Below, one piece after another: positions 1 through 53,033 of a DNA stretch of 53,033 nucleotides (positions within the stretch are counted from its first letter, which is position 1; the number at the start of each line of letters is the position of its first letter). This DNA comes from Myxococcales bacterium (GTDB lineage Bacteria; Myxococcota_A; Polyangia; Polyangiales; Houyiibacteriaceae). Under the pieces are notes generated by a model. That model saw nothing but the letters and a program-made list of their open reading frames with translations, did not search any database and was not told the origin of the DNA. The DNA lies in NCBI GenBank assembly GCA_029862185.1, contig JAOTXX010000021.1:1-53033 (forward strand), given 5' to 3'. The position numbers were made by a program, and so were the translations under genes.

Positions 1-1
1 G

Positions 2-127
2 GGCGACAACGTGAAGATGAAGGTCAACCTCATCACACCGGCGGCGATGGAAGAAAAGCAGCGCTTCGCGATTCGCGAAGGCGGCCGCACCATCGGTGCA
101 GGCGTCATTTCAAAGATTATCGAGTAG
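2..127 (+). CDS. tuf: Elongation factor Tu, C-terminal end (partial)
   Basis: The window opens inside a reading frame that ends at the TAG at 125-127. The 41 visible residues ([16 protein letters not shown], then [19 protein letters not shown]) match the last beta-barrel domain of EF-Tu, the GTPase that delivers aminoacyl-tRNA to the ribosome. The 5' part lies outside the window. It sits 4 bases before rpsJ, the normal end of the str operon (rpsL-rpsG-fusA-tuf), so the str and S10 operons are probably co-transcribed. Confidence 0.95.
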
Positions 128-131
128 AACG

Positions 132-440
132 ATGGCTGCGAACAAGATCCGGATTCGACTCAAGGCTTACGATCACCGATTGCTAGACCAATCGGCGACG
201 GAAATCGTCGACACGGCGAAGCGCACCGGTGCGCGGGTCGCGGGTCCGATTCCGCTGCCCACGCGCATCAACAAGTACACCGTGCTGCGTGGGCCCCACG
301 TGGACAAGAAGTCGCGAGAGCAGTTCGAGATTCGGACCCACAAGCGACTCTTGGACATCTTGGATCCCACTCAACAGACGCTCGACGCCCTCATGAAGCT
401 GGATCTTTCAGCGGGTGTCGATGTCGAGATCAAGTCATAA
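132..440 (+). CDS. rpsJ: 30S ribosomal protein S10
   Basis: The product is 102 residues, the usual size for S10, a 30S head protein that also acts as NusE in antitermination. Its start ([19 protein letters not shown]) and the [21 protein letters not shown] stretch are typical. A longer frame begins at 96 but runs through the end of tuf, so the ATG at 132 is preferred. The next gene is rplD, 12 bases downstream; rplC, which normally follows rpsJ, is absent. Confidence 0.97.
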
Positions 441-452
441 GGCGGTAGGTCC

Positions 453-1076
453 ATGCCCAAGGTGAAGGTCTACAACTTGAGTAAGAAGGGTGTCGGAGAG
501 ATGGATCTCTCGGACAACGTTTTCGATGCGACTGTCAGCGAGAGCCTCCTCTATGATGTTCTCAAGGCCCAGCTCGCGAGCCAACGCAAAGGCGCAGCTT
601 CGTCCCAGAACAGGGCCGAGGTCAGCCTGAGCACGCGCAAGATATACAAGCAGAAAGGCACCGGCGGTGCTCGTCATGGCTCGAAGCGCGCGCCGATTTT
701 CGTCGGAGGGGGAACGGTCCATGGCCCGAAGCCTCGTGACTTCGGCTACCGGCCCCCGCGAAAAATGCGGCTCGGAGCGCTCAAGGGCGCGTTGAGCCTC
801 AAGCTTCGCGAGGGTCAGCTGCTGGTCGTCGAGGACTTCGAGCTCTCCGAGATCAAGACGAAGAAGCTCGCCGAGGTTCTCGAAAAGCTCGAGGTCAACG
901 GCGGAGCGCTCATCGTCGACGCCAAAGAGAACGAGAAGCTCCGGCTGAGCGCGCGCAACTTGCAGGGCCATTCGGTTTTGCCACCCGAGGGGGTGAACCT
1001 CTACGACCTGCTCCGTCACGAGCATCTCGTGCTCACGCAGACCGCGGTCCAGGCTCTGGAAGCAAGGTGTCAGTGA
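453..1076 (+). CDS. rplD: 50S ribosomal protein L4
   Basis: This 207-residue protein is L4, a primary 23S rRNA binder that lines the exit tunnel. The basic loop with STRKIYKQKGTGGARHGS (about residues 60-77) and GGTVHGPKPRDFGY are hallmarks. It follows rpsJ directly, where rplC would be expected. The stop overlaps the rplW ATG in a TGATG junction at 1074-1078. L4 autoregulates the S10 operon in E. coli, but the 12-base rpsJ-rplD gap has no room for a leader here. Confidence 0.97.
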   Translation: MPKVKVYNLSKKGVGEMDLSDNVFDATVSESLLYDVLKAQLASQRKGAASSQNRAEVSLSTRKIYKQKGTGGARHGSKRAPIFVGGGTVHGPKPRDFGYRPPRKMRLGALKGALSLKLREGQLLVVEDFELSEIKTKKLAEVLEKLEVNGGALIVDAKENEKLRLSARNLQGHSVLPPEGVNLYDLLRHEHLVLTQTAVQALEARCQ

Positions 1077-1366
1077 TGCACGCCGAACAAGTCATCAAGC
1101 GCCCGATTTACCTCACGGAGAAGGGCGCCAAGCTGCGCGAAGAGGACAACAAGTACACCTTCGAGGTGGACCTCGACGCGAACAAGCTCCAGATCAAAGA
1201 CGCCGTCGAGACTTTGTTCAAAGTCACCGTGCGCGACGTCCGCACGCTTGTCATGCGTGGTCACATGCGCCGCATGGGCAAGACGTACGCGAAAACCCAA
1301 AACTGGAAAAAGGCCATCGTTACGCTCCGCGAGGGTGAGACGATCGACTTCTTCGAGGGTGTCTAA
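1076..1366 (+). CDS. rplW: 50S ribosomal protein L23
   Basis: L23 lies at the tunnel exit and is a docking site for trigger factor and SRP. The product is 96 residues from the ATG at 1076. The region around [14 protein letters not shown] and the C-terminal [15 protein letters not shown] are typical. A GTG at 1067 would add three residues; the ATG overlapping the rplD stop, with AAGG about 9 bases upstream, looks better. Confidence 0.95.
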
Positions 1367-1368
1367 AG

Positions 1369-2196
1369 ATGGCAATCCGTAAGTTCAAACCCACGTCGCC
1401 GTCCCGCCGCTTCTACGAAGCGCCAGACTTCGACATGATCACGCGCGGGAAGCCCGAAAAGAAGCTTCTCGATTCCAAGAAGCAGACGGGCGGTCGCAAC
1501 AACCAAGGCCGCATCACGTCGCGATTTCGTGGGGGCGGCCACAAGCAGCGCTACCGCAAAATCGACTTCAAGCGAAACAAGATTGGCGTGCCCGGTACGG
1601 TGAAAGCCATCGAGTACGATCCGAACCGCTCGGCTCGCATCGCGCTTTTGCACTACGCCGATGGCGAAAAGGCTTACATTCTCGCGCCGGACGGCATGGA
1701 AATCGGCCAGCAGGTGCTGTCGTCACGTTACGCGGACGTCAAGCCCGGCAACGCGATGCCGCTTCGCCACATGCCGCTCGGCACGATGATTCACAACATC
1801 GAGCTCAAGATCGGCAAAGGCGCCCAGCTCGTGCGTTCCGCCGGCACCGCGGCTCAGTTGATGGCCAAGGACGGCAACTACGCTCAGATTCGCCTTCCCT
1901 CCGGTGAGGTTCGGATGGTGCACCTCAACTGCCGTGCATCGGTCGGGCAGGTCAGCAACTCGCAGCATGCCCGCCTGACTCTCGGCAAGGCTGGCCGAAG
2001 CCGTTGGCTCGGTCGCCGTCCGCACAACCGCGGCACTACGATGAACCCGGTCGACCACCCGATGGGCGGCGGCGAGGGCCGGACCGCAGGCGGGCGTCAA
2101 CCTTGCTCACCCTGGGGTCAGCTCGCCAAGGGCCTGAAGACCAGAAAGAACAAGTCGACGGACAAGTACATCGTTCGCAGGCGGAAGAAGAAGTAA
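1369..2196 (+). CDS. rplB: 50S ribosomal protein L2
   Basis: The 275-residue product is L2, which organises the peptidyl-transferase centre. Visible signatures are the N-terminal [14 protein letters not shown], a central [15 protein letters not shown] and the conserved C-terminal [13 protein letters not shown], which contains the functionally important His. The length is normal for bacterial L2. The stop codon TAA shares its last base with the rpsS ATG at 2196, so translation is probably coupled. Confidence 0.98.
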
Positions 2197-2498
2197 TGGC
2201 GCGTTCAGTAAAAAAGGGTCCGTTCATCGACCAACACCTGGAAGACAAGGTCGAGGCTGCGAACAAGTCGGGCGACAAGAAGATGATCCGAACTTGGTCG
2301 CGCCGCTCGACCGTGACGCCCGATTTCGTCGGGCACACCTTCGCCGTTCACAACGGCCGGAAATTCGTCACCGTCTTCGTCACCGAGAACATGGTCGGGC
2401 ACAAGCTCGGCGAGTTCGCGCCCACGCGGACGTTCGGCGGTCACGCGTCCGACAAGAAGGGTGGTCGCAAGATCAACCCGCAGACAGGGAAGAAGTGA
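2196..2498 (+). CDS. rpsS: 30S ribosomal protein S19
   Basis: S19 is a 30S head protein that pairs with S13 near the A-site tRNA. The product has 100 residues; [25 protein letters not shown] and [19 protein letters not shown] are diagnostic. The ATG at 2196 overlaps the rplB stop. A frame that begins at 2004 is open upstream but runs inside rplB out of frame, so it is not the real start. Confidence 0.97.
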
Positions 2499-2500
2499 AC

Positions 2501-2851
2501 ATGGAAGCGGTCGCAAAAGCACGGTTTCAAAGGATTTCACCTCGCAAAGCGCGGGTCGTGCTCAACATGGTGCGCGGTAAGAGCGTTGCCGACGCCCTTA
2601 ACGAGCTCCGCTTCACGACGAAGTCGGCGGCTCCCATCGTGGCCAAGGCCATCAGCAGCGCGATCGCCAACGCCAAGCAGAAAAACGAAGAGCTCAATCT
2701 TGACGACCTGTTCGTCAAGACGGCATTTGCCGACATGGCGCCCAACCAGCACATGCGGCGTTGGCGTCCTCGGGCGCAGGGGCGCGCGACGCGCATCCTC
2801 AAGGGAATGAGTCACATCACCGTCGTCGTGAGCGATGGGGAAGAGAGCTGA
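2501..2851 (+). CDS. rplV: 50S ribosomal protein L22
   Basis: The 116-residue product is L22, whose long beta-hairpin lines the exit tunnel and is a common site of macrolide resistance. [19 protein letters not shown] at the N terminus and the loop [21 protein letters not shown] are typical. The ATG at 2501 is two bases after the rpsS stop. The open frame extends upstream to 2294, but that part overlaps rpsS and is not L22-like. Confidence 0.96.
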
Positions 2852-2854
2852 AGC

Positions 2855-3517
2855 GTGGGTCAGAAAGTACATCCTTATGGGTTCCGTCTCGGCGTCGTAA
2901 AGACGTGGAAGTCCAAGTGGTACGAGGACAAGAACTACGCCAAGTGGCTTCATGAAGACCTGAAGCTCAAGCGCGTCATCCGAAAGAAGTTCGCTCATGC
3001 TGGCATCGCCGACATCGAGATGGAGCGCGCTGCGAACAAGGCCAAGGTGGTCATCTACACCTCACGCCCGGGCATCATCATCGGCAAACGCGGCGCGGGC
3101 GTCGAGCAGCTCAAGGCCGATCTTCAGAAGCTCACGCAGAACGAGCTTTTCCTCGACATCCAAGAGGTTCGCAAGGCCGAGACGAACGCACAGCTCGTCG
3201 CGGAGAACATCGCAACGCAGCTCGAGCGTCGTGTCGCTTTTCGCCGCGCCATGAAAAAGGCCGTGCAAACTGCGATGAAATTCGGCGTGAAGGGAATCCG
3301 CGTCACGGCCGGTGGTCGCCTCGGCGGTGCGGAAATTGCGCGTACCGAGTGGTATCGCGAGGGCCGCGTGCCACTTCATACGCTTCGGGCCGACATCGAC
3401 TACGGCGAGGTCACGGCGCACACGAAGGCCGGCACCGTCGGCATCAAATGCTGGATTTTCAAAGGCGAGCAGCTTCCGCATCGCCCAGGTGCAGGGGCCG
3501 CGGGAGCCCGGGTCTAA
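2855..3517 (+). CDS. rpsC: 30S ribosomal protein S3
   Basis: S3 is 220 residues and forms part of the mRNA entry tunnel. It starts with GTG at 2855 ([20 protein letters not shown]). The KH-domain signature [15 protein letters not shown] lies at about residues 70-84, and the C-terminal domain contains [20 protein letters not shown]. The 3-base gap after rplV and the GTG start are ordinary for coupled ribosomal genes. Confidence 0.97.
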
Positions 3518-3526
3518 GGACGAGCC

Positions 3527-3943
3527 ATGCTTCAACCAAAGAAAACCAAGTTCCGAAAACAGATGAAGGGCCGCATGCGCGGTAAGGCCTACCGAGGCGG
3601 CAAGATCTCGTTTGGCGATTTCGGACTGCAGGCGCTCGAGCCCGGCCGAATCAGCCAGCGCCAGATCGAAGCGGCTCGTATGACGATTCAGCGTAAGGTG
3701 AAGCGTCAAGGCCAGCTCTTCATCCGAATCTTCCCGGACAAGCCGATCACCAAAAAGCCGCTCGAAACTCGTATGGGTAAGGGCAAGGGCAGCGTCGAAG
3801 GCTGGGTGGCAGTCATCAGGCCCGGTCGCATGCTCTACGAAATCCAGGGCGTGCCCGAGGACCTCGCTCGCGAGGCGTTCGCACTCGCCGCCCATAAGCT
3901 CCCGCTCAAGACGACGTTCCGGTCGAGGGAGACCGAGCTATGA
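3527..3943 (+). CDS. rplP: 50S ribosomal protein L16
   Basis: L16 is 138 residues here, the usual size. It contacts the A-site tRNA elbow and links the 5S rRNA region with the peptidyl-transferase centre. The N-terminal [19 protein letters not shown] and the segment [18 protein letters not shown] are diagnostic. Its stop overlaps the rpmC ATG by 4 bases (ATGA at 3940). Confidence 0.97.
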
Positions 3944-4146
3944 AGCCAGAAGACATTCGTACGAACACGGTCGAAGAGCTTTCGGTCATCGAAGGCGACT
4001 TGCGACGCCAGCTTTGGAAGGCGCGCTTCGACAATCACACCAATCAGCTCGACGATACGAGCTCGATTCAGAAGCTTCGCCGGGATCTCGCCCGAGTGAA
4101 AACCATTCTCACCGAGCGCCGCGCCGAAGCGGCGAGCAAGGAGTGA
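3940..4146 (+). CDS. rpmC: 50S ribosomal protein L29
   Basis: The 68-residue all-helical product is L29, a neighbour of L23 at the tunnel exit. The conserved elements are the N-terminal [14 protein letters not shown], the central [11 protein letters not shown] and the helix [15 protein letters not shown]. It overlaps the end of rplP by 4 bases and precedes rpsQ by 6 bases, the standard order. Confidence 0.95.
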
Positions 4147-4152
4147 TCGGCC

Positions 4153-4470
4153 ATGACTGCTGCTGAGCCAGGACAACCGACACCAAAAGCCACCAAGGAG
4201 CGTGGTCGCCGTCGTCGCTTGGTCGGACGCGTCGTGAACGAGACGCAGACCGAGGGCCGGGTCCAACAGACCGTCGTGGTGGAGGTCATTCGCCGCGCCC
4301 GCGACCCTTTCTATGGAAAATACGTCAAGCGTAAGAAGAAGTTTCACGCGCACGACGAGGCCAACGAGTACCGCAAGAATGACGTCGTGGAGATTCGCGC
4401 CTGCCGCCCGCGCAGCAAGACGAAGCGCTGGGAGGTCGTACGCCTCATCGAGAGGCCGCCGGAGGTATAA
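4153..4470 (+). CDS. rpsQ: 30S ribosomal protein S17
   Basis: S17 is an early-assembling 16S rRNA binder with an OB fold. The core from about residue 20 ([12 protein letters not shown]) through [16 protein letters not shown] and [11 protein letters not shown] is clear. At 105 residues it is some 20 longer than the E. coli protein. The excess is a polar N-terminal tail rich in Ala, Pro, Lys and Glu. No internal ATG in the tail suggests a shorter start. Confidence 0.96.
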
Positions 4471-4472
4471 CG

Positions 4473-4841
4473 ATGATCCAGACAGAAACACAGCTGGATG
4501 TGGCCGACAACAGTGGCGCGAAGCGAGTTTCCTGCATCAAGGTGCTCGGCGGTTCGCGTCGTCGTTATGCCGGCCTCGGCGACGTCATCGTCGTCTCGGT
4601 GAAGGAAGCCCTTCCGACCGCACGCGTGAAGAAGGGCGAAGTTGCCCGCGCGGTCGTGGTGCGCACCAAGCGTGAGTACCAGCGTCCGGATGGCACCTAC
4701 ATCAAGTTCGACACGAACAGCGCCGTGCTCATCACCAAGGACAACGAGCCGATCGGAACCCGCATTTTCGGACCCGTGGCTCGCGAGCTTCGCGCGAAAC
4801 GCTTCATGAAGATCGTTTCTCTCGCGCCGGAGGTGGTGTGA
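4473..4841 (+). CDS. rplN: 50S ribosomal protein L14
   Basis: L14 sits at the subunit interface (bridge B5/B8). The product is 122 residues, the standard length, beginning [19 protein letters not shown]. It contains [19 protein letters not shown] and ends with [20 protein letters not shown]. The stop overlaps the rplX start in a TGATG junction. It marks the passage from S10-type to spc-type gene order without a gap. Confidence 0.97.
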
Positions 4842-5158
4842 TGACTGCGCGCATCAAAAAGGGTGACCTGGTCCAAGTCATCGCAGGCAAAGACCGCGGT
4901 GAAAAGGGACGCGTACTCCAGGTGGTCCGAGCGGACCTGATCCTCGTCGAGGGGGTCAATCGCGTGAAGCGGCACCAGAGCCCGCGCCGCTTCAAAGAAG
5001 CGGGCATCGTCGAAAAAGAGATGCCGATTCATGCGTCCAACGTGATGTTGGTGGACCCGAAGACCGAAGAGCGCACCCGAGTCCGCATCGAATCCGACAA
5101 GAAGGACCCTAACAAACGCGTTCGCGTGGCCGTGAAGAGCGGCTCGGTCCTGGATTGA
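4841..5158 (+). CDS. rplX: 50S ribosomal protein L24
   Basis: L24 is an assembly-initiator protein. The 105-residue product begins [20 protein letters not shown], the KOW-type motif of this family, and includes [17 protein letters not shown] three bases earlier (4838) would add one Met; the ATG at 4841 overlapping the rplN stop is preferred. Confidence 0.96.
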
Positions 5159-5165
5159 GATCGTC

Positions 5166-5717
5166 ATGAGTGAATACGAACCCCGACTCCGCAAAAGATA
5201 CAAAGAAGAGATCATCCCTCAGCTGATGAAGGACTTCAGCTTCCGGAACATCATGCAGGTTCCAAAGCTGGAGCGAGTCATCATCAACATGGGCCTCGGC
5301 GAAGCCGTGCAGAACGCCAAGCTGATCGAATCGGCCGTCGAGGAGCTCACGGCAATTACCGGCCGCAAGCCCATCGTCACGCGCGCCAAAAAATCCATCG
5401 CCAGCTTCAAGCTTCGCGAGGGGATGCCGATTGGCGTGATGGTGACGCTTCGCGGCGAGCAGATGTACGACTTCGTCGATCGACTCGTTTCGATCGCTTT
5501 GCCGCGTACGCGTGACTTCAAGGGCATCAGCCCGAAGGCATTCGACGGACGTGGCAACTACACGCTCGGGATTCGCGAGCAGATCGTCTTCCCAGAGATC
5601 AACTATGACAAAATCGATCGTATCAAAGGCATGAATGTGACCTTTGTTACCACGGCAGAAACTGACGAACAGGGACGTGCCTTGCTGAAGTCGCTCGGCA
5701 TGCCGTTCAGGAACTAG
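5166..5717 (+). CDS. rplE: 50S ribosomal protein L5
   Basis: L5 binds 5S rRNA and contacts the 30S head through bridge B1b. The product is 183 residues with the typical [36 protein letters not shown], and [14 protein letters not shown] segments. Its size, position after rplX and spacing before rpsN are standard. Confidence 0.98.
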
Positions 5718-5726
5718 AGGACGCAG

Positions 5727-5912
5727 ATGGCTAGTAAGCGCGCATTTGCCAAAATGGAAAAGACACCGAAATTCTCGGTGCGACAACGGAATCGCTGCAA
5801 GGTCTGCGGACGCCCACGGGGTTACTACCGCAAGTTCGAGATGTGCCGCATCTGTCTCCGTAAATACGGGCTTGCGGGTGATATCCCGGGCCTCACGAAA
5901 TCGAGCTGGTAA
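5727..5912 (+). CDS. rpsN: 30S ribosomal protein S14, zinc-binding (type Z)
   Basis: The 61-residue product is the short C+ form of S14, with two CxxC pairs (Cys24/27 and Cys40/43; [17 protein letters not shown] and CRICLRK) that bind one zinc. S14 sits in the 30S head. Gram-negative bacteria often carry the longer zinc-free S14, so the type Z form is a useful lineage marker. Its stop overlaps a perfect Shine-Dalgarno for rpsH. Confidence 0.97.
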
Positions 5913-5919
5913 GGAGGTG
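5911..5919 (+). promoter_or_regulatory. Strong ribosome binding site for rpsH
   Basis: AAGGAGGTG, a near-perfect anti-16S match, overlaps the rpsN TAA at 5910-5912. The AGGAGG core is 7 bases before the ATG at 5925 and 10 before an alternative in-frame ATG at 5928. It supports 5925 as the start of rpsH. Confidence 0.8.
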
Positions 5920-5924
5920 CAGTC

Positions 5925-6317
5925 ATGATGACCGATCCGATCGCTGACATGCTGACGCGCATCCGCAACGCCGCACAGGCTCAGCACGAACATACGATTC
6001 TACCCTCGTCGAAGCTCAAGGCGCAGCTCGCCGAGATTCTCAAGCAAGAGGGCTACATCGACGATTACCGTGTGGAAGACGGGGTTCAGAAGAGCCTCAC
6101 GATTTTCCTCAAGTACGGTCGCGACCGTCAGAGCGCGTTCGTGGGCATGCGTCGGGCGAGCCGCCCGGGGCGAAGGTTCTACGTGGGTCACCATGACATT
6201 CCACGTGTCCAAAACGGCATGGGCGTCGCGATTCTCTCGACGTCCGTTGGCATCATGACCGGCCGTGACGCTCGCGATAAGCGGGTGGGCGGCGAGGTGC
6301 TGTGCGAGGTTTGGTGA
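5925..6317 (+). CDS. rpsH: 30S ribosomal protein S8
   Basis: S8 binds the central domain of 16S rRNA and, in E. coli, represses the spc operon. The product is 130 residues, opening [16 protein letters not shown] and closing with [20 protein letters not shown], both typical. The stop overlaps the rplF ATG (TGATG at 6315-6319). Confidence 0.97.
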
Positions 6318-6910
6318 TGACCGACACACACACAGGGAAGCAATCCCGAAACGGCAAGAAGCCGGTCGAAGTCGTCAAGGGCGTGCAGATCTCGATCAGC
6401 GGACGGGACATCAAGGCCAAGGGCCCGAAGGGAGAGCTCAGCCAGACCCTTCGTCCGGAGGTCGTCGTCACTCAGGACGAGGGCGTGCTCACGGTCCGGC
6501 CTGCACCTGGCACCGGCAAGACGGGGCTTCAGTACCAAGGCCTGACCCGCGCGATTCTCCGCAACATGGTGGAGGGCGTCGCCAACGGTTACAAGCGCTC
6601 GCTCGATTTCCGCGGCGTTGGCTACCGAGCGGAATTCAAGAACGATCAGCTCAAGATGACGGTTGGGCTCTCCCACCAGCCCATCATCGACATCCCCAAG
6701 GCGGTCGCCGTCAAGGTCGAGACGATCGACGAGGCCGGCACCAAATTCCCACGCGTTCATCTCGAGTCGCCCGACAAGCAGCTGGTGGGCCGGATCGCAG
6801 CGCGGATTCGTCAAATGCGACCTCCGGAGCCCTACAATGGCAAAGGTGTTCGCTACACCGGCGAGCGCATTCGAGAGAAGGCGGGCAAGGCCGGAAAGGC
6901 TGGAGGCTGA
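6317..6910 (+). CDS. rplF: 50S ribosomal protein L6
   Basis: L6 lies near the factor-binding site. The product is 197 residues; [11 protein letters not shown], the repeated L6 fold, and the C-terminal [20 protein letters not shown] are diagnostic. The open frame begins at 6302, but the ATG at 6317 overlapping the rpsH stop is the natural start. About 15 polar residues precede the usual first conserved block. Confidence 0.96.
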
Positions 6911-6912
6911 TC

Positions 6913-7257
6913 ATGCAGCAGAAACTCACAGGGCGCGCTCGTCGCAAGTTGAGGATTCGCAAGAAGGTGCAGGGCACGACTGCGCGACCTCGGCTCGCGG
7001 TGTTCCGCAGCGCCAAACACATTTACGCGCAGGTCATCGACGACACGCAGGGCACCACGATTGCCCATGCGTCCAGCGTCGCGAAGTCTGGCGATGGAAA
7101 CAAAGTCGACGTCGCGAAGTCGGTCGGCAGCGCGGTGGCCAAGGCATGCATCGACAAAGGTGTCGAGCAGGTCGTCTTCGACCGCGGCGGTTATCAATAT
7201 CACGGACGCGTTCGCGCATTGGCCGAATCGGCGCGCGAAGCCGGTCTGAAGTTCTGA
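6913..7257 (+). CDS. rplR: 50S ribosomal protein L18
   Basis: L18 binds 5S rRNA together with L5 and L25. The product is 114 residues, starting [19 protein letters not shown] and containing [20 protein letters not shown] and the C-terminal [18 protein letters not shown], all diagnostic. It starts three bases after the rplF stop. A longer open frame from 6265 includes unrelated sequence overlapping rplF out of frame. Confidence 0.97.
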
Positions 7258-7264
7258 GGACGAG

Positions 7265-7852
7265 ATGGCATACAAAGACCAAATCATCGATCCAAACACA
7301 CTCGACGATCTCACCGAGCGGGTGATCTTCATCAACCGCGTGGCCAAGGTCGTCAAAGGCGGCCGGCGTTTCAGCTTCAGCGCACTGGTCGTCGTGGGTG
7401 ACAGCAATGGCCATGTGGGCGTCGGCATGGGCAAGGCTAAAGAGGTCCCCGAATCGATTCGCAAGGGTACCGAGGCTGCCAAGAAGAACCTGTTCACGGT
7501 TCCTCTGACCGGTCGAACGATTCCCCACAAGATCGTTGGGCACTCGGGCGCTGGTCGCATCGTCTTGCGCCCAGCGTCTGAAGGGACTGGAGTCATCGCC
7601 GGCGGTGCAATGCGCCCGGTACTCGAAGCAGCGGGCGTCAAAGACGTCTTGGCGAAGATCCTCGGCACGACGAATCCCTACAACGTGGTCAACGCCACCG
7701 TAGCCGCGCTCAAAGAGCTCGAGTCGCCGGCCGAGGTGGCCAGCCGGCGCGGTCGTCGCAAGGGCGACATTCAACAGCACGAGCATGGGCCCAAGGCGGA
7801 ACGTCCCGCCGCCGAGCCTGACGAAGCGCCTGCGGAGGCAAGCGCATCGTAA
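7265..7852 (+). CDS. rpsE: 30S ribosomal protein S5
   Basis: S5 contributes to decoding fidelity and the mRNA entry site. The 195-residue product has the double-stranded-RNA-binding-like N domain ([20 protein letters not shown]) and the second domain ([19 protein letters not shown]). It is some 25 residues longer than E. coli S5 because of a polar C-terminal tail rich in Arg, then Glu, Ala and Pro (from about residue 160). Confidence 0.97.
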
Positions 7853-7863
7853 GAGAGGCAGTC

Positions 7864-8055
7864 ATGAGCGCGAAGAAACTCAAAGTGACCCAGGTCAAAA
7901 GCGAAATCGGGCGGATGGACAAGCAGCGGCGAGTCCTCCGGGGGCTCGGCCTGCATGGAATGAACACGAAGGTCGTGGTCGAGAACACCCCTTCGTTCCG
8001 CGGGATGGTCAAAAAGGTGCTCCACCTCGTCGAAGTTGAGGAAGTCAATGAGTGA
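7864..8055 (+). CDS. rpmD: 50S ribosomal protein L30
   Basis: L30 is 63 residues, with the typical start KLKVTQVKSEIGRMDKQRRVL, the LGLHGMNTKVVVENTPSFRGM loop and the final hydrophobic strand VKKVLHLVEVEE. Its last codons overlap the rplO start by 8 bases, so the two are translationally coupled. Confidence 0.95.
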   Translation: MSAKKLKVTQVKSEIGRMDKQRRVLRGLGLHGMNTKVVVENTPSFRGMVKKVLHLVEVEEVNE

Positions 8056-8530
8056 GCAGAGCAAGACGCCAATCCTTTCCCGGCTTCGCCCCGCTGTGGG
8101 TGCTGTCCGGGGAAAGCGACGCAAGGGACGCGGCCCAGGCTCCGGCCTCGGGAAGACAGCTGGCCACGGCCAGAAGGGTCAAAAGGCGAGGCATCCCGGT
8201 AACTTCAGCAAGCTCGGCTTTGAAGGCGGGCAGATGCCGCTCTACCGACGCATTCCGAAGCGTGGCTTCGTCAATCCGTTCACCAAGACGGTGGGGACGG
8301 TCAACGTGAAGGACTTGGCGCGTTTCGATGCAGGGGCCACCGTCGACGAGGCGGCTCTGCGAGAAGCTGGCCTCATCAAGCGCAAAGTGGACATCATCAA
8401 GGTTCTCGGCGATGGCGAGCTAGAAAAGGCTCTCACCGTCAAGGTCCACGCAGCTAGCGCGACTGCCACGCAAAAGATCGAGAAAGCGGGCGGCACGGTC
8501 GAGCTAGTCGTCGCCGCGCCTGCCTCTTAA
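8048..8530 (+). CDS. rplO: 50S ribosomal protein L15
   Basis: L15 is a late assembly protein of the 50S subunit. The product has 160 residues from the ATG at 8048, with the Gly/Lys-rich N-terminal extension KRRKGRGPGSGLGKTAGHGQ and FEGGQMPLYRRIPKRGF, both diagnostic. An in-frame GTG/ATG-like opening at 8036 would add four residues within rpmD; 8048 is preferred. Confidence 0.96.
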   Translation: MSEQSKTPILSRLRPAVGAVRGKRRKGRGPGSGLGKTAGHGQKGQKARHPGNFSKLGFEGGQMPLYRRIPKRGFVNPFTKTVGTVNVKDLARFDAGATVDEAALREAGLIKRKVDIIKVLGDGELEKALTVKVHAASATATQKIEKAGGTVELVVAAPAS

Positions 8531-8550
8531 CCGAAAGCACGTAGCAAGCC

Positions 8551-9876
8551 ATGAGCACCGTCGCGAACATCTTTCGAATCCCCGAGCTCCGCCGCCGCAT
8601 TCTCTTTACGCTGGGAATGCTCGCCGTCTATCGCATCGGGATTTTCGTCACGACACCCGGTGTAGACCGGTCGGCCATGCGAAAGTACGTGGCCGGGCAG
8701 TCGGGCGGCTTCTTGAGCATGTTCAACCTGTTCTCGGGTGGTGCCCTCGAGCAGGCTTCGATTTTCGCGCTCAACATCATGCCCTATGTTTCGGCGAGCA
8801 TCATCTTGTCGCTGATGACGGTCGTGGTGCCCTCGCTCATGGAGCTTCGCAAGGAAGGCGAAGCGGGCCAGCGCAAGATCAACCAATACACGCGCTACGG
8901 TACGGTTGGGCTCAGTATTTTTCAGAGCATGGGCCTCGCGATGCTTTGGGAGGGCTGGAACGAAAGCTCGACGGCGGGTGACATCGTCGCCGACCCGGGC
9001 TGGAGCTTTCGCTTGATGACGGTGCTCGCGCTCACGACCGGCACATCGTTCCTGATGTGGCTCGGCGAGCAGATCACCGAGCGCGGCCTCGGTAACGGCA
9101 TTTCACTCATCATTTTCGCCGGCATTGTCGCGAATCTGCCCGACGCCCTGTTCATGACCCTCGAGCAATTCAAGCTCGGGGAGCTGCAACCCATCGACCT
9201 GATGTTGCTCATCGTGATCGCACTCGGCACGACTGCGTTCATCGTCTTCTTCGAGCGGGCTCAAAGGCGTCTTCCGATCACCTACGCAAAACGTATGATC
9301 GGCCGAAAGATGTATGGCGGGCAGCAGTCTCATCTTCCGCTCCGCGTGAACATGGCCGGTGTCATTCCGCCGATCTTCACGTCGTCCTTGTTGATGTTCC
9401 CCGTCACCTTGGCGGGCACCAACATCCCGTTTGTTTCGGATGCGATGCGCTGGATCAGCAACAACCTGGTTCCAGGCGGCTGGGTGTACATCGTTGTCTT
9501 CGCGACCATGACGATGTTCTTCTGCTTCTTCTACACGGCAATCACCTTCCAGCCGGTCGACGTCGCGGAGAACCTCAAGAAGCAAAGCGCGTTCATTCCC
9601 GGTGTGCGTCCGGGCAAGGCCACAGCCGAATACATCGATGCGGTGCTCACTCGGATCACCGTGGGTGGCGCATTGTACGTGGCAGCGGTCGTCACGATTC
9701 CCACACTGCTTCAGTCGCGATGGAACGTTCCGTTCTACCTCGGTGGCACCTCGCTGATGATCGTCGTCGGCGTCGCCCTCGACTTCGCGCAGCAAGTCGA
9801 AAGCCATCTCATCACCCGGCACTACGAAGGCCTTACCGGGAGCAAAGGCTCCCGCATTCGAGCGAGGAACGCCTAA
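8551..9876 (+). CDS. secY: Protein translocase subunit SecY
   Basis: SecY is the channel of the Sec translocon. The 441-residue product has about ten hydrophobic helices, an N-terminal [23 protein letters not shown], the plug region [18 protein letters not shown], and the cytosolic loop [14 protein letters not shown]. The C-terminal tail SRIRARNA is basic. Length and position after rplO are standard. The stop shares one base with the adk ATG (TAATG). Confidence 0.98.
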
Positions 9877-10526
9877 TGGATCTTCTACTTTTCGGACCGC
9901 CCGGGGCTGGCAAGGGCACTCAGGCCAAGTTCCTGATCGACCTGCTGCGCATCCCTCAGATCTCGACCGGCGACATGATGCGAGCCGAGCGGAAGTCCGG
10001 CTCCGAGCTCGGCAGGCAGTTCGACGAGTACATGTCGGCTGGAAAGTTGGTGCCTGACAGTCTCGTCCTCGACTTGATTCTGAAGCGCCTGACCCAAGAG
10101 GATGCGAAAAACGGTGCAATTTTCGATGGTTACCCGAGGACGGTGGCCCAGGCGGAATCGCTCGATGCCCTCCTCGAGAAGCTCGATCGACGCATCGATC
10201 GGGTGGTTTCTCTCGATGTTCCGCTTCAAGATATCGTCGAACGGGTGACGGGCAGGAGGGTCTGTTTGGACTGTGGACAGACCTATCACGTCCGCTATAG
10301 TCCGCCGCCCCAAAACGGAGAGTGCGTCTCCTGCGGGGGGAACAAGATTGTGCAGCGTTCGGACGACACCGAAGAGGTCGTTCGGAAGCGGTACGAAGAG
10401 TACAAAGCGAAGACCGAGCCGGTTCTCGCCCATTACGGAGCCAAGGGCGTCGTCAAGGGCGTGGAAGGCGTCGGGTCATTGGAAGAGATTACGGAACGTA
10501 TCAAGGAAGCAATTGGGGTCGAGTAA
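9876..10526 (+). CDS. adk: Adenylate kinase
   Basis: This 216-residue enzyme interconverts ATP + AMP and 2 ADP. The P-loop GPPGAGKGT is at residues 7-15, the AMP-binding DGYPRT near 84-89 and the LID domain near 120-160. The LID has four cysteines (Cys130, 133, 150, 153), so it is the zinc-binding form. The start ATG at 9876 overlaps the secY stop. map, often found next, is absent. Confidence 0.97.
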   Translation: MDLLLFGPPGAGKGTQAKFLIDLLRIPQISTGDMMRAERKSGSELGRQFDEYMSAGKLVPDSLVLDLILKRLTQEDAKNGAIFDGYPRTVAQAESLDALLEKLDRRIDRVVSLDVPLQDIVERVTGRRVCLDCGQTYHVRYSPPPQNGECVSCGGNKIVQRSDDTEEVVRKRYEEYKAKTEPVLAHYGAKGVVKGVEGVGSLEEITERIKEAIGVE

Positions 10527-10534
10527 CGAGCGGG

Positions 10535-10747
10535 ATGACTGAAGCCAGAACCACCCAAGGCACTGTAGAAACGGTGTTACCGAGGGCGCTTTACCGAGTG
10601 AGGCTCGACGACGGTGCGAAGGTCACTGCGTCGCTCTCCGCGAAGGCCAGACAGGTCACGGTGAAGCTCTTACCTGGAGACGGTGTGATGGTTGAGATTT
10701 CCGCTTACGACCCGACGAGAGGACGAATCCAAGAGAGGCTGACATGA
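10535..10747 (+). CDS. infA: Translation initiation factor IF-1
   Basis: IF-1 blocks the A site during initiation. The 70-residue product has the OB-fold pattern [20 protein letters not shown] and the C-terminal [12 protein letters not shown]. It is shorter and a little divergent at the N terminus, lacking the usual MAKED start. A longer frame from 10322 overlaps adk and is not IF-1-like. Its stop overlaps the rpmJ ATG by 4 bases (ATGA). Confidence 0.9.
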
Positions 10748-10857
10748 AGGTTCGACCAAGCGTCAGAAAGATTTGTGAGAAATGTAAGATCGTACGCCGC
10801 AAGGGCGTCGTGCGTGTCTTGTGTGACAACCCCCGTCACAAGCAACGGCAAGGATAA
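10744..10857 (+). CDS. rpmJ: 50S ribosomal protein L36
   Basis: A 37-residue protein, [17 protein letters not shown] and onward, ends NPRHKQRQG. Cys11, Cys14, Cys27 and His32 form the zinc-binding set of the C+ form of L36. It starts inside the infA stop (ATGA) and lies 6 bases before rpsM, the usual neighbour. The gene is easily missed because of its size. Confidence 0.96.
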
Positions 10858-10863
10858 AAGCGA

Positions 10864-11232
10864 ATGGCACGTATCGCAGGCATCGACCTCCCAGGTCGGA
10901 AACACACGGTGATTGCGCTGCAGTACATCTACGGGATTGGTCCGCACCACGCGAAGCAGATTTGCGAAACTGCGGGTATTCCCGAGAGCAAACGTGCTGA
11001 TGAGCTCGACGAGAATGACGTCAGAAGGATCCGCGATTGCATCGACCAGAACTTCAAGGTCGAAGGTGACCTTCGTCGCGAGGTCAACATGCACATCAAG
11101 CGGCTCATGGACCTCGGTTGCTACCGCGGGCTCCGCCATCGGCGCGGGCTACCTGTCCGCGGGCAGCGAACCCACACCAACGCGCGCACCCGCAAGGGCC
11201 CGAAGCGCGGCGCAATGAGCAGGAAGCGCTAA
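10864..11232 (+). CDS. rpsM: 30S ribosomal protein S13
   Basis: S13 forms bridge B1a/B1b and contacts P-site tRNA. The product is 122 residues, starting [19 protein letters not shown] and ending in the conserved basic tail [18 protein letters not shown]. It marks the start of the alpha-type cluster and precedes rpsK by 4 bases. Confidence 0.97.
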
Positions 11233-11236
11233 GATC

Positions 11237-11638
11237 ATGGCGAAGGCGAAAGCGAAGTCCACCAAGGGCAAGAAGCGTAAGACCAAGAGGGTCGTGACGA
11301 GCGGAATCGCTCACATCCAGTCCACCTTCAACAACACGATCGTCACCATTACCGACTTGGGCGGTGAGGTGGTTTCTTGGTCGACGGCTGGCGCGCGTGG
11401 CTTCAAGGGCTCACGCAAGAGCACGCCGTTTGCGGCACAGCTCGCAGCCGAAGATGCGGCCCGCAAAGCGCAGGACGTAGGCATGAAGACCATCGCGATT
11501 TTCGTGAAGGGTCCCGGTGCAGGCCGCGAGTCTGCACTTCGAGCATTTCAGAACGTCGGGATGCGGGTCACTCTGCTTCGTGACGTGACACCGATCCCAC
11601 ACAATGGTTGTCGGCCGCCAAAGCGGCGGCGCGTTTAA
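11237..11638 (+). CDS. rpsK: 30S ribosomal protein S11
   Basis: S11 lines the platform near the Shine-Dalgarno helix. The product is 133 residues with a Lys-rich N terminus, [18 protein letters not shown], and the conserved C-terminal [18 protein letters not shown]. rpsD normally follows; here rpoA starts 19 bases downstream. Confidence 0.97.
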
Positions 11639-11657
11639 AAGGCTGCGGAGGCAATTG

Positions 11658-12680
11658 ATGACGAGTCCGACCCTAGTCGCACGCAACTGGCGTGAGCTCA
11701 TTCGCCCAAGGAACGTTCCTGTTGATCAGGAATCGCTCAGCGATACCTATGGCAAATTCGTCGTGGAGCCGCTCGAGCGTGGTTTTGGCATCACGCTCGG
11801 TAACTCGCTGCGCCGCGTGTTGCTGTCCTCCCTTCAAGGAGCGGCCATCACAGCCGTCAAAATCGACGGCGCGCTACACGAGTTCACCTCCGTTCCGGAC
11901 GTCGTCGAGGACGTCACCGAAATGGTCCTCAACTTCAAAGAGGTAGTCGTCCGTTCACACACCGCGCGCACGCAGACGGTCCGCATCGAGAAGGAAGGTC
12001 CCGGCACCGTGACGGCTGCCGACATACAGGTCAGCGACCAGATTGAAATCCTCAATCCGGACCACAAAATCTGCACGCTATCCAAGGGCGGCCGCTTCGC
12101 AGCCGAGCTCACGATCAACGTCGGCCACGGCTATGTTCCGGCCGATCGCAACAAGACCGCGGGCATTCCGATTGGCACAATCGCCATCGACTCGCTGTTT
12201 TCGCCGATTCGCAAGGTGAACTACGCGGTGACCAACGCTCGTGTCGGCCAGATCACCGACTACGACAAGCTCACCCTCGAGGTCTGGACTAACGGCGCCG
12301 TGAAGCCGGCTGATGCTGTCGCTTACGCCGCCAAGATCCTCAAGGACCAACTGACGATCTTCATCAACTTCGAAGAGCACGATGAGCCCGTCGAGGAGTC
12401 GAGCTCCGAGGAGCCGCTCAACGAGAACCTCTTCCGCTCGGTCGACGAGCTCGAGCTCTCGGTTCGGTCCGCCAACTGCCTCCAAAACGCCAACATCAAG
12501 CTGATTGGCGAGCTGGTGCAGAAGAGCGAAGGCGAAATGCTCAAGACGAAGAACTTTGGGCGCAAGTCGCTCAAGGAAATCAAGGAAATCCTGGCTGACA
12601 TGGGTCTCTCCCTCGGCATGCAGATCGACCATTGGTCGCAGATGCTCGAACGTTGGAAGACACAGCAGGCCAACCAGTAA
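11658..12680 (+). CDS. rpoA: RNA polymerase subunit alpha
   Basis: The 340-residue product initiates RNA polymerase assembly as a dimer. The N-terminal domain includes [20 protein letters not shown] (about residues 35-54). The C-terminal helix-hairpin-helix domain includes [18 protein letters not shown] and [15 protein letters not shown], which contact UP elements and activators. The open frame extends up to 11604 within rpsK; the ATG at 11658 is the best start. Confidence 0.97.
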
Positions 12681-12712
12681 CGTAGTCACAGATGGGTCGC
12701 GGGTAGGTCGTC

Positions 12713-13189
12713 ATGAGGCATCAAAAGGCAGGCAGAAAGTTCGGTCGCAACACCAGCCATCGCCGAGCCATGTTCAGAAACATGGCGGGCAATCTGGTTT
12801 TGCACGAGCAGATCAAGACGACCGACGCAAAGGCGAAGGAGCTCCGCCGCATCGCTGAGCGCTTGCTCACCAAGGCCATCCGCCTCGGTGACGACCTCAC
12901 GGTCGACGTGGCCAAGTTGAAAGACGAGGAAGAGCGCGCGCGCATCCTGGCTCGGCGCCTTCACGCCCGCCGCCAGGTGGCTCGCTTTCTTCCGAAGCAG
13001 CTCGTCAAGACCAACCCCGACGGCACCGTCGAAGAGGTGGACCTGATCCACAAGCTCTTCACCGAGCTCGCGCCCCGCTACCTGGAACGAGCCAAGGCCG
13101 ACAAGGGCGGAGGCTACACCCGAGTCATCAAGGTCAACCATCGGCGCGGGGACAATGCGCCGATGTCCCTGATCGAGTTCCTGGACTAG
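12713..13189 (+). CDS. rplQ: 50S ribosomal protein L17
   Basis: L17 is at the tunnel exit. The 158-residue product starts [20 protein letters not shown], the family signature, and contains [20 protein letters not shown]. It is longer than E. coli L17 because of an insertion before and a tail after the [15 protein letters not shown] motif. The stop codon abuts the stop of the convergent gene with no intervening base. Confidence 0.97.
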
Positions 13190-13606
13190 TTAGCGCCCAG
13201 CGCTTTGGCGGTCGACTCGTTCCTTGGTTGGGAACCGGACCATCATTAGGATCCAGGCGACCGCGAAGAACGGCACGACGACGGTCGCTGGAGCTCCGAG
13301 GAAGCCGAGGACGAGGCCGAAAATCGCCACGCTTTCCGCGAGCGCCAAGGCGACGATGAGGGTCGTCAAGTAGCCGCCATCGTCACTGCCCGCCGACGCG
13401 TCGCTCGCACGCCGCCTGAGCATCAACCTTGGTGCCATGAGGCTCGCCCCTGCGGTGGTCACCGCGATGAAAGCGAGCGGGTAGACGAGCAGCTGCCAAC
13501 TACCGCCGGTCTGCAACTGAACCACCTCAAGAATGACGAGATAAATCAGCGTTGAGGCGAATAGGGCGGCCCAGAGGATGCGAGGAACCAACAGCGAGCC
13601 TTTCAT
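13190..13606 (-). CDS. Small membrane protein of unknown function
   Basis: This 138-residue protein has about four hydrophobic helices. The start is taken at the ATG at 13606 (MKGSLLVPRILWAALF); the frame is open to 13669, but the added part is polar and not membrane-like. The third helix, LALAESVAIFGLVLGFLG, resembles the ion-carrying helix of ATP synthase subunit c (acidic residue followed by the SVAIFGLV pattern), preceded by a helix pair joined by a basic loop (RLMLRRRAS). Whether this is homology or convergence is unclear. Its stop directly abuts rplQ. Confidence 0.7.
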   Translation of the reverse strand: MKGSLLVPRILWAALFASTLIYLVILEVVQLQTGGSWQLLVYPLAFIAVTTAGASLMAPRLMLRRRASDASAGSDDGGYLTTLIVALALAESVAIFGLVLGFLGAPATVVVPFFAVAWILMMVRFPTKERVDRQSAGR

Positions 13607-13776
13607 GACCTCATGATGGCATTGCTGGTGGGTCGCTACCAAATAGGGAAGGCGGCAGCTAATGGCCACCCGCGACTGCGGAGCCCCGAAGGGAGACGCA
13701 GCCCCGGACGGACGTTTTGGAGAAGAATTGCGTATATCGGCGATGCGGCCGCAGGCGTAGGCTCGGGGATCCTAGG

Positions 13777-13795
13777 GCGAGCGGTGGGCGCTCGC
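13777..13795 (+). promoter_or_regulatory. Hairpin in the leader of the 13816 gene
   Basis: GCGAGCG and CGCTCGC form a perfect 7-bp stem around the 5-base loop GTGGG. It ends 6 bases before the ribosome binding site AAAGGAG (13802-13808) of the next gene. It could influence translation or RNA stability; no function is shown by the sequence. Confidence 0.4.
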
Positions 13796-13815
13796 CGGCG
13801 CAAAGGAGCAAGACG

Positions 13816-14166
13816 ATGGCTGATGCAGCAATTGTAATTCGATGGAATCGCGTCGTACCCGGACGCGAGCAGCAGGGCCTTTCAATCTTTGGTCAGTCTT
13901 TGGAGTACTACGGCACCCTACAGAGCAAGGGCGCAATCGAGAGCTTCGAGCCGGTGATCTTCAACCCAACTGGCGGCGACCTGAACGGGATCATTCTCAT
14001 CCGTGGAAGCTTGGACCAACTCGACGCGCTCAAGCGCGAGGATCGGTTCATCGATCTCATGATGCGCGCGGAGCACGCTTGTGAGGGCCTGGGCGTGAAT
14101 GACGCCTATCTCGAAGGCGAGCTCCAATCACGCATGGCGCGCTGGACGCAGATCATCAGCCAATAG
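13816..14166 (+). CDS. Conserved small protein, function unknown
   Basis: The 116-residue product begins MADAAIVIRWNRVVPGREQQ at the ATG at 13816, which is preceded by AAAGGAG with a 7-base spacer. The alternation of strands and helices (AIVIRWN; GGDLNGIILIRG; DQLDALKREDRFIDLMMRAE) is compatible with a dimeric alpha/beta-barrel fold, but no family was recognised. There is no signal peptide or membrane helix, so it is probably cytosolic. It stands alone between two convergent or divergent neighbours. Confidence 0.75.
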   Translation: MADAAIVIRWNRVVPGREQQGLSIFGQSLEYYGTLQSKGAIESFEPVIFNPTGGDLNGIILIRGSLDQLDALKREDRFIDLMMRAEHACEGLGVNDAYLEGELQSRMARWTQIISQ

Positions 14167-14198
14167 TACGGGCGGTCCTGTGCGAACCGCCTAGTACT
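14165..14198. terminator. Hairpin between convergent genes
   Basis: AGTAC and GGCGGT pair with ACCGCC and GTACT around a 9-base loop, giving two stems of 5 and 6 bp separated by a small bulge. It begins in the stop region of the 13816 gene and ends 12 bases before the end of the convergent Rieske gene. There is no T-tract, so it is a possible bidirectional terminator or 3' stabiliser rather than a classical one. Confidence 0.45.
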
Positions 14199-14209
14199 GC
14201 TGTCCGCGT

Positions 14210-15223
14210 TCAGGCAGCGACGACGGGCAGCTGGGTGGGCTTCGCCGGCTCTTGGACGTAGAACTGCTTGCAGTACCGTCGGTACTCACCGATAGGTCCG
14301 TCGCCTTCGGCGAGGATCGGCTTTTCCACGTAGCGCTTGGTCTCCCAGATTGGAGCGTCCTGGCCGACCTCTCGATTGAGACCCCAGGTGGCTGCGCTGC
14401 GGACGATGTGCGCCAGTGGTCGCACTCCGACCTGCTTCACCGACGATGCGGTGCGCAGGATGATCTTGCCGTGGTCGACTGGGCTCGACATGACCAGCAG
14501 GTTGATCTCGATGCCGAAGCGTTCGATGCTCACGCGGACCAGTGAGTATCCAAGCCCGTGAACCTCGACGCGGAACTTGGCGATGAAGCGGAGCCTACTG
14601 CCGAGCGGATATTGGATTCCGTAGGCGCCTTTCAACAGATGGCCGTCGACCTCGAGGTCTCCCTCGGTCCAGGCGCCGCCGAAGCCGTGAACTTGAACGA
14701 AGTGCCCAATGTCGACGCTGTTCTCACTCGTCTCTTGAGGGTGGCTGTTCACTTCCAGCGCTCGAGTGCTGAAGGCCGTCCATCCTTCGGCGGGGCCCGG
14801 CAAGACCGGGACTTCCCAATCGGGCTGCTTCCCTTCGGGGTGGTACCAGGCGAAAATGTACCCGTTGTGTTCGCGCACCGGCCAAGTGGAGAGCTTGGCC
14901 TTGCGGGGAACTCCTTTGCCGTAGGCGGTCTTCACGCAGCGGCCGTCACCCCCGAATTCGAAGCCGTGAAATGCGCATCGGAGGTTCTCGCCCTCTACCT
15001 TGCCTGCGCCAAGATGCGCGCCGAGGTGCGGGCAATAGGCGCCTGTAAGTCGCACGTTGCCGGACCCGGTTCGGTAGAGGATGAGCTCCTCGCCGAAGTA
15101 CTTAACCGGCACAATCTGGCTCGCCCGAACCTCTTTCGAGGTGGCGACCGTATACCAACCAAGAGGAATGCCTGGAAAACGGTAGTTCTCGACCACGGTT
15201 ACTCTCCAACGCAGGGCTCTCAT
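14210..15223 (-). CDS. Rieske non-haem iron oxygenase
   Basis: The 337-residue protein has a Rieske [2Fe-2S] site with ligands Cys64, His66 (CPHLGAH), Cys83 and His86 (CAFHGF). A mononuclear iron site follows with Asp171, His174 and His179 in ENSVDIGHFVQVHG. This arrangement is seen in terminal oxygenases that hydroxylate or desaturate aromatic rings, steroids or sterols, including KshA, SdmA and the DAF-36/Neverland sterol 7-desaturases. No ferredoxin or reductase gene is adjacent. The divergent neighbour is a sterol-desaturase-like gene, which favours a sterol or lipid substrate; that is an inference. Confidence 0.85.
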   Translation of the reverse strand: MRALRWRVTVVENYRFPGIPLGWYTVATSKEVRASQIVPVKYFGEELILYRTGSGNVRLTGAYCPHLGAHLGAGKVEGENLRCAFHGFEFGGDGRCVKTAYGKGVPRKAKLSTWPVREHNGYIFAWYHPEGKQPDWEVPVLPGPAEGWTAFSTRALEVNSHPQETSENSVDIGHFVQVHGFGGAWTEGDLEVDGHLLKGAYGIQYPLGSRLRFIAKFRVEVHGLGYSLVRVSIERFGIEINLLVMSSPVDHGKIILRTASSVKQVGVRPLAHIVRSAATWGLNREVGQDAPIWETKRYVEKPILAEGDGPIGEYRRYCKQFYVQEPAKPTQLPVVAA

Positions 15224-15365
15224 GGGCCCTCTTCGTCGGGCAATGTAGGCTCATCCTCGTTTTCAGGCCGAGAAAGCGGCCCAACGGTGCGCGTCGTAGG
15301 GTGAACGGTTGTCAACTGGGGGCGAACGGTCCTCTCGTCGATCACAAGTGCGAAATTCCCTTCTT

Positions 15366-16274
15366 ATGCGGGTACTTCCGACCTTTCGCCGAGGCCGCCT
15401 ATCTCTTTACAAGGCTCGCGAAGCCGATATTAACGCGTCTGTGATTGCACGTTTGCTAGGTCTGCCGGACACGCCCGGCGTGATGTTTCTCGTCTTCGCC
15501 GGCGGCGGGATGCTCTACTTCTTCTCGATCGCCTCTGTGGCGTACTTTCTCTACTTCAAGAAGTTCAAAGATCGCTTTCACCCGGACTACGAGCTCGATC
15601 CCAAAGAGATGAAATCCGCCATCAAGTGGGTCGTCATCGGGATCATCGGCAACGGGGTCCTGATGCTTCCGATCCACCTGCTCATCGCGAAGAACTACTC
15701 GAAGATGTACTACGACGTCAGCGATCACGGCTGGGGTTGGATGTTCGCGCAGGTGATTTTGCTCCTCGTCTTCACCGAGACGCTGATTTACTGGACGCAC
15801 TACGCGTTTCACCGCGTCCCCTGGCTCTGGAAGTACGTTCACGAGCGCCACCACAAGTACAGAGTGCCGCAGCCCTATTCCGCATTGTCCTTCAATCCGA
15901 TGGACTCTTTTCTGCAAGCGGTTCCACACCACATTGCGGCGTTTTTCTTTCCGGTTCACGCGGTCGTCTATGTTGTCTCGGTGACCTTCGTGACGCTTTG
16001 GGCAGTTTGCATTCACGATCGCGTGAGCTTCTTCCGCTGGCCTTGGCTCAACTACACCGACCACCACACGCTCCATCACTGGTACAGCGACTTCAACCTC
16101 GGTCAGTACTTCACGTTCTGGGATCGCCTCGTCGGCACCTATCGAAGCCCGAAGGTCGATTACGAAGATGTGCCCGATGGGATCATCTATCGGCCGCAGA
16201 GCGCGCCCCCAATTTCGACGGCGCCTTCTGCGCTCGGAGGACGCTCCGCCACCCGGCCGCTCGTCAGCGGGTGA
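15366..16274 (+). CDS. Sterol desaturase / fatty acid hydroxylase family
   Basis: This membrane di-iron enzyme carries the histidine clusters of the ERG3/ERG25 family: HYAFH, HERHHK and HTLHHW, plus an HD pair between the last two. Several hydrophobic helices precede them. Members hydroxylate or desaturate sterols or fatty acids. The ATG at 15366 (MRVLPTFRRG) is taken as the start; the frame is open from a TTG at 15309, and a later ATG at 15483 is also possible. The last 11 bases overlap the convergent acylphosphatase gene. The divergent partner is a Rieske oxygenase. Confidence 0.85.
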   Translation: MRVLPTFRRGRLSLYKAREADINASVIARLLGLPDTPGVMFLVFAGGGMLYFFSIASVAYFLYFKKFKDRFHPDYELDPKEMKSAIKWVVIGIIGNGVLMLPIHLLIAKNYSKMYYDVSDHGWGWMFAQVILLLVFTETLIYWTHYAFHRVPWLWKYVHERHHKYRVPQPYSALSFNPMDSFLQAVPHHIAAFFFPVHAVVYVVSVTFVTLWAVCIHDRVSFFRWPWLNYTDHHTLHHWYSDFNLGQYFTFWDRLVGTYRSPKVDYEDVPDGIIYRPQSAPPISTAPSALGGRSATRPLVSG

Positions 16275-16542
16275 TGCGGAAGTCCGTGTACTCGCCGGTA
16301 TAACTTCGCCAGCGGACGTCGACCGCGTCGACTCTTGCCGTCGACGGGCCCGCATGCGCCCAGGACAAGAAGTCCTTCACGTCGTCCTCTTCGCCCTCGG
16401 CGACGATCTCGACCGAGCCGTCGCCGCGGTTCTTCACCCAGCCACTCAATCCGTGTTGCCTCGCTTCGCGCTGCGCGGTGGCCCGGAAGTACACGCCCTG
16501 CACGCGACCCCGGACGACGAGGTGAATTCGCTTCTGGCCCAT
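16264..16542 (-). CDS. acyP: Acylphosphatase
   Basis: The 92-residue protein hydrolyses acyl phosphates such as acetyl or carbamoyl phosphate. The N-terminal VRGRVQGVYFRATAQREA contains the phosphate-binding loop with the catalytic Arg, and LSGWVKNRGDGSVEIVAEG contains the catalytic Asn. Size and motifs are standard. It follows the DUF1145-like gene by 37 bases on the same strand, and its 3' end overlaps the sterol desaturase gene. Confidence 0.95.
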   Translation of the reverse strand: MGQKRIHLVVRGRVQGVYFRATAQREARQHGLSGWVKNRGDGSVEIVAEGEEDDVKDFLSWAHAGPSTARVDAVDVRWRSYTGEYTDFRITR

Positions 16543-16579
16543 CGCTCAGTTATTGCCCATCGGCTCTGTGCCGCAAACC

Positions 16580-16840
16580 TCAACCGTACCGCACGCCCAA
16601 GACATGGAAGTAGCCGAAAACCAGCAGATTTCCGACATGGCTGCCGATCGAGCCACCGGCCTCGGCAGCAAGGCTCTTGGCGAAGGCAAAGGCTTCCGCC
16701 GCATGTACTGCCAAGAGGCCCAAGAAAAGCATTTGGCCGATTCCTGCCTGCGGCACGGACGCCGGCGCGAGGAACGAAAGAACGCCCCAGGCCCATCCAA
16801 CGAGCACGATGAGCTTTCCGACTGCGATTGCGAGCTTCAT
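16580..16840 (-). CDS. DUF1145-like membrane protein
   Basis: An 86-residue protein with two or three hydrophobic helices, starting MKLAIAVGKLIVLVGWAWGV. The pattern of a Lys-Leu start, Gly-rich first helix and a FxKSL segment between helices resembles the DUF1145 (YhhL-type) family of unknown function. It lies 13 bases after the stop of the phosphodiesterase gene. A promoter-like pair, GTGTCA and TATGCT with an 18-base spacer, ends 6 bases before the ATG inside that gene's 3' end, so transcription may also start here. Confidence 0.7.
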   Translation of the reverse strand: MKLAIAVGKLIVLVGWAWGVLSFLAPASVPQAGIGQMLFLGLLAVHAAEAFAFAKSLAAEAGGSIGSHVGNLLVFGYFHVLGVRYG

Positions 16841-16853
16841 TTGCGGAGCATAC

Positions 16854-18533
16854 TCAATCGGGGAGTTTCATGACACCTGGAAGCGGCTCACTTGGAGCGC
16901 CAGGGGGAGCGGAAACGTTCAGCAGCGCAGCGAGCGTCGTGGCAACTCGCAGCGGGTCTTGTGTTTCTTCGGTCGTGCGGCGCTCGATGGCGGTGCCCCA
17001 CATCAGGACGGGCACGCGGCGATCGTAGTCCCAAGGGGTTCCATGGTTCGTGCCGCCAAGCTCAGAAAGCGCGTCGAACCAACCCGGCTCGGTGACGAGG
17101 TAGAGATCGCCCGGTGGGTCGTCCGGGAGAGTCGCGCCGATCAGTCGCTCGATGTTCTTCCCGCTCGTTCGCAGCTCGGCGGCGTTTCGCGCGTCGTAGA
17201 CCGCCTTGACCCCTTCGATTTTAGGCATGGCCTTGCGCAGCACTTTGGTGACCTCTTCGTGCCGCGCTTTGCCGTCAGCCGCGTAGGTGAACAAAGGCGC
17301 AACATAACCGGCGACCCAGTTGCCTTCACCCAAGGCTGAGTCGGCGGCCCGCTCGGCGGCTTCCGTCAGCGCGTTTCCTCGAAGTCGTCCTCCTGCCCTG
17401 CCTTCCGCCTTCGCGCGCTCTGGCAACTCTGCGACCCCGTGGTCGGCGGTGAGGATGAAAGCAACCGGGCCGCGTGCCTCGAGGAGCTTCACGAAACGCG
17501 TCAGGGCGCGGTCGATTCGCTGCAAGTTGTCCGCGTACTCCCAGGACTGCGGACCCCAAACGTGCCCGACGATATCCGCACCTGAGATTCCCAGCGCGAG
17601 GAAATCCGGCACATCGTCGATGCCCATTTGATTGGCCTTCACCACAGCGTAGGCCGCCGCCATCAGGTACTCACTCGAGTCTGGCGTCCCGGCAAAGGCG
17701 TACCAGGGGTCGGGCGCCTCCCGCGGGTCGTGCGGGAAGGTCGGGTACATCTCGCCAGGCGAAGCGTCGGGGCCGAGGTGCGACTCGAGCCGGGTTGGAT
17801 CGCCCGGCTCCCATGTTTGGAGCAGAGGCTCCACCGGGTTTGCCTTGTTGAAATCGCGAAGCCAGTCCGGGAACGTCTTCTTTGGTGCGTAATAGGTCGA
17901 TGTCGTCATCGACCGAGCGACGGAGTCGTAGAAGACCGCGATGTTGGGCGACTTGCCAACCGGCAGCGCTGCGGAGCGGGCCTTGATCGAGATGCCCACG
18001 ATCTGCGCTTTGGCATCGCTCTCGCGGTGCAAGATGTCCGCAACGGTTTCCGCGCGAAGCTGCGAGGGGCTCACGTACCGGTTCGGGTTCCCGAGAACCG
18101 CGTGTTTTCTGTCGTCGACCGTAAGACGCGACCCGAGCTCCGGGTCGTAGACGGCGTTTGCGACGATCCCGTGGACGGCCGGCACCACACCGGTCGTGAG
18201 CGACGCGTGCCCGGGCGCCGTCTGGGTGGACGCATACGGGAGCTCCGCCATGTGGGCTGCGCCATCTTCATAGGCGCGGCGAATCACACTGTCGCTCGGA
18301 AGGAGCAACAATTGTTCGTCCAGGACCCAGGAGCCGAGCTGATCCATCACAATCAACACCACGAGCTTCGGGGCTACGGAAGCCTGGGAAACCGGCCTTG
18401 GCGGCGCGGACGTTTTTTCGACCGTCGTGCTTGCTTGCGGCGCGGCGGTCGCGCAACCGACCACGAAGATCGTCGCGACCGCGAGCGATGTCGCAAGTAC
18501 GAAACGTGCGGCTGCCTTTGGTTTCATCGTCAC
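16854..18533 (-). CDS. Alkaline phosphatase-family lipoprotein (type I phosphodiesterase/nucleotide pyrophosphatase)
   Basis: The 559-residue protein has a signal peptide ending in the lipobox VVGC, so it is probably lipid-anchored, followed by an Ala/Ser/Pro-rich linker. The catalytic domain has the metal site VVLIVMDQLGSW, the nucleophile region TQTAPGHASLTTG with the Thr acting as nucleophile, and further metal ligands in GADIVGHVWGP and LTADHGV. These are hallmarks of phosphodiesterases acting on nucleotides, phospholipids or phosphonates. The substrate is unknown. It may start at 18533 or two codons later (18527). Confidence 0.9.
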   Translation of the reverse strand: MTMKPKAAARFVLATSLAVATIFVVGCATAAPQASTTVEKTSAPPRPVSQASVAPKLVVLIVMDQLGSWVLDEQLLLLPSDSVIRRAYEDGAAHMAELPYASTQTAPGHASLTTGVVPAVHGIVANAVYDPELGSRLTVDDRKHAVLGNPNRYVSPSQLRAETVADILHRESDAKAQIVGISIKARSAALPVGKSPNIAVFYDSVARSMTTSTYYAPKKTFPDWLRDFNKANPVEPLLQTWEPGDPTRLESHLGPDASPGEMYPTFPHDPREAPDPWYAFAGTPDSSEYLMAAAYAVVKANQMGIDDVPDFLALGISGADIVGHVWGPQSWEYADNLQRIDRALTRFVKLLEARGPVAFILTADHGVAELPERAKAEGRAGGRLRGNALTEAAERAADSALGEGNWVAGYVAPLFTYAADGKARHEEVTKVLRKAMPKIEGVKAVYDARNAAELRTSGKNIERLIGATLPDDPPGDLYLVTEPGWFDALSELGGTNHGTPWDYDRRVPVLMWGTAIERRTTEETQDPLRVATTLAALLNVSAPPGAPSEPLPGVMKLPD

Positions 18534-18595
18534 CCGCGCAACTTAACTTGGCAAAAGGCTTGCCGCTAGGCGCAAGAAGACCAGGAGCTTGAACC

Positions 18596-18624
18596 TTGAG
18601 GGTGGTCGGCGCTAGAGCTATTGT
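18596..18624 (+). promoter_or_regulatory. Sigma70-like promoter close to the start codon at 18630
   Basis: TTGAGG (18596-18601) and TATTGT (18619-18624) are separated by 17 bases. The -10 box ends 5 bases before the ATG, so the predicted transcript begins at or next to the start codon and would have essentially no leader. No Shine-Dalgarno is visible. Confidence 0.5.
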
Positions 18625-18629
18625 CCGAC

Positions 18630-19175
18630 ATGAGCCGACGGTCAAAAAGCATCCATGCCAAAGCCCGTATCGCGCGAGGATGGTCCATCGGCTTTTATAT
18701 CGCCGGAGTGGCAGCCTTGGGCGCCGGGCTGCTCGTGGGCGGGATTGTCGCCGCGGCGACCGGGTCCGGCGCAGGTCTCGTCGTTGCCGCGGTGATCGCC
18801 GGTGGTGGTGTTGCAACCGGAGGCTTGAGTCTTTGGGAGAGCCGTCGCTTCGGCCAGCGCGCGAAGCGGCTCGCAAGCACGATTTCGGAGCAGCGCCTCT
18901 TTGCGTTGGCAGAGAAACAGGGCGGCACCTTACGCGTCATCGACGTTGCCAATGGACTGAGCGTCGTGAGCGCGGAGGCCGAAGCGCTTCTCGATCAACT
19001 CGTCGACGAAGTGCGCGTTTCGATGCGCGTGACCGACGAAGGCGAAATCCACTACGTCTTTCGGGAGATCGTCGATGCCCGCGGCCCGCGTGTCCGGGTG
19101 GAGGTCGCCGAGTCGGAAAGCCTCGCAGAAACCGAGTCCGTCGCGACCAAGAGCAAGAAGAACCTAACCGATTGA
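18630..19175 (+). CDS. Membrane protein with C-terminal soluble domain, function unknown
   Basis: The product is 181 residues from the ATG at 18630 (MSRRSKSIHAKARIARGWS). A basic N terminus is followed by two Gly/Ala-rich helices (FYIAGVAALGAGLLVGGIV and GLVVAAVIAGGGVATGG). The remaining part has a helix-turn-helix-like rhythm (AEKQGGTLRVIDVANGLSV; EALLDQLVDEVRV; EGEIHYVFREIV) reminiscent of the winged-helix domain in small membrane regulators of myxobacteria. A TTG three codons earlier is an alternative start. No clear family was recognised. Confidence 0.7.
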   Translation: MSRRSKSIHAKARIARGWSIGFYIAGVAALGAGLLVGGIVAAATGSGAGLVVAAVIAGGGVATGGLSLWESRRFGQRAKRLASTISEQRLFALAEKQGGTLRVIDVANGLSVVSAEAEALLDQLVDEVRVSMRVTDEGEIHYVFREIVDARGPRVRVEVAESESLAETESVATKSKKNLTD

Positions 19176-19231
19176 TATGACGAAGCTATTCGGCAGCAAG
19201 ACTTGCGTTTGAGGCTCTCCGGCCCGATGAT

Positions 19232-19260
19232 TTGCCGTCAGGGGTCACCTAGGCTACATA
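19232..19260 (+). promoter_or_regulatory. Weak promoter candidate for rpmE
   Basis: TTGCCG and TACATA are spaced by 17 bases, 34 bases before the rpmE ATG. The -10 match to consensus is poor, so this is only a candidate. Confidence 0.3.
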
Positions 19261-19294
19261 GGGCGGCCTCGCTTAGCGACGGAGCACGACAGCC

Positions 19295-19540
19295 ATGAAA
19301 TCCGACATCCATCCTGAATACCACACGCTCACCGTGCATTGCGCGTGCGGCGCCTCGTTCGAGATGCGCTCGACCATGAGCATCGAACAGGTGGACATCT
19401 GCTCGGAATGCCACCCGTTCTACACGGGCAAGCAGAAGCTGGTGGACACAGCCGGTCGCGTCGAGCGCTTCCGCAGGAAGTACGCGACAGCCGGTAAGAA
19501 CAAGGCCGAGGCGGCGCCCGAAGCGCCCGCTGACAACTAG
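19295..19540 (+). CDS. rpmE: 50S ribosomal protein L31, zinc-binding
   Basis: L31 bridges the subunits (B1). The 81-residue product begins [19 protein letters not shown] and has Cys16, Cys18, Cys36 and Cys39 (VHCACGAS and [15 protein letters not shown]), the zinc-binding type. An Ala/Glu/Pro-rich tail follows. It starts a typical run with YqhQ-like and RF1 genes, which follow on the same strand. Confidence 0.96.
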
Positions 19541-19576
19541 GCGGCCTTGCCCCGCAAGGGCGCCATACTGGCCACG

Positions 19577-20590
19577 ATGGCCCAGCCCTACATCGGTGGG
19601 CAGGCGGTGATCGAAGGCGTGATGATGCGGGCTCCCGCGTGTCTGACGGTGGCTGTACGCCGGCCCGACGGAACGATTGCGCTTCGCGAAGGACCGTACC
19701 GTTCTACTTGGTCGAAGAAGCTGTGGAAGCTTCCGGGCTTTCGCGGCGTGGCGATGCTAGTCGAGTCGATGACCATGGGCTTCTCGGCGCTTCAGTTCTC
19801 GGCGGAGCAGCAAATGACCGAGGAGGAGCTCGCGCAAGACCAGGGCTCGGGGCGGCTGGCGGTGATCATTTCGACCGTGCTTGCGCTCGGACTCTTCGTG
19901 GCGCTGCCCCAATTTCTCGCGAGCTTGGCCGCGAAGGGGGCAGGCTGGGACTTGGGGCTGACCGACACCGCGTTTCACGTTCTGATCGGCGGGTTCAAGC
20001 TTCTGATTTTCATTGGTTACCTGTTCGCGATCAGTCGAATCCCGGACGTGCGGCGTCTGTTTCAGTATCACGGGGCGGAACACAAGACGATTCACGCGTA
20101 CGAGAAGAACCTGCCGCTGACGGTCGAGAACGTGCAGGCGCAAACCACGCTGCACCCACGCTGCGGCACGACATTCCTGGTCGTCGTCATCGTCGTGTCG
20201 ATTATTCTCGGCTCGCTTGCCGCGCCGCTGCTCATGCCCAACGTCGAAGGCTGGCTCGGTCAGGTCGCGCTGCTCCTGATTCGCATCGGGCTTCTGCCCA
20301 TCATCGCTGCCATCTCCTATGAATTCCAGCGCCTCAGTGCCCGGTTTTGCACGACCGGTTGGCGTCGGGTGGTGCTCTATCCCGGCTTTCTGTTTCAGAA
20401 GATCACCACTCGGCAGCCAAACGATGATCAAGTCGAGATCGCCATCGCCGCGATGGAAACCGCCGCCTGGCGCGAACGTATCCAAGACGCGGTGCCGCAC
20501 GATGAAGAGCCGATTGTCTTTGCGAGTTTCGCCCGCTTCAGGGAAGTATTGAGCGGGGACGGGTCCTTGGGCATCTCCCGCGCTGTCTAA
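19577..20590 (+). CDS. DUF1385 / YqhQ-like membrane protein
   Basis: The 337-residue product begins MAQPYIGGQAVIEGVMMRAP; the GGQAVIEGVMMR motif identifies the DUF1385 (YqhQ) family. About four helices follow, and a conserved loop, YHGAEHKTIHAYE, contains His residues that may bind a metal. The role of the family is not established. The frame is open back to 19547, but the ATG at 19577 gives the family-typical start. Its position between rpmE and prfA is shared by many bacteria. Confidence 0.9.
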   Translation: MAQPYIGGQAVIEGVMMRAPACLTVAVRRPDGTIALREGPYRSTWSKKLWKLPGFRGVAMLVESMTMGFSALQFSAEQQMTEEELAQDQGSGRLAVIISTVLALGLFVALPQFLASLAAKGAGWDLGLTDTAFHVLIGGFKLLIFIGYLFAISRIPDVRRLFQYHGAEHKTIHAYEKNLPLTVENVQAQTTLHPRCGTTFLVVVIVVSIILGSLAAPLLMPNVEGWLGQVALLLIRIGLLPIIAAISYEFQRLSARFCTTGWRRVVLYPGFLFQKITTRQPNDDQVEIAIAAMETAAWRERIQDAVPHDEEPIVFASFARFREVLSGDGSLGISRAV

Positions 20591-20592
20591 AC

Positions 20593-21666
20593 ATGCTTCC
20601 TACAGACAAGCTCGAGTCGCTGACGGCTCGCTACAGAGAGATCGAAGAGCTGCTCTGTCAGCCCAACGTGGTGTCCGACGCCAAGCGGTATACCGGGCTC
20701 ACCAAGGAGCGGGCAGAGCTCGAGGAAGTCGTGGAAGCGTACCGGCGTTACTGCCAAGTCGCCGAGGACCTCGCAGGTCACAAAGAAGCACTTTCCGATT
20801 CTGATCTTCGCGAGCTCGCGGCTGACGAGATTCCCGCGCTCGAAGACGAATGCGGACAGCTCGAAGCGGCGATCAACGTCTTGCTACTGCCCAAGGATCC
20901 AAACGACCAGCGCGACACCATTCTCGAGATTCGCAGCGGCACGGGCGGCGAGGAGGCGGCTCTCTTCGCCGCGGACCTGTTCCGCATGTATTCGCGATAC
21001 GCGGAAACACAGGGCTGGAAGGTCGAGGTCATGTCGATGAGCGAAGCGTCTGCCGGCGGTCTCAAGGAAGTCATCGCCACCGTCTCCGGCGACAACGTCT
21101 ACTCCCGTCTTCGATTCGAAGGAGGCGTGCACCGGGTTCAGCGAATTCCGGCAACCGAATCCCAGGGGCGCATCCACACATCGACGGCGACCGTCGCGGT
21201 TCTCCCTGAGGTCGATGACGTCGATGAGGTCAAAATCGACCCGAAAGACCTCGAGATCAGCGCGACCGCTGCGGGCGGTCCGGGCGGCCAGCACGTGAAC
21301 CGGACGCTCTCGGCCGTGCAGATTAAGCACATTCCGAGCGGCATCATGGTGCGCTCCGAGCAGCAGCGGTCACAGCATCAAAACAAGGCCAAGGCGCTAC
21401 AAATTCTGTCGGCCAAGCTCCTGGAGATCGAGCGCGAAGCGCAGGCGAGCGCGGTCAGCTCCGAGCGTCGAAGCATGGTCGGTTCAGGCGAACGCTCGGA
21501 AAAGATTCGAACCTACAACTACCCGCAAAACCGAATTACCGACCACCGCATTCAACTAACGCTGCACAACCTCGACCAGGTGCTCCAGGGCGATCTCCAA
21601 GGCCTTCTCACGTCACTTCGAAGCCATCATCAGGCGGAGCTCATGCGGCAGCAGTCAGAATACTGA
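20593..21666 (+). CDS. prfA: Peptide chain release factor 1
   Basis: RF1 recognises UAA and UAG and triggers peptide release. The 357-residue product has the PxT-type recognition region (PATESQGRIHTSTATVAVLP) and the GGQ motif in TAAGGPGGQHVNRTLSAV, which reaches the peptidyl-transferase centre. It starts 2 bases after the YqhQ-like gene. The methyltransferase gene prmC, often next, is absent. Confidence 0.98.
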   Translation: MLPTDKLESLTARYREIEELLCQPNVVSDAKRYTGLTKERAELEEVVEAYRRYCQVAEDLAGHKEALSDSDLRELAADEIPALEDECGQLEAAINVLLLPKDPNDQRDTILEIRSGTGGEEAALFAADLFRMYSRYAETQGWKVEVMSMSEASAGGLKEVIATVSGDNVYSRLRFEGGVHRVQRIPATESQGRIHTSTATVAVLPEVDDVDEVKIDPKDLEISATAAGGPGGQHVNRTLSAVQIKHIPSGIMVRSEQQRSQHQNKAKALQILSAKLLEIEREAQASAVSSERRSMVGSGERSEKIRTYNYPQNRITDHRIQLTLHNLDQVLQGDLQGLLTSLRSHHQAELMRQQSEY

Positions 21667-21735
21667 GAACCTACACGCTAAACGGGGGCAGATAAGCACC
21701 CGGAACCAGGCCTGGTCCGTAGGGAGAGCGTGTCC

Positions 21736-22392
21736 TTACGGGATTAGCTTCTCTTGTTTGAGCTTCTGGGCGACCGCTTCGGTCATCGATTCGCGGGCAT
21801 CGGCGATGGACGTTGGGTCCACGGTTGCCGATTGGCCCGTCCAGACCAGACCATCGGTGGCCAATGAATAAAGGTTTGTTTCCACCCGGATCGTCGTGCT
21901 GGTTTCGAAGTAGCCCGGCTCGTGCACCTTCGCGTAGGTGGTGCCGTAGAAGCCGTAAAATCCGTATCCATACAAACCGCCCCCTCCGGCGTAGTACCTC
22001 GTTTGCGGGTTGTTGTACGCCGATGCCGGGGTGTACTGCTGCTCCTTATCGACGGCGAGGAGGCGCGTGATGAGCACGCCGTCATAGCCGCCCGCTTGCA
22101 CCGCGCTGCGGATCTCGTCTTCGGTCAGCTGCTCGCTCTTCGGCAAGTGGCCCCAACTCGCCTCGGCCGAACCCCCCTGCCCGTTGATCGCCTTGGCGAA
22201 GGCATCCTCGAAGGCCTGACGGCTCTCCTGGTTCTGAGCGACCCCGATGACGAACAGCTTTTTGAAGACCGTTTGTTCGTAGCCTGGGTTTCGATAGCTC
22301 TGGGAGATGTTGGTCGTCGTCTTGCTGCATGCGGCAAGCAGGCAGAGGGCCACGGCGAATAGGAACAGCTTGGGGAGTTGCGCAGAAGTCAC
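21736..22392 (-). CDS. Lipoprotein of unknown function
   Basis: The 218-residue protein begins with GTG at 22392 (MTSAQLPKLFLFAVALCLLA) and has a lipobox ending LAAC. The frame is open to an ATG at 22458, but that adds a polar stretch before the signal peptide. A Tyr/Gly-rich loop (GGGGLYGYGFYGFYG) lies mid-protein between predicted beta-rich segments. The fold pattern, including FKKLFVIGVA near the start and repeated strands, hints at DUF4136-type envelope lipoproteins, but this is weak. Likely outer membrane or periplasmic. Confidence 0.7.
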   Translation of the reverse strand: MTSAQLPKLFLFAVALCLLAACSKTTTNISQSYRNPGYEQTVFKKLFVIGVAQNQESRQAFEDAFAKAINGQGGSAEASWGHLPKSEQLTEDEIRSAVQAGGYDGVLITRLLAVDKEQQYTPASAYNNPQTRYYAGGGGLYGYGFYGFYGTTYAKVHEPGYFETSTTIRVETNLYSLATDGLVWTGQSATVDPTSIADARESMTEAVAQKLKQEKLIP

Positions 22393-22539
22393 GCGGCGAG
22401 CGTACGGCAGTCGCTGCGTCGGTGCCACCACGTAAAGCCGACGCTGCGCATTGCTCACCTGGCCCGGCGCCCAAGCAAGCGAATCCTGCCAGGTGGCGGA
22501 GCCCCGTGGACGACGCTGCGCGTCGGCTTTGCGGGGGGC

Positions 22540-23163
22540 TCAGTCGTTGCCGTTGGTGCCGAGGTGGCCGAGGCGGTCTTGTTTGGTCTTCAGGTAGTCC
22601 CGGTTGTGCTCGTGGCTCTCGACTTCGTGGGGCTCGCGGCGCGTCACGCGAATGCCGTCGCTTTCGAGGCCCTCTACCTTGCGAGGGTTGTTCGTCATCA
22701 ACGCGACGGAGCGAACGCCGAGGTCGCGCAGCATGTCGGCAGCGACATGGTAGCCCCGCTGGTCCTCCTCGAAGCCGAGCGCGAGGTTGGCATCCACGGT
22801 GTCGAGCCCTTCGTCTTGTTTCGCGTATGCGCGAATCTTGTTTCCGAGGCCGATGCCGCGTCCCTCTTGCCGAAGGTAGAGGATCGCACCGGTGCCAGCG
22901 GTCTGAATGCGTTCCAGTGCCAAGTCGAGCTGATCGCGGCAGTCGCAGCGAAGGGAGTGAAGCGCTTCTCCGGTCAGGCACTCGCTATGGACTCGAATCA
23001 GCAGGTCTTCGGCCCCCTCGACCTCGCCGGCAATCACGGCCAGGTGTTCCTTGTCCCCGTCGAGCTCGCGGTACACGACCAGGCGGAACGGCCCGAAACG
23101 CGTGGGCATCTCTGCCTCGGCATACCGCTCGACGGTGGGTTCGTGTTTGCTTGCTTCACTCAT
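22540..23163 (-). CDS. ribA: GTP cyclohydrolase II
   Basis: The enzyme opens GTP in the first step of riboflavin synthesis. The 207-residue product has the zinc site HSECLTGEALHSLRCDCRDQ, the catalytic region LRQEGRGIGLGNKIRAY and the substrate-binding segment ALMTNNPRKVEGL. The ATG at 23163 (MSEASKHEPT) is chosen over the frame opening at 23244. It is a stand-alone RibA without the ribB domain, and no FMN riboswitch was seen upstream. It lies 46 bases downstream of the Lon-N gene on the same strand. Confidence 0.95.
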   Translation of the reverse strand: MSEASKHEPTVERYAEAEMPTRFGPFRLVVYRELDGDKEHLAVIAGEVEGAEDLLIRVHSECLTGEALHSLRCDCRDQLDLALERIQTAGTGAILYLRQEGRGIGLGNKIRAYAKQDEGLDTVDANLALGFEEDQRGYHVAADMLRDLGVRSVALMTNNPRKVEGLESDGIRVTRREPHEVESHEHNRDYLKTKQDRLGHLGTNGND

Positions 23164-23209
23164 GCTGAGAAGGCTCGGTACCACAGGCAAGGGATGGGTT
23201 CCATCCGAG

Positions 23210-23872
23210 CTAGGACGGCACATGTGCATCCGATAGCTGCGCAAGCAGCGAAGCGACCGATTCGGTGACGAGGTCCACGCGTTCTTTTACGTCGCTGCTC
23301 TCGAGAATTCGTTGACGCTCTTCTGGACTCACGACGAGCTGATCAGCGACCACATCGGCTGCGCGTGCCGGAGTCAACTCGGCCGAGACTTGCAGGGCAA
23401 AATCCGGCTGCCTTTCGCGAACCTTGGCCGCAACGCGGGTTGCGCAGGCCATCATGGCGAGCACGTCCGAAGACGTTGCCCTGCCCGAATCCTCGATCGG
23501 AACTGCACGGGCGCAGCGATAGGCATGATCTTGGTTTGGAAGCTCGTAGAGCCGAACTCGGTTGAGGCCGTGCAGAATCACGTCGTGCGTGCCGTCCGGC
23601 CGGGCCTGGTGTGCGACGATGCGGCCCGCGCCAGCGATTTCATGGATCGCTGGATTCTCGTCGTAGTGATCCTCCCAACCCGGGGCGAGCAACGCGACCG
23701 CCATTGCGGTGCAGCCGCTTTCCAGACAGACCTCGATCATCTCGGTGTAGCGCGGCTCGAAGAAATGTAGCGGCAGTGCGGTCCCGGGAAAGAAGACGAC
23801 GCGCGGCAGAGGAAACACCGGAAGCCTGGCCAGCTCCTCAGCCGACAACGGAGTGCTCGGTTGCCAATCCAT
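23210..23872 (-). CDS. Lon substrate-binding domain protein
   Basis: The 220-residue protein consists of the N-terminal domain of Lon protease alone, starting MDWQPSTPLSAEELARLPVFP. LPVFPLPRVVFFPGTALPLHFFEPRY is the family signature. It lacks the ATPase and protease domains, so it is not a protease. Such stand-alone Lon-N proteins may bind substrates or act as adaptors, but their role is not settled. The ATG at 23872 is preferred over the open frame from 23992. It lies between the MerR and ribA genes on the same strand. Confidence 0.9.
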   Translation of the reverse strand: MDWQPSTPLSAEELARLPVFPLPRVVFFPGTALPLHFFEPRYTEMIEVCLESGCTAMAVALLAPGWEDHYDENPAIHEIAGAGRIVAHQARPDGTHDVILHGLNRVRLYELPNQDHAYRCARAVPIEDSGRATSSDVLAMMACATRVAAKVRERQPDFALQVSAELTPARAADVVADQLVVSPEERQRILESSDVKERVDLVTESVASLLAQLSDAHVPS

Positions 23873-23883
23873 CGGAGCCTCTC

Positions 23884-24393
23884 TCAGGACTCGTGCCAGA
23901 GTACCTGCAGCGCCCTCGGCAACTCTGGGCTGCTGAGCACGTCGCAGTTTTCGCACGCGAGCGGGAAGTTGCCCTCGTCGCAGGACTGGCACTCTGTCAG
24001 CACGGACACCATCGCAGTCAGCTCCTCTCGCAGCTTCCGGAGCTTTGCAATCTTCTGTTGCATGGTGTCGATTTGCTCGGTCAACACGTGGGACATCCGT
24101 TGGCTGGCTTCTTCAGGGCAGGTACAGTCGGACTTGAGGCAAAACAGATCTTTGATGTTCTGCAGCGACAAGCCGGCCTCGCGGAGGTCTAGGGCCAGTT
24201 GCAGTTTCAGCAACTCGCTCCCCGAAAAGAGGCGGTGACCGCAGGCGCTACGGCGCTCCGGCTCGATCAAGCCTTCCTGCTCATAGAAACGCACCGTTCG
24301 AAGCGTGCTCTGGCTGAGCCGCGCCATATCCCCGGTCGTGAGCAGGTCGCCACACGTGGGTTGCTCCAGTACTGGTGCTTGTGAATCGGTCAC
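23884..24393 (-). CDS. MerR-family transcriptional regulator, Cys-rich
   Basis: The 169-residue protein starts with GTG at 24393. The winged-helix domain (LLTTGDMARLSQSTLRTVRF, YEQEGLIEPERR) is followed by a dimer helix (LTEQIDTMQQKIAKLRKLREE). The signalling part has many cysteines: CLKSDCTCPEE between the DNA-binding domain and the helix, and CQSC with ACENCD near the C terminus. Metal-responsive members use similar cysteines. The partner gene is not obvious; the regulator precedes the Lon-N and ribA genes on the same strand. Confidence 0.9.
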   Translation of the reverse strand: MTDSQAPVLEQPTCGDLLTTGDMARLSQSTLRTVRFYEQEGLIEPERRSACGHRLFSGSELLKLQLALDLREAGLSLQNIKDLFCLKSDCTCPEEASQRMSHVLTEQIDTMQQKIAKLRKLREELTAMVSVLTECQSCDEGNFPLACENCDVLSSPELPRALQVLWHES

Positions 24394-24459
24394 TTGGAGA
24401 GCTCAAAAACGCGTGTGTTTCCAGGAGCTTGAGCAAATATGGAGGCCGACCGGTTCATG

Positions 24460-24975
24460 TCAAGGCTTCGGTCCCATGCCAGCGGGATTATTCAGCAAAC
24501 CCAGATATGCCTGCTCGATCGCTTCGAAACGCACTGTGAACGTGTAGTAGTCGCGATCACGAACGTCGCCGTACACCTCGAGTGCCTTCTTGCTCCGAAG
24601 CTGATCCTCGGGAGCGGTCTTCAGCTGGGCGCCCCAGTCGGGCACGTCTTGACCCAGCAGCACTTCGAGCGCGATCCCGATCGGATTGAAGGCCAAGGAG
24701 CAACGCTCGAAACCCAGGCGCCAGCCGGTGTAGTCGTCCGCGTCGGTGACCCAGTGACCGTCGTCGAAGTGACGGCGGAGGAGCTCGCCGAAGTAGGCGC
24801 CGCTCATCGGGGCGAGCAAGGAGACGATCTCGTCACGCGGGGAGTCGAGAAGCTCCGCATGGTGGTCCAGAATCGGGAGCGTGTCCTGAGTCATGTCGAG
24901 AACGATTCCCGTGGCGTTCTTGACCGAGGTCACGCAGGCCACGGTGAGGTCTCGCACAGCGTCGGTGGTTTCCAT
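24460..24975 (-). CDS. Conserved protein of unknown function
   Basis: The 171-residue product begins METTDAVRDLTVACVTSVKN. A GTG one codon earlier (24978) is possible. It has no signal peptide, membrane helix or recognised motif; it is mixed alpha/beta and acidic, with a conserved-looking WRLGFERCSLAFNPIG. It is transcribed divergently from the gene at 25130. No function is proposed. Confidence 0.65.
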   Translation of the reverse strand: METTDAVRDLTVACVTSVKNATGIVLDMTQDTLPILDHHAELLDSPRDEIVSLLAPMSGAYFGELLRRHFDDGHWVTDADDYTGWRLGFERCSLAFNPIGIALEVLLGQDVPDWGAQLKTAPEDQLRSKKALEVYGDVRDRDYYTFTVRFEAIEQAYLGLLNNPAGMGPKP

Positions 24976-25129
24976 CACAGCCCCACAATAGCCTGCTTCG
25001 GTGAGCTGGCCATCGGTCGGTGAATGGGTTAGGCCGGAGGTCGGATCTCCGTTGACTCACCACCCCTACGCCGGCCCTTCCTCGGACGCTGGGCCAGCCT
25101 CCTATCTTGGGCCTTCGGGCCGCACCCGA

Positions 25130-26440
25130 ATGGAGCGGGTTCGTGTGTTCCGACAGGACCGCGAGCCCATCGAAGTCGAGGTCTATCGAGTCGTCAACGT
25201 AGCCGAAAACCCTGAGCTTCGTGAGTCGGCTCTTCGGGGCACGCTGCACAGGCTCGACGACGGCGAGGTCATCGATGTGCCGTTCATCTACCATGACCCT
25301 GACGCGCATCGGTTCGTGCTCGTGATTCCTCACGCGGCGCGAGGCAGAGAGCTTTCGGAGCGGGCGAAGCTTCTGGACTCGTTGATGAAGGAGCACGAGG
25401 AAGACGTACCCGACTACGTCCGGCACTTCGTGATCGTCTTTGGGCGCCACGGCCTCGACCGATATCTCGAAGACCTGCAGACGACGGAGGTCGAGCTCAC
25501 GGAGCTCGAGCCACTGGATCGACCTCCCTTGGTTGCGAGTCAATACCCGCGACCTGCGACCTTGCTGCCGCCCGCGGAGTTCTGGGCTCGTGCTTCCGCC
25601 GAGCTGGCTCTGCTGATCGACGACGAAGAGCTTTGGATCTTCGTCCAACTGGGGGCGGGCGAGCACGATGCGTTCGCGGAGGACAGCAGCGATCTCCTCA
25701 TTCAGCTCAAAACGGTCCATCAGTTGGCGATCGGCATCCTCTTGCTGACGGACCGCCAAACCAATGCCGTTCGTCGCGCGTATCTCAATCCTCAGCGCTC
25801 TGCAGACGAACGAATCCTAGAGCTGCTACGACGCGATTTTCACGCAACGGTCGTTGCCTACAGCGACCATCGGGTGCTGCTTCGTTCGTTTCGGCTCGAG
25901 GCGCCCCGAGCCGCGAACGCCAAGATGATCCTCGATCGCAGCGAGCTCGCTCCCCAAGCGCTGCCTGGTCGCTGGGAAGAGGCTGTCGAGGCATGCCGAC
26001 TGACACCGCCCGCAACCGGACAGGTCGACCATCCGTTTGTGCTCGAGGACGTTGCGTCGAACGCGGCGGAGGCGCTCGGACGATTGGAGCGACTCCAGGC
26101 CTGGACCAGCCCGAAGAAGGTCGACGAAGCGCTCCTCGTCATCAGCGTCCCGAGGCCGGTGTTCGAGCTGTCGAGGCGCAGGCTGGTTTCCGATGCGCTT
26201 CGGTTCGGCTTGGCGATGTCCAACGAGCTCCTACCTCAGGCGGTCCGGTTCGGTTTGGCTCCAGACGCCCAGCAGCTGGCGGCCGTGCTGGAGCAGAACT
26301 TCGAGCAAACCCTGTCCGCCCCGTCCGTACACGGCCTCTCCGATTCGCAGATTCAGGCTAATCGCAACGCTCTTGCGCGGCTCCGCCAGATCCACGGTAC
26401 TTCGACCGCACCCGGGCTATCGTGTAACATGGAACATTAG
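25130..26440 (+). CDS. Large protein of unknown function
   Basis: The 436-residue product starts MERVRVFRQDREPIEVEVYR. It has no signal peptide or membrane helix. The N-terminal region (VYRVVNVAENPELRESAL, FIYHDPDAHRFVLVIPHA) looks beta-rich with Cys-free compact structure; the C-terminal half is helical and Leu/Ala/Gln-rich. The sequence includes no motif I recognise. The frame is open to 25001, but the first 43 codons look non-coding (Pro/Ser/Gly-rich). It lies 20 bases before the phosphoesterase gene and may be co-transcribed. Confidence 0.6.
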   Translation: MERVRVFRQDREPIEVEVYRVVNVAENPELRESALRGTLHRLDDGEVIDVPFIYHDPDAHRFVLVIPHAARGRELSERAKLLDSLMKEHEEDVPDYVRHFVIVFGRHGLDRYLEDLQTTEVELTELEPLDRPPLVASQYPRPATLLPPAEFWARASAELALLIDDEELWIFVQLGAGEHDAFAEDSSDLLIQLKTVHQLAIGILLLTDRQTNAVRRAYLNPQRSADERILELLRRDFHATVVAYSDHRVLLRSFRLEAPRAANAKMILDRSELAPQALPGRWEEAVEACRLTPPATGQVDHPFVLEDVASNAAEALGRLERLQAWTSPKKVDEALLVISVPRPVFELSRRRLVSDALRFGLAMSNELLPQAVRFGLAPDAQQLAAVLEQNFEQTLSAPSVHGLSDSQIQANRNALARLRQIHGTSTAPGLSCNMEH

Positions 26441-26460
26441 GGACCTCTGACGAACCAACC

Positions 26461-27198
26461 ATGCGGCTCGGCATATTTAGCGACGTACACGCGAATCTCG
26501 AAGCCATGTCCTCCGTCATGGAGGCCTACGGCACCGAGGATATCGACATTTATTACTGCTTGGGCGATGTCGTCGGCTATGGCGGGAGCCCGAATGAGTG
26601 CGCGGACATCGTGCGCGACGTGGCCGAGGTCACCATCCTCGGAAACCATGACGCCGCGGTCGCTGGCCGAATGGACTACTCGTACTACTACGAGGCTGCC
26701 CGCCAGGCGCTGGACCTGCACGCCCGCTCGCTGACGCCACAGAACATGGCCTGGCTCAAACAGCTTCCTTACAAGCACGTCGTGGAAGGGACCGGCGTGG
26801 ACTTGTGCCATGGCTCCCCGGTGCGTCTCGAGGAGTTCGAGTACATCTTTGCACCCGACCAGGCTGCCGAGTGTCTTCCCATTTGGGATGAGCTGGGCCA
26901 CATCACGTTCATCGGGCACTCGCATCTCTGCAAGGTGTTCGCACTTCGACCCGGCGACGTGCAGGAGTTGCCGCCCGAGGATTTCACACTCGAGGACGGT
27001 ATCAAGTACATCGTCAGCGTAGGCTCCGTCGGCCAGCCCCGTGACTACGACAACCGCGCAAGCTACACGGTGTACGACAGCGACACGCGCTCGTTTCATT
27101 TCAAGCGCATCGAATATGACATCGAAGGCGCCGCTTCGAAAATCTTCGGCGCCAAGCTAGAGCGCAACTTCGGGCAACGACTCTTCATAGGCGTCTAG
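26461..27198 (+). CDS. Metallophosphoesterase
   Basis: The 245-residue protein has the full two-metal calcineurin-like motif set: FSDVHAN (Asp8, His10), GDVVGYG, GNHD (Asn62, His63), CHGSP (His117) and GHSH (His153, His155). The fold and length match small cytosolic phosphodiesterases of the YfcE/MJ0936 type, some of which act on cyclic nucleotides or nucleotide diphosphates. The substrate is unknown. It follows the large unknown protein gene by 20 bases. Confidence 0.9.
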   Translation: MRLGIFSDVHANLEAMSSVMEAYGTEDIDIYYCLGDVVGYGGSPNECADIVRDVAEVTILGNHDAAVAGRMDYSYYYEAARQALDLHARSLTPQNMAWLKQLPYKHVVEGTGVDLCHGSPVRLEEFEYIFAPDQAAECLPIWDELGHITFIGHSHLCKVFALRPGDVQELPPEDFTLEDGIKYIVSVGSVGQPRDYDNRASYTVYDSDTRSFHFKRIEYDIEGAASKIFGAKLERNFGQRLFIGV

Positions 27199-27220
27199 TC
27201 GTCGCCCCTCGAGCCATCTC

Positions 27221-28432
27221 TCAAGGCCGCAGCAGCCCGTGCCAGATCGGGAGGCCATCCGCCGGTGCGTCGAGGGCGGGCGTTTGCATCGAGCCGAGGA
27301 TGCATGCGTACGCGCTGAGCACTCGGCTCTCGCGCAGGCGAGCTCGGACTTCGGAGATCGATGCCAGGTCGGCGCCGATGCACTTCAGCGTGGCGCCCAT
27401 CGGTTCGATCGCGCCAAAGGCCTCGTCGATCGTACGAACCGGCACGATCGACACGTTTCGATAGCCGGGGCTCCATCGAACCGCCTGCGCCGAGCGAATT
27501 GCGAGCCCATAGCTCTTGCCTCGAATCAGGGTTCCTTCGACCTCGGCGACACCGCGCCACTGCGTCTGTTCGGCGCCGACCGACGCGGGCAGTGGGCCCC
27601 GAGGCAAGGTCTGACTCATCGGGTCGAGCCCTTCTTCAGCCAGACGAACGGCGAAATCCCTCGCCGATCGTTCGGTGGCAGCCTCGATGAAGACCAGCTG
27701 CGGGGAGAGGCATCCGCGTTGGTCGTAGGCGCAGATGTCGAGTGACAGATTGGCCATGGTATCGCTCCGCTGTGCATCGCCCAGCGCAACGGTATTACAG
27801 TACGCCACACTCACACCGTGCCCGTGAGGGATGAGCGAAGCATGGCCGACGCGCGACGCCATCGCGCCAACAGTCTCGTCGCTGCCGTAGACCGAAACCG
27901 CCTCGGCGCGTTCGACGAGGGCGGTTTCGCAACCAGCATCGCCTCCCGGGAACGCCACGATATCGATAGCCGCACCCAAGGTGGCGTTGGTTCGTCGCAG
28001 GGCGTCCCTCAACATCGTCGGAAACGTGATTTCCTTCGAGGAAGCTTTGACGAGCACTGAAACGCCCAGCAGTAGTGGAACGACGATGCTTCGCACCGAA
28101 GCGGTGAACACATTGCCTGCAAGCACGACGGCCAGCATCGTGATTGGCCCAGACGACTGCCCGCCTTCGAGACTCGCTTTCCGAGCGAGGGCGAGCAGGG
28201 TGTCCTGTCGAATGGTGTCGAGCGTCGTGTCGCTCGCCCAGTCGACCATTGGCGTAGTCAAGCCTGTCGCTTCGGACAGTTCTGGGCCCGCCTGCCGGGC
28301 ATGCAGCTTCAAAGTCACGGCCGCTTCGGCAAGCCAGGCCGCCCGGTCGTCGGTGCTCGCTGCGCGCAGGGCGTGGACTGCGTTCAGAACGGCGGTGGCA
28401 CGACCCCGAATCGTGGCTGCGTCGTCGGTCAA
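27221..28432 (-). CDS. luxC: Acyl-CoA / acyl-protein reductase, LuxC-like
   Basis: The 403-residue product is an aldehyde-dehydrogenase-type reductase that makes a fatty aldehyde from an acyl thioester with NADPH. Cys241 in DQRGCLSPQLVF is the expected active-site cysteine; the Rossmann-like AVVLAGNVFTASVRSIVVPL and IVAFPGGD match LuxC. It starts with TTG at 28432, overlapping the luxE stop in TTGA, so it is translationally coupled. It is the last gene of a three-gene operon with LuxE and an aminotransferase. No luxA or luxB is nearby. The symbol denotes family similarity, not bioluminescence. Confidence 0.88.
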   Translation of the reverse strand: MTDDAATIRGRATAVLNAVHALRAASTDDRAAWLAEAAVTLKLHARQAGPELSEATGLTTPMVDWASDTTLDTIRQDTLLALARKASLEGGQSSGPITMLAVVLAGNVFTASVRSIVVPLLLGVSVLVKASSKEITFPTMLRDALRRTNATLGAAIDIVAFPGGDAGCETALVERAEAVSVYGSDETVGAMASRVGHASLIPHGHGVSVAYCNTVALGDAQRSDTMANLSLDICAYDQRGCLSPQLVFIEAATERSARDFAVRLAEEGLDPMSQTLPRGPLPASVGAEQTQWRGVAEVEGTLIRGKSYGLAIRSAQAVRWSPGYRNVSIVPVRTIDEAFGAIEPMGATLKCIGADLASISEVRARLRESRVLSAYACILGSMQTPALDAPADGLPIWHGLLRP

Positions 28433-29493
28433 CGCGCCCCCAGGGCTTGGTCCGCGGCGAGCGAACAGCCACGCGGTGTCGCACCCGGGGCCCGTCCGAG
28501 CACGACGATCCCGTCCCCGACACGCTGCGCCAAGTCCGCGGTTTGAATGCAGCAAACCGAATCCAAGTTTGCGGTGTCGTCGATTCGGAGGATGCCGACC
28601 GTGTCTCCTTCGACTGGCCGAAGGGTGTCCGGGTCGACCGGCGTTGCACGCACCCAAGGCGGAACCCAGAGCCTCCGAGGTCCTGCCGGGCCGTGAATGG
28701 CTTCGCGCAAGGCCGTCTCGTAAAGCTGCGAGCTGAGCTCTGTCGCTCCAAACTCGTTGATGATCCAGGGAGCGGAGATGCCGTACCGATCGCTGATCGC
28801 CTCGAGCAGGACTTCGGAATCCACTTCACGGGAGCGCCCCTTGTAGCCGCCGGTTTGCATGACTCGGCTCCCGGGGGCGAGCTCGAAGCGCCGTTGGCCG
28901 AGACCGTCCTCGGCATGGACGAAGGCAAACGAGGTGCCGAGCAAGGCGATCGGTTCGCGCGCAGCCTCCGCGCGGCCGAGCGCGTCCGTCAGCAGGTCGA
29001 GGTCCAGCTCTCCTTGGCGCCAGGCCCAGATACATTCGGCCCCAAACCATTCCGCAAATCGAGTCAGCATGTATTCGAGGGAAGAGTCCGGCGCTTCCTT
29101 CTCGTGCGGAGCCAGCATCAGCAGTCGGATCTGGTCGACGTCCGGAAAGAGCATTCGGCGCGCCGCCGCACGGGCGGCGAGGTCATACAAGCTCAGGTCC
29201 TCATACGCATGGACGCTTCGCTCGGACGAGGTGGTGCCCGAGCTCAGGAACACGCGAACGTCCTGTTCTTTCGTGTGGGCTGCAACCCGTCGAAACCGAA
29301 AGACGTCGGTTGGAAGCGCAGGAGGCCAGTCACCCTGGCGTTGCAATCGGCTGTACCCCGGGATGCGGCTCGCCTGCCATGTCGCGAGGTCTTCGATCAG
29401 CGCATCCCGATGCTTGGGATCGACTTCCCCGCCTCTCTCGAAGCGTACTATCATCGCTTCGATGCGGCTCTTGAGGTCGCTGCGGCGGCTCAT
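28429..29493 (-). CDS. luxE: Acyl-protein synthetase, LuxE-like
   Basis: The 354-residue protein belongs to the ANL-related LuxE family, which activates a fatty acid with ATP and holds it as a thioester for LuxC. LSSGTTSSERSVHAYEDLSL is the phosphate-binding motif, and PRGCSLAADQ near the C terminus carries Cys343, the position of the acylated cysteine in LuxE. It starts with ATG at 29493, inside the aminotransferase stop (ATGA), and overlaps luxC at the other end. Together with LuxC it should form a fatty-acid reductase. Confidence 0.88.
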   Translation of the reverse strand: MSRRSDLKSRIEAMIVRFERGGEVDPKHRDALIEDLATWQASRIPGYSRLQRQGDWPPALPTDVFRFRRVAAHTKEQDVRVFLSSGTTSSERSVHAYEDLSLYDLAARAAARRMLFPDVDQIRLLMLAPHEKEAPDSSLEYMLTRFAEWFGAECIWAWRQGELDLDLLTDALGRAEAAREPIALLGTSFAFVHAEDGLGQRRFELAPGSRVMQTGGYKGRSREVDSEVLLEAISDRYGISAPWIINEFGATELSSQLYETALREAIHGPAGPRRLWVPPWVRATPVDPDTLRPVEGDTVGILRIDDTANLDSVCCIQTADLAQRVGDGIVVLGRAPGATPRGCSLAADQALGAR

Positions 29494-30803
29494 CGGCCCC
29501 CTAGCGAAGCTCGCAGCGACGCGACGAAGCCCTCGAGCTGTTCGTCGTTCACAGTGACCGGCGGGGTCAGCTGAATCACGTCGGCCTCTGCGCCTGCCGG
29601 AAGCACGAGGTAGCCGCGTTCGAGGAGCGAGCGACTGACGCGCAAGGCCTGCATGCTGCCCTCCAATTGCAGTCCGAGCATCATGCCTGCCTGGCGTACT
29701 CCGGTCACCGACGGGAGTCGCTCGGCGCGCAGCATCGTAGCGAACGTCTTACCTCGATCGACGGCTCGTTGGGCAAGCTCGTCGCGTTCGATCAACTCGA
29801 TGGTGGCAAGCGCGGCTGCGGAGCCCAATGGGTCCCCGAAAAAAGTACCCGTATGAATCGCCTCGCGGTCCGGGTCGCCCCAGGCGCGCATGACGTCCTC
29901 ACGCCCGATGCATGCGCTGACGGGCAGTCCACCACCCAGCGCCTTGCCTGCGCAAACCAGATCTGGAATGAGGCCTTCGTCGACCGACCTCCACCAGGCG
30001 CCGCAGCGGCCGACGCCGGTGAGAATCTCATCAACGATGAGCAGGGCGCCGTTCTTCTTGCACGCTTGGCCGAGTGCTTCGAGAAAGCCCAGCGGCGGAA
30101 AGCGAACGCCGGCGCGCCCCTGAATCGGCTCGACGATGACGGCGCCAATGCGGCTCCAGTCTTTGGGTAGCGTTTTGAGTGCTGCTTCTACACCGAGATC
30201 GGGGCTGGGCCATGCGGCGAAGTGCACGTCGGACTGCAGTTGCGCCAAGAACGGTTCGCGAAAGCGCTTGGCGAAACCGGACACCGCGAGCGGACCGTAG
30301 TTGAGCCCGTGGTAGCTCCCTTCAAACGCGACCACGCCGGTCTTTGCGGTCGCCATCACCGCTGTCTTGAGCGCCGCAGTGACAGCATCCGCACCGCTGA
30401 GCGAAAGCATGGCCCGCGCTTTCGGCCAAGGAGCTCGCGTACAGAGCTTTTCGAGCAGTTGGATCTTTACATCGGACGGGTGCAGGTCGCCCAGTGCGTG
30501 CAGAAGTCGATCCGCCTGCCGTTTGACGGCTTCGACGACCTCGGGATGACGATGCCCCACGAACGCCACCCCAAATCCCGAGGTGAAGTCGACGTATCGA
30601 TTGCCGTCGGAATCGATCACGTTCGCGCCCTGCGCTTGGACCCAGACGATCGGATCATGACTTGCACCGGTGAGCTCTGCGCGTCGTTTGCGCCGAGTCG
30701 TCAGCGCAGGGCACTCACTGGCCGCGAGGCGTTCTACCCACGATCGACCTGCGGCCGATGGGATTGGGTGTCGAATCGATGGGAGTGCGTTACCGAGCTG
30801 CAC
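29490..30803 (-). CDS. Class III PLP-dependent aminotransferase
   Basis: The 437-residue protein has the class III fold: DFTSGFGVAFVGHRHPEVVE at the start of the core, FEGSYHGL, Asp258-Glu259 (IVDEILTGVGR) and the PLP lysine Lys287 in CAGKALGGGLPVSA. Family members use omega-amino acids, amines, ornithine or glutamate semialdehyde. It starts with GTG at 30803. The gene is first in an operon with LuxE and LuxC, with overlapping stop and start codons, which suggests that an aldehyde formed by LuxC or its precursor is aminated. That is an inference. Confidence 0.88.
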   Translation of the reverse strand: MQLGNALPSIRHPIPSAAGRSWVERLAASECPALTTRRKRRAELTGASHDPIVWVQAQGANVIDSDGNRYVDFTSGFGVAFVGHRHPEVVEAVKRQADRLLHALGDLHPSDVKIQLLEKLCTRAPWPKARAMLSLSGADAVTAALKTAVMATAKTGVVAFEGSYHGLNYGPLAVSGFAKRFREPFLAQLQSDVHFAAWPSPDLGVEAALKTLPKDWSRIGAVIVEPIQGRAGVRFPPLGFLEALGQACKKNGALLIVDEILTGVGRCGAWWRSVDEGLIPDLVCAGKALGGGLPVSACIGREDVMRAWGDPDREAIHTGTFFGDPLGSAAALATIELIERDELAQRAVDRGKTFATMLRAERLPSVTGVRQAGMMLGLQLEGSMQALRVSRSLLERGYLVLPAGAEADVIQLTPPVTVNDEQLEGFVASLRASLGGR

Positions 30804-30868
30804 GCGGCTGTCTTAGCACGGCACCCGTGGCGGCGGTTGGGCCCGCCTCGACGGTCCCGCACGATCCC

Positions 30869-32320
30869 CTATCGGCCAAACGGTTTCGGCTTCCAGGGAT
30901 AGAAGACGAAACCTCGCTCACGCGCTTTGCGGAGCATGTCGTGGCCGTCGATCAGCAACACGTCGATTTCCATCTCGTGCTTCTGGCCGGTCTCGATGAG
31001 CTCCTTGATGATCGCCGTCAAGTTGTCGCGGTAGTTGTCGGTGATCCGTAGGCCGATGGCCGGAGTCGAGCCGCCGCCTTTGCGGGCGACCTCGCAATAC
31101 GAGGCCCACTCGATCTCGAAAAAGCCCCGCAAGACATCGGCCATGGCTTTGAGCCAGTCTTCGTTCGGTGCGTCCCGGAGCTCCACCAGCCTGATTCCGT
31201 CTCCGATCGACGGCACCGGGATGCGTGCGCGGTCTGCCGTGGGTGGCTTCCCGTCGGGCTCCGTGCGCTCCCCCGGAGGTACTGTCGATGCCTTGGCTTG
31301 GGGTGTCACAGGTGGCGGCACGACCGGTGGGATCGGGGGTAAATTCAGTTTCTGGGGCTCCAGCGAGGTTAGGACCTGAGCGGCTGGCGCGGTCGGCAAG
31401 TCAGAGTTGAGCTTTGGGGCGCTGGCGCTCAACGGATGCTCCGAGCCACCTTCCTTTGCGTCCCCGGACGTGACGATCATCGAAGAGGTGATCGGCACGG
31501 ACTGCCGTCCAGCCGTCGGGGCGATGCTCGCCGCGCCATAGGTTCCGCCTTCACCGGGCTGAGCCGAATCCGCCCGCACCTCTTTGATGTTTGCACCGGG
31601 CGGCTCGCTCTTAGCCTTGTGTGCTGGGCGTGAGCTCTTACGCGTCGTCGGCGGCGCTTTGTCTTTCTTCGGCGCCGCTTGGCTGGGCTTCAGCGCTGCG
31701 CGCGGCTGGGTCGGAGGCTCGCTGTCGTATGGAATCGAATGCGGCTGCGTAGGCAGCTCACTCAGGCGCTCGATCTTCTCGACCTGGCCGGGCGCCATGC
31801 TGTACACGGTCGAGATCTGCTCGGCGGGCGGAGGGAACGAGCTTTGTGCCGCAGGCTTTGAAGGCTTCTCCGAGCTCGGAGGAGGAGGTCGCGACGTACG
31901 GAACGGACCGGTACTGTCCATCTCGCGAAGGATCGACTTGAGCTCGTCACGCTCGTACTCCAGGGAGTGCGCCGTGCCGATGTCGATCACGACGAAGGCA
32001 TACTCGCGCGTCCATGCATGGCGCAGGATGTCTCCGCCAATCGCGCGGTGGGTCGCTACCGTCCCATCTTTCTCCAGCCAATCGAACTGCTTCGCTGCGC
32101 TTTTGAGCTCGGTCTCGCAGCTGAACACTGCGAGGGCCTCTTCACCCGCCGCGTTGATCAGGGTTCGGAACCCCTCGGCGCGCGGTTCCCAGGTTGCCAA
32201 CCAAACCGGTCTCAGCGAAAGCGCCTCGAGGGCTTCGGACTTCGGCCCCGGACCTTTCGAACCCGCGCTCAGCAGAATGCGAAACGCATCGCTGCCACGA
32301 TCATCTAGTGGGCTCTCCAT
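30869..32320 (-). CDS. SseB-like protein with long Pro/Ser-rich linker
   Basis: The 483-residue product starts MESPLDDRGSDAFRILLSAG. The N-terminal ~110 residues (PVWLATWEPRAEGFRTLINA, ALAVFSCETELKSAAKQFDW) and the C-terminal ~120 residues (GIRLVELRDA, ERGFVFYPWKPKPFGR) each resemble half of the SseB family. About 230 residues between them are low complexity, rich in Pro, Ser, Lys and Ala. SseB proteins enhance serine or sulphur enzymes in E. coli, but the family role is unclear. There is no signal peptide. The gene lies 65 bases upstream of the aminotransferase operon on the same strand. Confidence 0.75.
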   Translation of the reverse strand: MESPLDDRGSDAFRILLSAGSKGPGPKSEALEALSLRPVWLATWEPRAEGFRTLINAAGEEALAVFSCETELKSAAKQFDWLEKDGTVATHRAIGGDILRHAWTREYAFVVIDIGTAHSLEYERDELKSILREMDSTGPFRTSRPPPPSSEKPSKPAAQSSFPPPAEQISTVYSMAPGQVEKIERLSELPTQPHSIPYDSEPPTQPRAALKPSQAAPKKDKAPPTTRKSSRPAHKAKSEPPGANIKEVRADSAQPGEGGTYGAASIAPTAGRQSVPITSSMIVTSGDAKEGGSEHPLSASAPKLNSDLPTAPAAQVLTSLEPQKLNLPPIPPVVPPPVTPQAKASTVPPGERTEPDGKPPTADRARIPVPSIGDGIRLVELRDAPNEDWLKAMADVLRGFFEIEWASYCEVARKGGGSTPAIGLRITDNYRDNLTAIIKELIETGQKHEMEIDVLLIDGHDMLRKARERGFVFYPWKPKPFGR

Positions 32321-32387
32321 CCCGATCACACCATCCGTTTCACATTGTAATCGTGAACGCGGACCGGAACGCAAGTTTTTCAGACCC

Positions 32388-32415
32388 TTGACAGGTCTCT
32401 ATCCGCAGCTAGGCT
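32388..32415 (+). promoter_or_regulatory. Sigma70 promoter for tRNA-Phe
   Basis: A perfect -35 TTGACA (32388-32393) and a -10 TAGGCT (32410-32415) are spaced by 16 bases. The predicted start is about 10 bases before the tRNA at 32433. TAGGCT-like -10 boxes recur upstream of other genes in the window. Confidence 0.65.
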
Positions 32416-32432
32416 CCGCGCCTCATTTCCGG

Positions 32433-32505
32433 GCCCAGATAGCTCAGTTGGTAGAGCAGTGGACTGAAAATCCTCGTGTCCCTGGTTCGATTCCAGGTCT
32501 GGGCA
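32433..32505 (+). tRNA. tRNA-Phe (anticodon GAA)
   Basis: A complete 73-nt cloverleaf: acceptor GCCCAGA/TCTGGGC, D arm GCTC/GAGC, anticodon loop CTGAAAA with anticodon GAA at 32466-32468, T arm CCTGG/CCAGG with TTCGATT, and discriminator A. The terminal CCA is not encoded. The anticodon stem GTGGA/TCCTC contains a T-T mismatch at the second pair (positions 28-42). The next gene ends on the other strand 1 base away, so 3' processing must occur within very little sequence. Confidence 0.96.
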
Positions 32506-32506
32506 C

Positions 32507-34201
32507 CTAGGCCGGCCGGCGCCGACGCCTCATGAGAAGGACGAACAGCGCCAAGCTGGCCCAGGTGGCCGCGTGCGAACGAGGCGACACCACCCCACAT
32601 CCACACCCACTCGGTGAGGGCACCGTGGCGTTGTGCTCCGCAAGGGCTCGATTGATCGCCACCGAGTTGTCCTGCACGACGGTTCCCGGCCCACTCGTCG
32701 TCAGCGACAGGACCAGCGCATTGGCGGGCGGTGCATCTTCATCCCCCACCAGGAAGGGCCAGGAGGCGCCCGGGTTTAGACGCACGACGCGGCCGTCCTC
32801 GAGCTCGAAACGAGACGGCGCCTCCCAAATATAGACGCTTCGGTGACACTCGATCACCCGACGCGCCGTGTGGATGTTCGAGATGTCTGGCAGGTCCGGG
32901 TTGAAGTCGAACAAGGGATCGAGGTCCATTTCGGGCGCCGACAGGGTGGTATAAAAGCGGGTCACGTAGGGGCGCGAAAGCACGAGGTCCTGCGTGGCGA
33001 TCATGGGCTCGACGACTTCTTCCCCGAGGGCGTCGACGAAGGCCTGCTTGTCCAGGCCGTCAACGGCCGCGGGGTTGCAAGCGGGGCACCTCAAGAACTC
33101 ATCGACGTCGACTCCGTCAGGAAGAAAGCGACCGACCAGCGCTCGGTAGCCATCCCAGCCGAGGAATCGGTTACTGCTCTCCGAGACCAGCTCGGATGCA
33201 GAGAGAACCTCCACGCTCATCCGGAGCGCCTCCCAATCGGCTCTCTCGAAATCGAAGATCAGAATGCCTTCATAGTCCAAGCTCGGACCCGCGCGCTCCG
33301 ACACGAATCCCTGACCGCCGGCTTCGTTCGCCGCCGCGATCACGACCTGATTGTAGTTCCCTGCGCCGTTGAGCCAGTTGATGAGCGCCTGGTTGAGCTC
33401 GAGCCCTTTGTAGTTGACCGGAACCGCCCGGCTCTCGCCCAGCACCCAGACCATCACGCCCATGTCGTCGTTTGCGGCGACGGCGGTCGGGCGGATCGGA
33501 ATCATCGGTTGATCGGATTCGTAGGTGATCCAAACCGGGCGAATGGTGCCGGTGTCATTCCCTTTGGTGAGCCGGAACGCGAGCAGGTTCATCGCGTCTT
33601 GGAGGTACTCGCCGAGCAGGTTGGCGATGTCGTTCGGATCGCCGCCCGGTGGCACCACGTCGTACCCTTCCAAGGTCAACCATTCGACCGCGACGTCGCC
33701 GATCTTCTCCGAGCTCGCCTTCGGCTCGATGACGACGTAGTCGTAGGGGCCAACCGTGCCGGATGCGAGCACGTTGACGCCGCCGTTGCCACCGGCTCCG
33801 CCGGAGCCGCCGGTGCCTCCTTGTGGCGAGCCGCTTGATGCGGAGTCGTTGCCTCGATTTTGCTTACACCGGCCTTGAACTTCCGTGGTGAACGTGTACT
33901 GGGGGTTGCTCGCTTGCTGGAGCCGGGCGAATGCCAGATCCGACGATACTTTCACCTCCGGAATACCGGGCACAGGGAGCACCCAGGCGAACTCCTCCGA
34001 CGGACCTTCGTATTGGATCTGAACGACCGCGGTCACCGTCTGGTCGGCGTTCTTCGAGAAGATGATGCGTTCGGCCGCCTGGTTGACCGGCGCGGAGGCG
34101 GAGCAAAAAAGCCCGCCACAGGCTTGTGCGGGCTTGGGCTGGGCAATCAGGGCAAGCACCAGGGCTGAGCCAAGACCAAGGAGAAGGTGAATTCGAGACA
34201 T
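32507..34201 (-). CDS. DUF2330 protein with MYXO-CTERM-like anchor
   Basis: The 564-residue protein begins MSRIHLLLGLGSALVLALIA; the signal peptide is followed by ACGGLFC, the conserved start of DUF2330 proteins. AVVQIQYEGPSEEFAWVLPVPG and KPAQACGGLFC support the family. An extra low-complexity stretch (GGTGGSGGAGGNGG) lies near residue 130. The C terminus has GCGCG, a hydrophobic helix and RRRRRPA, a MYXO-CTERM-like sorting tail, so the protein is likely processed and displayed at the cell surface. Start choice is 34201 because AAAAGG lies about 9 bases upstream; an ATG at 34210 has the Shine-Dalgarno adjacent to it. Confidence 0.85.
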   Translation of the reverse strand: MSRIHLLLGLGSALVLALIAQPKPAQACGGLFCSASAPVNQAAERIIFSKNADQTVTAVVQIQYEGPSEEFAWVLPVPGIPEVKVSSDLAFARLQQASNPQYTFTTEVQGRCKQNRGNDSASSGSPQGGTGGSGGAGGNGGVNVLASGTVGPYDYVVIEPKASSEKIGDVAVEWLTLEGYDVVPPGGDPNDIANLLGEYLQDAMNLLAFRLTKGNDTGTIRPVWITYESDQPMIPIRPTAVAANDDMGVMVWVLGESRAVPVNYKGLELNQALINWLNGAGNYNQVVIAAANEAGGQGFVSERAGPSLDYEGILIFDFERADWEALRMSVEVLSASELVSESSNRFLGWDGYRALVGRFLPDGVDVDEFLRCPACNPAAVDGLDKQAFVDALGEEVVEPMIATQDLVLSRPYVTRFYTTLSAPEMDLDPLFDFNPDLPDISNIHTARRVIECHRSVYIWEAPSRFELEDGRVVRLNPGASWPFLVGDEDAPPANALVLSLTTSGPGTVVQDNSVAINRALAEHNATVPSPSGCGCGVVSPRSHAATWASLALFVLLMRRRRRPA

Positions 34202-34286
34202 TTTTGTCATCCTTTTGACGCGCTGGGCGCAGGTTGGCACGGTGGAAGCAGGTTCACCCTTGGGATGAGCAAGCGCCGTGCCAATA

Positions 34287-35186
34287 CTAGCGGCCGACGG
34301 TCGTCGCGGTGTTGGCTCGGGGCACATCCGCGCCGTTGCGAAGCCCCAAGTAGAGCGCGGCCAAGAGCAGAGTCGCCAGGGGCGCGCCGAACAGAAGACC
34401 GATGCCGCAGAACATGGCCGAGCCCGCGAAGATTAGCATCGCGAGCACGCCGACGCCGATGATGCGCCAACGTTTGCCGCGTGCGATTCGCCAGGAGTAG
34501 ATGATTGCCTCGATGGGGCCGGCGTCGTCGTTGAACGCAAGCTCCGCTTGAATGAATGTGATGCCAGTGAGTATGTAGACGTAGAGCGGCAGGAGCAGCA
34601 GGCTCGCCAATGCGAAGGGCCTCCCCGCGTCGTCCATGATCTCGCTCATCGGCGTCTCGAGATCGACCGGGCCGACGAAAACCAACCAGACGATTACGAC
34701 GATGGGAAGAATGATCAGGGCGATTCCCACGAACACCACGAGCGTCTGAACGACGTACTTCCCGATCTTCGAGAGTTGGCTGAACAAAGTCCCCACGGTG
34801 GTTCTCTGCCCGTGAAGACCCCGCATCGCCATCGCCCAAAGCCCGAGCGTGAAGACTCCCGAGATCACCAGTTGGACCAGGGACAGAACGACTTGCACGA
34901 CGACGTCTACGGCGGCGAACATCGCGCTCGTGTCCGGCCCTGATTTCTGGAACGCGCTGACCAGCCCCCAGCCCAAGCCCAGCGCAAATGGGACGCCCAT
35001 TCCAATGAGCCAATACAGAAGCATGGCAAGCACCCAGCTGCCGAGGTCCCTCGACCACGCTTCGGAGGCGCGAGAAAGCAGATCGGTGAGTGCGACCCGG
35101 TCCCGGCTCAGGTTGAAACCGAGCTTGACCGGTTGCGGTTCGACGGGGCCGGGCGTGGGTCCCGCTGGCTCATTCGGAGGTTCCAT
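34287..35186 (-). CDS. Polytopic membrane protein, function unknown
   Basis: The 299-residue product starts MEPPNEPAGPTPGPVEP. A proline-rich cytosolic N terminus is followed by six or so long hydrophobic helices (for example VLAMLLYWLIGMGVPFALGL, VVFVGIALIILPIVVIVWLV, IIGVGVLAMLIFAGSAMF). The last loops are basic (WRIARGKRWR). The arrangement resembles DUF975-type inner-membrane proteins, which have no established role. An ATG at 35204 gives six extra residues. Confidence 0.7.
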   Translation of the reverse strand: MEPPNEPAGPTPGPVEPQPVKLGFNLSRDRVALTDLLSRASEAWSRDLGSWVLAMLLYWLIGMGVPFALGLGWGLVSAFQKSGPDTSAMFAAVDVVVQVVLSLVQLVISGVFTLGLWAMAMRGLHGQRTTVGTLFSQLSKIGKYVVQTLVVFVGIALIILPIVVIVWLVFVGPVDLETPMSEIMDDAGRPFALASLLLLPLYVYILTGITFIQAELAFNDDAGPIEAIIYSWRIARGKRWRIIGVGVLAMLIFAGSAMFCGIGLLFGAPLATLLLAALYLGLRNGADVPRANTATTVGR

Positions 35187-35248
35187 CGTTGGAATGATTA
35201 GCATCTGGCCGATCGGCTGCGAAGAAAGTCATCAACCTCGACCGCAGG

Positions 35249-35277
35249 TTCGACGGATCCGATTTCGGTGATAGGGT
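35249..35277 (+). promoter_or_regulatory. Promoter candidate for the 35285 gene
   Basis: TTCGAC (35249-35254) and TAGGGT (35272-35277) are 17 bases apart. The -10 box ends 7 bases before the ATG at 35285. Transcription would then start at or next to the start codon. No Shine-Dalgarno is present. Confidence 0.45.
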
Positions 35278-35284
35278 TAGCGCT

Positions 35285-36700
35285 ATGATTAAAAGATGGT
35301 TTCTTGGGCTTAGCCTGGTTTTGGGATTGTTTGCAGCGGGCTGCAGCGACGACAGCAGTAGCAGCAGCGGGACTGCGGGCACGGGTGGCAACGGCGGCAA
35401 CGGCGGCAGCGGTTTCGAACCGCCCGAATACGGCGCCTGGGTGAAATACGAGCCCGAGGGCGCGATCTGCAGCGACGGCAGTCAGTACGCATTCTATGTA
35501 GATTTCTCGGAGACGTCGGACAATGTCATCGTGTTCTTCATGGGTGGCGGCGGCTGCTGGGACTACGAAAGCTGCGTCGGTGGCGGCGCGCGCGGTGCGG
35601 CGAACCCGAATGGCCTGCCCGACGACTACGCGAACATGCATGCAGAGGTCGCGGGTCTCTCGATCAACGTGAATGAGATCTATCCGCTCATGAACGACGA
35701 CCCCGCGGTGACCCCTATGGCCGACTGGAACAAGGTCTTCGTCCCGTACTGCACGGGCGATGTCTACGCAGGCTCGATCACCAACACCTACGAAGATCCG
35801 GACGGGATCGAGCCTGACGCGGTGTTCGCGCACCAGGGCCATACCAATGTGCTCAAGATGACCGAGATGCTGAACGAGATGTTCAGTGTCGTACCCAAGA
35901 TGTTCGTCGGAGGATGCAGCGCAGGTGGCGCTGGCGCGATCGTCAACTACTACTTTCTGCGAACCGGAATCGAAGGCGTGCAGAAGGGCTACCTGCTCGA
36001 CGACTCTGGGCCCCTGTTCCCGAGTCGCGAAACGACCTCGCGGTCCTTGCTGTTGCATGAAGAGGTGCGAGACGTGTGGGACGCTTCGAGCTTGGTCGGC
36101 ACAGCGCCGCAGCCCGAGCTGCTCGCCAACGATTTCGGCGCCTTGAGCCAAGTGCTTGCCGAAGAGTTCCCCGAGGATCGCTTGGCGGCGACGATGTTCC
36201 AGCTCGACTACAACTTCTCCCTCTATTCCTACGAGCGATTCTGGACCCGTGACGGCGAGGTGATTGCGCCCTACATGGGAACAGGCCTGGGACTCGACGA
36301 GGACGTCTCACTCGACCGCGCCGCGATCCACCAGCTCTGGTGGGACGACATCGCCCTCCTGCGCAGCCAATACGACGCGGAGGGTCGAGATAATCTCGGT
36401 TACTATCTTCCGTTCTACCGGACGACCAACAGCAGCCACTGCGTGACGATTCCCGGGCTCGAGGAGTTCAGCTTGGGCGAAGCGCTCAATTTGTTTCAGA
36501 ACGATTTCGGAACGCTCGCCTGGGCGGGCACCGAGATCGGCGACATGAACCTCCGCGACTACGTGGAGCACCTGCTCAACGACGAGGAGCCTCTCGAGAG
36601 CTTCTTCGAAGAAGAGCCCGAGGGTCGATACCGCGCGTGTACTCCAGCGGAGTTCGATGCGGTTGCCTGCGAGGCGGCGGTCAACCCACCCGCCCCCTGA
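35285..36700 (+). CDS. Pectinacetylesterase-family lipoprotein
   Basis: The 471-residue product has a signal peptide with lipobox AAGC, then a Ser/Gly/Thr/Asn-rich linker. The core has the pectinacetylesterase/Notum fold: VIVFFMGGGGCWDYESC (oxyanion region), FVPYCTGDVYAGS, the nucleophile Ser212 in GCSAGGAGA, and a late His in TNSSHCVTIPG. Plant and bacterial members remove acetyl groups from pectin; Notum removes a lipid from Wnt. Here the target is unknown, perhaps a plant or microbial polysaccharide or lipid. Promoter close to the start codon. Confidence 0.88.
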   Translation: MIKRWFLGLSLVLGLFAAGCSDDSSSSSGTAGTGGNGGNGGSGFEPPEYGAWVKYEPEGAICSDGSQYAFYVDFSETSDNVIVFFMGGGGCWDYESCVGGGARGAANPNGLPDDYANMHAEVAGLSINVNEIYPLMNDDPAVTPMADWNKVFVPYCTGDVYAGSITNTYEDPDGIEPDAVFAHQGHTNVLKMTEMLNEMFSVVPKMFVGGCSAGGAGAIVNYYFLRTGIEGVQKGYLLDDSGPLFPSRETTSRSLLLHEEVRDVWDASSLVGTAPQPELLANDFGALSQVLAEEFPEDRLAATMFQLDYNFSLYSYERFWTRDGEVIAPYMGTGLGLDEDVSLDRAAIHQLWWDDIALLRSQYDAEGRDNLGYYLPFYRTTNSSHCVTIPGLEEFSLGEALNLFQNDFGTLAWAGTEIGDMNLRDYVEHLLNDEEPLESFFEEEPEGRYRACTPAEFDAVACEAAVNPPAP

Positions 36701-36713
36701 GCACACCCAAAAC

Positions 36714-36725
36714 GGGACAGTCTCC
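36714..36725. repeat. Short sequence matching the arm of the 46314-46464 element
   Basis: GGGACAGTCTCC lies in the 27-base gap between the convergent pectinacetylesterase-like and SDR genes. It differs from the arm GGGACACTCTCC at 46316-46327 by one base. It may be a remnant or relative of the same repetitive element. Confidence 0.35.
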
Positions 36726-36727
36726 TT

Positions 36728-37639
36728 TCAGTTCCACCTGAAGCCCTCCATCGTCTGCTTGGCGCTGTAGCGGGGCACGAAGCCGGTGGCTTCGACGAAC
36801 GCCTTGTTGTCGATGACGATGGGGTACTTCACGTGGGCGACTGCGTCGTCGGGGAGGTACGGAAAGCCGAAGCGGCCGAGGACGCTCGAGTAGAGCGGCT
36901 CGGGGATCGGCACTGCGCGCTTGCCGGTGGCGGAACAGACGACCGAGAGAGGCACCGGTGCAGGGCCAGCGACGTTGAAGACGCCGCGCAGCTGTTTTTC
37001 GACCGCCAATGTGATCGCTTCTTCGGCGTCCCACTCGTGCATGAGCTGGTAGAGCGGATCGAAGCCCAGCACCATGGGAACGCGGCTCTTCGAGAGGAAG
37101 CCGGCGAGGGTGCCGCCTCGGCTCGGACCGAGGAAGTAGCAAAGCCGGAGAACCGCCGTATTGAGCTCGGGCCATCGCCAGAGCGCGCTTCCTGCGTAGA
37201 GGTCCGCGGCGACCAGGTCCGCCAGCTCTTTGAAGGCCGCGCCCGCGAGCGGGGGCTCGTCTTCGGTGTGGTAGAGCGGCGAATCCGGGGTGGCGCCGTA
37301 AACGGTGTGGCGGCCGGCGAACACCGCCTGTTTCACCCCGTACTCGTGACAGTACTCGAACAGCTTTCTCGTACCGCCGAGGTTGATGCGGTAGCGCTCC
37401 TCTGTCGTCGTCGTGAAGTGAGTCACGGTCGCCATGTGGATGAGCGCATCGGGGCGCGAGATTCGGAATACGTCTTCGGCAGGGCGCTTGCGGATGTCGG
37501 CCTGGTGCATTTCGACCCCTTCGGGCACGTCGGGCCATGGACGCCGATCGATGCCGACGACTTCGTGCCCGCGGCGGACCAGTCGATATGCAACACCGCG
37601 CGCCAAGGTGCCGCTGATTCCGGTGATCAAGATCTTCAT
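36728..37639 (-). CDS. Extended short-chain dehydrogenase/epimerase-like protein
   Basis: The 303-residue Rossmann protein begins [15 protein letters not shown] (the third Gly of GxxGxxG is Ala13) and has the Asp31 dinucleotide motif GIDRR. The catalytic region is atypical: Lys137 is present in GAAFKELAD, but the position four residues before is Gly133 instead of Tyr, and the Ser/Thr segment reads AGRHTVYG. It overlaps the acyltransferase start by 4 bases. The gene pair resembles mycobacterial Rv0501-Rv0502. Whether it is active as an epimerase is doubtful. Confidence 0.85.
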
Positions 37640-38484
37640 CGCCTCTGCTCCTGGTCTGAATCCGGCATGCGCTCGAACATGAATGCGGTTGGCCGGGCGT
37701 CGAGCCCCGTGCTGATCAGCCGCTCCATCGCATGACGAACCTCGTCGACATATTGCTGAATGACGTGATCAGGCTCCGAGCCATCCCCTTCGAAGTGCAT
37801 CGGAGGCCCGTAGTACACCTGGCAGGCGACCGGCAAGGGGAAGAGAATGAGCTGAGGCGCGACCGGCACGAACGGACCGTTCAGGAGCTTTGCGAGCCAC
37901 TTGATGTGAAAGAGCTGCGGAAACGACTCCTCCCCGCCGATGAACGCGCAGGGGATGACCGGCGTGCCGGTCTTGAGGGCGAGCCGCATGAACCCCGTGC
38001 CGAAGCGCACGAGCTTGTAGCGGTCTTTGTAGAGTTTCCCGGCGCCGCGGGCGCCTTCAGGGAACACGAGCAGCAAGCGCTCATCGTTGAGCAGTTGCTC
38101 GCCATGCTCGGGCAGGCCGGTCAGGTGACCCAACTTCCGCAACGCGGGTCGCGCAAACGGCGAGCGGGTCAGGAAGTACTCGGCCATGCCTTGGCCGAGC
38201 CGAGGCGCTTCGTCGTTGAGTATCAGCGATGTGAGAATCATCGCCGCGTCGGCGCCTAGGCCACCCGAGTGATTGGGGATGATGAGCCCTCGCCCCGTCG
38301 CCGGAACGTTCTCGAGACCGAACGCCGTCACCTTGAGGTAGTGACGGTAGATGTAGGCCATCGGTGAATACGCGCGAACGAGAGCCTTCCGAGAGAGCCC
38401 AAAGCGATCGAATCCGTAGTCGTCGAATTCGATTGGAAGGCGCTCCACGTTTCGCCTGACTTGTGGATCATCTAGGAGTGACAT
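37636..38484 (-). CDS. Lysophospholipid acyltransferase-like protein
   Basis: The 282-residue product has the PlsC-type motifs in altered spacing: NHSGGLGAD (His and Asp six residues apart rather than four) and the acceptor motif FPEGARG, with [10 protein letters not shown] later. The spacing matches the subfamily paired with SDR proteins, such as Rv0502. Its stop overlaps the SDR start at 37639-37636 (ATGA). The ATG at 38484 ([11 protein letters not shown]) is preferred over an open frame from 38595. It may add a second acyl chain to a lipid. Confidence 0.85.
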
Positions 38485-38558
38485 GGTCCCGGCGTGTCGA
38501 GCTCGTCCAAGGGAAACCCATCGTGCGACGTGCGCGCGAATCGTACCGCTTGGAACGC

Positions 38559-38825
38559 CTACTTCATGGGCTTCCAGAGTGGGCGCTTGAAGCACCAGAG
38601 CGTCGAGCCCTTGATGCTGCCGGCGGAAGTCACGAGCTCCCAGCCTTGCTCACCCATCTTGTTGGATCGTTCGGTCACCTGCGCGACACCATCCGCTTCG
38701 AAGCACTGGTACTGCCATTGGGCCTTCTTGGGTGGACCGTCGGCCGCGACCGGGTTGACCCCCGCGATGAACGCTCCTGCGCCCAAAGCTCCCACTACAA
38801 ACACAGCGATGACGATGGCTTTCAT
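38559..38825 (-). CDS. Small secreted protein of unknown function
   Basis: The 88-residue product begins MKAIVIAVFVVGALGAGAFI, a signal peptide or N-terminal membrane anchor. The mature part has WQYQCFEADGVAQVTE, then GEQGWELVTSAG and LWCFKRPL, a pattern like DUF4177 domains. Two cysteines may form a disulphide. GGAGGAGGT lies 6 bases before the ATG at 38825, which fixes the start against an ATG at 38831. It is transcribed in the direction of the acyltransferase gene. Confidence 0.75.
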   Translation of the reverse strand: MKAIVIAVFVVGALGAGAFIAGVNPVAADGPPKKAQWQYQCFEADGVAQVTERSNKMGEQGWELVTSAGSIKGSTLWCFKRPLWKPMK

Positions 38826-38970
38826 GACCATACCTCCTCCGAGCTGCGCTTATAGCACGGGGCTTTGCTCTTTCGCCTCAGACGGCCGCTGGAGAGCCGG
38901 TAAGTATCAGTATTAATGGGGGATTCGCGGATCCATAGCCTCGCCGCAAAGCATCCGTTAGAGTGGAACA

Positions 38971-39954
38971 ATGCAGTTTCAGCGTATTTCATCACTCTTG
39001 CTTGGGTCTTTCCTCGTTCTCGCGTTGGGTGCCTGCGGGAGCAGCTCGAGCGGCGACCCCTTCATCGGAACCGGAGGCTCCTCCGGTGGCAGCGGGACGG
39101 GCGGCATCGGTGGAACCGGCGGCCTCGGTACCGGCGGCACCGGTGCAGTCGCTGGTACGGGCGGCACGGGCGCGGTGGCTGGCACCGGTGGCAGCTCGGG
39201 GGAGTGTCACATCATCCTATGCGAAGGACGCGTCACCGATTGCGGAAACTGCATCGATGACGACGGTGACACTCTCGTCGACAACGACGATCCCGAATGC
39301 CTGGGACCCTGCGACAACTATGAAGGCGAAGAGTTGCTTTCCGGAGTCGGCGGTGAAACCGGCGAGCAGTGCAAAGCGGACTGCTACTTCGACTTTGGAA
39401 ATGGCGCGGGCAATGACGACTGCCAGTGGAGCCGAAGCTGCGATCCGCTCGAGCCCAAAGTCCAGTGCGTTTACGACGAAGGCTTGCTTGGAGGCAGGGA
39501 CTGCCCCGAAACCCAATCGCAGCTCTGTGACGACGTGTGCGTCCCACTCACGCCGAACGGATGCGACTGCTTTGGTTGCTGTACCTTCCCCGAGCTTGCA
39601 GGCATGGGTCCGGGCGGCGGCGATGGCTATGTGTACATCGGCTCCGAATCAGGATGCACGTTCAACACGGTGACCGACCCGGCGTTTTGTCAGGCATGCA
39701 CGCCAGCCGGCAGTTGCTTGAACACCTGCGGGCGTTGCGAGATTTGCCTCGGCAAACCCACCATTCCCGAAGACTGCTTCCCGGGCACAGGCGGTAGCGG
39801 TGGCGGTGGTGGTGGTGGCGGCACGGCTGGCAGCGGCGGCTCCGGCGAACGCTGTCCGGCGGGCAAGCAGGTCTGCGGTCTTCCCGGCGACCAGCCCTGT
39901 CCGGGCGGGAGCTTCTGCCTGACCGGCTGTTGCACCGAAATCGTCGTCCAATAG
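38971..39954 (+). CDS. Cys-rich lipoprotein, tandem copy 1
   Basis: The 327-residue protein has a signal peptide with lipobox LGAC and a Gly/Thr/Ser linker of repeated TGGT and AVAGTGGTG units. The core includes a calcium-loop-like DDDGDTLVDNDDPECLGPCD, many cysteines, and VCGLPGDQPCPGGSFCLTG near the end. The same core recurs in the next gene. Such lipoproteins are common on the surface of myxobacteria. A TAGAGT box ends 6 bases before the ATG, without a clear -35. Confidence 0.85.
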   Translation: MQFQRISSLLLGSFLVLALGACGSSSSGDPFIGTGGSSGGSGTGGIGGTGGLGTGGTGAVAGTGGTGAVAGTGGSSGECHIILCEGRVTDCGNCIDDDGDTLVDNDDPECLGPCDNYEGEELLSGVGGETGEQCKADCYFDFGNGAGNDDCQWSRSCDPLEPKVQCVYDEGLLGGRDCPETQSQLCDDVCVPLTPNGCDCFGCCTFPELAGMGPGGGDGYVYIGSESGCTFNTVTDPAFCQACTPAGSCLNTCGRCEICLGKPTIPEDCFPGTGGSGGGGGGGGTAGSGGSGERCPAGKQVCGLPGDQPCPGGSFCLTGCCTEIVVQ

Positions 39955-40011
39955 CGGCCTACCTCCTGAAATCCGCTGTCTTCTTTATTCGAGCAAACAG
40001 GGCTTTTGTGC

Positions 40012-40040
40012 GTGACCCTTGGGCCACAGAACGCTATATT
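40012..40040 (+). promoter_or_regulatory. Promoter candidate for the 40047 gene
   Basis: GTGACC (40012-40017) and TATATT (40035-40040) are 17 bases apart, and the -10 box ends 6 bases before the ATG at 40047. A transcript would start at or near the ATG. Confidence 0.45.
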
Positions 40041-40046
40041 GTAACA

Positions 40047-41000
40047 ATGCAGTATAAGTGGAATATACGGATCTTTTTTTCTGTCCTCCTCTGCGTCGGT
40101 GCGTCGGCCTGCAGCGGCGGCAACAGCAACCCGCGTAGCGACGATGGCGGCGTCGACTTCGTCGACGGGGCGACGCCGCCCTGCGAAGGCGGAACCGAAG
40201 GTGTTTGCGTGCTCGGAGACGGCGGCGTGATCATTCAGACTCCGGACGGGGGGACGACCCATTGCTTTTTCATCCAATGCGATGGGAAGGTCACGGCCTG
40301 CGGAGATTGTTCGGACAACGACGGAGACGGTCTCGTCGACAACAACGATCCCGAGTGCCTCGGACCCTGCGACAACTACGAGGGCGAAGAGTTGCTCTCC
40401 GGAGTCGGCGGTGAAACCGGCGAACAGTGCAAGGCCGACTGCTACTTCGATTTTGGAAATGGCGCGGGCGATGACGACTGCCATTGGAGCCGAAGCTGCG
40501 ATCCGCTGATGCCCAAGGTCCAGTGTACGTACGATGAAGGCTTGCTCGGAGGCAAAGACTGCCCGGAGACTCAATCGCAGCTCTGCGACGACGTGTGCGC
40601 ACCGCTCACGCCCAACGGATGCGACTGCTTTGGCTGCTGCACCTTCCCGGAGCTCGCAGGCATGGGTCCGGGCGGCGGCGATGGCTATGTTTACATCGGC
40701 TCCGAATCGGGATGCACCTTCGAGACGGTCACGGACCCCGCGTCATGTCAGGCGTGCACCCCAGCGGCGAGTTGCTTGAACACCTGCGGGCGTTGCGAGA
40801 TTTGCCTCGGCAAACCCACCATTCCCGAAGACTGCTTCCCCGGCACAGGCGGTAGCGGCGGCAGCGGTGGCATGGGCGGCTCGGGTGGCGGGGACCGCTG
40901 TCCAGTCGACAAGCAAGTCTGCGGCCTACCCGGCGACGACCCGTGCCCAAGCGGGACCTTCTGCCTGACCGGTTGCTGCACCGAAATCGTCGTGCAGTAA
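40047..41000 (+). CDS. Cys-rich lipoprotein, tandem copy 2
   Basis: The 317-residue protein has a signal peptide (MQYKWNIRIFFSVLLCVGA) with lipobox SAC and an acidic Asp/Gly linker that differs from copy 1. The core from CGDCSDNDGDGLVDN to the GTGGSGG segment matches copy 1 with 14 differences over 188 residues. The C-terminal TGCCTEIVVQ is identical. The frame is open from 39930, but the ATG at 40047 gives the signal peptide. The gene lies 92 bases after copy 1. Confidence 0.85.
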   Translation: MQYKWNIRIFFSVLLCVGASACSGGNSNPRSDDGGVDFVDGATPPCEGGTEGVCVLGDGGVIIQTPDGGTTHCFFIQCDGKVTACGDCSDNDGDGLVDNNDPECLGPCDNYEGEELLSGVGGETGEQCKADCYFDFGNGAGDDDCHWSRSCDPLMPKVQCTYDEGLLGGKDCPETQSQLCDDVCAPLTPNGCDCFGCCTFPELAGMGPGGGDGYVYIGSESGCTFETVTDPASCQACTPAASCLNTCGRCEICLGKPTIPEDCFPGTGGSGGSGGMGGSGGGDRCPVDKQVCGLPGDDPCPSGTFCLTGCCTEIVVQ

Positions 41001-41004
41001 CGGT

Positions 41005-41877
41005 TCACCCAAGGATGTCCGTCACCCGGTGCACGTCATCGGGGTCGGACGTCGTCGGCACGAGCAAGACATCATCGGCACCGGCGTCTTTGGCTTGTTG
41101 CACTGCGTCTTTGAGGGACTGGGGCGTGGTGGCAATGCATATCTGCTTCACGCTTTCGCGCGCGACTGGAACCATGAAGTTCAAATATCGATCCAGGTAG
41201 GCGTCGAGTTGCTCGCGGGCGTTCGGGCCGAGCGCGTACCAGAAGCCCGTACCGAGCCAGGGCGTTGGACGTCCGCGTTCTTTCCATGCGCGACGCGAGG
41301 CTTCGAATTGCAGATTCATCTCGGCTGCGGATGGCCCGAAGCTGAATCCGCACAGGCCGTCGGCCCACCTCGAGGCGGCTTCTATCGACTCGACCATCAG
41401 TGAGCCAGCGAGAAGCTTGGGTCCGCCTTTTTGCACCGGCGCGGGGCCTACGGGAAGCGCGCCTTCGACGACCGGGTCACCGCGCCAGACGCTGCGCATC
41501 GTTTCGACGCTTCGCGCGAGGCGGCTGAGGCGGTGACCAAGCGGCGCATCGACCGATGCGTAGTCCTGCTCGCGTCCGCCCACACCGAGGCCGGCCACCA
41601 AGCGTCCTCCGGACAGCACATCGATCGTCGCCAGTTGCTTGGCCAGCATGACCGGGTGGTGGAGCATCGGGACGAAAACGCCGCTGACGATTTTGACCCG
41701 CTCTGTCAGTGCGGCGGCGGCCGAGAGGGCTGCGGTCATGTCCGGGTTGTAGAAGGAGATTCGCTCGCCCGCAGCGATGCTTGCGAACAAGCCCGCGTCG
41801 ATGCGCTCGCACCATGTCAAGAAGGTGTCCCTGTCGAGGCCCGGTGCCATCACCGGAAGGTTCATGCCGATTTCCAT
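41005..41877 (-). CDS. LLM-class flavin-dependent oxidoreductase
   Basis: The 290-residue TIM-barrel protein has the luciferase-like features: [40 protein letters not shown] and [16 protein letters not shown] (flavin phosphate contacts). The family uses FMN or F420 and reduces or oxygenates diverse substrates. No luxA/B-type signature was seen. It ends 4 bases from the convergent lipoprotein gene and diverges from the lyase operon. Confidence 0.88.
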
Positions 41878-41906
41878 GTGCTCCCTCTGTCGGTCTTGGG
41901 GGCTCG

Positions 41907-41935
41907 TTGCATCTCCCCAAATTGGCGTCTAGGAC
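41907..41935 (+). promoter_or_regulatory. Promoter candidate for the lyase operon
   Basis: TTGCAT (41907-41912) and TAGGAC (41930-41935) are 17 bases apart. The box ends 10 bases before the ATG at 41946. It would drive the first two lyase genes and perhaps the rest of the module. Confidence 0.45.
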
Positions 41936-41945
41936 TGGGGGCACC

Positions 41946-42995
41946 ATGCGCAATCCCAAGGACTTCTTCAAACCCATGGCCATCGGCGCACCGGAACCCC
42001 CACGGGAGATCCCGTTCCGGCCCTCGCGGATGATCCACTTTTTCGATCCCAGCAATCCCAAGATGGCCGCGAAAGCGCCGAGCATCGCGGCCAAGTGCGA
42101 CGTGCTTCTGGGGAACCTCGAGGACGCAATCTCGGCGGACAAAAAGACCGCGGCGCGCGAGGGCTTCGTCAAGATCGCCACGGAGAACGACTTCGGCGAC
42201 TGTCAGCTCTGGACCCGCGTCAACAGCCTCGACAGCCCCTGGTTCCTAGATGACATGTGGCAGATCGTCCAAGAGGTCGGCGACAAGGTCGACGTGATCA
42301 TGGTGCCGAAAGTCGAAGGGCCCTGGGACATCCACTATGTCGATCGTTTGCTTGCCCAGCTCGAGGCGCGCGCTGGCGTGAAGAAGCCGATTCTGGTTCA
42401 TGCGATTCTCGAAACGGCTCTCGGCGTCGCAAACGTGGAGGAGATTTCCGGCGCCAGCCCGCGCATGCAGGGCTTGAGCCTCGGGCCGGCCGACCTTGCC
42501 GCGTCTCGGCGCATGAAGACGACGCGCGTGGGCGGCGGACATCCTGGTTACGTAGTTCGCCAGGATCCGAATCCCGACGATCCCGAAGCTCCGCGTGCGA
42601 CCGCGCAGCAGGATCTTTGGCACTACACGATAGCGCGGATGGTCGATGCCTGTGTGGCGAACGGCATCTTCGCGTACTACGGGCCGTTCGGCGACATTCG
42701 CGACGTGGTCGCGTGTGAAGATCAGTTTCGTAACGCGTTCCTGCTCGGCTGCGTCGGCGCCTGGTCGCTCCACCCGGTGCAGATCGACATCGCCAAGAAG
42801 GTGTTCAGCCCGCCCGTCGACGAGGTGCTCTGGGCCAAGAAGGTCATTGCGGAAATGGGCGATGGCACGGGCGCCGTCATGATCGACGGCAAAATGCAAG
42901 ACGACGCAACGGTCAAGCAGTGCAAAGTCATGGTCGAGCTCGCTCGGATGCTCGCCGAAAAGGATGCCGACCTGAAGGCGGCCTACCAGCTCTGA
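41946..42995 (+). CDS. mcl: Malyl-CoA / beta-methylmalyl-CoA lyase-like protein
   Basis: The 349-residue protein belongs to the HpcH/CitE superfamily. Its motifs ([58 protein letters not shown]) and its length resemble, from memory, the trifunctional Mcl of Chloroflexus that cleaves malyl-, methylmalyl- and citramalyl-CoA. The expected reaction is a reversible aldol cleavage of a CoA ester to acetyl- or propionyl-CoA and glyoxylate or pyruvate. It starts with ATG at 41946, with a frame open upstream to 41709. The next gene, a second lyase, follows after 11 bases. Confidence 0.85.
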
Positions 42996-43006
42996 GAGGT
43001 GTGACG

Positions 43007-43873
43007 ATGAGTACGAAGCATCGCCCGCGGCGAAGTGTGTTGTACATGCCAGGTGCCAACGCCCGGGCTCTCGAGAAGGCCCGCTCGCTTCCGGCCGACT
43101 CCTTGATTTTCGACCTCGAGGACGCGGTTGCGCCCGACATGAAGGCGACCGCCCGCGATCAGGTCATTCGAGCCGTCGAGGCCGGCGGCTATGGCAAACG
43201 CGAAGTCATGATACGCACCAACGGCTTGAACACCCCCTGGGGCTACGACGATCTGGTGGCGGCGGCGAAGGTTGGCCCGGACGCGGTCCTGCTCCCGAAG
43301 GTCGAAAGCGCCGAGACCGTTCGGCAGGCCGAGTCGGTCTTGCAGTCGCACGGCGCGGCGCCTGACATGGCGATTTGGTGCATGATGGAAACCCCTCGCG
43401 CGATGCTGCACGCCGAAGAGATCGCAGATGCGAGCCCACGTTTGGGGGGATTGGTCATGGGGACCTCTGATCTCGCCAAAGACCTTCAGGCTCAGCACAC
43501 TGCCATGCGGCTTCCGCTCATCACCGCACTGGGCCTCTGCCTGCTTGCAGCGCGCGCTGCGCGGCTCGTCATCCTCGATGGGGTGTTTTTAGACTTGAAC
43601 GACCATGAAGGGTTCATCGACTCCTGCCGTCAGGGGGCCGAGCTAGGTTTTGATGGCAAGACCTTGATACACCCCAAGCAGCTGGAGGCGGCCAACGAGG
43701 TCTTTGCGCCCTCCAAAGAGGAGCTCAGGCTTTCCCGCCGCATCATCGACGCCTATGCCGAGGCCGAAGCGCAAGGTAAGGGCGTCGTCGTCGTGGATGG
43801 CAAGCTCATCGAGAAGCTGCACGTCGACCATGCGAAGCGCGTCGTCGCGCTCGCAGAGGCAATCGCGGGCTAG
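43007..43873 (+). CDS. CitE-like CoA-ester lyase
   Basis: The 288-residue protein has the CitE pattern: RRSVLYMPGANARALEKARS, IFDLEDAVAPDMKATARDQ with the acidic metal ligand, WCMMETPRAML, and LIHPKQLEAANEVF near the C terminus. It is a citrate-lyase-beta-type or malyl-CoA lyase, distinct from the neighbour at 41946. Two different lyases suggest two CoA esters or a lyase with an auxiliary thioesterase role. Start at ATG 43007. Confidence 0.88.
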   Translation: MSTKHRPRRSVLYMPGANARALEKARSLPADSLIFDLEDAVAPDMKATARDQVIRAVEAGGYGKREVMIRTNGLNTPWGYDDLVAAAKVGPDAVLLPKVESAETVRQAESVLQSHGAAPDMAIWCMMETPRAMLHAEEIADASPRLGGLVMGTSDLAKDLQAQHTAMRLPLITALGLCLLAARAARLVILDGVFLDLNDHEGFIDSCRQGAELGFDGKTLIHPKQLEAANEVFAPSKEELRLSRRIIDAYAEAEAQGKGVVVVDGKLIEKLHVDHAKRVVALAEAIAG

Positions 43874-43929
43874 GTTCGCGGCGCCGCTTGGCCCCGAGCT
43901 CGTTTTAGGGCGGGAGGCCACCGCCGGGC

Positions 43930-43959
43930 TTGCGCAACGCCGAGGAGAGGGGCTAGTCT
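43930..43959 (+). promoter_or_regulatory. Promoter candidate for the succinyl-CoA-synthetase-like pair
   Basis: TTGCGC (43930-43935) and TAGTCT (43954-43959) are 18 bases apart, 12 bases before the ATG at 43972. It would allow transcription of the ligase genes apart from the lyase genes. Confidence 0.4.
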
Positions 43960-43971
43960 CCCCGTTCCACT

Positions 43972-45165
43972 ATGCGCTTTTATGAATTTGAGGCGAAGCA
44001 ACTTCTCGAAAAGCACCGGATTCCGCTGGTCGAGAGCAGACTCGTGAAGACCGCCGATGAGGCAGCGAAGGCTGCCTCGGATATTGCCGGCCCAGTCATC
44101 TTGAAGGCCCAGGCAATCGCGCCTGGCCTTGCTGCGGCGTCAGTCAAAGAGGCGTCTGATGCTGCCGGTGCCAAAGCGGCGGCAACCGAGCTTCTCGGCA
44201 TCGATGACGGTGGCCGCAAGCCAAAAGGGCTTCTGCTCGAGGCGAGACCTGCTGGCGAAGCCGTGTACAGTTTGAGCTTCACCTATGACGGGACGAGCAA
44301 GCGTCCGGTGGTCGCCGCCGCCGACATGGCCGGCAAGATCGACGACCTCGGCGACAGCCACCCGGACCGCATCGTGCGCCGGCACTTCTCGGCGCTCTAT
44401 CCGTTCTCTGACTACATCGCGAAAGAGCTTGCCCGGTCGCTCGAGCTCGGAGGCAACGACCTCAAGCAGATGACACGCATCGTTGCGGGGCTCGCGCGGC
44501 TGTTTCTGAAATACGACTTGGCGGATCTCGACATCACCTCGCTGGTCAAGCTCGGGGACGGGAAATTCATCGTGCGAGATGTCGAAGCCGACCTCGAGAT
44601 CGAAGCCCGCCACAGGCAAAGGCCGATGCTCGACGAGCTCGGCTTTGCGAAAGAAGACCTTCGGCAGGTCCGTGAGCCCACCCCATTCGAGCTCGAGGGA
44701 GCAAAGATCGACGAGGAAGACATTCGAGGCATCATCAGCCCGATCGCCGAGTTTGACGGCAACATTGGCCTGGTCATCGGCGCCGGCGGCGGCTCGCTGA
44801 CCTTGACCGACGCAGTGCGAAAGCACGGTGGCCGGCCCGCCAACTACGCGGCGATCGGCGGCAATCCCAGCGTCGACAAGGCTCGGCGCCTCACCAAGCT
44901 GGTGCTGAGCAAGCCCGGCGTCGACAAGATCGCCGTGATGTCCAACGTGGTGTCCAATACGCGTGCCGACCTCGTCGCGCGCGGCGTCATCAAGGGCATC
45001 ATCGAATTGGGATTCGAGCCGGCAGACAAGATTCTGATCTTTCGTGTTCCGGGAGCTTGGGAGGCCGACGCCGCCAAGATTCTTCAGAGGTACGGAATCG
45101 AGTACTGCGACCGCACGGTGTCGATCAGCGAAGCGGCCAGACGCGCCGTCGAGAAAGTCGGGTAG
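43972..45165 (+). CDS. Succinyl-CoA synthetase beta-like subunit with altered ATP-grasp
   Basis: The 397-residue protein follows the SucC/MtkA plan: an ATP-grasp N half and a CoA-ligase C half (IGLVIGAGGGSLTLTDAVRK, AVMSNVVSNTRADLVARGV). Two features are unusual. The glycine-rich loop that follows KAQ in SucC (HAGGRGKAGG) reads AIAPGLAAAS here (residues 48-57). The metal segment ExNPL reads LDITSLVKL. Malate-CoA ligase and citryl-CoA synthetase are related; the substrate here is unknown. It lies with a SucD-like gene and two lyases. Confidence 0.85.
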   Translation: MRFYEFEAKQLLEKHRIPLVESRLVKTADEAAKAASDIAGPVILKAQAIAPGLAAASVKEASDAAGAKAAATELLGIDDGGRKPKGLLLEARPAGEAVYSLSFTYDGTSKRPVVAAADMAGKIDDLGDSHPDRIVRRHFSALYPFSDYIAKELARSLELGGNDLKQMTRIVAGLARLFLKYDLADLDITSLVKLGDGKFIVRDVEADLEIEARHRQRPMLDELGFAKEDLRQVREPTPFELEGAKIDEEDIRGIISPIAEFDGNIGLVIGAGGGSLTLTDAVRKHGGRPANYAAIGGNPSVDKARRLTKLVLSKPGVDKIAVMSNVVSNTRADLVARGVIKGIIELGFEPADKILIFRVPGAWEADAAKILQRYGIEYCDRTVSISEAARRAVEKVG

Positions 45166-45176
45166 AGAGATAAACC

Positions 45177-46076
45177 ATGGCTGTTATCGTTCACGAAGAC
45201 TTTCAGTTCATCGTTCAAGGCATCACGGGGCGTGAGGCATTGAACTTCACCCGGGAGTGCTTGCAGTACGGCTCGAAGATCATCGGTGGCGTCACGCCTG
45301 GCAAGGGTGGACGCGAGGTCTACGGCGTGCCGGTCTACGACACCGTGCGCGAGATCACCGAGAAGCAACGAGTCGATGGTACCGTCATCACGGTACCGCT
45401 CGCCTTCGCCCCAGATGCCGCGTACGAAGCGATTGATGCGGGCATCAAAGAGGTGATCATCATCACGGAGGGCATCCCGCGCAAAGACGCCTCGGCGGTC
45501 GTCGAGTACGCGGAGCTCCATGGCGCGCGAGTCATCGGTCCAAACTGCCTCGGGATCATCGTGCCCGACGTTTGTCGTTTTGGAAGCCTTGGTGGCCCTG
45601 CAGTCGATTGCCGCAAAGCCTTCAAGCCGGGGGTCGTCGGGGTGATGTCACGTTCGGGCGGCATGACGACCGAGATCTGCAACGCGTTGACCCTCTCCGG
45701 GCTCGGTGTCAGCACGGCGATTTCGATCGGTGGCGATCCGGTGATCGGGTCGACCTATGCCGACTTGATTCCATTGTTCGAGGCCGACGAAGACACCAAG
45801 GCCGTGGTGGTCTACTCCGAGCCCGGAGGCACCGCCGAAGCCGAGCTCGCGCGATGGACCCAGGAGCACAAGAGCCGGCTTCCCATCGTGGCATTCGTTG
45901 CCGGTCGCTTCATGGATGAAATGCCCGGCATGAGCTTCGGCCACGCGGGGACGGTCGTGAACAAGAAGGTTGATTCACCGGCCGACAAAATGCGTCGAAT
46001 GCGCGAAGCCGGGATTTCAGTCGCTGAGGAGATCGGTGACATCCCCAACCTCGTTCGAGAGCGCATCGGAAACTGA
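45177..46076 (+). CDS. Succinyl-CoA synthetase alpha-like subunit
   Basis: The 299-residue protein has the CoA-binding N domain (FQFIVQGITGREALNFTREC, GGVTPGKGGREVYGVPVYD) and the ligase domain with phospho-histidine His256 in MSFGHAGTVV. GPNCLGIIVPD and VGVMSRSGGMTTEICN are typical of SucD and MtkB. The phospho-His is intact although the beta-like partner has altered ATP-grasp motifs. It begins 11 bases after the beta-like gene. Confidence 0.9.
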   Translation: MAVIVHEDFQFIVQGITGREALNFTRECLQYGSKIIGGVTPGKGGREVYGVPVYDTVREITEKQRVDGTVITVPLAFAPDAAYEAIDAGIKEVIIITEGIPRKDASAVVEYAELHGARVIGPNCLGIIVPDVCRFGSLGGPAVDCRKAFKPGVVGVMSRSGGMTTEICNALTLSGLGVSTAISIGGDPVIGSTYADLIPLFEADEDTKAVVVYSEPGGTAEAELARWTQEHKSRLPIVAFVAGRFMDEMPGMSFGHAGTVVNKKVDSPADKMRRMREAGISVAEEIGDIPNLVRERIGN

Positions 46077-46093
46077 GCGACAGAGGACTCATC

Positions 46094-46315
46094 ATGGCCA
46101 TGTTCATTCGCGTAGATGTTGACGGCAGCGTCGTCGAAAAATCCCCGGGCCTTGCGGGCAAGCTCGTCGAAGTCTGCCCGGTCAAGATCTTCAAGCTCGG
46201 CTCCGCGCCGAATAGCGTGGAGGTCGTCGAAGCCAACGTCGACGAATGCACCCTCTGCGACCTCTGCATCCAGGCCTCCCCCAAAGGAGTCCGCGTCGTA
46301 AAGCTCTACGAATAG
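46094..46315 (+). CDS. Ferredoxin-like [4Fe-4S] protein
   Basis: The 73-residue protein has four cysteines: Cys28 (VCPVKIF) and Cys52, 55, 58 (CTLCDLC). Where two-cluster ferredoxins have a fourth Cys before Pro, it has Ser62 (QASP). The four ligands can hold one [4Fe-4S] cluster. FixX-like ferredoxins have a similar spacing. It follows the alpha-like ligase gene by 17 bases. Its TAG stop lies across the left end of the 151-bp inverted-repeat element. Confidence 0.85.
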   Translation: MAMFIRVDVDGSVVEKSPGLAGKLVEVCPVKIFKLGSAPNSVEVVEANVDECTLCDLCIQASPKGVRVVKLYE

Positions 46316-46464
46316 GGGACACTCTCCACCCCCATAACCCCCTGAAATCACAAGACTCCTGCGGTAGAGATCGCAGCGCCGACGGCCTCATGATTTCGTC
46401 GCTGCGATCTTTGTCCGAGAAGCGGTGCGATCTCGCGTAGTTGAGGGCCCGGAGAGTGTCCCCT
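46314..46464. repeat. 151-bp element bounded by perfect 14-bp inverted repeats
   Basis: AGGGGACACTCTCC (46314-46327) is repeated inverted as GGAGAGTGTCCCCT (46451-46464). An internal pair, AGATCGCAGCG (46368-46378) and CGCTGCGATCT (46400-46410), is also perfect. No coding frame of note lies inside. The layout resembles small non-autonomous elements (REP-, MITE- or BIME-like). The left arm overlaps the ferredoxin stop. Confidence 0.65.
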
Positions 46465-46538
46465 AGGCGTGGGCTTGCACAAGCTGTCTTTCGCGGTATC
46501 CGGCGCGTGGCAAATCGACCCATCGGACGAGCAACAGA

Positions 46539-48629
46539 ATGAAAGATCTCAGTAAGTACCGAAACATCGGCATCTTCGCGCATGTCGACGCCGGCAAGAC
46601 GACGACCACGGAGCGCATCCTCAAGCTCACCGGTAAGATTCACAAAATCGGCGAGGTGCACGATGGTGCCGCGACCACCGATTTCATGGAGCAGGAGCAG
46701 GAGCGGGGCATCACGATTCAGTCCGCGGCAACGACTTGCTTTTGGGACGATCACCAGCTGAACATCATCGACACGCCGGGGCACGTCGACTTCACGATCG
46801 AGGTGTATCGTTCGCTCAAGGTTCTCGACGGAGGAGTCGGCGTGTTCTGCGGCTCCGGCGGCGTCGAACCTCAGTCCGAGACCAACTGGCGCTATGCGAA
46901 CGACTCCAAGGTCGCTCGGTTGATTTTCGTCAACAAGCTCGACCGCTTGGGGGCAGACTTCTACCGCGTCGTCGACCAGATCAAGAACATCCTCGGCGCC
47001 AAGCCACTCGTCATGGTGCTTCCCATCGGCACCGAAGCCGATTTCGTCGGTGTCGTCGATCTCCTGACCCGCAAGGCATACGTCTGGGATGACTCCGGTC
47101 AGCCGGAAAACTTCGAGGTCCAGGAAGTCCCCGAGGACATGAAGGAGTTGGTCGAGAAGTACCGCTTCGAGCTCATCGAAACCGCCGTCGAGCAGGACGA
47201 TGAGGCCATGGAGCAGTACCTCGAGGGCAACGAACCCGATCTCGAGACCATCAAGAAATGCGTCCGCATCGGTACGCGCGACCTCGCGTTCTTCCCAACC
47301 TTTTGTGGGTCCGCGTTCAAGAACAAGGGCATTCAGCAGGTGCTCAACGCAGTCGTCGACTACCTCCCCGATCCGACCGAGGTTCCGCCTCAGCCCGAGG
47401 TCGACCTCGAGGGTCACGAAACCGGAGAGTTCGCGCTCGTCGATCCGAGCCGGCCGGTGCGCGCACTTGCATTCAAAATAATGGAGGACCGCTTCGGCGC
47501 ACTGACCTTCACCCGTATCTATTCAGGCACGATCAACAAGGGCGACACGCTGGTCAACACCTTCACCGGAAAGAACGAGCGCATTGGCCGCATGGTAGAG
47601 ATGCACGCCGATGACCGGACGATCGTGGATTCGGCGCAGGCCGGCGACATCGTGGCCATGGTTGGCCTCAAGGACGTGCGTACCGGTCACACGCTTGCCG
47701 ACCAGAAGGAACCAGCCACCCTCGAGCCGATGGTCTTCCCCGACCCCGTGATTTCACTCGCGATTAGCACGAAGGACAAGGCCAACAGCGAGAAGCTCGG
47801 CACGGCGCTCGGCAAGATGGTTGCCGAGGACCCGTCGTTCCACGTCGAAGTCGACCAGGAGTCCGGTGAGACCATTCTCAAAGGGATGGGCGAGCTCCAT
47901 CTCGACATCAAGGTCGACATTCTTCGCCGTAGCCATGGCGTCGCGGTCGACGTAGGCGCGCCGCAGGTCGCCTACCGCGAGACAGTGACGCAGTCGATCG
48001 AGGACGGCTACACACACAAAAAGCAGACCGGTGGTTCCGGCCAGTTCGCGAAGATCGAATACACCATCGAGCCCACCGAGCCTGGCGAAGGATTCGTCTT
48101 CGAATCCAAGATCGTTGGCGGCAAGATCCCGAAGGAGTTCATTCCCGCCGTCGAGAAGGGCTTCAAGGTCATGAAAGAAGAGGGGCCGCTGTGTGGATTC
48201 CCCCTGCTCGACTTCAAAGTCACTCTGAATGACGGCGCGTTCCACGCGGTCGATTCGTCGCAGATGGCGTTCGAGACGGCTGCAAGAGCGGCTTTCCGCC
48301 AAAGCATGCCCAAGGCTGGGCCGCAGCTCCTCGAGCCGATCATGAAGGTCGATGTCTTCGTGCCCGATGCCAACGTGGGCGACGTCATCGGAGACCTCAA
48401 CCGCCGCCGCGGCATGGTGAACTCTCAAGAGAAGGGCCACACCAACGTGCGCATCAAAGCCGACGTCCCTCTCAGTGAGATGTTCGGCTACATCGGTGAC
48501 CTTCGTTCCGCCACTTCCGGCCGCGGCCAGTTCTCGATGGAGTTCAAGAACTACGCACCCGTCCCGCGCAACATCCTCGAGAAGGTTCAGGTCGAGGTCG
48601 CCGAGCGCAAGGCGGCGAAAAAGAAGTAG
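46539..48629 (+). CDS. fusA: Elongation factor G
   Basis: The 696-residue GTPase moves tRNA and mRNA through the ribosome. G motifs are [40 protein letters not shown] and GSAFKNKG. Domains II-V follow, including [10 protein letters not shown] and the C-terminal [19 protein letters not shown]. Sequence choices such as [20 protein letters not shown] differ from canonical FusA (CAVGGVQPQSETVWRQAN), which is seen in the second EF-G families (EFG II and spdEFG) of some deltaproteobacterial lineages. Because tuf at the window start implies a str-operon fusA nearby, this could be a second copy. Confidence 0.92.
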
Positions 48630-48678
48630 CCGAAGCTGCGCTGCGCCGTTGCGCTGAAACGACCTTGCCCTCGTTCAG

Positions 48679-50199
48679 CTACGCGAACCATGAACCTCGA
48701 CGTGTGCGCCGACGCCAGAGCAAAGCGAAAATTAGCCCAAGCATCAGCTGCGCGACACCATCAGGCGACGAGCCGATGCTGCATCCCGACGAGCTCCCGG
48801 AGGGCGTATTGCCGGAGGTTCCTCCGGATCCCGCCGATCCCCCCGATCCCCCGATGCCGCCACCGGTCCCACCCGTACCCGGGTCGTTTGTCGGCGTGGA
48901 TGCCTTCGGCGTCTCTGTGAGCTGCCAGCCGGGGTTGCCGTCCGCGGAGAACCGATAGGCGCCGATGTCAGCCATGCCTGCGCGAGGCGTTCCATTGAAG
49001 TCATCCGTTACGACGTGGACCGGACTTCCGGCCGCCGCCAAAGCGCCTCCCGGCGCCGGAAAGACACTCATCGGCGGCGCACCGGTGAAGCTCGCACCAA
49101 CGAAGTCGACGTCGATGTCCCCTGGAAGCATCGCGAGCGCACCGTCCGACACTCCGCCCATCCCGGCGTTCCCTGCGAACACGAGCTCGGAGGTGCCACC
49201 GTTGACGAAGAACGCCCATCCATCCTGTGCGTAAAGCGCGTTGTTCGCGACGACGACGGACCCGGAGATGCCGCGTAGGCTGATGGCGTCGCCGCCGGCA
49301 TTGAGCACCGTATTGTGCACCACCATGAGCTCCGACGGGCTACCCGATTGGTGCGGTTGCATTGCAATCCCGTCCGCGCTTGCACCCAGGATGATGTTGT
49401 TGCGAATCACCGCATCTGCGGCGGATTGAATGCCATGATCACCGCAGTTCCACATCACGTTTCGTTCGATGACGTTGGCCGCGCCGTTAGAAGCGTAGGT
49501 GAGAATGCAGGGGTAGTTCGTGTCGTGAATCACGTTGTCGCGGATCACGTTGCCCGAGCTACCCTCCTTGAGCTCAATGCCATCGCCTTGGCTGACCGAA
49601 GGCTGGTCCGTATGGTGAATGTAGTTTCCTTCGATCAAGCTATCGGTGACCTCGCAGCCTGCGTTGTTGCAACCAAGGTACATTCCCTCACCGGTGTTGT
49701 TGGTGTGGTGGATGCGGTTACCGAGGATTCGAAGCGATTCGTAGGTGACGCCCGAATCGTTCGCCCTGATGGCGACATCTCCCGTGTCGTGCACCTCGCA
49801 ATTTTCGATGGTCAGGAACCGTGCGCCGCTAATCCGAATGCCCGCGGAGCCGCCAGAGAATTCGATGCCCCGAATCGTGACGTGCTCCGCTTGGTCGATG
49901 TCGACGATGTTCTGGTTGGCGTTCGGCCGATGGAGATGGGGTACTTCGCCATCGGCCGCTCGGATCGTGATTGGAGCGATTGCGGTGCCCGCGATTGCGA
50001 ATGAGAAGCGCTCGGACAAGGTGTACATGCCCCCCGACAGGACGAGCTCGTCACCCGGCTGCAATGCGTTGATCAGCGCCTCGACGTCATCGCCTGGACC
50101 CGCCAAGAAAACCTCGGCTGCGGCGACGGATGGCACGGCAAAGCCGACCCAGACGAGCAGCGCTGCGACCGAGGCGCCCCGAGAATCCCCAAGAAGCAT
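48679..50199 (-). CDS. Right-handed beta-helix protein with MYXO-CTERM-like anchor
   Basis: The 506-residue protein has a signal peptide (residues 1-~28) and then repeated parallel beta-helix rungs, such as VTIRGIEFSGGSAGIRISGA, FLTIENCEVHDTGDVAIRA and NVIRDNVIHDTNYPCILTYA, as in pectate lyase-like and polysaccharide-binding proteins. A Gly/Thr/Ser linker (GTGGTGGGIGGSGGSAG) and a tail with GCSIGS, a hydrophobic helix and RRRTRRG follow, a MYXO-CTERM-like sorting signal. The protein is probably surface-attached and may bind or cut a polysaccharide; no catalytic residues were assigned. Confidence 0.85.
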   Translation of the reverse strand: MLLGDSRGASVAALLVWVGFAVPSVAAAEVFLAGPGDDVEALINALQPGDELVLSGGMYTLSERFSFAIAGTAIAPITIRAADGEVPHLHRPNANQNIVDIDQAEHVTIRGIEFSGGSAGIRISGARFLTIENCEVHDTGDVAIRANDSGVTYESLRILGNRIHHTNNTGEGMYLGCNNAGCEVTDSLIEGNYIHHTDQPSVSQGDGIELKEGSSGNVIRDNVIHDTNYPCILTYASNGAANVIERNVMWNCGDHGIQSAADAVIRNNIILGASADGIAMQPHQSGSPSELMVVHNTVLNAGGDAISLRGISGSVVVANNALYAQDGWAFFVNGGTSELVFAGNAGMGGVSDGALAMLPGDIDVDFVGASFTGAPPMSVFPAPGGALAAAGSPVHVVTDDFNGTPRAGMADIGAYRFSADGNPGWQLTETPKASTPTNDPGTGGTGGGIGGSGGSAGSGGTSGNTPSGSSSGCSIGSSPDGVAQLMLGLIFALLWRRRTRRGSWFA

Positions 50200-50307
50200 G
50201 ATTTCACGTTAGCGAGCAGCCGCCGGGATCGCAAAACCGGCCGCGTTCACATTCAGTTTTGCTGGTAGAGCCGCGCGCGTTCCGGCACAGTACACGCGGA
50301 TGCACGC

Positions 50308-51159
50308 GTGCGAGGACTGAATCCAGCCGTCTTGATGAGTTTGCTGGCCTGCACGTCTTGCAGCAAGAAGGCCGACACGATTGAAAAGGAGCCTACCATG
50401 ACGAAGATCGCGCGCGGCCCGGACGTTCGCAGCGAGGAAGTTTCCTACCGCGCTGGCGACACCACGCTCAAAGGCTACCTCGCCTGGGATGCAAGCAAGC
50501 CTGGACCACTCCCCGGTGTCATCGTGGTGCACGAATGGTGGGGGCATAACGATTACGTCCGAGGGCGCGCCCGGATGCTTGCCGAGGAAGGCTACGTGGC
50601 GCTGGCGCTCGACATGTACGGCAACGGCAAGAACACCGAGCATCCAGAGGACGCCCAGAAGTTTGTCATGGAAGCCGTGAGCAACGCGGCCGTCGCCAAG
50701 GAGCGATTCTTGGCCGCGTATGATTTGCTCAAGCAGCACGATGCGACCGATCCAAACAAGATCGCCGCGATCGGCTACTGTTTCGGAGGAGCGGTCGTCC
50801 TGCAGATGGCCCGACTCGGAGCGGACCTCGATGCGGTGGCGAGCTTTCACGGGACCTTGTCGCCGCAGGGCCCGTCGGCTCAGCCAGGCGTGTTCAAGGC
50901 CAAGGCCCTGGTGCTCCATGGCGCGGACGACGCGCTCGTTCCTCCAGCGCAGGTTGATGCGTTCAAGGAGGAAATGGACGCAGCCGGCGTGGACTACACG
51001 TTCATCGCCTACGCCGGTGCCCAGCACGCCTTCACCAATCCCGCGGCGACCGAGCGAGGCAAGGCGCTCAACATGCCGCTTGCCTACGATGAAGCTGCCG
51101 ACACGCAGAGTTGGGCGGAGCTTCGGAAGTTCCTCAAAGCGGTATTCGCCAAGTCCTAG
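50308..51159 (+). CDS. Dienelactone hydrolase-family protein
   Basis: The alpha/beta hydrolase has a Cys nucleophile in GYCFGGAVVLQM, Asp in GADDALVPP and His in AGAQHAFTNP, the dienelactone-hydrolase triad. Two starts compete. The GTG at 50308 gives a 283-residue product with a lipobox (SLLAC) and an S/K/E linker. The ATG at 50398 has AAGGAG with a 6-base spacer and gives a 253-residue cytosolic enzyme. The substrate is unknown. The long form is listed because the lipoprotein leader is typical of such hydrolases. Confidence 0.85.
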   Translation: MRGLNPAVLMSLLACTSCSKKADTIEKEPTMTKIARGPDVRSEEVSYRAGDTTLKGYLAWDASKPGPLPGVIVVHEWWGHNDYVRGRARMLAEEGYVALALDMYGNGKNTEHPEDAQKFVMEAVSNAAVAKERFLAAYDLLKQHDATDPNKIAAIGYCFGGAVVLQMARLGADLDAVASFHGTLSPQGPSAQPGVFKAKALVLHGADDALVPPAQVDAFKEEMDAAGVDYTFIAYAGAQHAFTNPAATERGKALNMPLAYDEAADTQSWAELRKFLKAVFAKS

Positions 51160-51211
51160 CGCGCAGACGCGCGCCTGGTCGGCCACGGCTGATTCCGACG
51201 AGCATGAAAGC

Positions 51212-52798
51212 TCATCGTTCGAGATTCTTCTTTAGTACTTTGCCCGTTGCATTGCGGGGCAGGGCATCGATGAACTTCACGTCCCGCGGGACTTTGTAGC
51301 TGGCGAGGCGCTCCTTCACGTACGCCTTTACAGCGCTCTCGTCGAGCCTGGCGTCGGGCTTGAGGACCACGAACGCTCTAAGTCGTTGACCCCAGTCGGG
51401 ATCGCTCACGCCAATCACAGCCGCTTCCTCGACGTCGTCATGTCCTGCAATCAGGTGCTCGACTTCGCGGGGAAATAGGTTTTCGCCACCGGATATGATC
51501 ATGTCGTCGTCACGCCCATCGACGAAGAGCCGCCCGTTCTCGTCGAAGTGGCCGACATCACCGCTGCTGACCAGCGAACCCAGCCGCTCTTTGTCTTCCC
51601 CGCTGGTATAGCCGTCGAAAGACATGGCGTTGGCGACGAAGATGCGACCAGTTTGGCCGGTGGGCAGCGGCTCGCCCCGCTCATCGAGGATTTTCACGAC
51701 CGTGCCCATCGGAATCTGGCCCGCGGTCCCCGGCGCAGCACGCAGGTCTTCCGGCGACGCGACCGAGGCCATGGCGACTTCGGTCGAACCATAGAAATTG
51801 TAGAGGTTGTCTCCGAAGGTATCCATCCATTCAGATGCGAGGTGACCGGGCAGCGCAGAGCCGCTTGCTGCCGTGACGCGCAACGAGCTGAGGTCATACT
51901 TACGCTTCACTTCATCGGGCAGCGCGAGCATGCGCTGCATCATGATCGGGACGATCGCGAGGGAGGTGCATTGGTGCTCGGCGATCATGCGCAAGGTCGC
52001 TTCCGGATCGAATCGCCGGGCCATCACGTAGGTCGTACCCAGGACCAGACCCAACTGAAACTGCCCTAGGCCCCAGGAATGAAAGAGCGGGGCTGCGACC
52101 ATGGTGCGCTCGCCGGTCCGAAGTGGAAGCGCCGAAAGCAGTGAGGCGATCGGAAGCATCCCTTTTGGAGAGCCGCGCTTCGCTCCCTTGGGCGTTCCGG
52201 TCGTGCCCGAGGTGAGCATCGTGAACCGTGACTCGATGCTCGGGGCCTCGAGGTCGTGGTCCGCGTGGCTCGGGATGAGGTCATCGATGCTCGGGTCGGC
52301 GCCGGATCCGTAGACGATGAACCGCTGCACGCCTTGAAAGCCTTCGAGGAGGCCAGCGAATTCTTCGTCGTAGAGCAGGGCGCTGACGTTCTCGCGTTGA
52401 CCAACTTCGGTGAGTTGCGGCGCGGCGAACATCGTGTTCAGCAAGACCGCATTCGCGCCAACCTTGCAGCAAGCCAGGATGGTCTCCACGAAGCCCCGAT
52501 GATTGCGGCACAGGATCCCGACGACGTCGCCGGCGCAGATCCCAGCTTCCTGAAGCCCGCGCGCCAAGGCGTTCGAGCGTCGATTAACCTCATCGAAAGT
52601 GGCCGAGCCGTCGTCGTCGATGACGGCGGGAGTATCCGGCTGACGAATCGCGAGTGCGATGAATCCCATGGCTGGCGAACGACCCCAACCCTTCGCGGCC
52701 CTCATGATGCGAAGGGTCTTTCCCGGGCCAAGCGGTTTGAACACGCCCGCGCGATAGAACACCCGCGCAACTTCCAGCTTCTCTGCGAAACCTCCCAC
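51212..52798 (-). CDS. Acyl-CoA synthetase / AMP-dependent ligase
   Basis: The 528-residue ANL enzyme has the motifs LTSGTTGTPKGAKRG (phosphate binding), NFYGSTEVAMASV, SGDVGHFDENGRLFVDGR, and the catalytic lysine in NATGKVLKK. It activates a carboxylic acid to an acyl adenylate and usually to a CoA thioester. The chain length is unknown; similarity in arrangement to FadD-type enzymes suggests a fatty or aromatic acid. GGCGCTAGTCTCC upstream resembles the -10 region of 43954. Confidence 0.92.
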   Translation of the reverse strand: MGGFAEKLEVARVFYRAGVFKPLGPGKTLRIMRAAKGWGRSPAMGFIALAIRQPDTPAVIDDDGSATFDEVNRRSNALARGLQEAGICAGDVVGILCRNHRGFVETILACCKVGANAVLLNTMFAAPQLTEVGQRENVSALLYDEEFAGLLEGFQGVQRFIVYGSGADPSIDDLIPSHADHDLEAPSIESRFTMLTSGTTGTPKGAKRGSPKGMLPIASLLSALPLRTGERTMVAAPLFHSWGLGQFQLGLVLGTTYVMARRFDPEATLRMIAEHQCTSLAIVPIMMQRMLALPDEVKRKYDLSSLRVTAASGSALPGHLASEWMDTFGDNLYNFYGSTEVAMASVASPEDLRAAPGTAGQIPMGTVVKILDERGEPLPTGQTGRIFVANAMSFDGYTSGEDKERLGSLVSSGDVGHFDENGRLFVDGRDDDMIISGGENLFPREVEHLIAGHDDVEEAAVIGVSDPDWGQRLRAFVVLKPDARLDESAVKAYVKERLASYKVPRDVKFIDALPRNATGKVLKKNLER

Positions 52799-52910
52799 GA
52801 AGCGGAGACTAGCGCCTGCTCTTCCGGATGTCAGCTGGTGCTACCGTGATCGCACTTCGGGCAGGTTTCCCGCACCGACGCCATCTTTCCTCTCTGCATC
52901 GAACGCTGCG

Positions 52911-53033
52911 CTAGAAACGAAAGACGTACTCGACCCAGAGCCAATGCTCCGGGTTGGGCACGCGCGAGAGCGTCGACTCGCGCTGATCGAGAAACACGCG
53001 GAAGTCGTACCGTAACCGCAATACATCGCGATC
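52911..53033 (-). CDS. Probable outer-membrane beta-barrel, C-terminal end (partial)
   Basis: A frame on the reverse strand enters at the right edge and ends at the stop at 52911-52913. The last 40 residues have alternating strands (RLRYDFRVFLDQRES, EHWLWVEYVFRF), and the protein ends with Phe. A C-terminal aromatic residue preceded by alternating polar and hydrophobic residues is the signature of outer-membrane beta-barrel proteins recognised by BamA. The rest lies outside the window, so no family can be named. Confidence 0.7.
   Translation of the reverse strand, partial: DRDVLRLRYDFRVFLDQRESTLSRVPNPEHWLWVEYVFRF

Follow-up and report, generated by a model that had tools for sequence, protein, structure and literature searches.

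The ribosomal protein L3 gene lies outside the S10 operon, most commonly next to rlmE, in a myxobacterial lineage

The S10-type gene run at the start of the 53,033-nucleotide stretch of DNA analysed here (the window) lacks rplC, the gene for ribosomal protein L3, so that rpsJ and rplD are direct neighbours. In this genome rplC is neither deleted nor missing, and its place outside the operon is a stable lineage feature. We consider it very probable that rplC was relocated in the distant past and that its present location, in which the single L3 gene of the genome stands in the order holB-metG-(HEAT protein)-tatD-rplC-rlmE, provides it with what is probably its own promoter and with a coupled rlmE. 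In families other than that of the window, conserved RNA structures before the relocated gene are candidate uL3 autoregulatory leaders.

Results

rpsJ and rplD are complete and abut

The window opens within tuf and continues into the following features, all on the forward strand.

1..127, + strand: tuf (EF-Tu), 3′ end only, truncated at the contig start; identified from its C-terminal sequence read in frame, no profile used
132..440, + strand: rpsJ (S10), complete; NF001861 and TIGR01049
441..452, + strand: rpsJ-rplD junction, 12 bases, the canonical place of rplC; same abutment in relatives
453..1076, + strand: rplD (L4), complete; TIGR03953
1079..1366, + strand: rplW (L23); open reading frame named from conserved order and sequence, its protein serving as the rplW query
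1369..2196, + strand: rplB (L2); open reading frame whose protein served as the rplB query

Only 12 bases separate rpsJ (ATG at 132, stop codon ending at 440) from rplD, and rplC is absent from the open reading frame list of the whole window. The preliminary description was thus right to place no rplC between the two genes, and right that neither is truncated: truncation is ruled out by matches to nearly full models, the rpsJ product scoring 170.9 bits against NF001861 and 158.3 bits against TIGR01049 and the rplD product 231.9 bits against TIGR03953. According to the open reading frame list, the canonical order rplD-rplW-rplB-rpsS-rplV-rpsC-rplP-rpmC-rpsQ is kept at 453–4470 (several members being profile queries), and the spc and alpha genes come downstream of the S10 genes in their usual order. 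As a separate observation, rpsD (S4) too is missing from the position between rpsK and rpoA that it holds in E. coli (window 11638–11692), an absence known in other bacteria.

The same description had held that the change removes the usual L4-linked leader position. This is wrong, since the uL4-binding leader of E. coli, as given in PMC10931766, is the 5′ UTR of the entire S10 operon and lies upstream of rpsJ, not in the rpsJ-rplD interval. In the window, tuf ends with TAG at 125–127, and because this is only 4 bases ahead of the rpsJ start codon, there is no room for a uL4-type leader before rpsJ. By this spacing and by an Rfam scan of the window, no E. coli-type long uL4-binding leader was found upstream of rpsJ; the scan gave no leader match anywhere in the window, its sole match being one tRNA.

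The genome has a single L3 gene, on a different contig

The window is contig C79 of a fragmented assembly (G000; 169 contigs, 4.29 Mb, 3.45% contamination). A genome-wide search returned one L3 match, at G000:C121:29720–30337 (TIGR03625, 235.6 bits against a cut-off of 142.9), as had been expected from the essential nature of L3. The gene (locus L097:7706–8434) matches TIGR03625 over its full length (model positions 1–202 of 202, 235.5 bits, passing the curated cut-off). In the 16-kb stretch L097 it stands beside tatD and rlmE in the order efp-epmA-(mazG, opposite strand)-tetR-holB-metG-HEAT-repeat protein-tatD-rplC-rlmE, followed on the other strand by a TPR protein gene and glnD. In this stretch epmA, holB, metG, tatD, rplC, rlmE and glnD were named with NCBIfam and the HEAT-repeat protein with Pfam, while efp, mazG and tetR were named from reading the sequence.

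The rpsJ-rplD junction recurs nearly phylum-wide

Three nested samples were used, comprising 57 relatives from 12 families, 116 genomes of the class and 150 genomes of the phylum. Among the relatives, L3 was found in 56 of 57, L4 in 50 and S10 in 49 (read from tables), and rplD lies beside rpsJ on one contig in 48 of these 49; the other genome, G005, has rpsJ and an rplD fragment on different contigs. Because relatives show the same junction, it is no assembly deletion. The phylum sample yielded L3 in 147 of 150 genomes, L4 in 143 and S10 in 141. Both rpsJ and rplD were found in 141, on the same contig and strand in every one, and the gap between their profile edges, parsed by script, is 16–377 bases in 140 and 851 bases in G169. 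This abutment in 140 of 141 genomes argues that the relocation is probably old and lineage-wide, the lineage probably being Myxococcota. What had been described as an uncommon change in a conserved operon is indeed a real change, but no peculiarity of this genome.

L3 and L4 seldom share a contig. They do so in three relatives (G013, G014 and G043; separation 0.15–4.1 Mb), in a single genome of the class sample (G074, about 175 kb apart; L3 in 109 of 116 and L4 in 99, from tables) and in 8 of the 141 phylum-sample genomes in which both were found, where they are adjacent only in G169. Apart from genes broken at contig ends or divided into pieces, each genome of the relatives and phylum samples has one full L3 gene.

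The fragmentation and contamination of the assembly, with rplC on a different contig from the window, speak for an artefact of assembly or binning, the C121 copy then being a contaminant. We give this explanation practically no credence, given that the same junction recurs in the relatives and the phylum sample, that five one-contig assemblies (G013, G014, G043, G168 and G231) place L3 0.15–4.1 Mb from L4, and that the C121 L3, aligned over most or the whole of its length, is 80–94% identical to that of 15 genus-level relatives, most of which have the same neighbours.

The only canonical genome of the phylum sample, G169 (family f33, L098), has the order rpsJ-rplC-rplD-rplW-rplB. In a tree of nine concatenated operon proteins it stands inside the sampled phylum beside G163 (f32), which has rpsJ-rplD without rplC between them. 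The order in G169 (contamination 6%) may be either ancestral or a binning accident, because support in this tree is weak (66) and outgroups are few. Named relatives among the matches, the basis for the phylum name Myxococcota, are MAGs of Myxococcales, Polyangiaceae and Sandaracinaceae. Four matches that are clearly foreign (two Clostridia, one Muribaculaceae and one "Proteobacteria bacterium") are all rpsJ-rplC-rplD.

In a tree of L3 most phylum rows group by family, none of the 25 loci found points to a foreign donor, and non-myxobacterial L3 matches are 42–45% identical. These observations argue against a xenologous replacement, in which the original L3 gene was lost and rplC was acquired horizontally, a scenario that draws on the canonical L3 of G169 being only 38% identical to the window-genome L3 (blastp) and on the unresolved deep branches of the L3 tree, and that we regard as improbable. 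Because deep branches of this tree are poorly resolved and two of its rows (G171 and G184) were mis-extracted, it was not used for dating the move and does not prove that rplC relocated only once, or that the moved copy descended vertically; a single relocation event is what we infer.

rlmE is the commonest of several neighbours of rplC

The surroundings of rplC were taken from 127 genomes across families, 62 of the class and 65 from the rest of the phylum. Within the class, 52 of 62 genomes (26 of 29 families) have rlmE immediately after rplC on the same strand, the remaining ten being without the rplC-rlmE pair. Outside the class rlmE lies directly downstream in 16 of 65 (7 families), three of the 65 loci being at contig edges and one canonical. 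In other families the neighbours of rplC are unrelated genes, among them those for a coenzyme A transferase, an acyl-CoA synthetase-like protein, IMP dehydrogenase, DapF and a cyclic-nucleotide-binding TPR protein. Exit from the S10 operon is therefore nearly universal in the sample yet its destination is clade-dependent, the rlmE site being the commonest, and rlmE is not an essential neighbour. G182 (f43; L106:14774–15470) has rplC at the end of the alpha operon, about 0.5 kb beyond rplQ, and a hairpin precedes the gene.

These neighbourhoods also bear on a scenario in which rplC was duplicated to its new place, the operon copy was then lost and the rplC-rlmE pair is neutral hitch-hiking with no functional coupling. 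Duplication followed by loss is an ordinary route for moving an essential gene, and the unrelated neighbours in other families fit a neutral pair; the pair has nevertheless lasted, across 26 class families and seven outside the class, longer than neutral pairs usually do. We treat this scenario as a serious contender, if not the favoured one.

The RlmE of the window genome matches TIGR00438 over positions 1–187 of 188 with 153.1 bits, this being its best-matching family by far. We take the rlmE product to be the 23S rRNA U2552 2′-O-methyltransferase, its exact substrate being assumed because this score falls below the curated cut-off of 300.15. U2552, the target of RlmE, lies in the A loop, and L3 comes close to the peptidyl transferase centre, so it is attractive to think that the two might have a joint role in 50S maturation. 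Large open frames had suggested an L3-RlmE fusion, which was rejected as a stop codon ends rplC at every locus listed (71 rows).

A promoter-like site and a CTG codon flank rplC in the window's genus

The tatD-rplC gap is 88 bases long and holds TTGACT-16-TATCTT. TTGACT is present in all 18 distinct upstream regions of the genus and TATCTT in 17 of the 18 (21 rows, including 3 duplicate regions). The block from this promoter-like site to the rplC start codon is strongly conserved among the genus loci; sequence farther upstream is not. A consensus scan of 2 kb gave one promoter-like match against 0.1 expected, and rplC in this genus most likely has its own sigma-70-like promoter. The pattern TTGACT-N14..19-TATCTTTGCG has a single genome-wide occurrence, at the rplC site, and because the whole-genome search found it there alone, a promoter signature shared among ribosomal genes receives no support.

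At the other end of the gene, CTG comes immediately after the rplC stop codon (TAA, or TAG in one case) in all 17 distinct loci of the genus (L097:8432–8440; L072–L086, L091). At the genus loci rlmE has the same frame as rplC and GAGGG lies a few bases upstream of the CTG, and in all 17 distinct loci no in-frame ATG, GTG or TTG was found before the conserved RlmE core. Other genera differ in how far rlmE lies from rplC and in its frame relative to that gene. From these sequences we infer use of the promoter, co-transcription of rplC and rlmE and use of CTG as start codon, such that the two genes would form a short unit driven by a promoter of its own, with rlmE translated from a weak CTG start coupled to rplC.

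Structured elements precede rplC in other families

In five families (f41, f43, f46, f49 and f50), all 26 loci carry a like-folding element just before the rplC start codon. It reads CGUA, one base, an inner stem, three bases (CAA, CGA or CUA) and UGCG(G)AG, forming a hairpin with a 1x3 internal loop that adjoins the rplC Shine-Dalgarno sequence. A sixth family, f37, has the same loop within a three-way junction before rplC, where the order of the two loop strands is reversed. Further blocks of conserved sequence before rplC, among them GGGATGGCGGC...GTGACGGTCCC, GGGGCCGCTCA and GGACTCCAACAAGC, are possibly other leader types. The loci are as follows.

Hairpin before rplC: L108, L109, L110, L111, L123, L127, L131, L134, L137, L139, L148, L150, L153, L155, L166, L198–L207, L106
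Three-way junction before rplC (f37): L122, L103, L126, L218–L222, L224, L225, L227
Other conserved blocks upstream of rplC: L170, L162 (f54, f56); L112, L136, L146, L149, L165 (f47, f58); L117, L145, L212–L217 (f35)

In the hairpin alignment (A1), 92.8% of cells are paired against 85.1% when shuffled (0 of 500 as high), five pairs have changes on both sides and covariation is 0.189 against 0.059 shuffled (0 of 500). Sliding the partner strand destroys the pairing signal, and RNAalifold recovered the same ten pairs unaided; the four outer pairs carry no evidence because they never vary. When 76 sources, the 16 training loci among them, were searched with a covariance model built from A1, it recovered those 16 and gave two further, weak matches, with E-values of 0.03 and 0.4. 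For f37, hand-set anchors extracted 13 of 16 upstream regions, and the alignment (A2) comprises 11 sequences, L226 and L223 being omitted for their poorer fit. RNAalifold again folded A2 unaided, into the three-way junction, with 96.0% of cells paired, ten pairs with changes on both sides and covariation of 0.398 against 0.202 shuffled (0 of 500). The secondary structure before rplC in these six families is thus conserved and backed by covariation. No Rfam ribosomal leader was matched in the window, at the new rplC locus or at the other rplC loci.

A scan for the loop motif (strands A-N-GA and UC-CNM-U plus flanking helices) found it in 41 of 167 distinct rplC upstream regions against 1.0 in dinucleotide shuffles. 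Because the motif was defined on the six families, the fair test is the regions outside them, where it occurs in 8 of 125 against 0.77 shuffled; five of the eight are in f19 (three near-identical) and one each in f4, f34 and f38. It had no match in 49 families, and none in the 12 upstream regions of the window's own family. Mimicry of 23S rRNA by the leader loop was not detected in a scan of E. coli rrlB, which gave nothing above shuffles (157 of 200 as good or better). We regard the hairpin before relocated rplC outside the window's family as a candidate uL3 autoregulatory leader.

Discussion

Our results favour a model in which rplC left the S10 operon in the ancestor of most of the phylum, an event that would have made rpsJ and rplD direct neighbours. 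The operon left behind looks like a continuous tuf-rpsJ-rplD-rplW-rplB... transcription unit. At its new place, rplC would be transcribed together with rlmE from the sigma-70-type promoter in the tatD-rplC gap, and translation of rlmE would be coupled to that of rplC through the CTG right after the rplC stop codon.

For other families we suggest a second model, in which L3 would bind the 1x3 asymmetric internal loop (A-N-GA / UC-CNM-U) of the rplC leader and so block initiation. One loop would be presented on two scaffolds related by circular permutation, namely a three-way junction and a hairpin with an outer helix that ends at the Shine-Dalgarno sequence, and feedback on the rplC mRNA would replace any feedback once shared with the S10 operon; the window's own family would not be included. 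Taken as a whole, the proposal that much of the phylum controls L3 by feedback through this loop on two permuted scaffolds, which would be the first uL3-responsive RNA, seems to us nearly as likely to hold as to fail.

The gene set and order of the window resemble the canonical S10 operon (rpsJ-rplC-rplD-rplW-rplB-rpsS-rplV-rpsC-...), with spc and alpha downstream, except that rplC lies outside the operon beside rlmE and tuf abuts rpsJ. Other ribosomal protein genes are found outside the S10-spc-alpha cluster, such as rpsJ with the str operon in cyanobacteria and rpsD alone in Bacillus subtilis, and like these, rplC is an essential gene out of a conserved cluster and stably kept elsewhere. Unlike these cases, the gene that moved here comes from the L3-L4-L23-L2 block, which is among the most stable prokaryotic gene orders, and the change is nearly phylum-wide. 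The rplC elements of other families resemble r-leaders as compiled by Eckert and Weinberg in 2020 (PMC7247131), in that a covarying structure precedes a single ribosomal protein gene, with the ribosome-binding site in or adjoining it. Table 1 of that compilation has no L3 ligand and names rplC only as the first gene of an archaeal L4 leader. The candidate rplC leaders differ from the compiled ones in matching no Rfam family, and the window's own family yielded none.

Among titles and abstracts of the open-licence PubMed Central literature, we found no description of rplC relocation or of an L3 leader. Coenye and Vandamme reportedly surveyed the organisation of the S10, spc and alpha operons in 2005, and an earlier mention of the relocation may exist, as every annotated genome of the group shows it.

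The stable, nearly phylum-wide removal of L3 indicates that the gene of an early-assembling 50S protein need not keep its place in the operon, provided that its expression is re-established. The exit of rplC provides a synapomorphy-like marker for the phylum, and a caution against calling rplC "missing" in such genomes. As a gene-order variant alone it is of moderate interest; its regulatory consequences are the more interesting part. The relocation opens the question of how L3 dosage is balanced once uncoupled from S10, for which three visible solutions can be compared, namely an own promoter with rlmE coupling, a hairpin leader and a permuted three-way-junction leader. If uL3 feedback is true, the relocation of rplC would be a natural experiment in the rewiring of ribosomal protein control.

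Follow-up and report, generated by a model that had tools for sequence, protein, structure and literature searches.

The class III aminotransferase (AT), LuxE-family acyl-protein synthetase and LuxC-family acyl-thioester reductase described here belong together as a genuine enzyme set that is conserved in Myxococcota. The best explanation for the set, which we hold with somewhat more confidence than doubt, is a putative carrier-free pathway in which three enzymes would convert a carboxylic acid to a primary amine. The genes were found in a metagenome-assembled genome of 4.29 Mb, with a completeness of 100% and a contamination of 3.45%; its closest named relatives are uncultured members of the Myxococcota that resemble Polyangiaceae/Sandaracinaceae. 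They lie on the minus strand of the window, that is, the whole stretch of 53,033 nucleotides that was analysed, in the order AT, LuxE and LuxC, with AT being the first gene of the three. The features are as follows:

30869..32374, minus strand: conserved open reading frame without a family match, 65 bp upstream of AT
29490..30803, minus strand: class III aminotransferase (AT), 437 residues; Pfam Aminotran_3, 1.2e-87
29490..29493, minus strand: ATGA, the AT stop codon overlapping the LuxE ATG start, read from the sequence
28429..29493, minus strand: LuxE-family acyl-protein synthetase, 354 residues; Pfam LuxE, 8.8e-12
28429..28432, minus strand: TTGA, the LuxE stop codon overlapping the LuxC TTG start, read from the sequence
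27221..28432, minus strand: LuxC-family acyl-thioester reductase, 403 residues, TTG start; Pfam LuxC, 2.2e-29

The initial annotation had described these genes as an operon joined at ATGA and TTGA junctions, and both junctions are present in the sequence. The family assignments also held, as all three proteins exceed the Pfam gathering cut-offs: AT matches PF00202 with 294.7 bits (cut-off 30.5), LuxE matches PF04443 with 45 bits (cut-off 24.9) and LuxC matches PF05893 with 103 bits (cut-off 21). The active-site residues that had been named are in place and, in the combined alignments, invariant over the phylum. These are the PLP-binding Lys287 of AT (70/70), the acyl-accepting Cys343 of LuxE (80/80), which also has the SSGTT motif and Lys218, and the catalytic Cys241 of LuxC (59/59), which sits in the sequence YDQRGCLSP and becomes Cys242 when translation begins one codon earlier. 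The absence of luciferase, which had been claimed as well, stands for the neighbourhood, where a profile scan of the neighbouring proteins found neither luxD nor luciferase genes.

The set is widespread in the phylum. A LuxE search of 58 relatives gave a match in 54, and when 379 genomes from across the phylum were sampled, the LuxE profile had matches in 299. By group, these comprise 86 of the 92 genomes of the order (93%) and 208 matches, as a count of rows, in other classes; other orders of the same class gave only five matches, all weak. The initial annotation was to be refuted by a lack of conserved co-occurrence in other genomes, and the gene order shows that the genes do co-occur. AT was found in 39 of 40 fetched loci of the order (Polyangiales-type) and lies directly upstream of LuxE in 38; in L067 a 1.4 kb gap separates the two genes, and in L048 AT was not found. 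Among 40 further loci, chosen mostly from other classes, AT adjoins LuxE in 31, and in the other nine it is apart from LuxE or was not found, some of these being contig ends. Four-base stop-start overlaps are possible at the AT/LuxE junction in 53 of 71 loci and at the LuxE/LuxC junction in 37 of 67, counts that depend on start codons which are not proven. In addition, three of the loci from distant lineages (L211:8351-10453, L214:7860-10712 and L215:8848-11238) encode LuxE and LuxC as a one-frame fusion immediately behind AT. The gene order, repeated together with the overlaps in dozens of loci, is far beyond chance, and the coupling of the three genes that had been proposed is borne out. The divergence of AT, LuxE and LuxC is also strongly correlated (r 0.82-0.89 over 53 loci, reached in 0 of 2000 permutations), as expected for a jointly inherited unit, a pattern that vertical descent alone would give as well.

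The set is usually single-copy. A second AT-LuxE set is present in the same assembly at the end of another contig (L040; G000:C151:1-8752), with a LuxE that is ~68% identical and with the same open reading frame upstream as in the window; it is either a duplicate or, given the contamination rating of the assembly, a contaminating relative. Other arrangements were also seen. In one distant lineage (L220:971-1996), LuxC is inverted relative to LuxE and AT and points towards them, and the operon can thus break up without losing its genes. Two loci (L197 and L200) have LuxE and a LuxC-type gene, with AT absent within ~18 kb. A contig labelled as uncultured Pseudovibrio (L105) carries a myxobacterial-type LuxE-LuxC pair with AT nearby, which may reflect erroneous binning or a contig from a symbiont.

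Beyond the three genes, the neighbourhood says little about the product. The open reading frame upstream of AT has no match in Pfam, NCBIfam or PADLOC; its middle part is of low complexity and its C-terminal part is conserved. It adjoins AT in numerous loci within the order and is absent from the distant set. In this order the transcript may begin with it, but it is outside the phylum-wide core. A metallophosphatase gene faces the operon in loci of the order, and the neighbours in distant lineages are generic (SUF and folK). These conserved neighbours were considered as a clue to the product and set aside, since they look like general synteny. A defence system was likewise rejected, with no match in the PADLOC scan, and no viral contigs were found.

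LuxE and LuxC resemble the fatty acid reductase of luminous bacteria, whose LuxC-LuxE complex has been solved (PDB 7xc6), in fold and in catalytic cysteines. The LuxE family profile matches the solved Photobacterium LuxE (7xc6_E) at 6e-28, with Cys343 aligned to the cysteine of its GCS sequence, and the LuxC profile matches 7xc6_A at 1e-17. The predicted LuxC structure (pLDDT 93) has the same LuxC as its best PDB match (TM 0.82), with ordinary aldehyde dehydrogenases ranking behind it. Neither protein reaches the NCBIfam equivalog for bioluminescence, LuxE scoring 37.6 bits against a cut-off of 550 and LuxC 25.1 bits against 750. The LuxC of the set is shorter than that of the lux reductase, and the identity of LuxE to a lux-operon LuxE is only ~21%. 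In a tree of 49 LuxE proteins, in which some rows are on long branches so that deep placement is not firm, the LuxE of the phylum groups away from lux-operon LuxE and with proteins encoded in plasmid operons of Pantoea, Azospirillum, Priestia, Niallia and Lactobacillaceae. These are also the closest LuxE proteins outside the phylum, with 32-35% identity.

The eight plasmid loci in question (L231, L232, L233, L234, L235, L236, L237 and L238) come from Pantoea, Lactiplantibacillus, Levilactobacillus, Azospirillum, Priestia and Niallia. In the Pantoea, Lactobacillaceae, Azospirillum and Priestia loci, those in which the neighbours were read, LuxC follows LuxE and is itself followed by a short-chain dehydrogenase-type (SDR) gene. 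As for transport, the loci of the lactobacilli carry a nucleobase-type permease (NCS2), and in Priestia and Azospirillum there is an ABC transporter whose binding protein is of the NMT1/THI5 type. A TPP riboswitch lies upstream at gathering score in seven of the eight loci, including two in tandem ~2.1 kb upstream of the match in Niallia; in the eighth, from Priestia, it scores 49 bits (E 1.4e-8). Judged from these features, the plasmid operons probably reduce a thiamin-related acid to an alcohol. The acid is plausibly the thiamin-pyrimidine carboxylate and the alcohol HMP, a candidate route of which no description was found in the literature searched. Like the set in Myxococcota, these operons add to LuxE and LuxC a third enzyme for which the aldehyde could be the substrate; they differ in that this enzyme is an SDR, which would give an alcohol and not an amine, and in having the TPP riboswitch and, in several, a transporter. 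Due to the kinship of LuxE to these thiamin-linked operons, the main reason for assuming a long fatty acid as the substrate is removed.

The initial annotation had called for an analysis of the aminotransferase subfamily, and this placed AT in a distinct subclass. The predicted structure (pLDDT 89) has the GABA-AT/ArgD fold among its top matches, and AT scores best with the ArgD, GABA-AT and putrescine-AT families and not with aminomutases. It remains below the curated cut-offs for TIGR00707 (277 against 410 bits) and TIGR00700 (232 against 507 bits). When AT was aligned with GabT, ArgD and LysJ, Arg230 was found in place of the glutamate of the GEGG motif, and this arginine is present in 70/70 sequences. 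We take this position to be that of the Glu switch, E211 in GabT numbering; its spacing to the PLP lysine is 57 residues, the same as in GabT. The position of the usual carboxylate-binding arginine, R398 of GabT, is Gln411 in AT, and the residues listed there for the other ATs include Gln, Thr, Ser, Ala, Gly, Asn and Glu, with no Arg. Putrescine aminotransferase, unlike AT, retains this arginine. The position of GabT R141 is Leu167. The switch glutamate and carboxylate arginine of ArgD/GabT/OAT-type transaminases are thus both replaced, and it is for this reason that AT is considered a distinct subclass. Without the usual carboxylate-binding arginines, the amino donor is uncertain and ordinary glutamate/2-oxoglutarate chemistry is not assured; Arg230 at the switch position could still hold a glutamate or alanine donor. 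The genome also has separate ArgD, BioA and HemL proteins, and AT is therefore not a missing housekeeper. Replacement of argBCD by the set was ruled out by the host's own ArgD.

In the proposed pathway, LuxE would use ATP to form an acyl-adenylate and would then move the acyl group onto its own Cys343. LuxC would accept the acyl group on Cys241 and reduce it with NAD(P)H to an aldehyde, which AT would aminate by means of the PLP on Lys287; Arg230 may stand in for the usual arginine and hold the amino donor. Here, we infer the order of the reactions, the action of AT on the LuxC aldehyde and the donor. The initial annotation had put forward the same sequence of acid, aldehyde and amine. It stands as a prediction and as the simplest reading of the set, with precedents in TamA/TamH (PMC9594044) and PigE (PMC8341465).

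The set works like these two systems but is outside their family. TamA and TamH convert a fatty acid to the amine of the tambjamine YP1 tail in Pseudoalteromonas tunicata (PMC9594044). As in the proposed pathway, the acid is activated by ATP, the thioester is reduced to an aldehyde and a class III transaminase yields the primary amine. Unlike the set, TamA loads a pantetheine ACP, and TamH is an acyl-ACP-reductase-type reductase fused to the transaminase; in the set, LuxE would be its own carrier, LuxC is the reductase, and the genes are unfused and occur widely across the phylum. PigE of the prodigiosin MAP pathway (PMC8341465, PDB 4ppm) also pairs a thioester reductase with a class III transaminase acting sequentially on one aldehyde, but does so in a single fused protein with an acyl-ACP-reductase-like domain and without LuxE. 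Both systems use pantetheine or CoA thioesters, as opposed to a LuxE self-carrier and LuxC-type reductase. Consistent with this, the PigE/TamH model NF053554 is matched by AT in the aminotransferase part only, at 233.6 against 850 bits, and not as the fusion.

More distant parallels exist as well. In ArgB-ArgC-ArgD (acetylornithine) and LysZ-LysY-LysJ, a carboxylate is also converted to a semialdehyde and then to an amine, and AT is distantly ArgD-like; there, activation is by phosphorylation and the kinase and reductase are unrelated. The flagellar glycosylation island of Aeromonas (PMC7874193) has a luxE-luxC pair without luciferase, which is located amid ACP, ketoreductase and glycosyltransferase genes and is not coupled to a class III aminotransferase. 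In the lux operon it is luciferase that consumes the aldehyde; in the set, from which luxD and luciferase are missing, AT would do so. In the literature outside subscription papers, no description of an AT-LuxE-LuxC operon was found, and a survey of conserved myxobacterial clusters gives five BGCs, none of this kind.

Several other explanations must be weighed against the carrier-free route to a primary amine. The initial annotation suggested long-chain amines, in which case LuxE would load a fatty acid, LuxC would produce a fatty aldehyde and AT a fatty amine for a membrane lipid. Characterised LuxE and LuxC do use fatty acids, TamH aminates C7-C14 aldehydes (PMC9594044), and the lack of a distal-carboxylate arginine in AT is what a lipophilic substrate would allow. 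We nevertheless regard this as unlikely, because LuxE is far from the lux protein and groups with thiamin-linked LuxE, and lipid genes are absent among the neighbours examined; a small acid, soluble or with a ring, is no less likely to be the substrate than a long fatty acid. The kinship of LuxE with riboswitch-linked operons could instead be taken to mean thiamin-pyrimidine salvage, where the pyrimidine carboxylate would be converted to aminomethyl pyrimidine (AmMP), from which TenA would make HMP. AmMP is a known salvage intermediate (PMC5635689), and several of the related operons have nucleobase or NMT1/THI5 transporters. However, a TPP riboswitch is absent near the set in all 14 sources of the phylum that were checked, the only one in the host lies upstream of thiC, and a clear TenA is found in 8 of the 58 relatives as compared to 54 with LuxE. 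The myxobacterial set is, then, probably not for thiamin salvage, and we give this explanation very little credence.

It is also conceivable, though to our minds quite improbable, that AT acts before LuxE, making an amino acid that LuxE and LuxC reduce to an amino aldehyde, or that AT is an aminomutase with an amino aldehyde as its substrate. AT is indeed encoded first, and the loss of both canonical carboxylate arginines would suit an enzyme whose donor is something other than a normal alpha-amino acid. Against this, the families closest to AT are not aminomutases, and a transaminase is the simplest partner for the aldehyde made by LuxC. Finally, an aldehyde-derived natural product, which had been suggested as well, is unlikely, as a set that is usually single-copy and near-universal in the sampled genomes of the order looks like part of core metabolism and not like an occasional natural-product cluster. 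A fuller version of the preferred route can be offered tentatively, at less than even confidence: an undescribed, carrier-free core pathway of Myxococcota to a primary amine that is part of a lipid, polyamine or cofactor, using a subclass of AT whose donor-binding arginine has shifted to the Glu-switch position.

The findings suggest that LuxE and LuxC, known mainly from light emission, are a general module for converting an acid to an aldehyde, and that the third enzyme beside them would set the outcome: light, alcohol or amine. There is also a demand for biocatalysts that turn a free acid into an amine with no need of a carrier protein. For the Myxococcota themselves, a phylum studied mainly for its natural products, the fact that most genomes have this set, usually in single copy, implies a core amine that has so far gone unnoticed.
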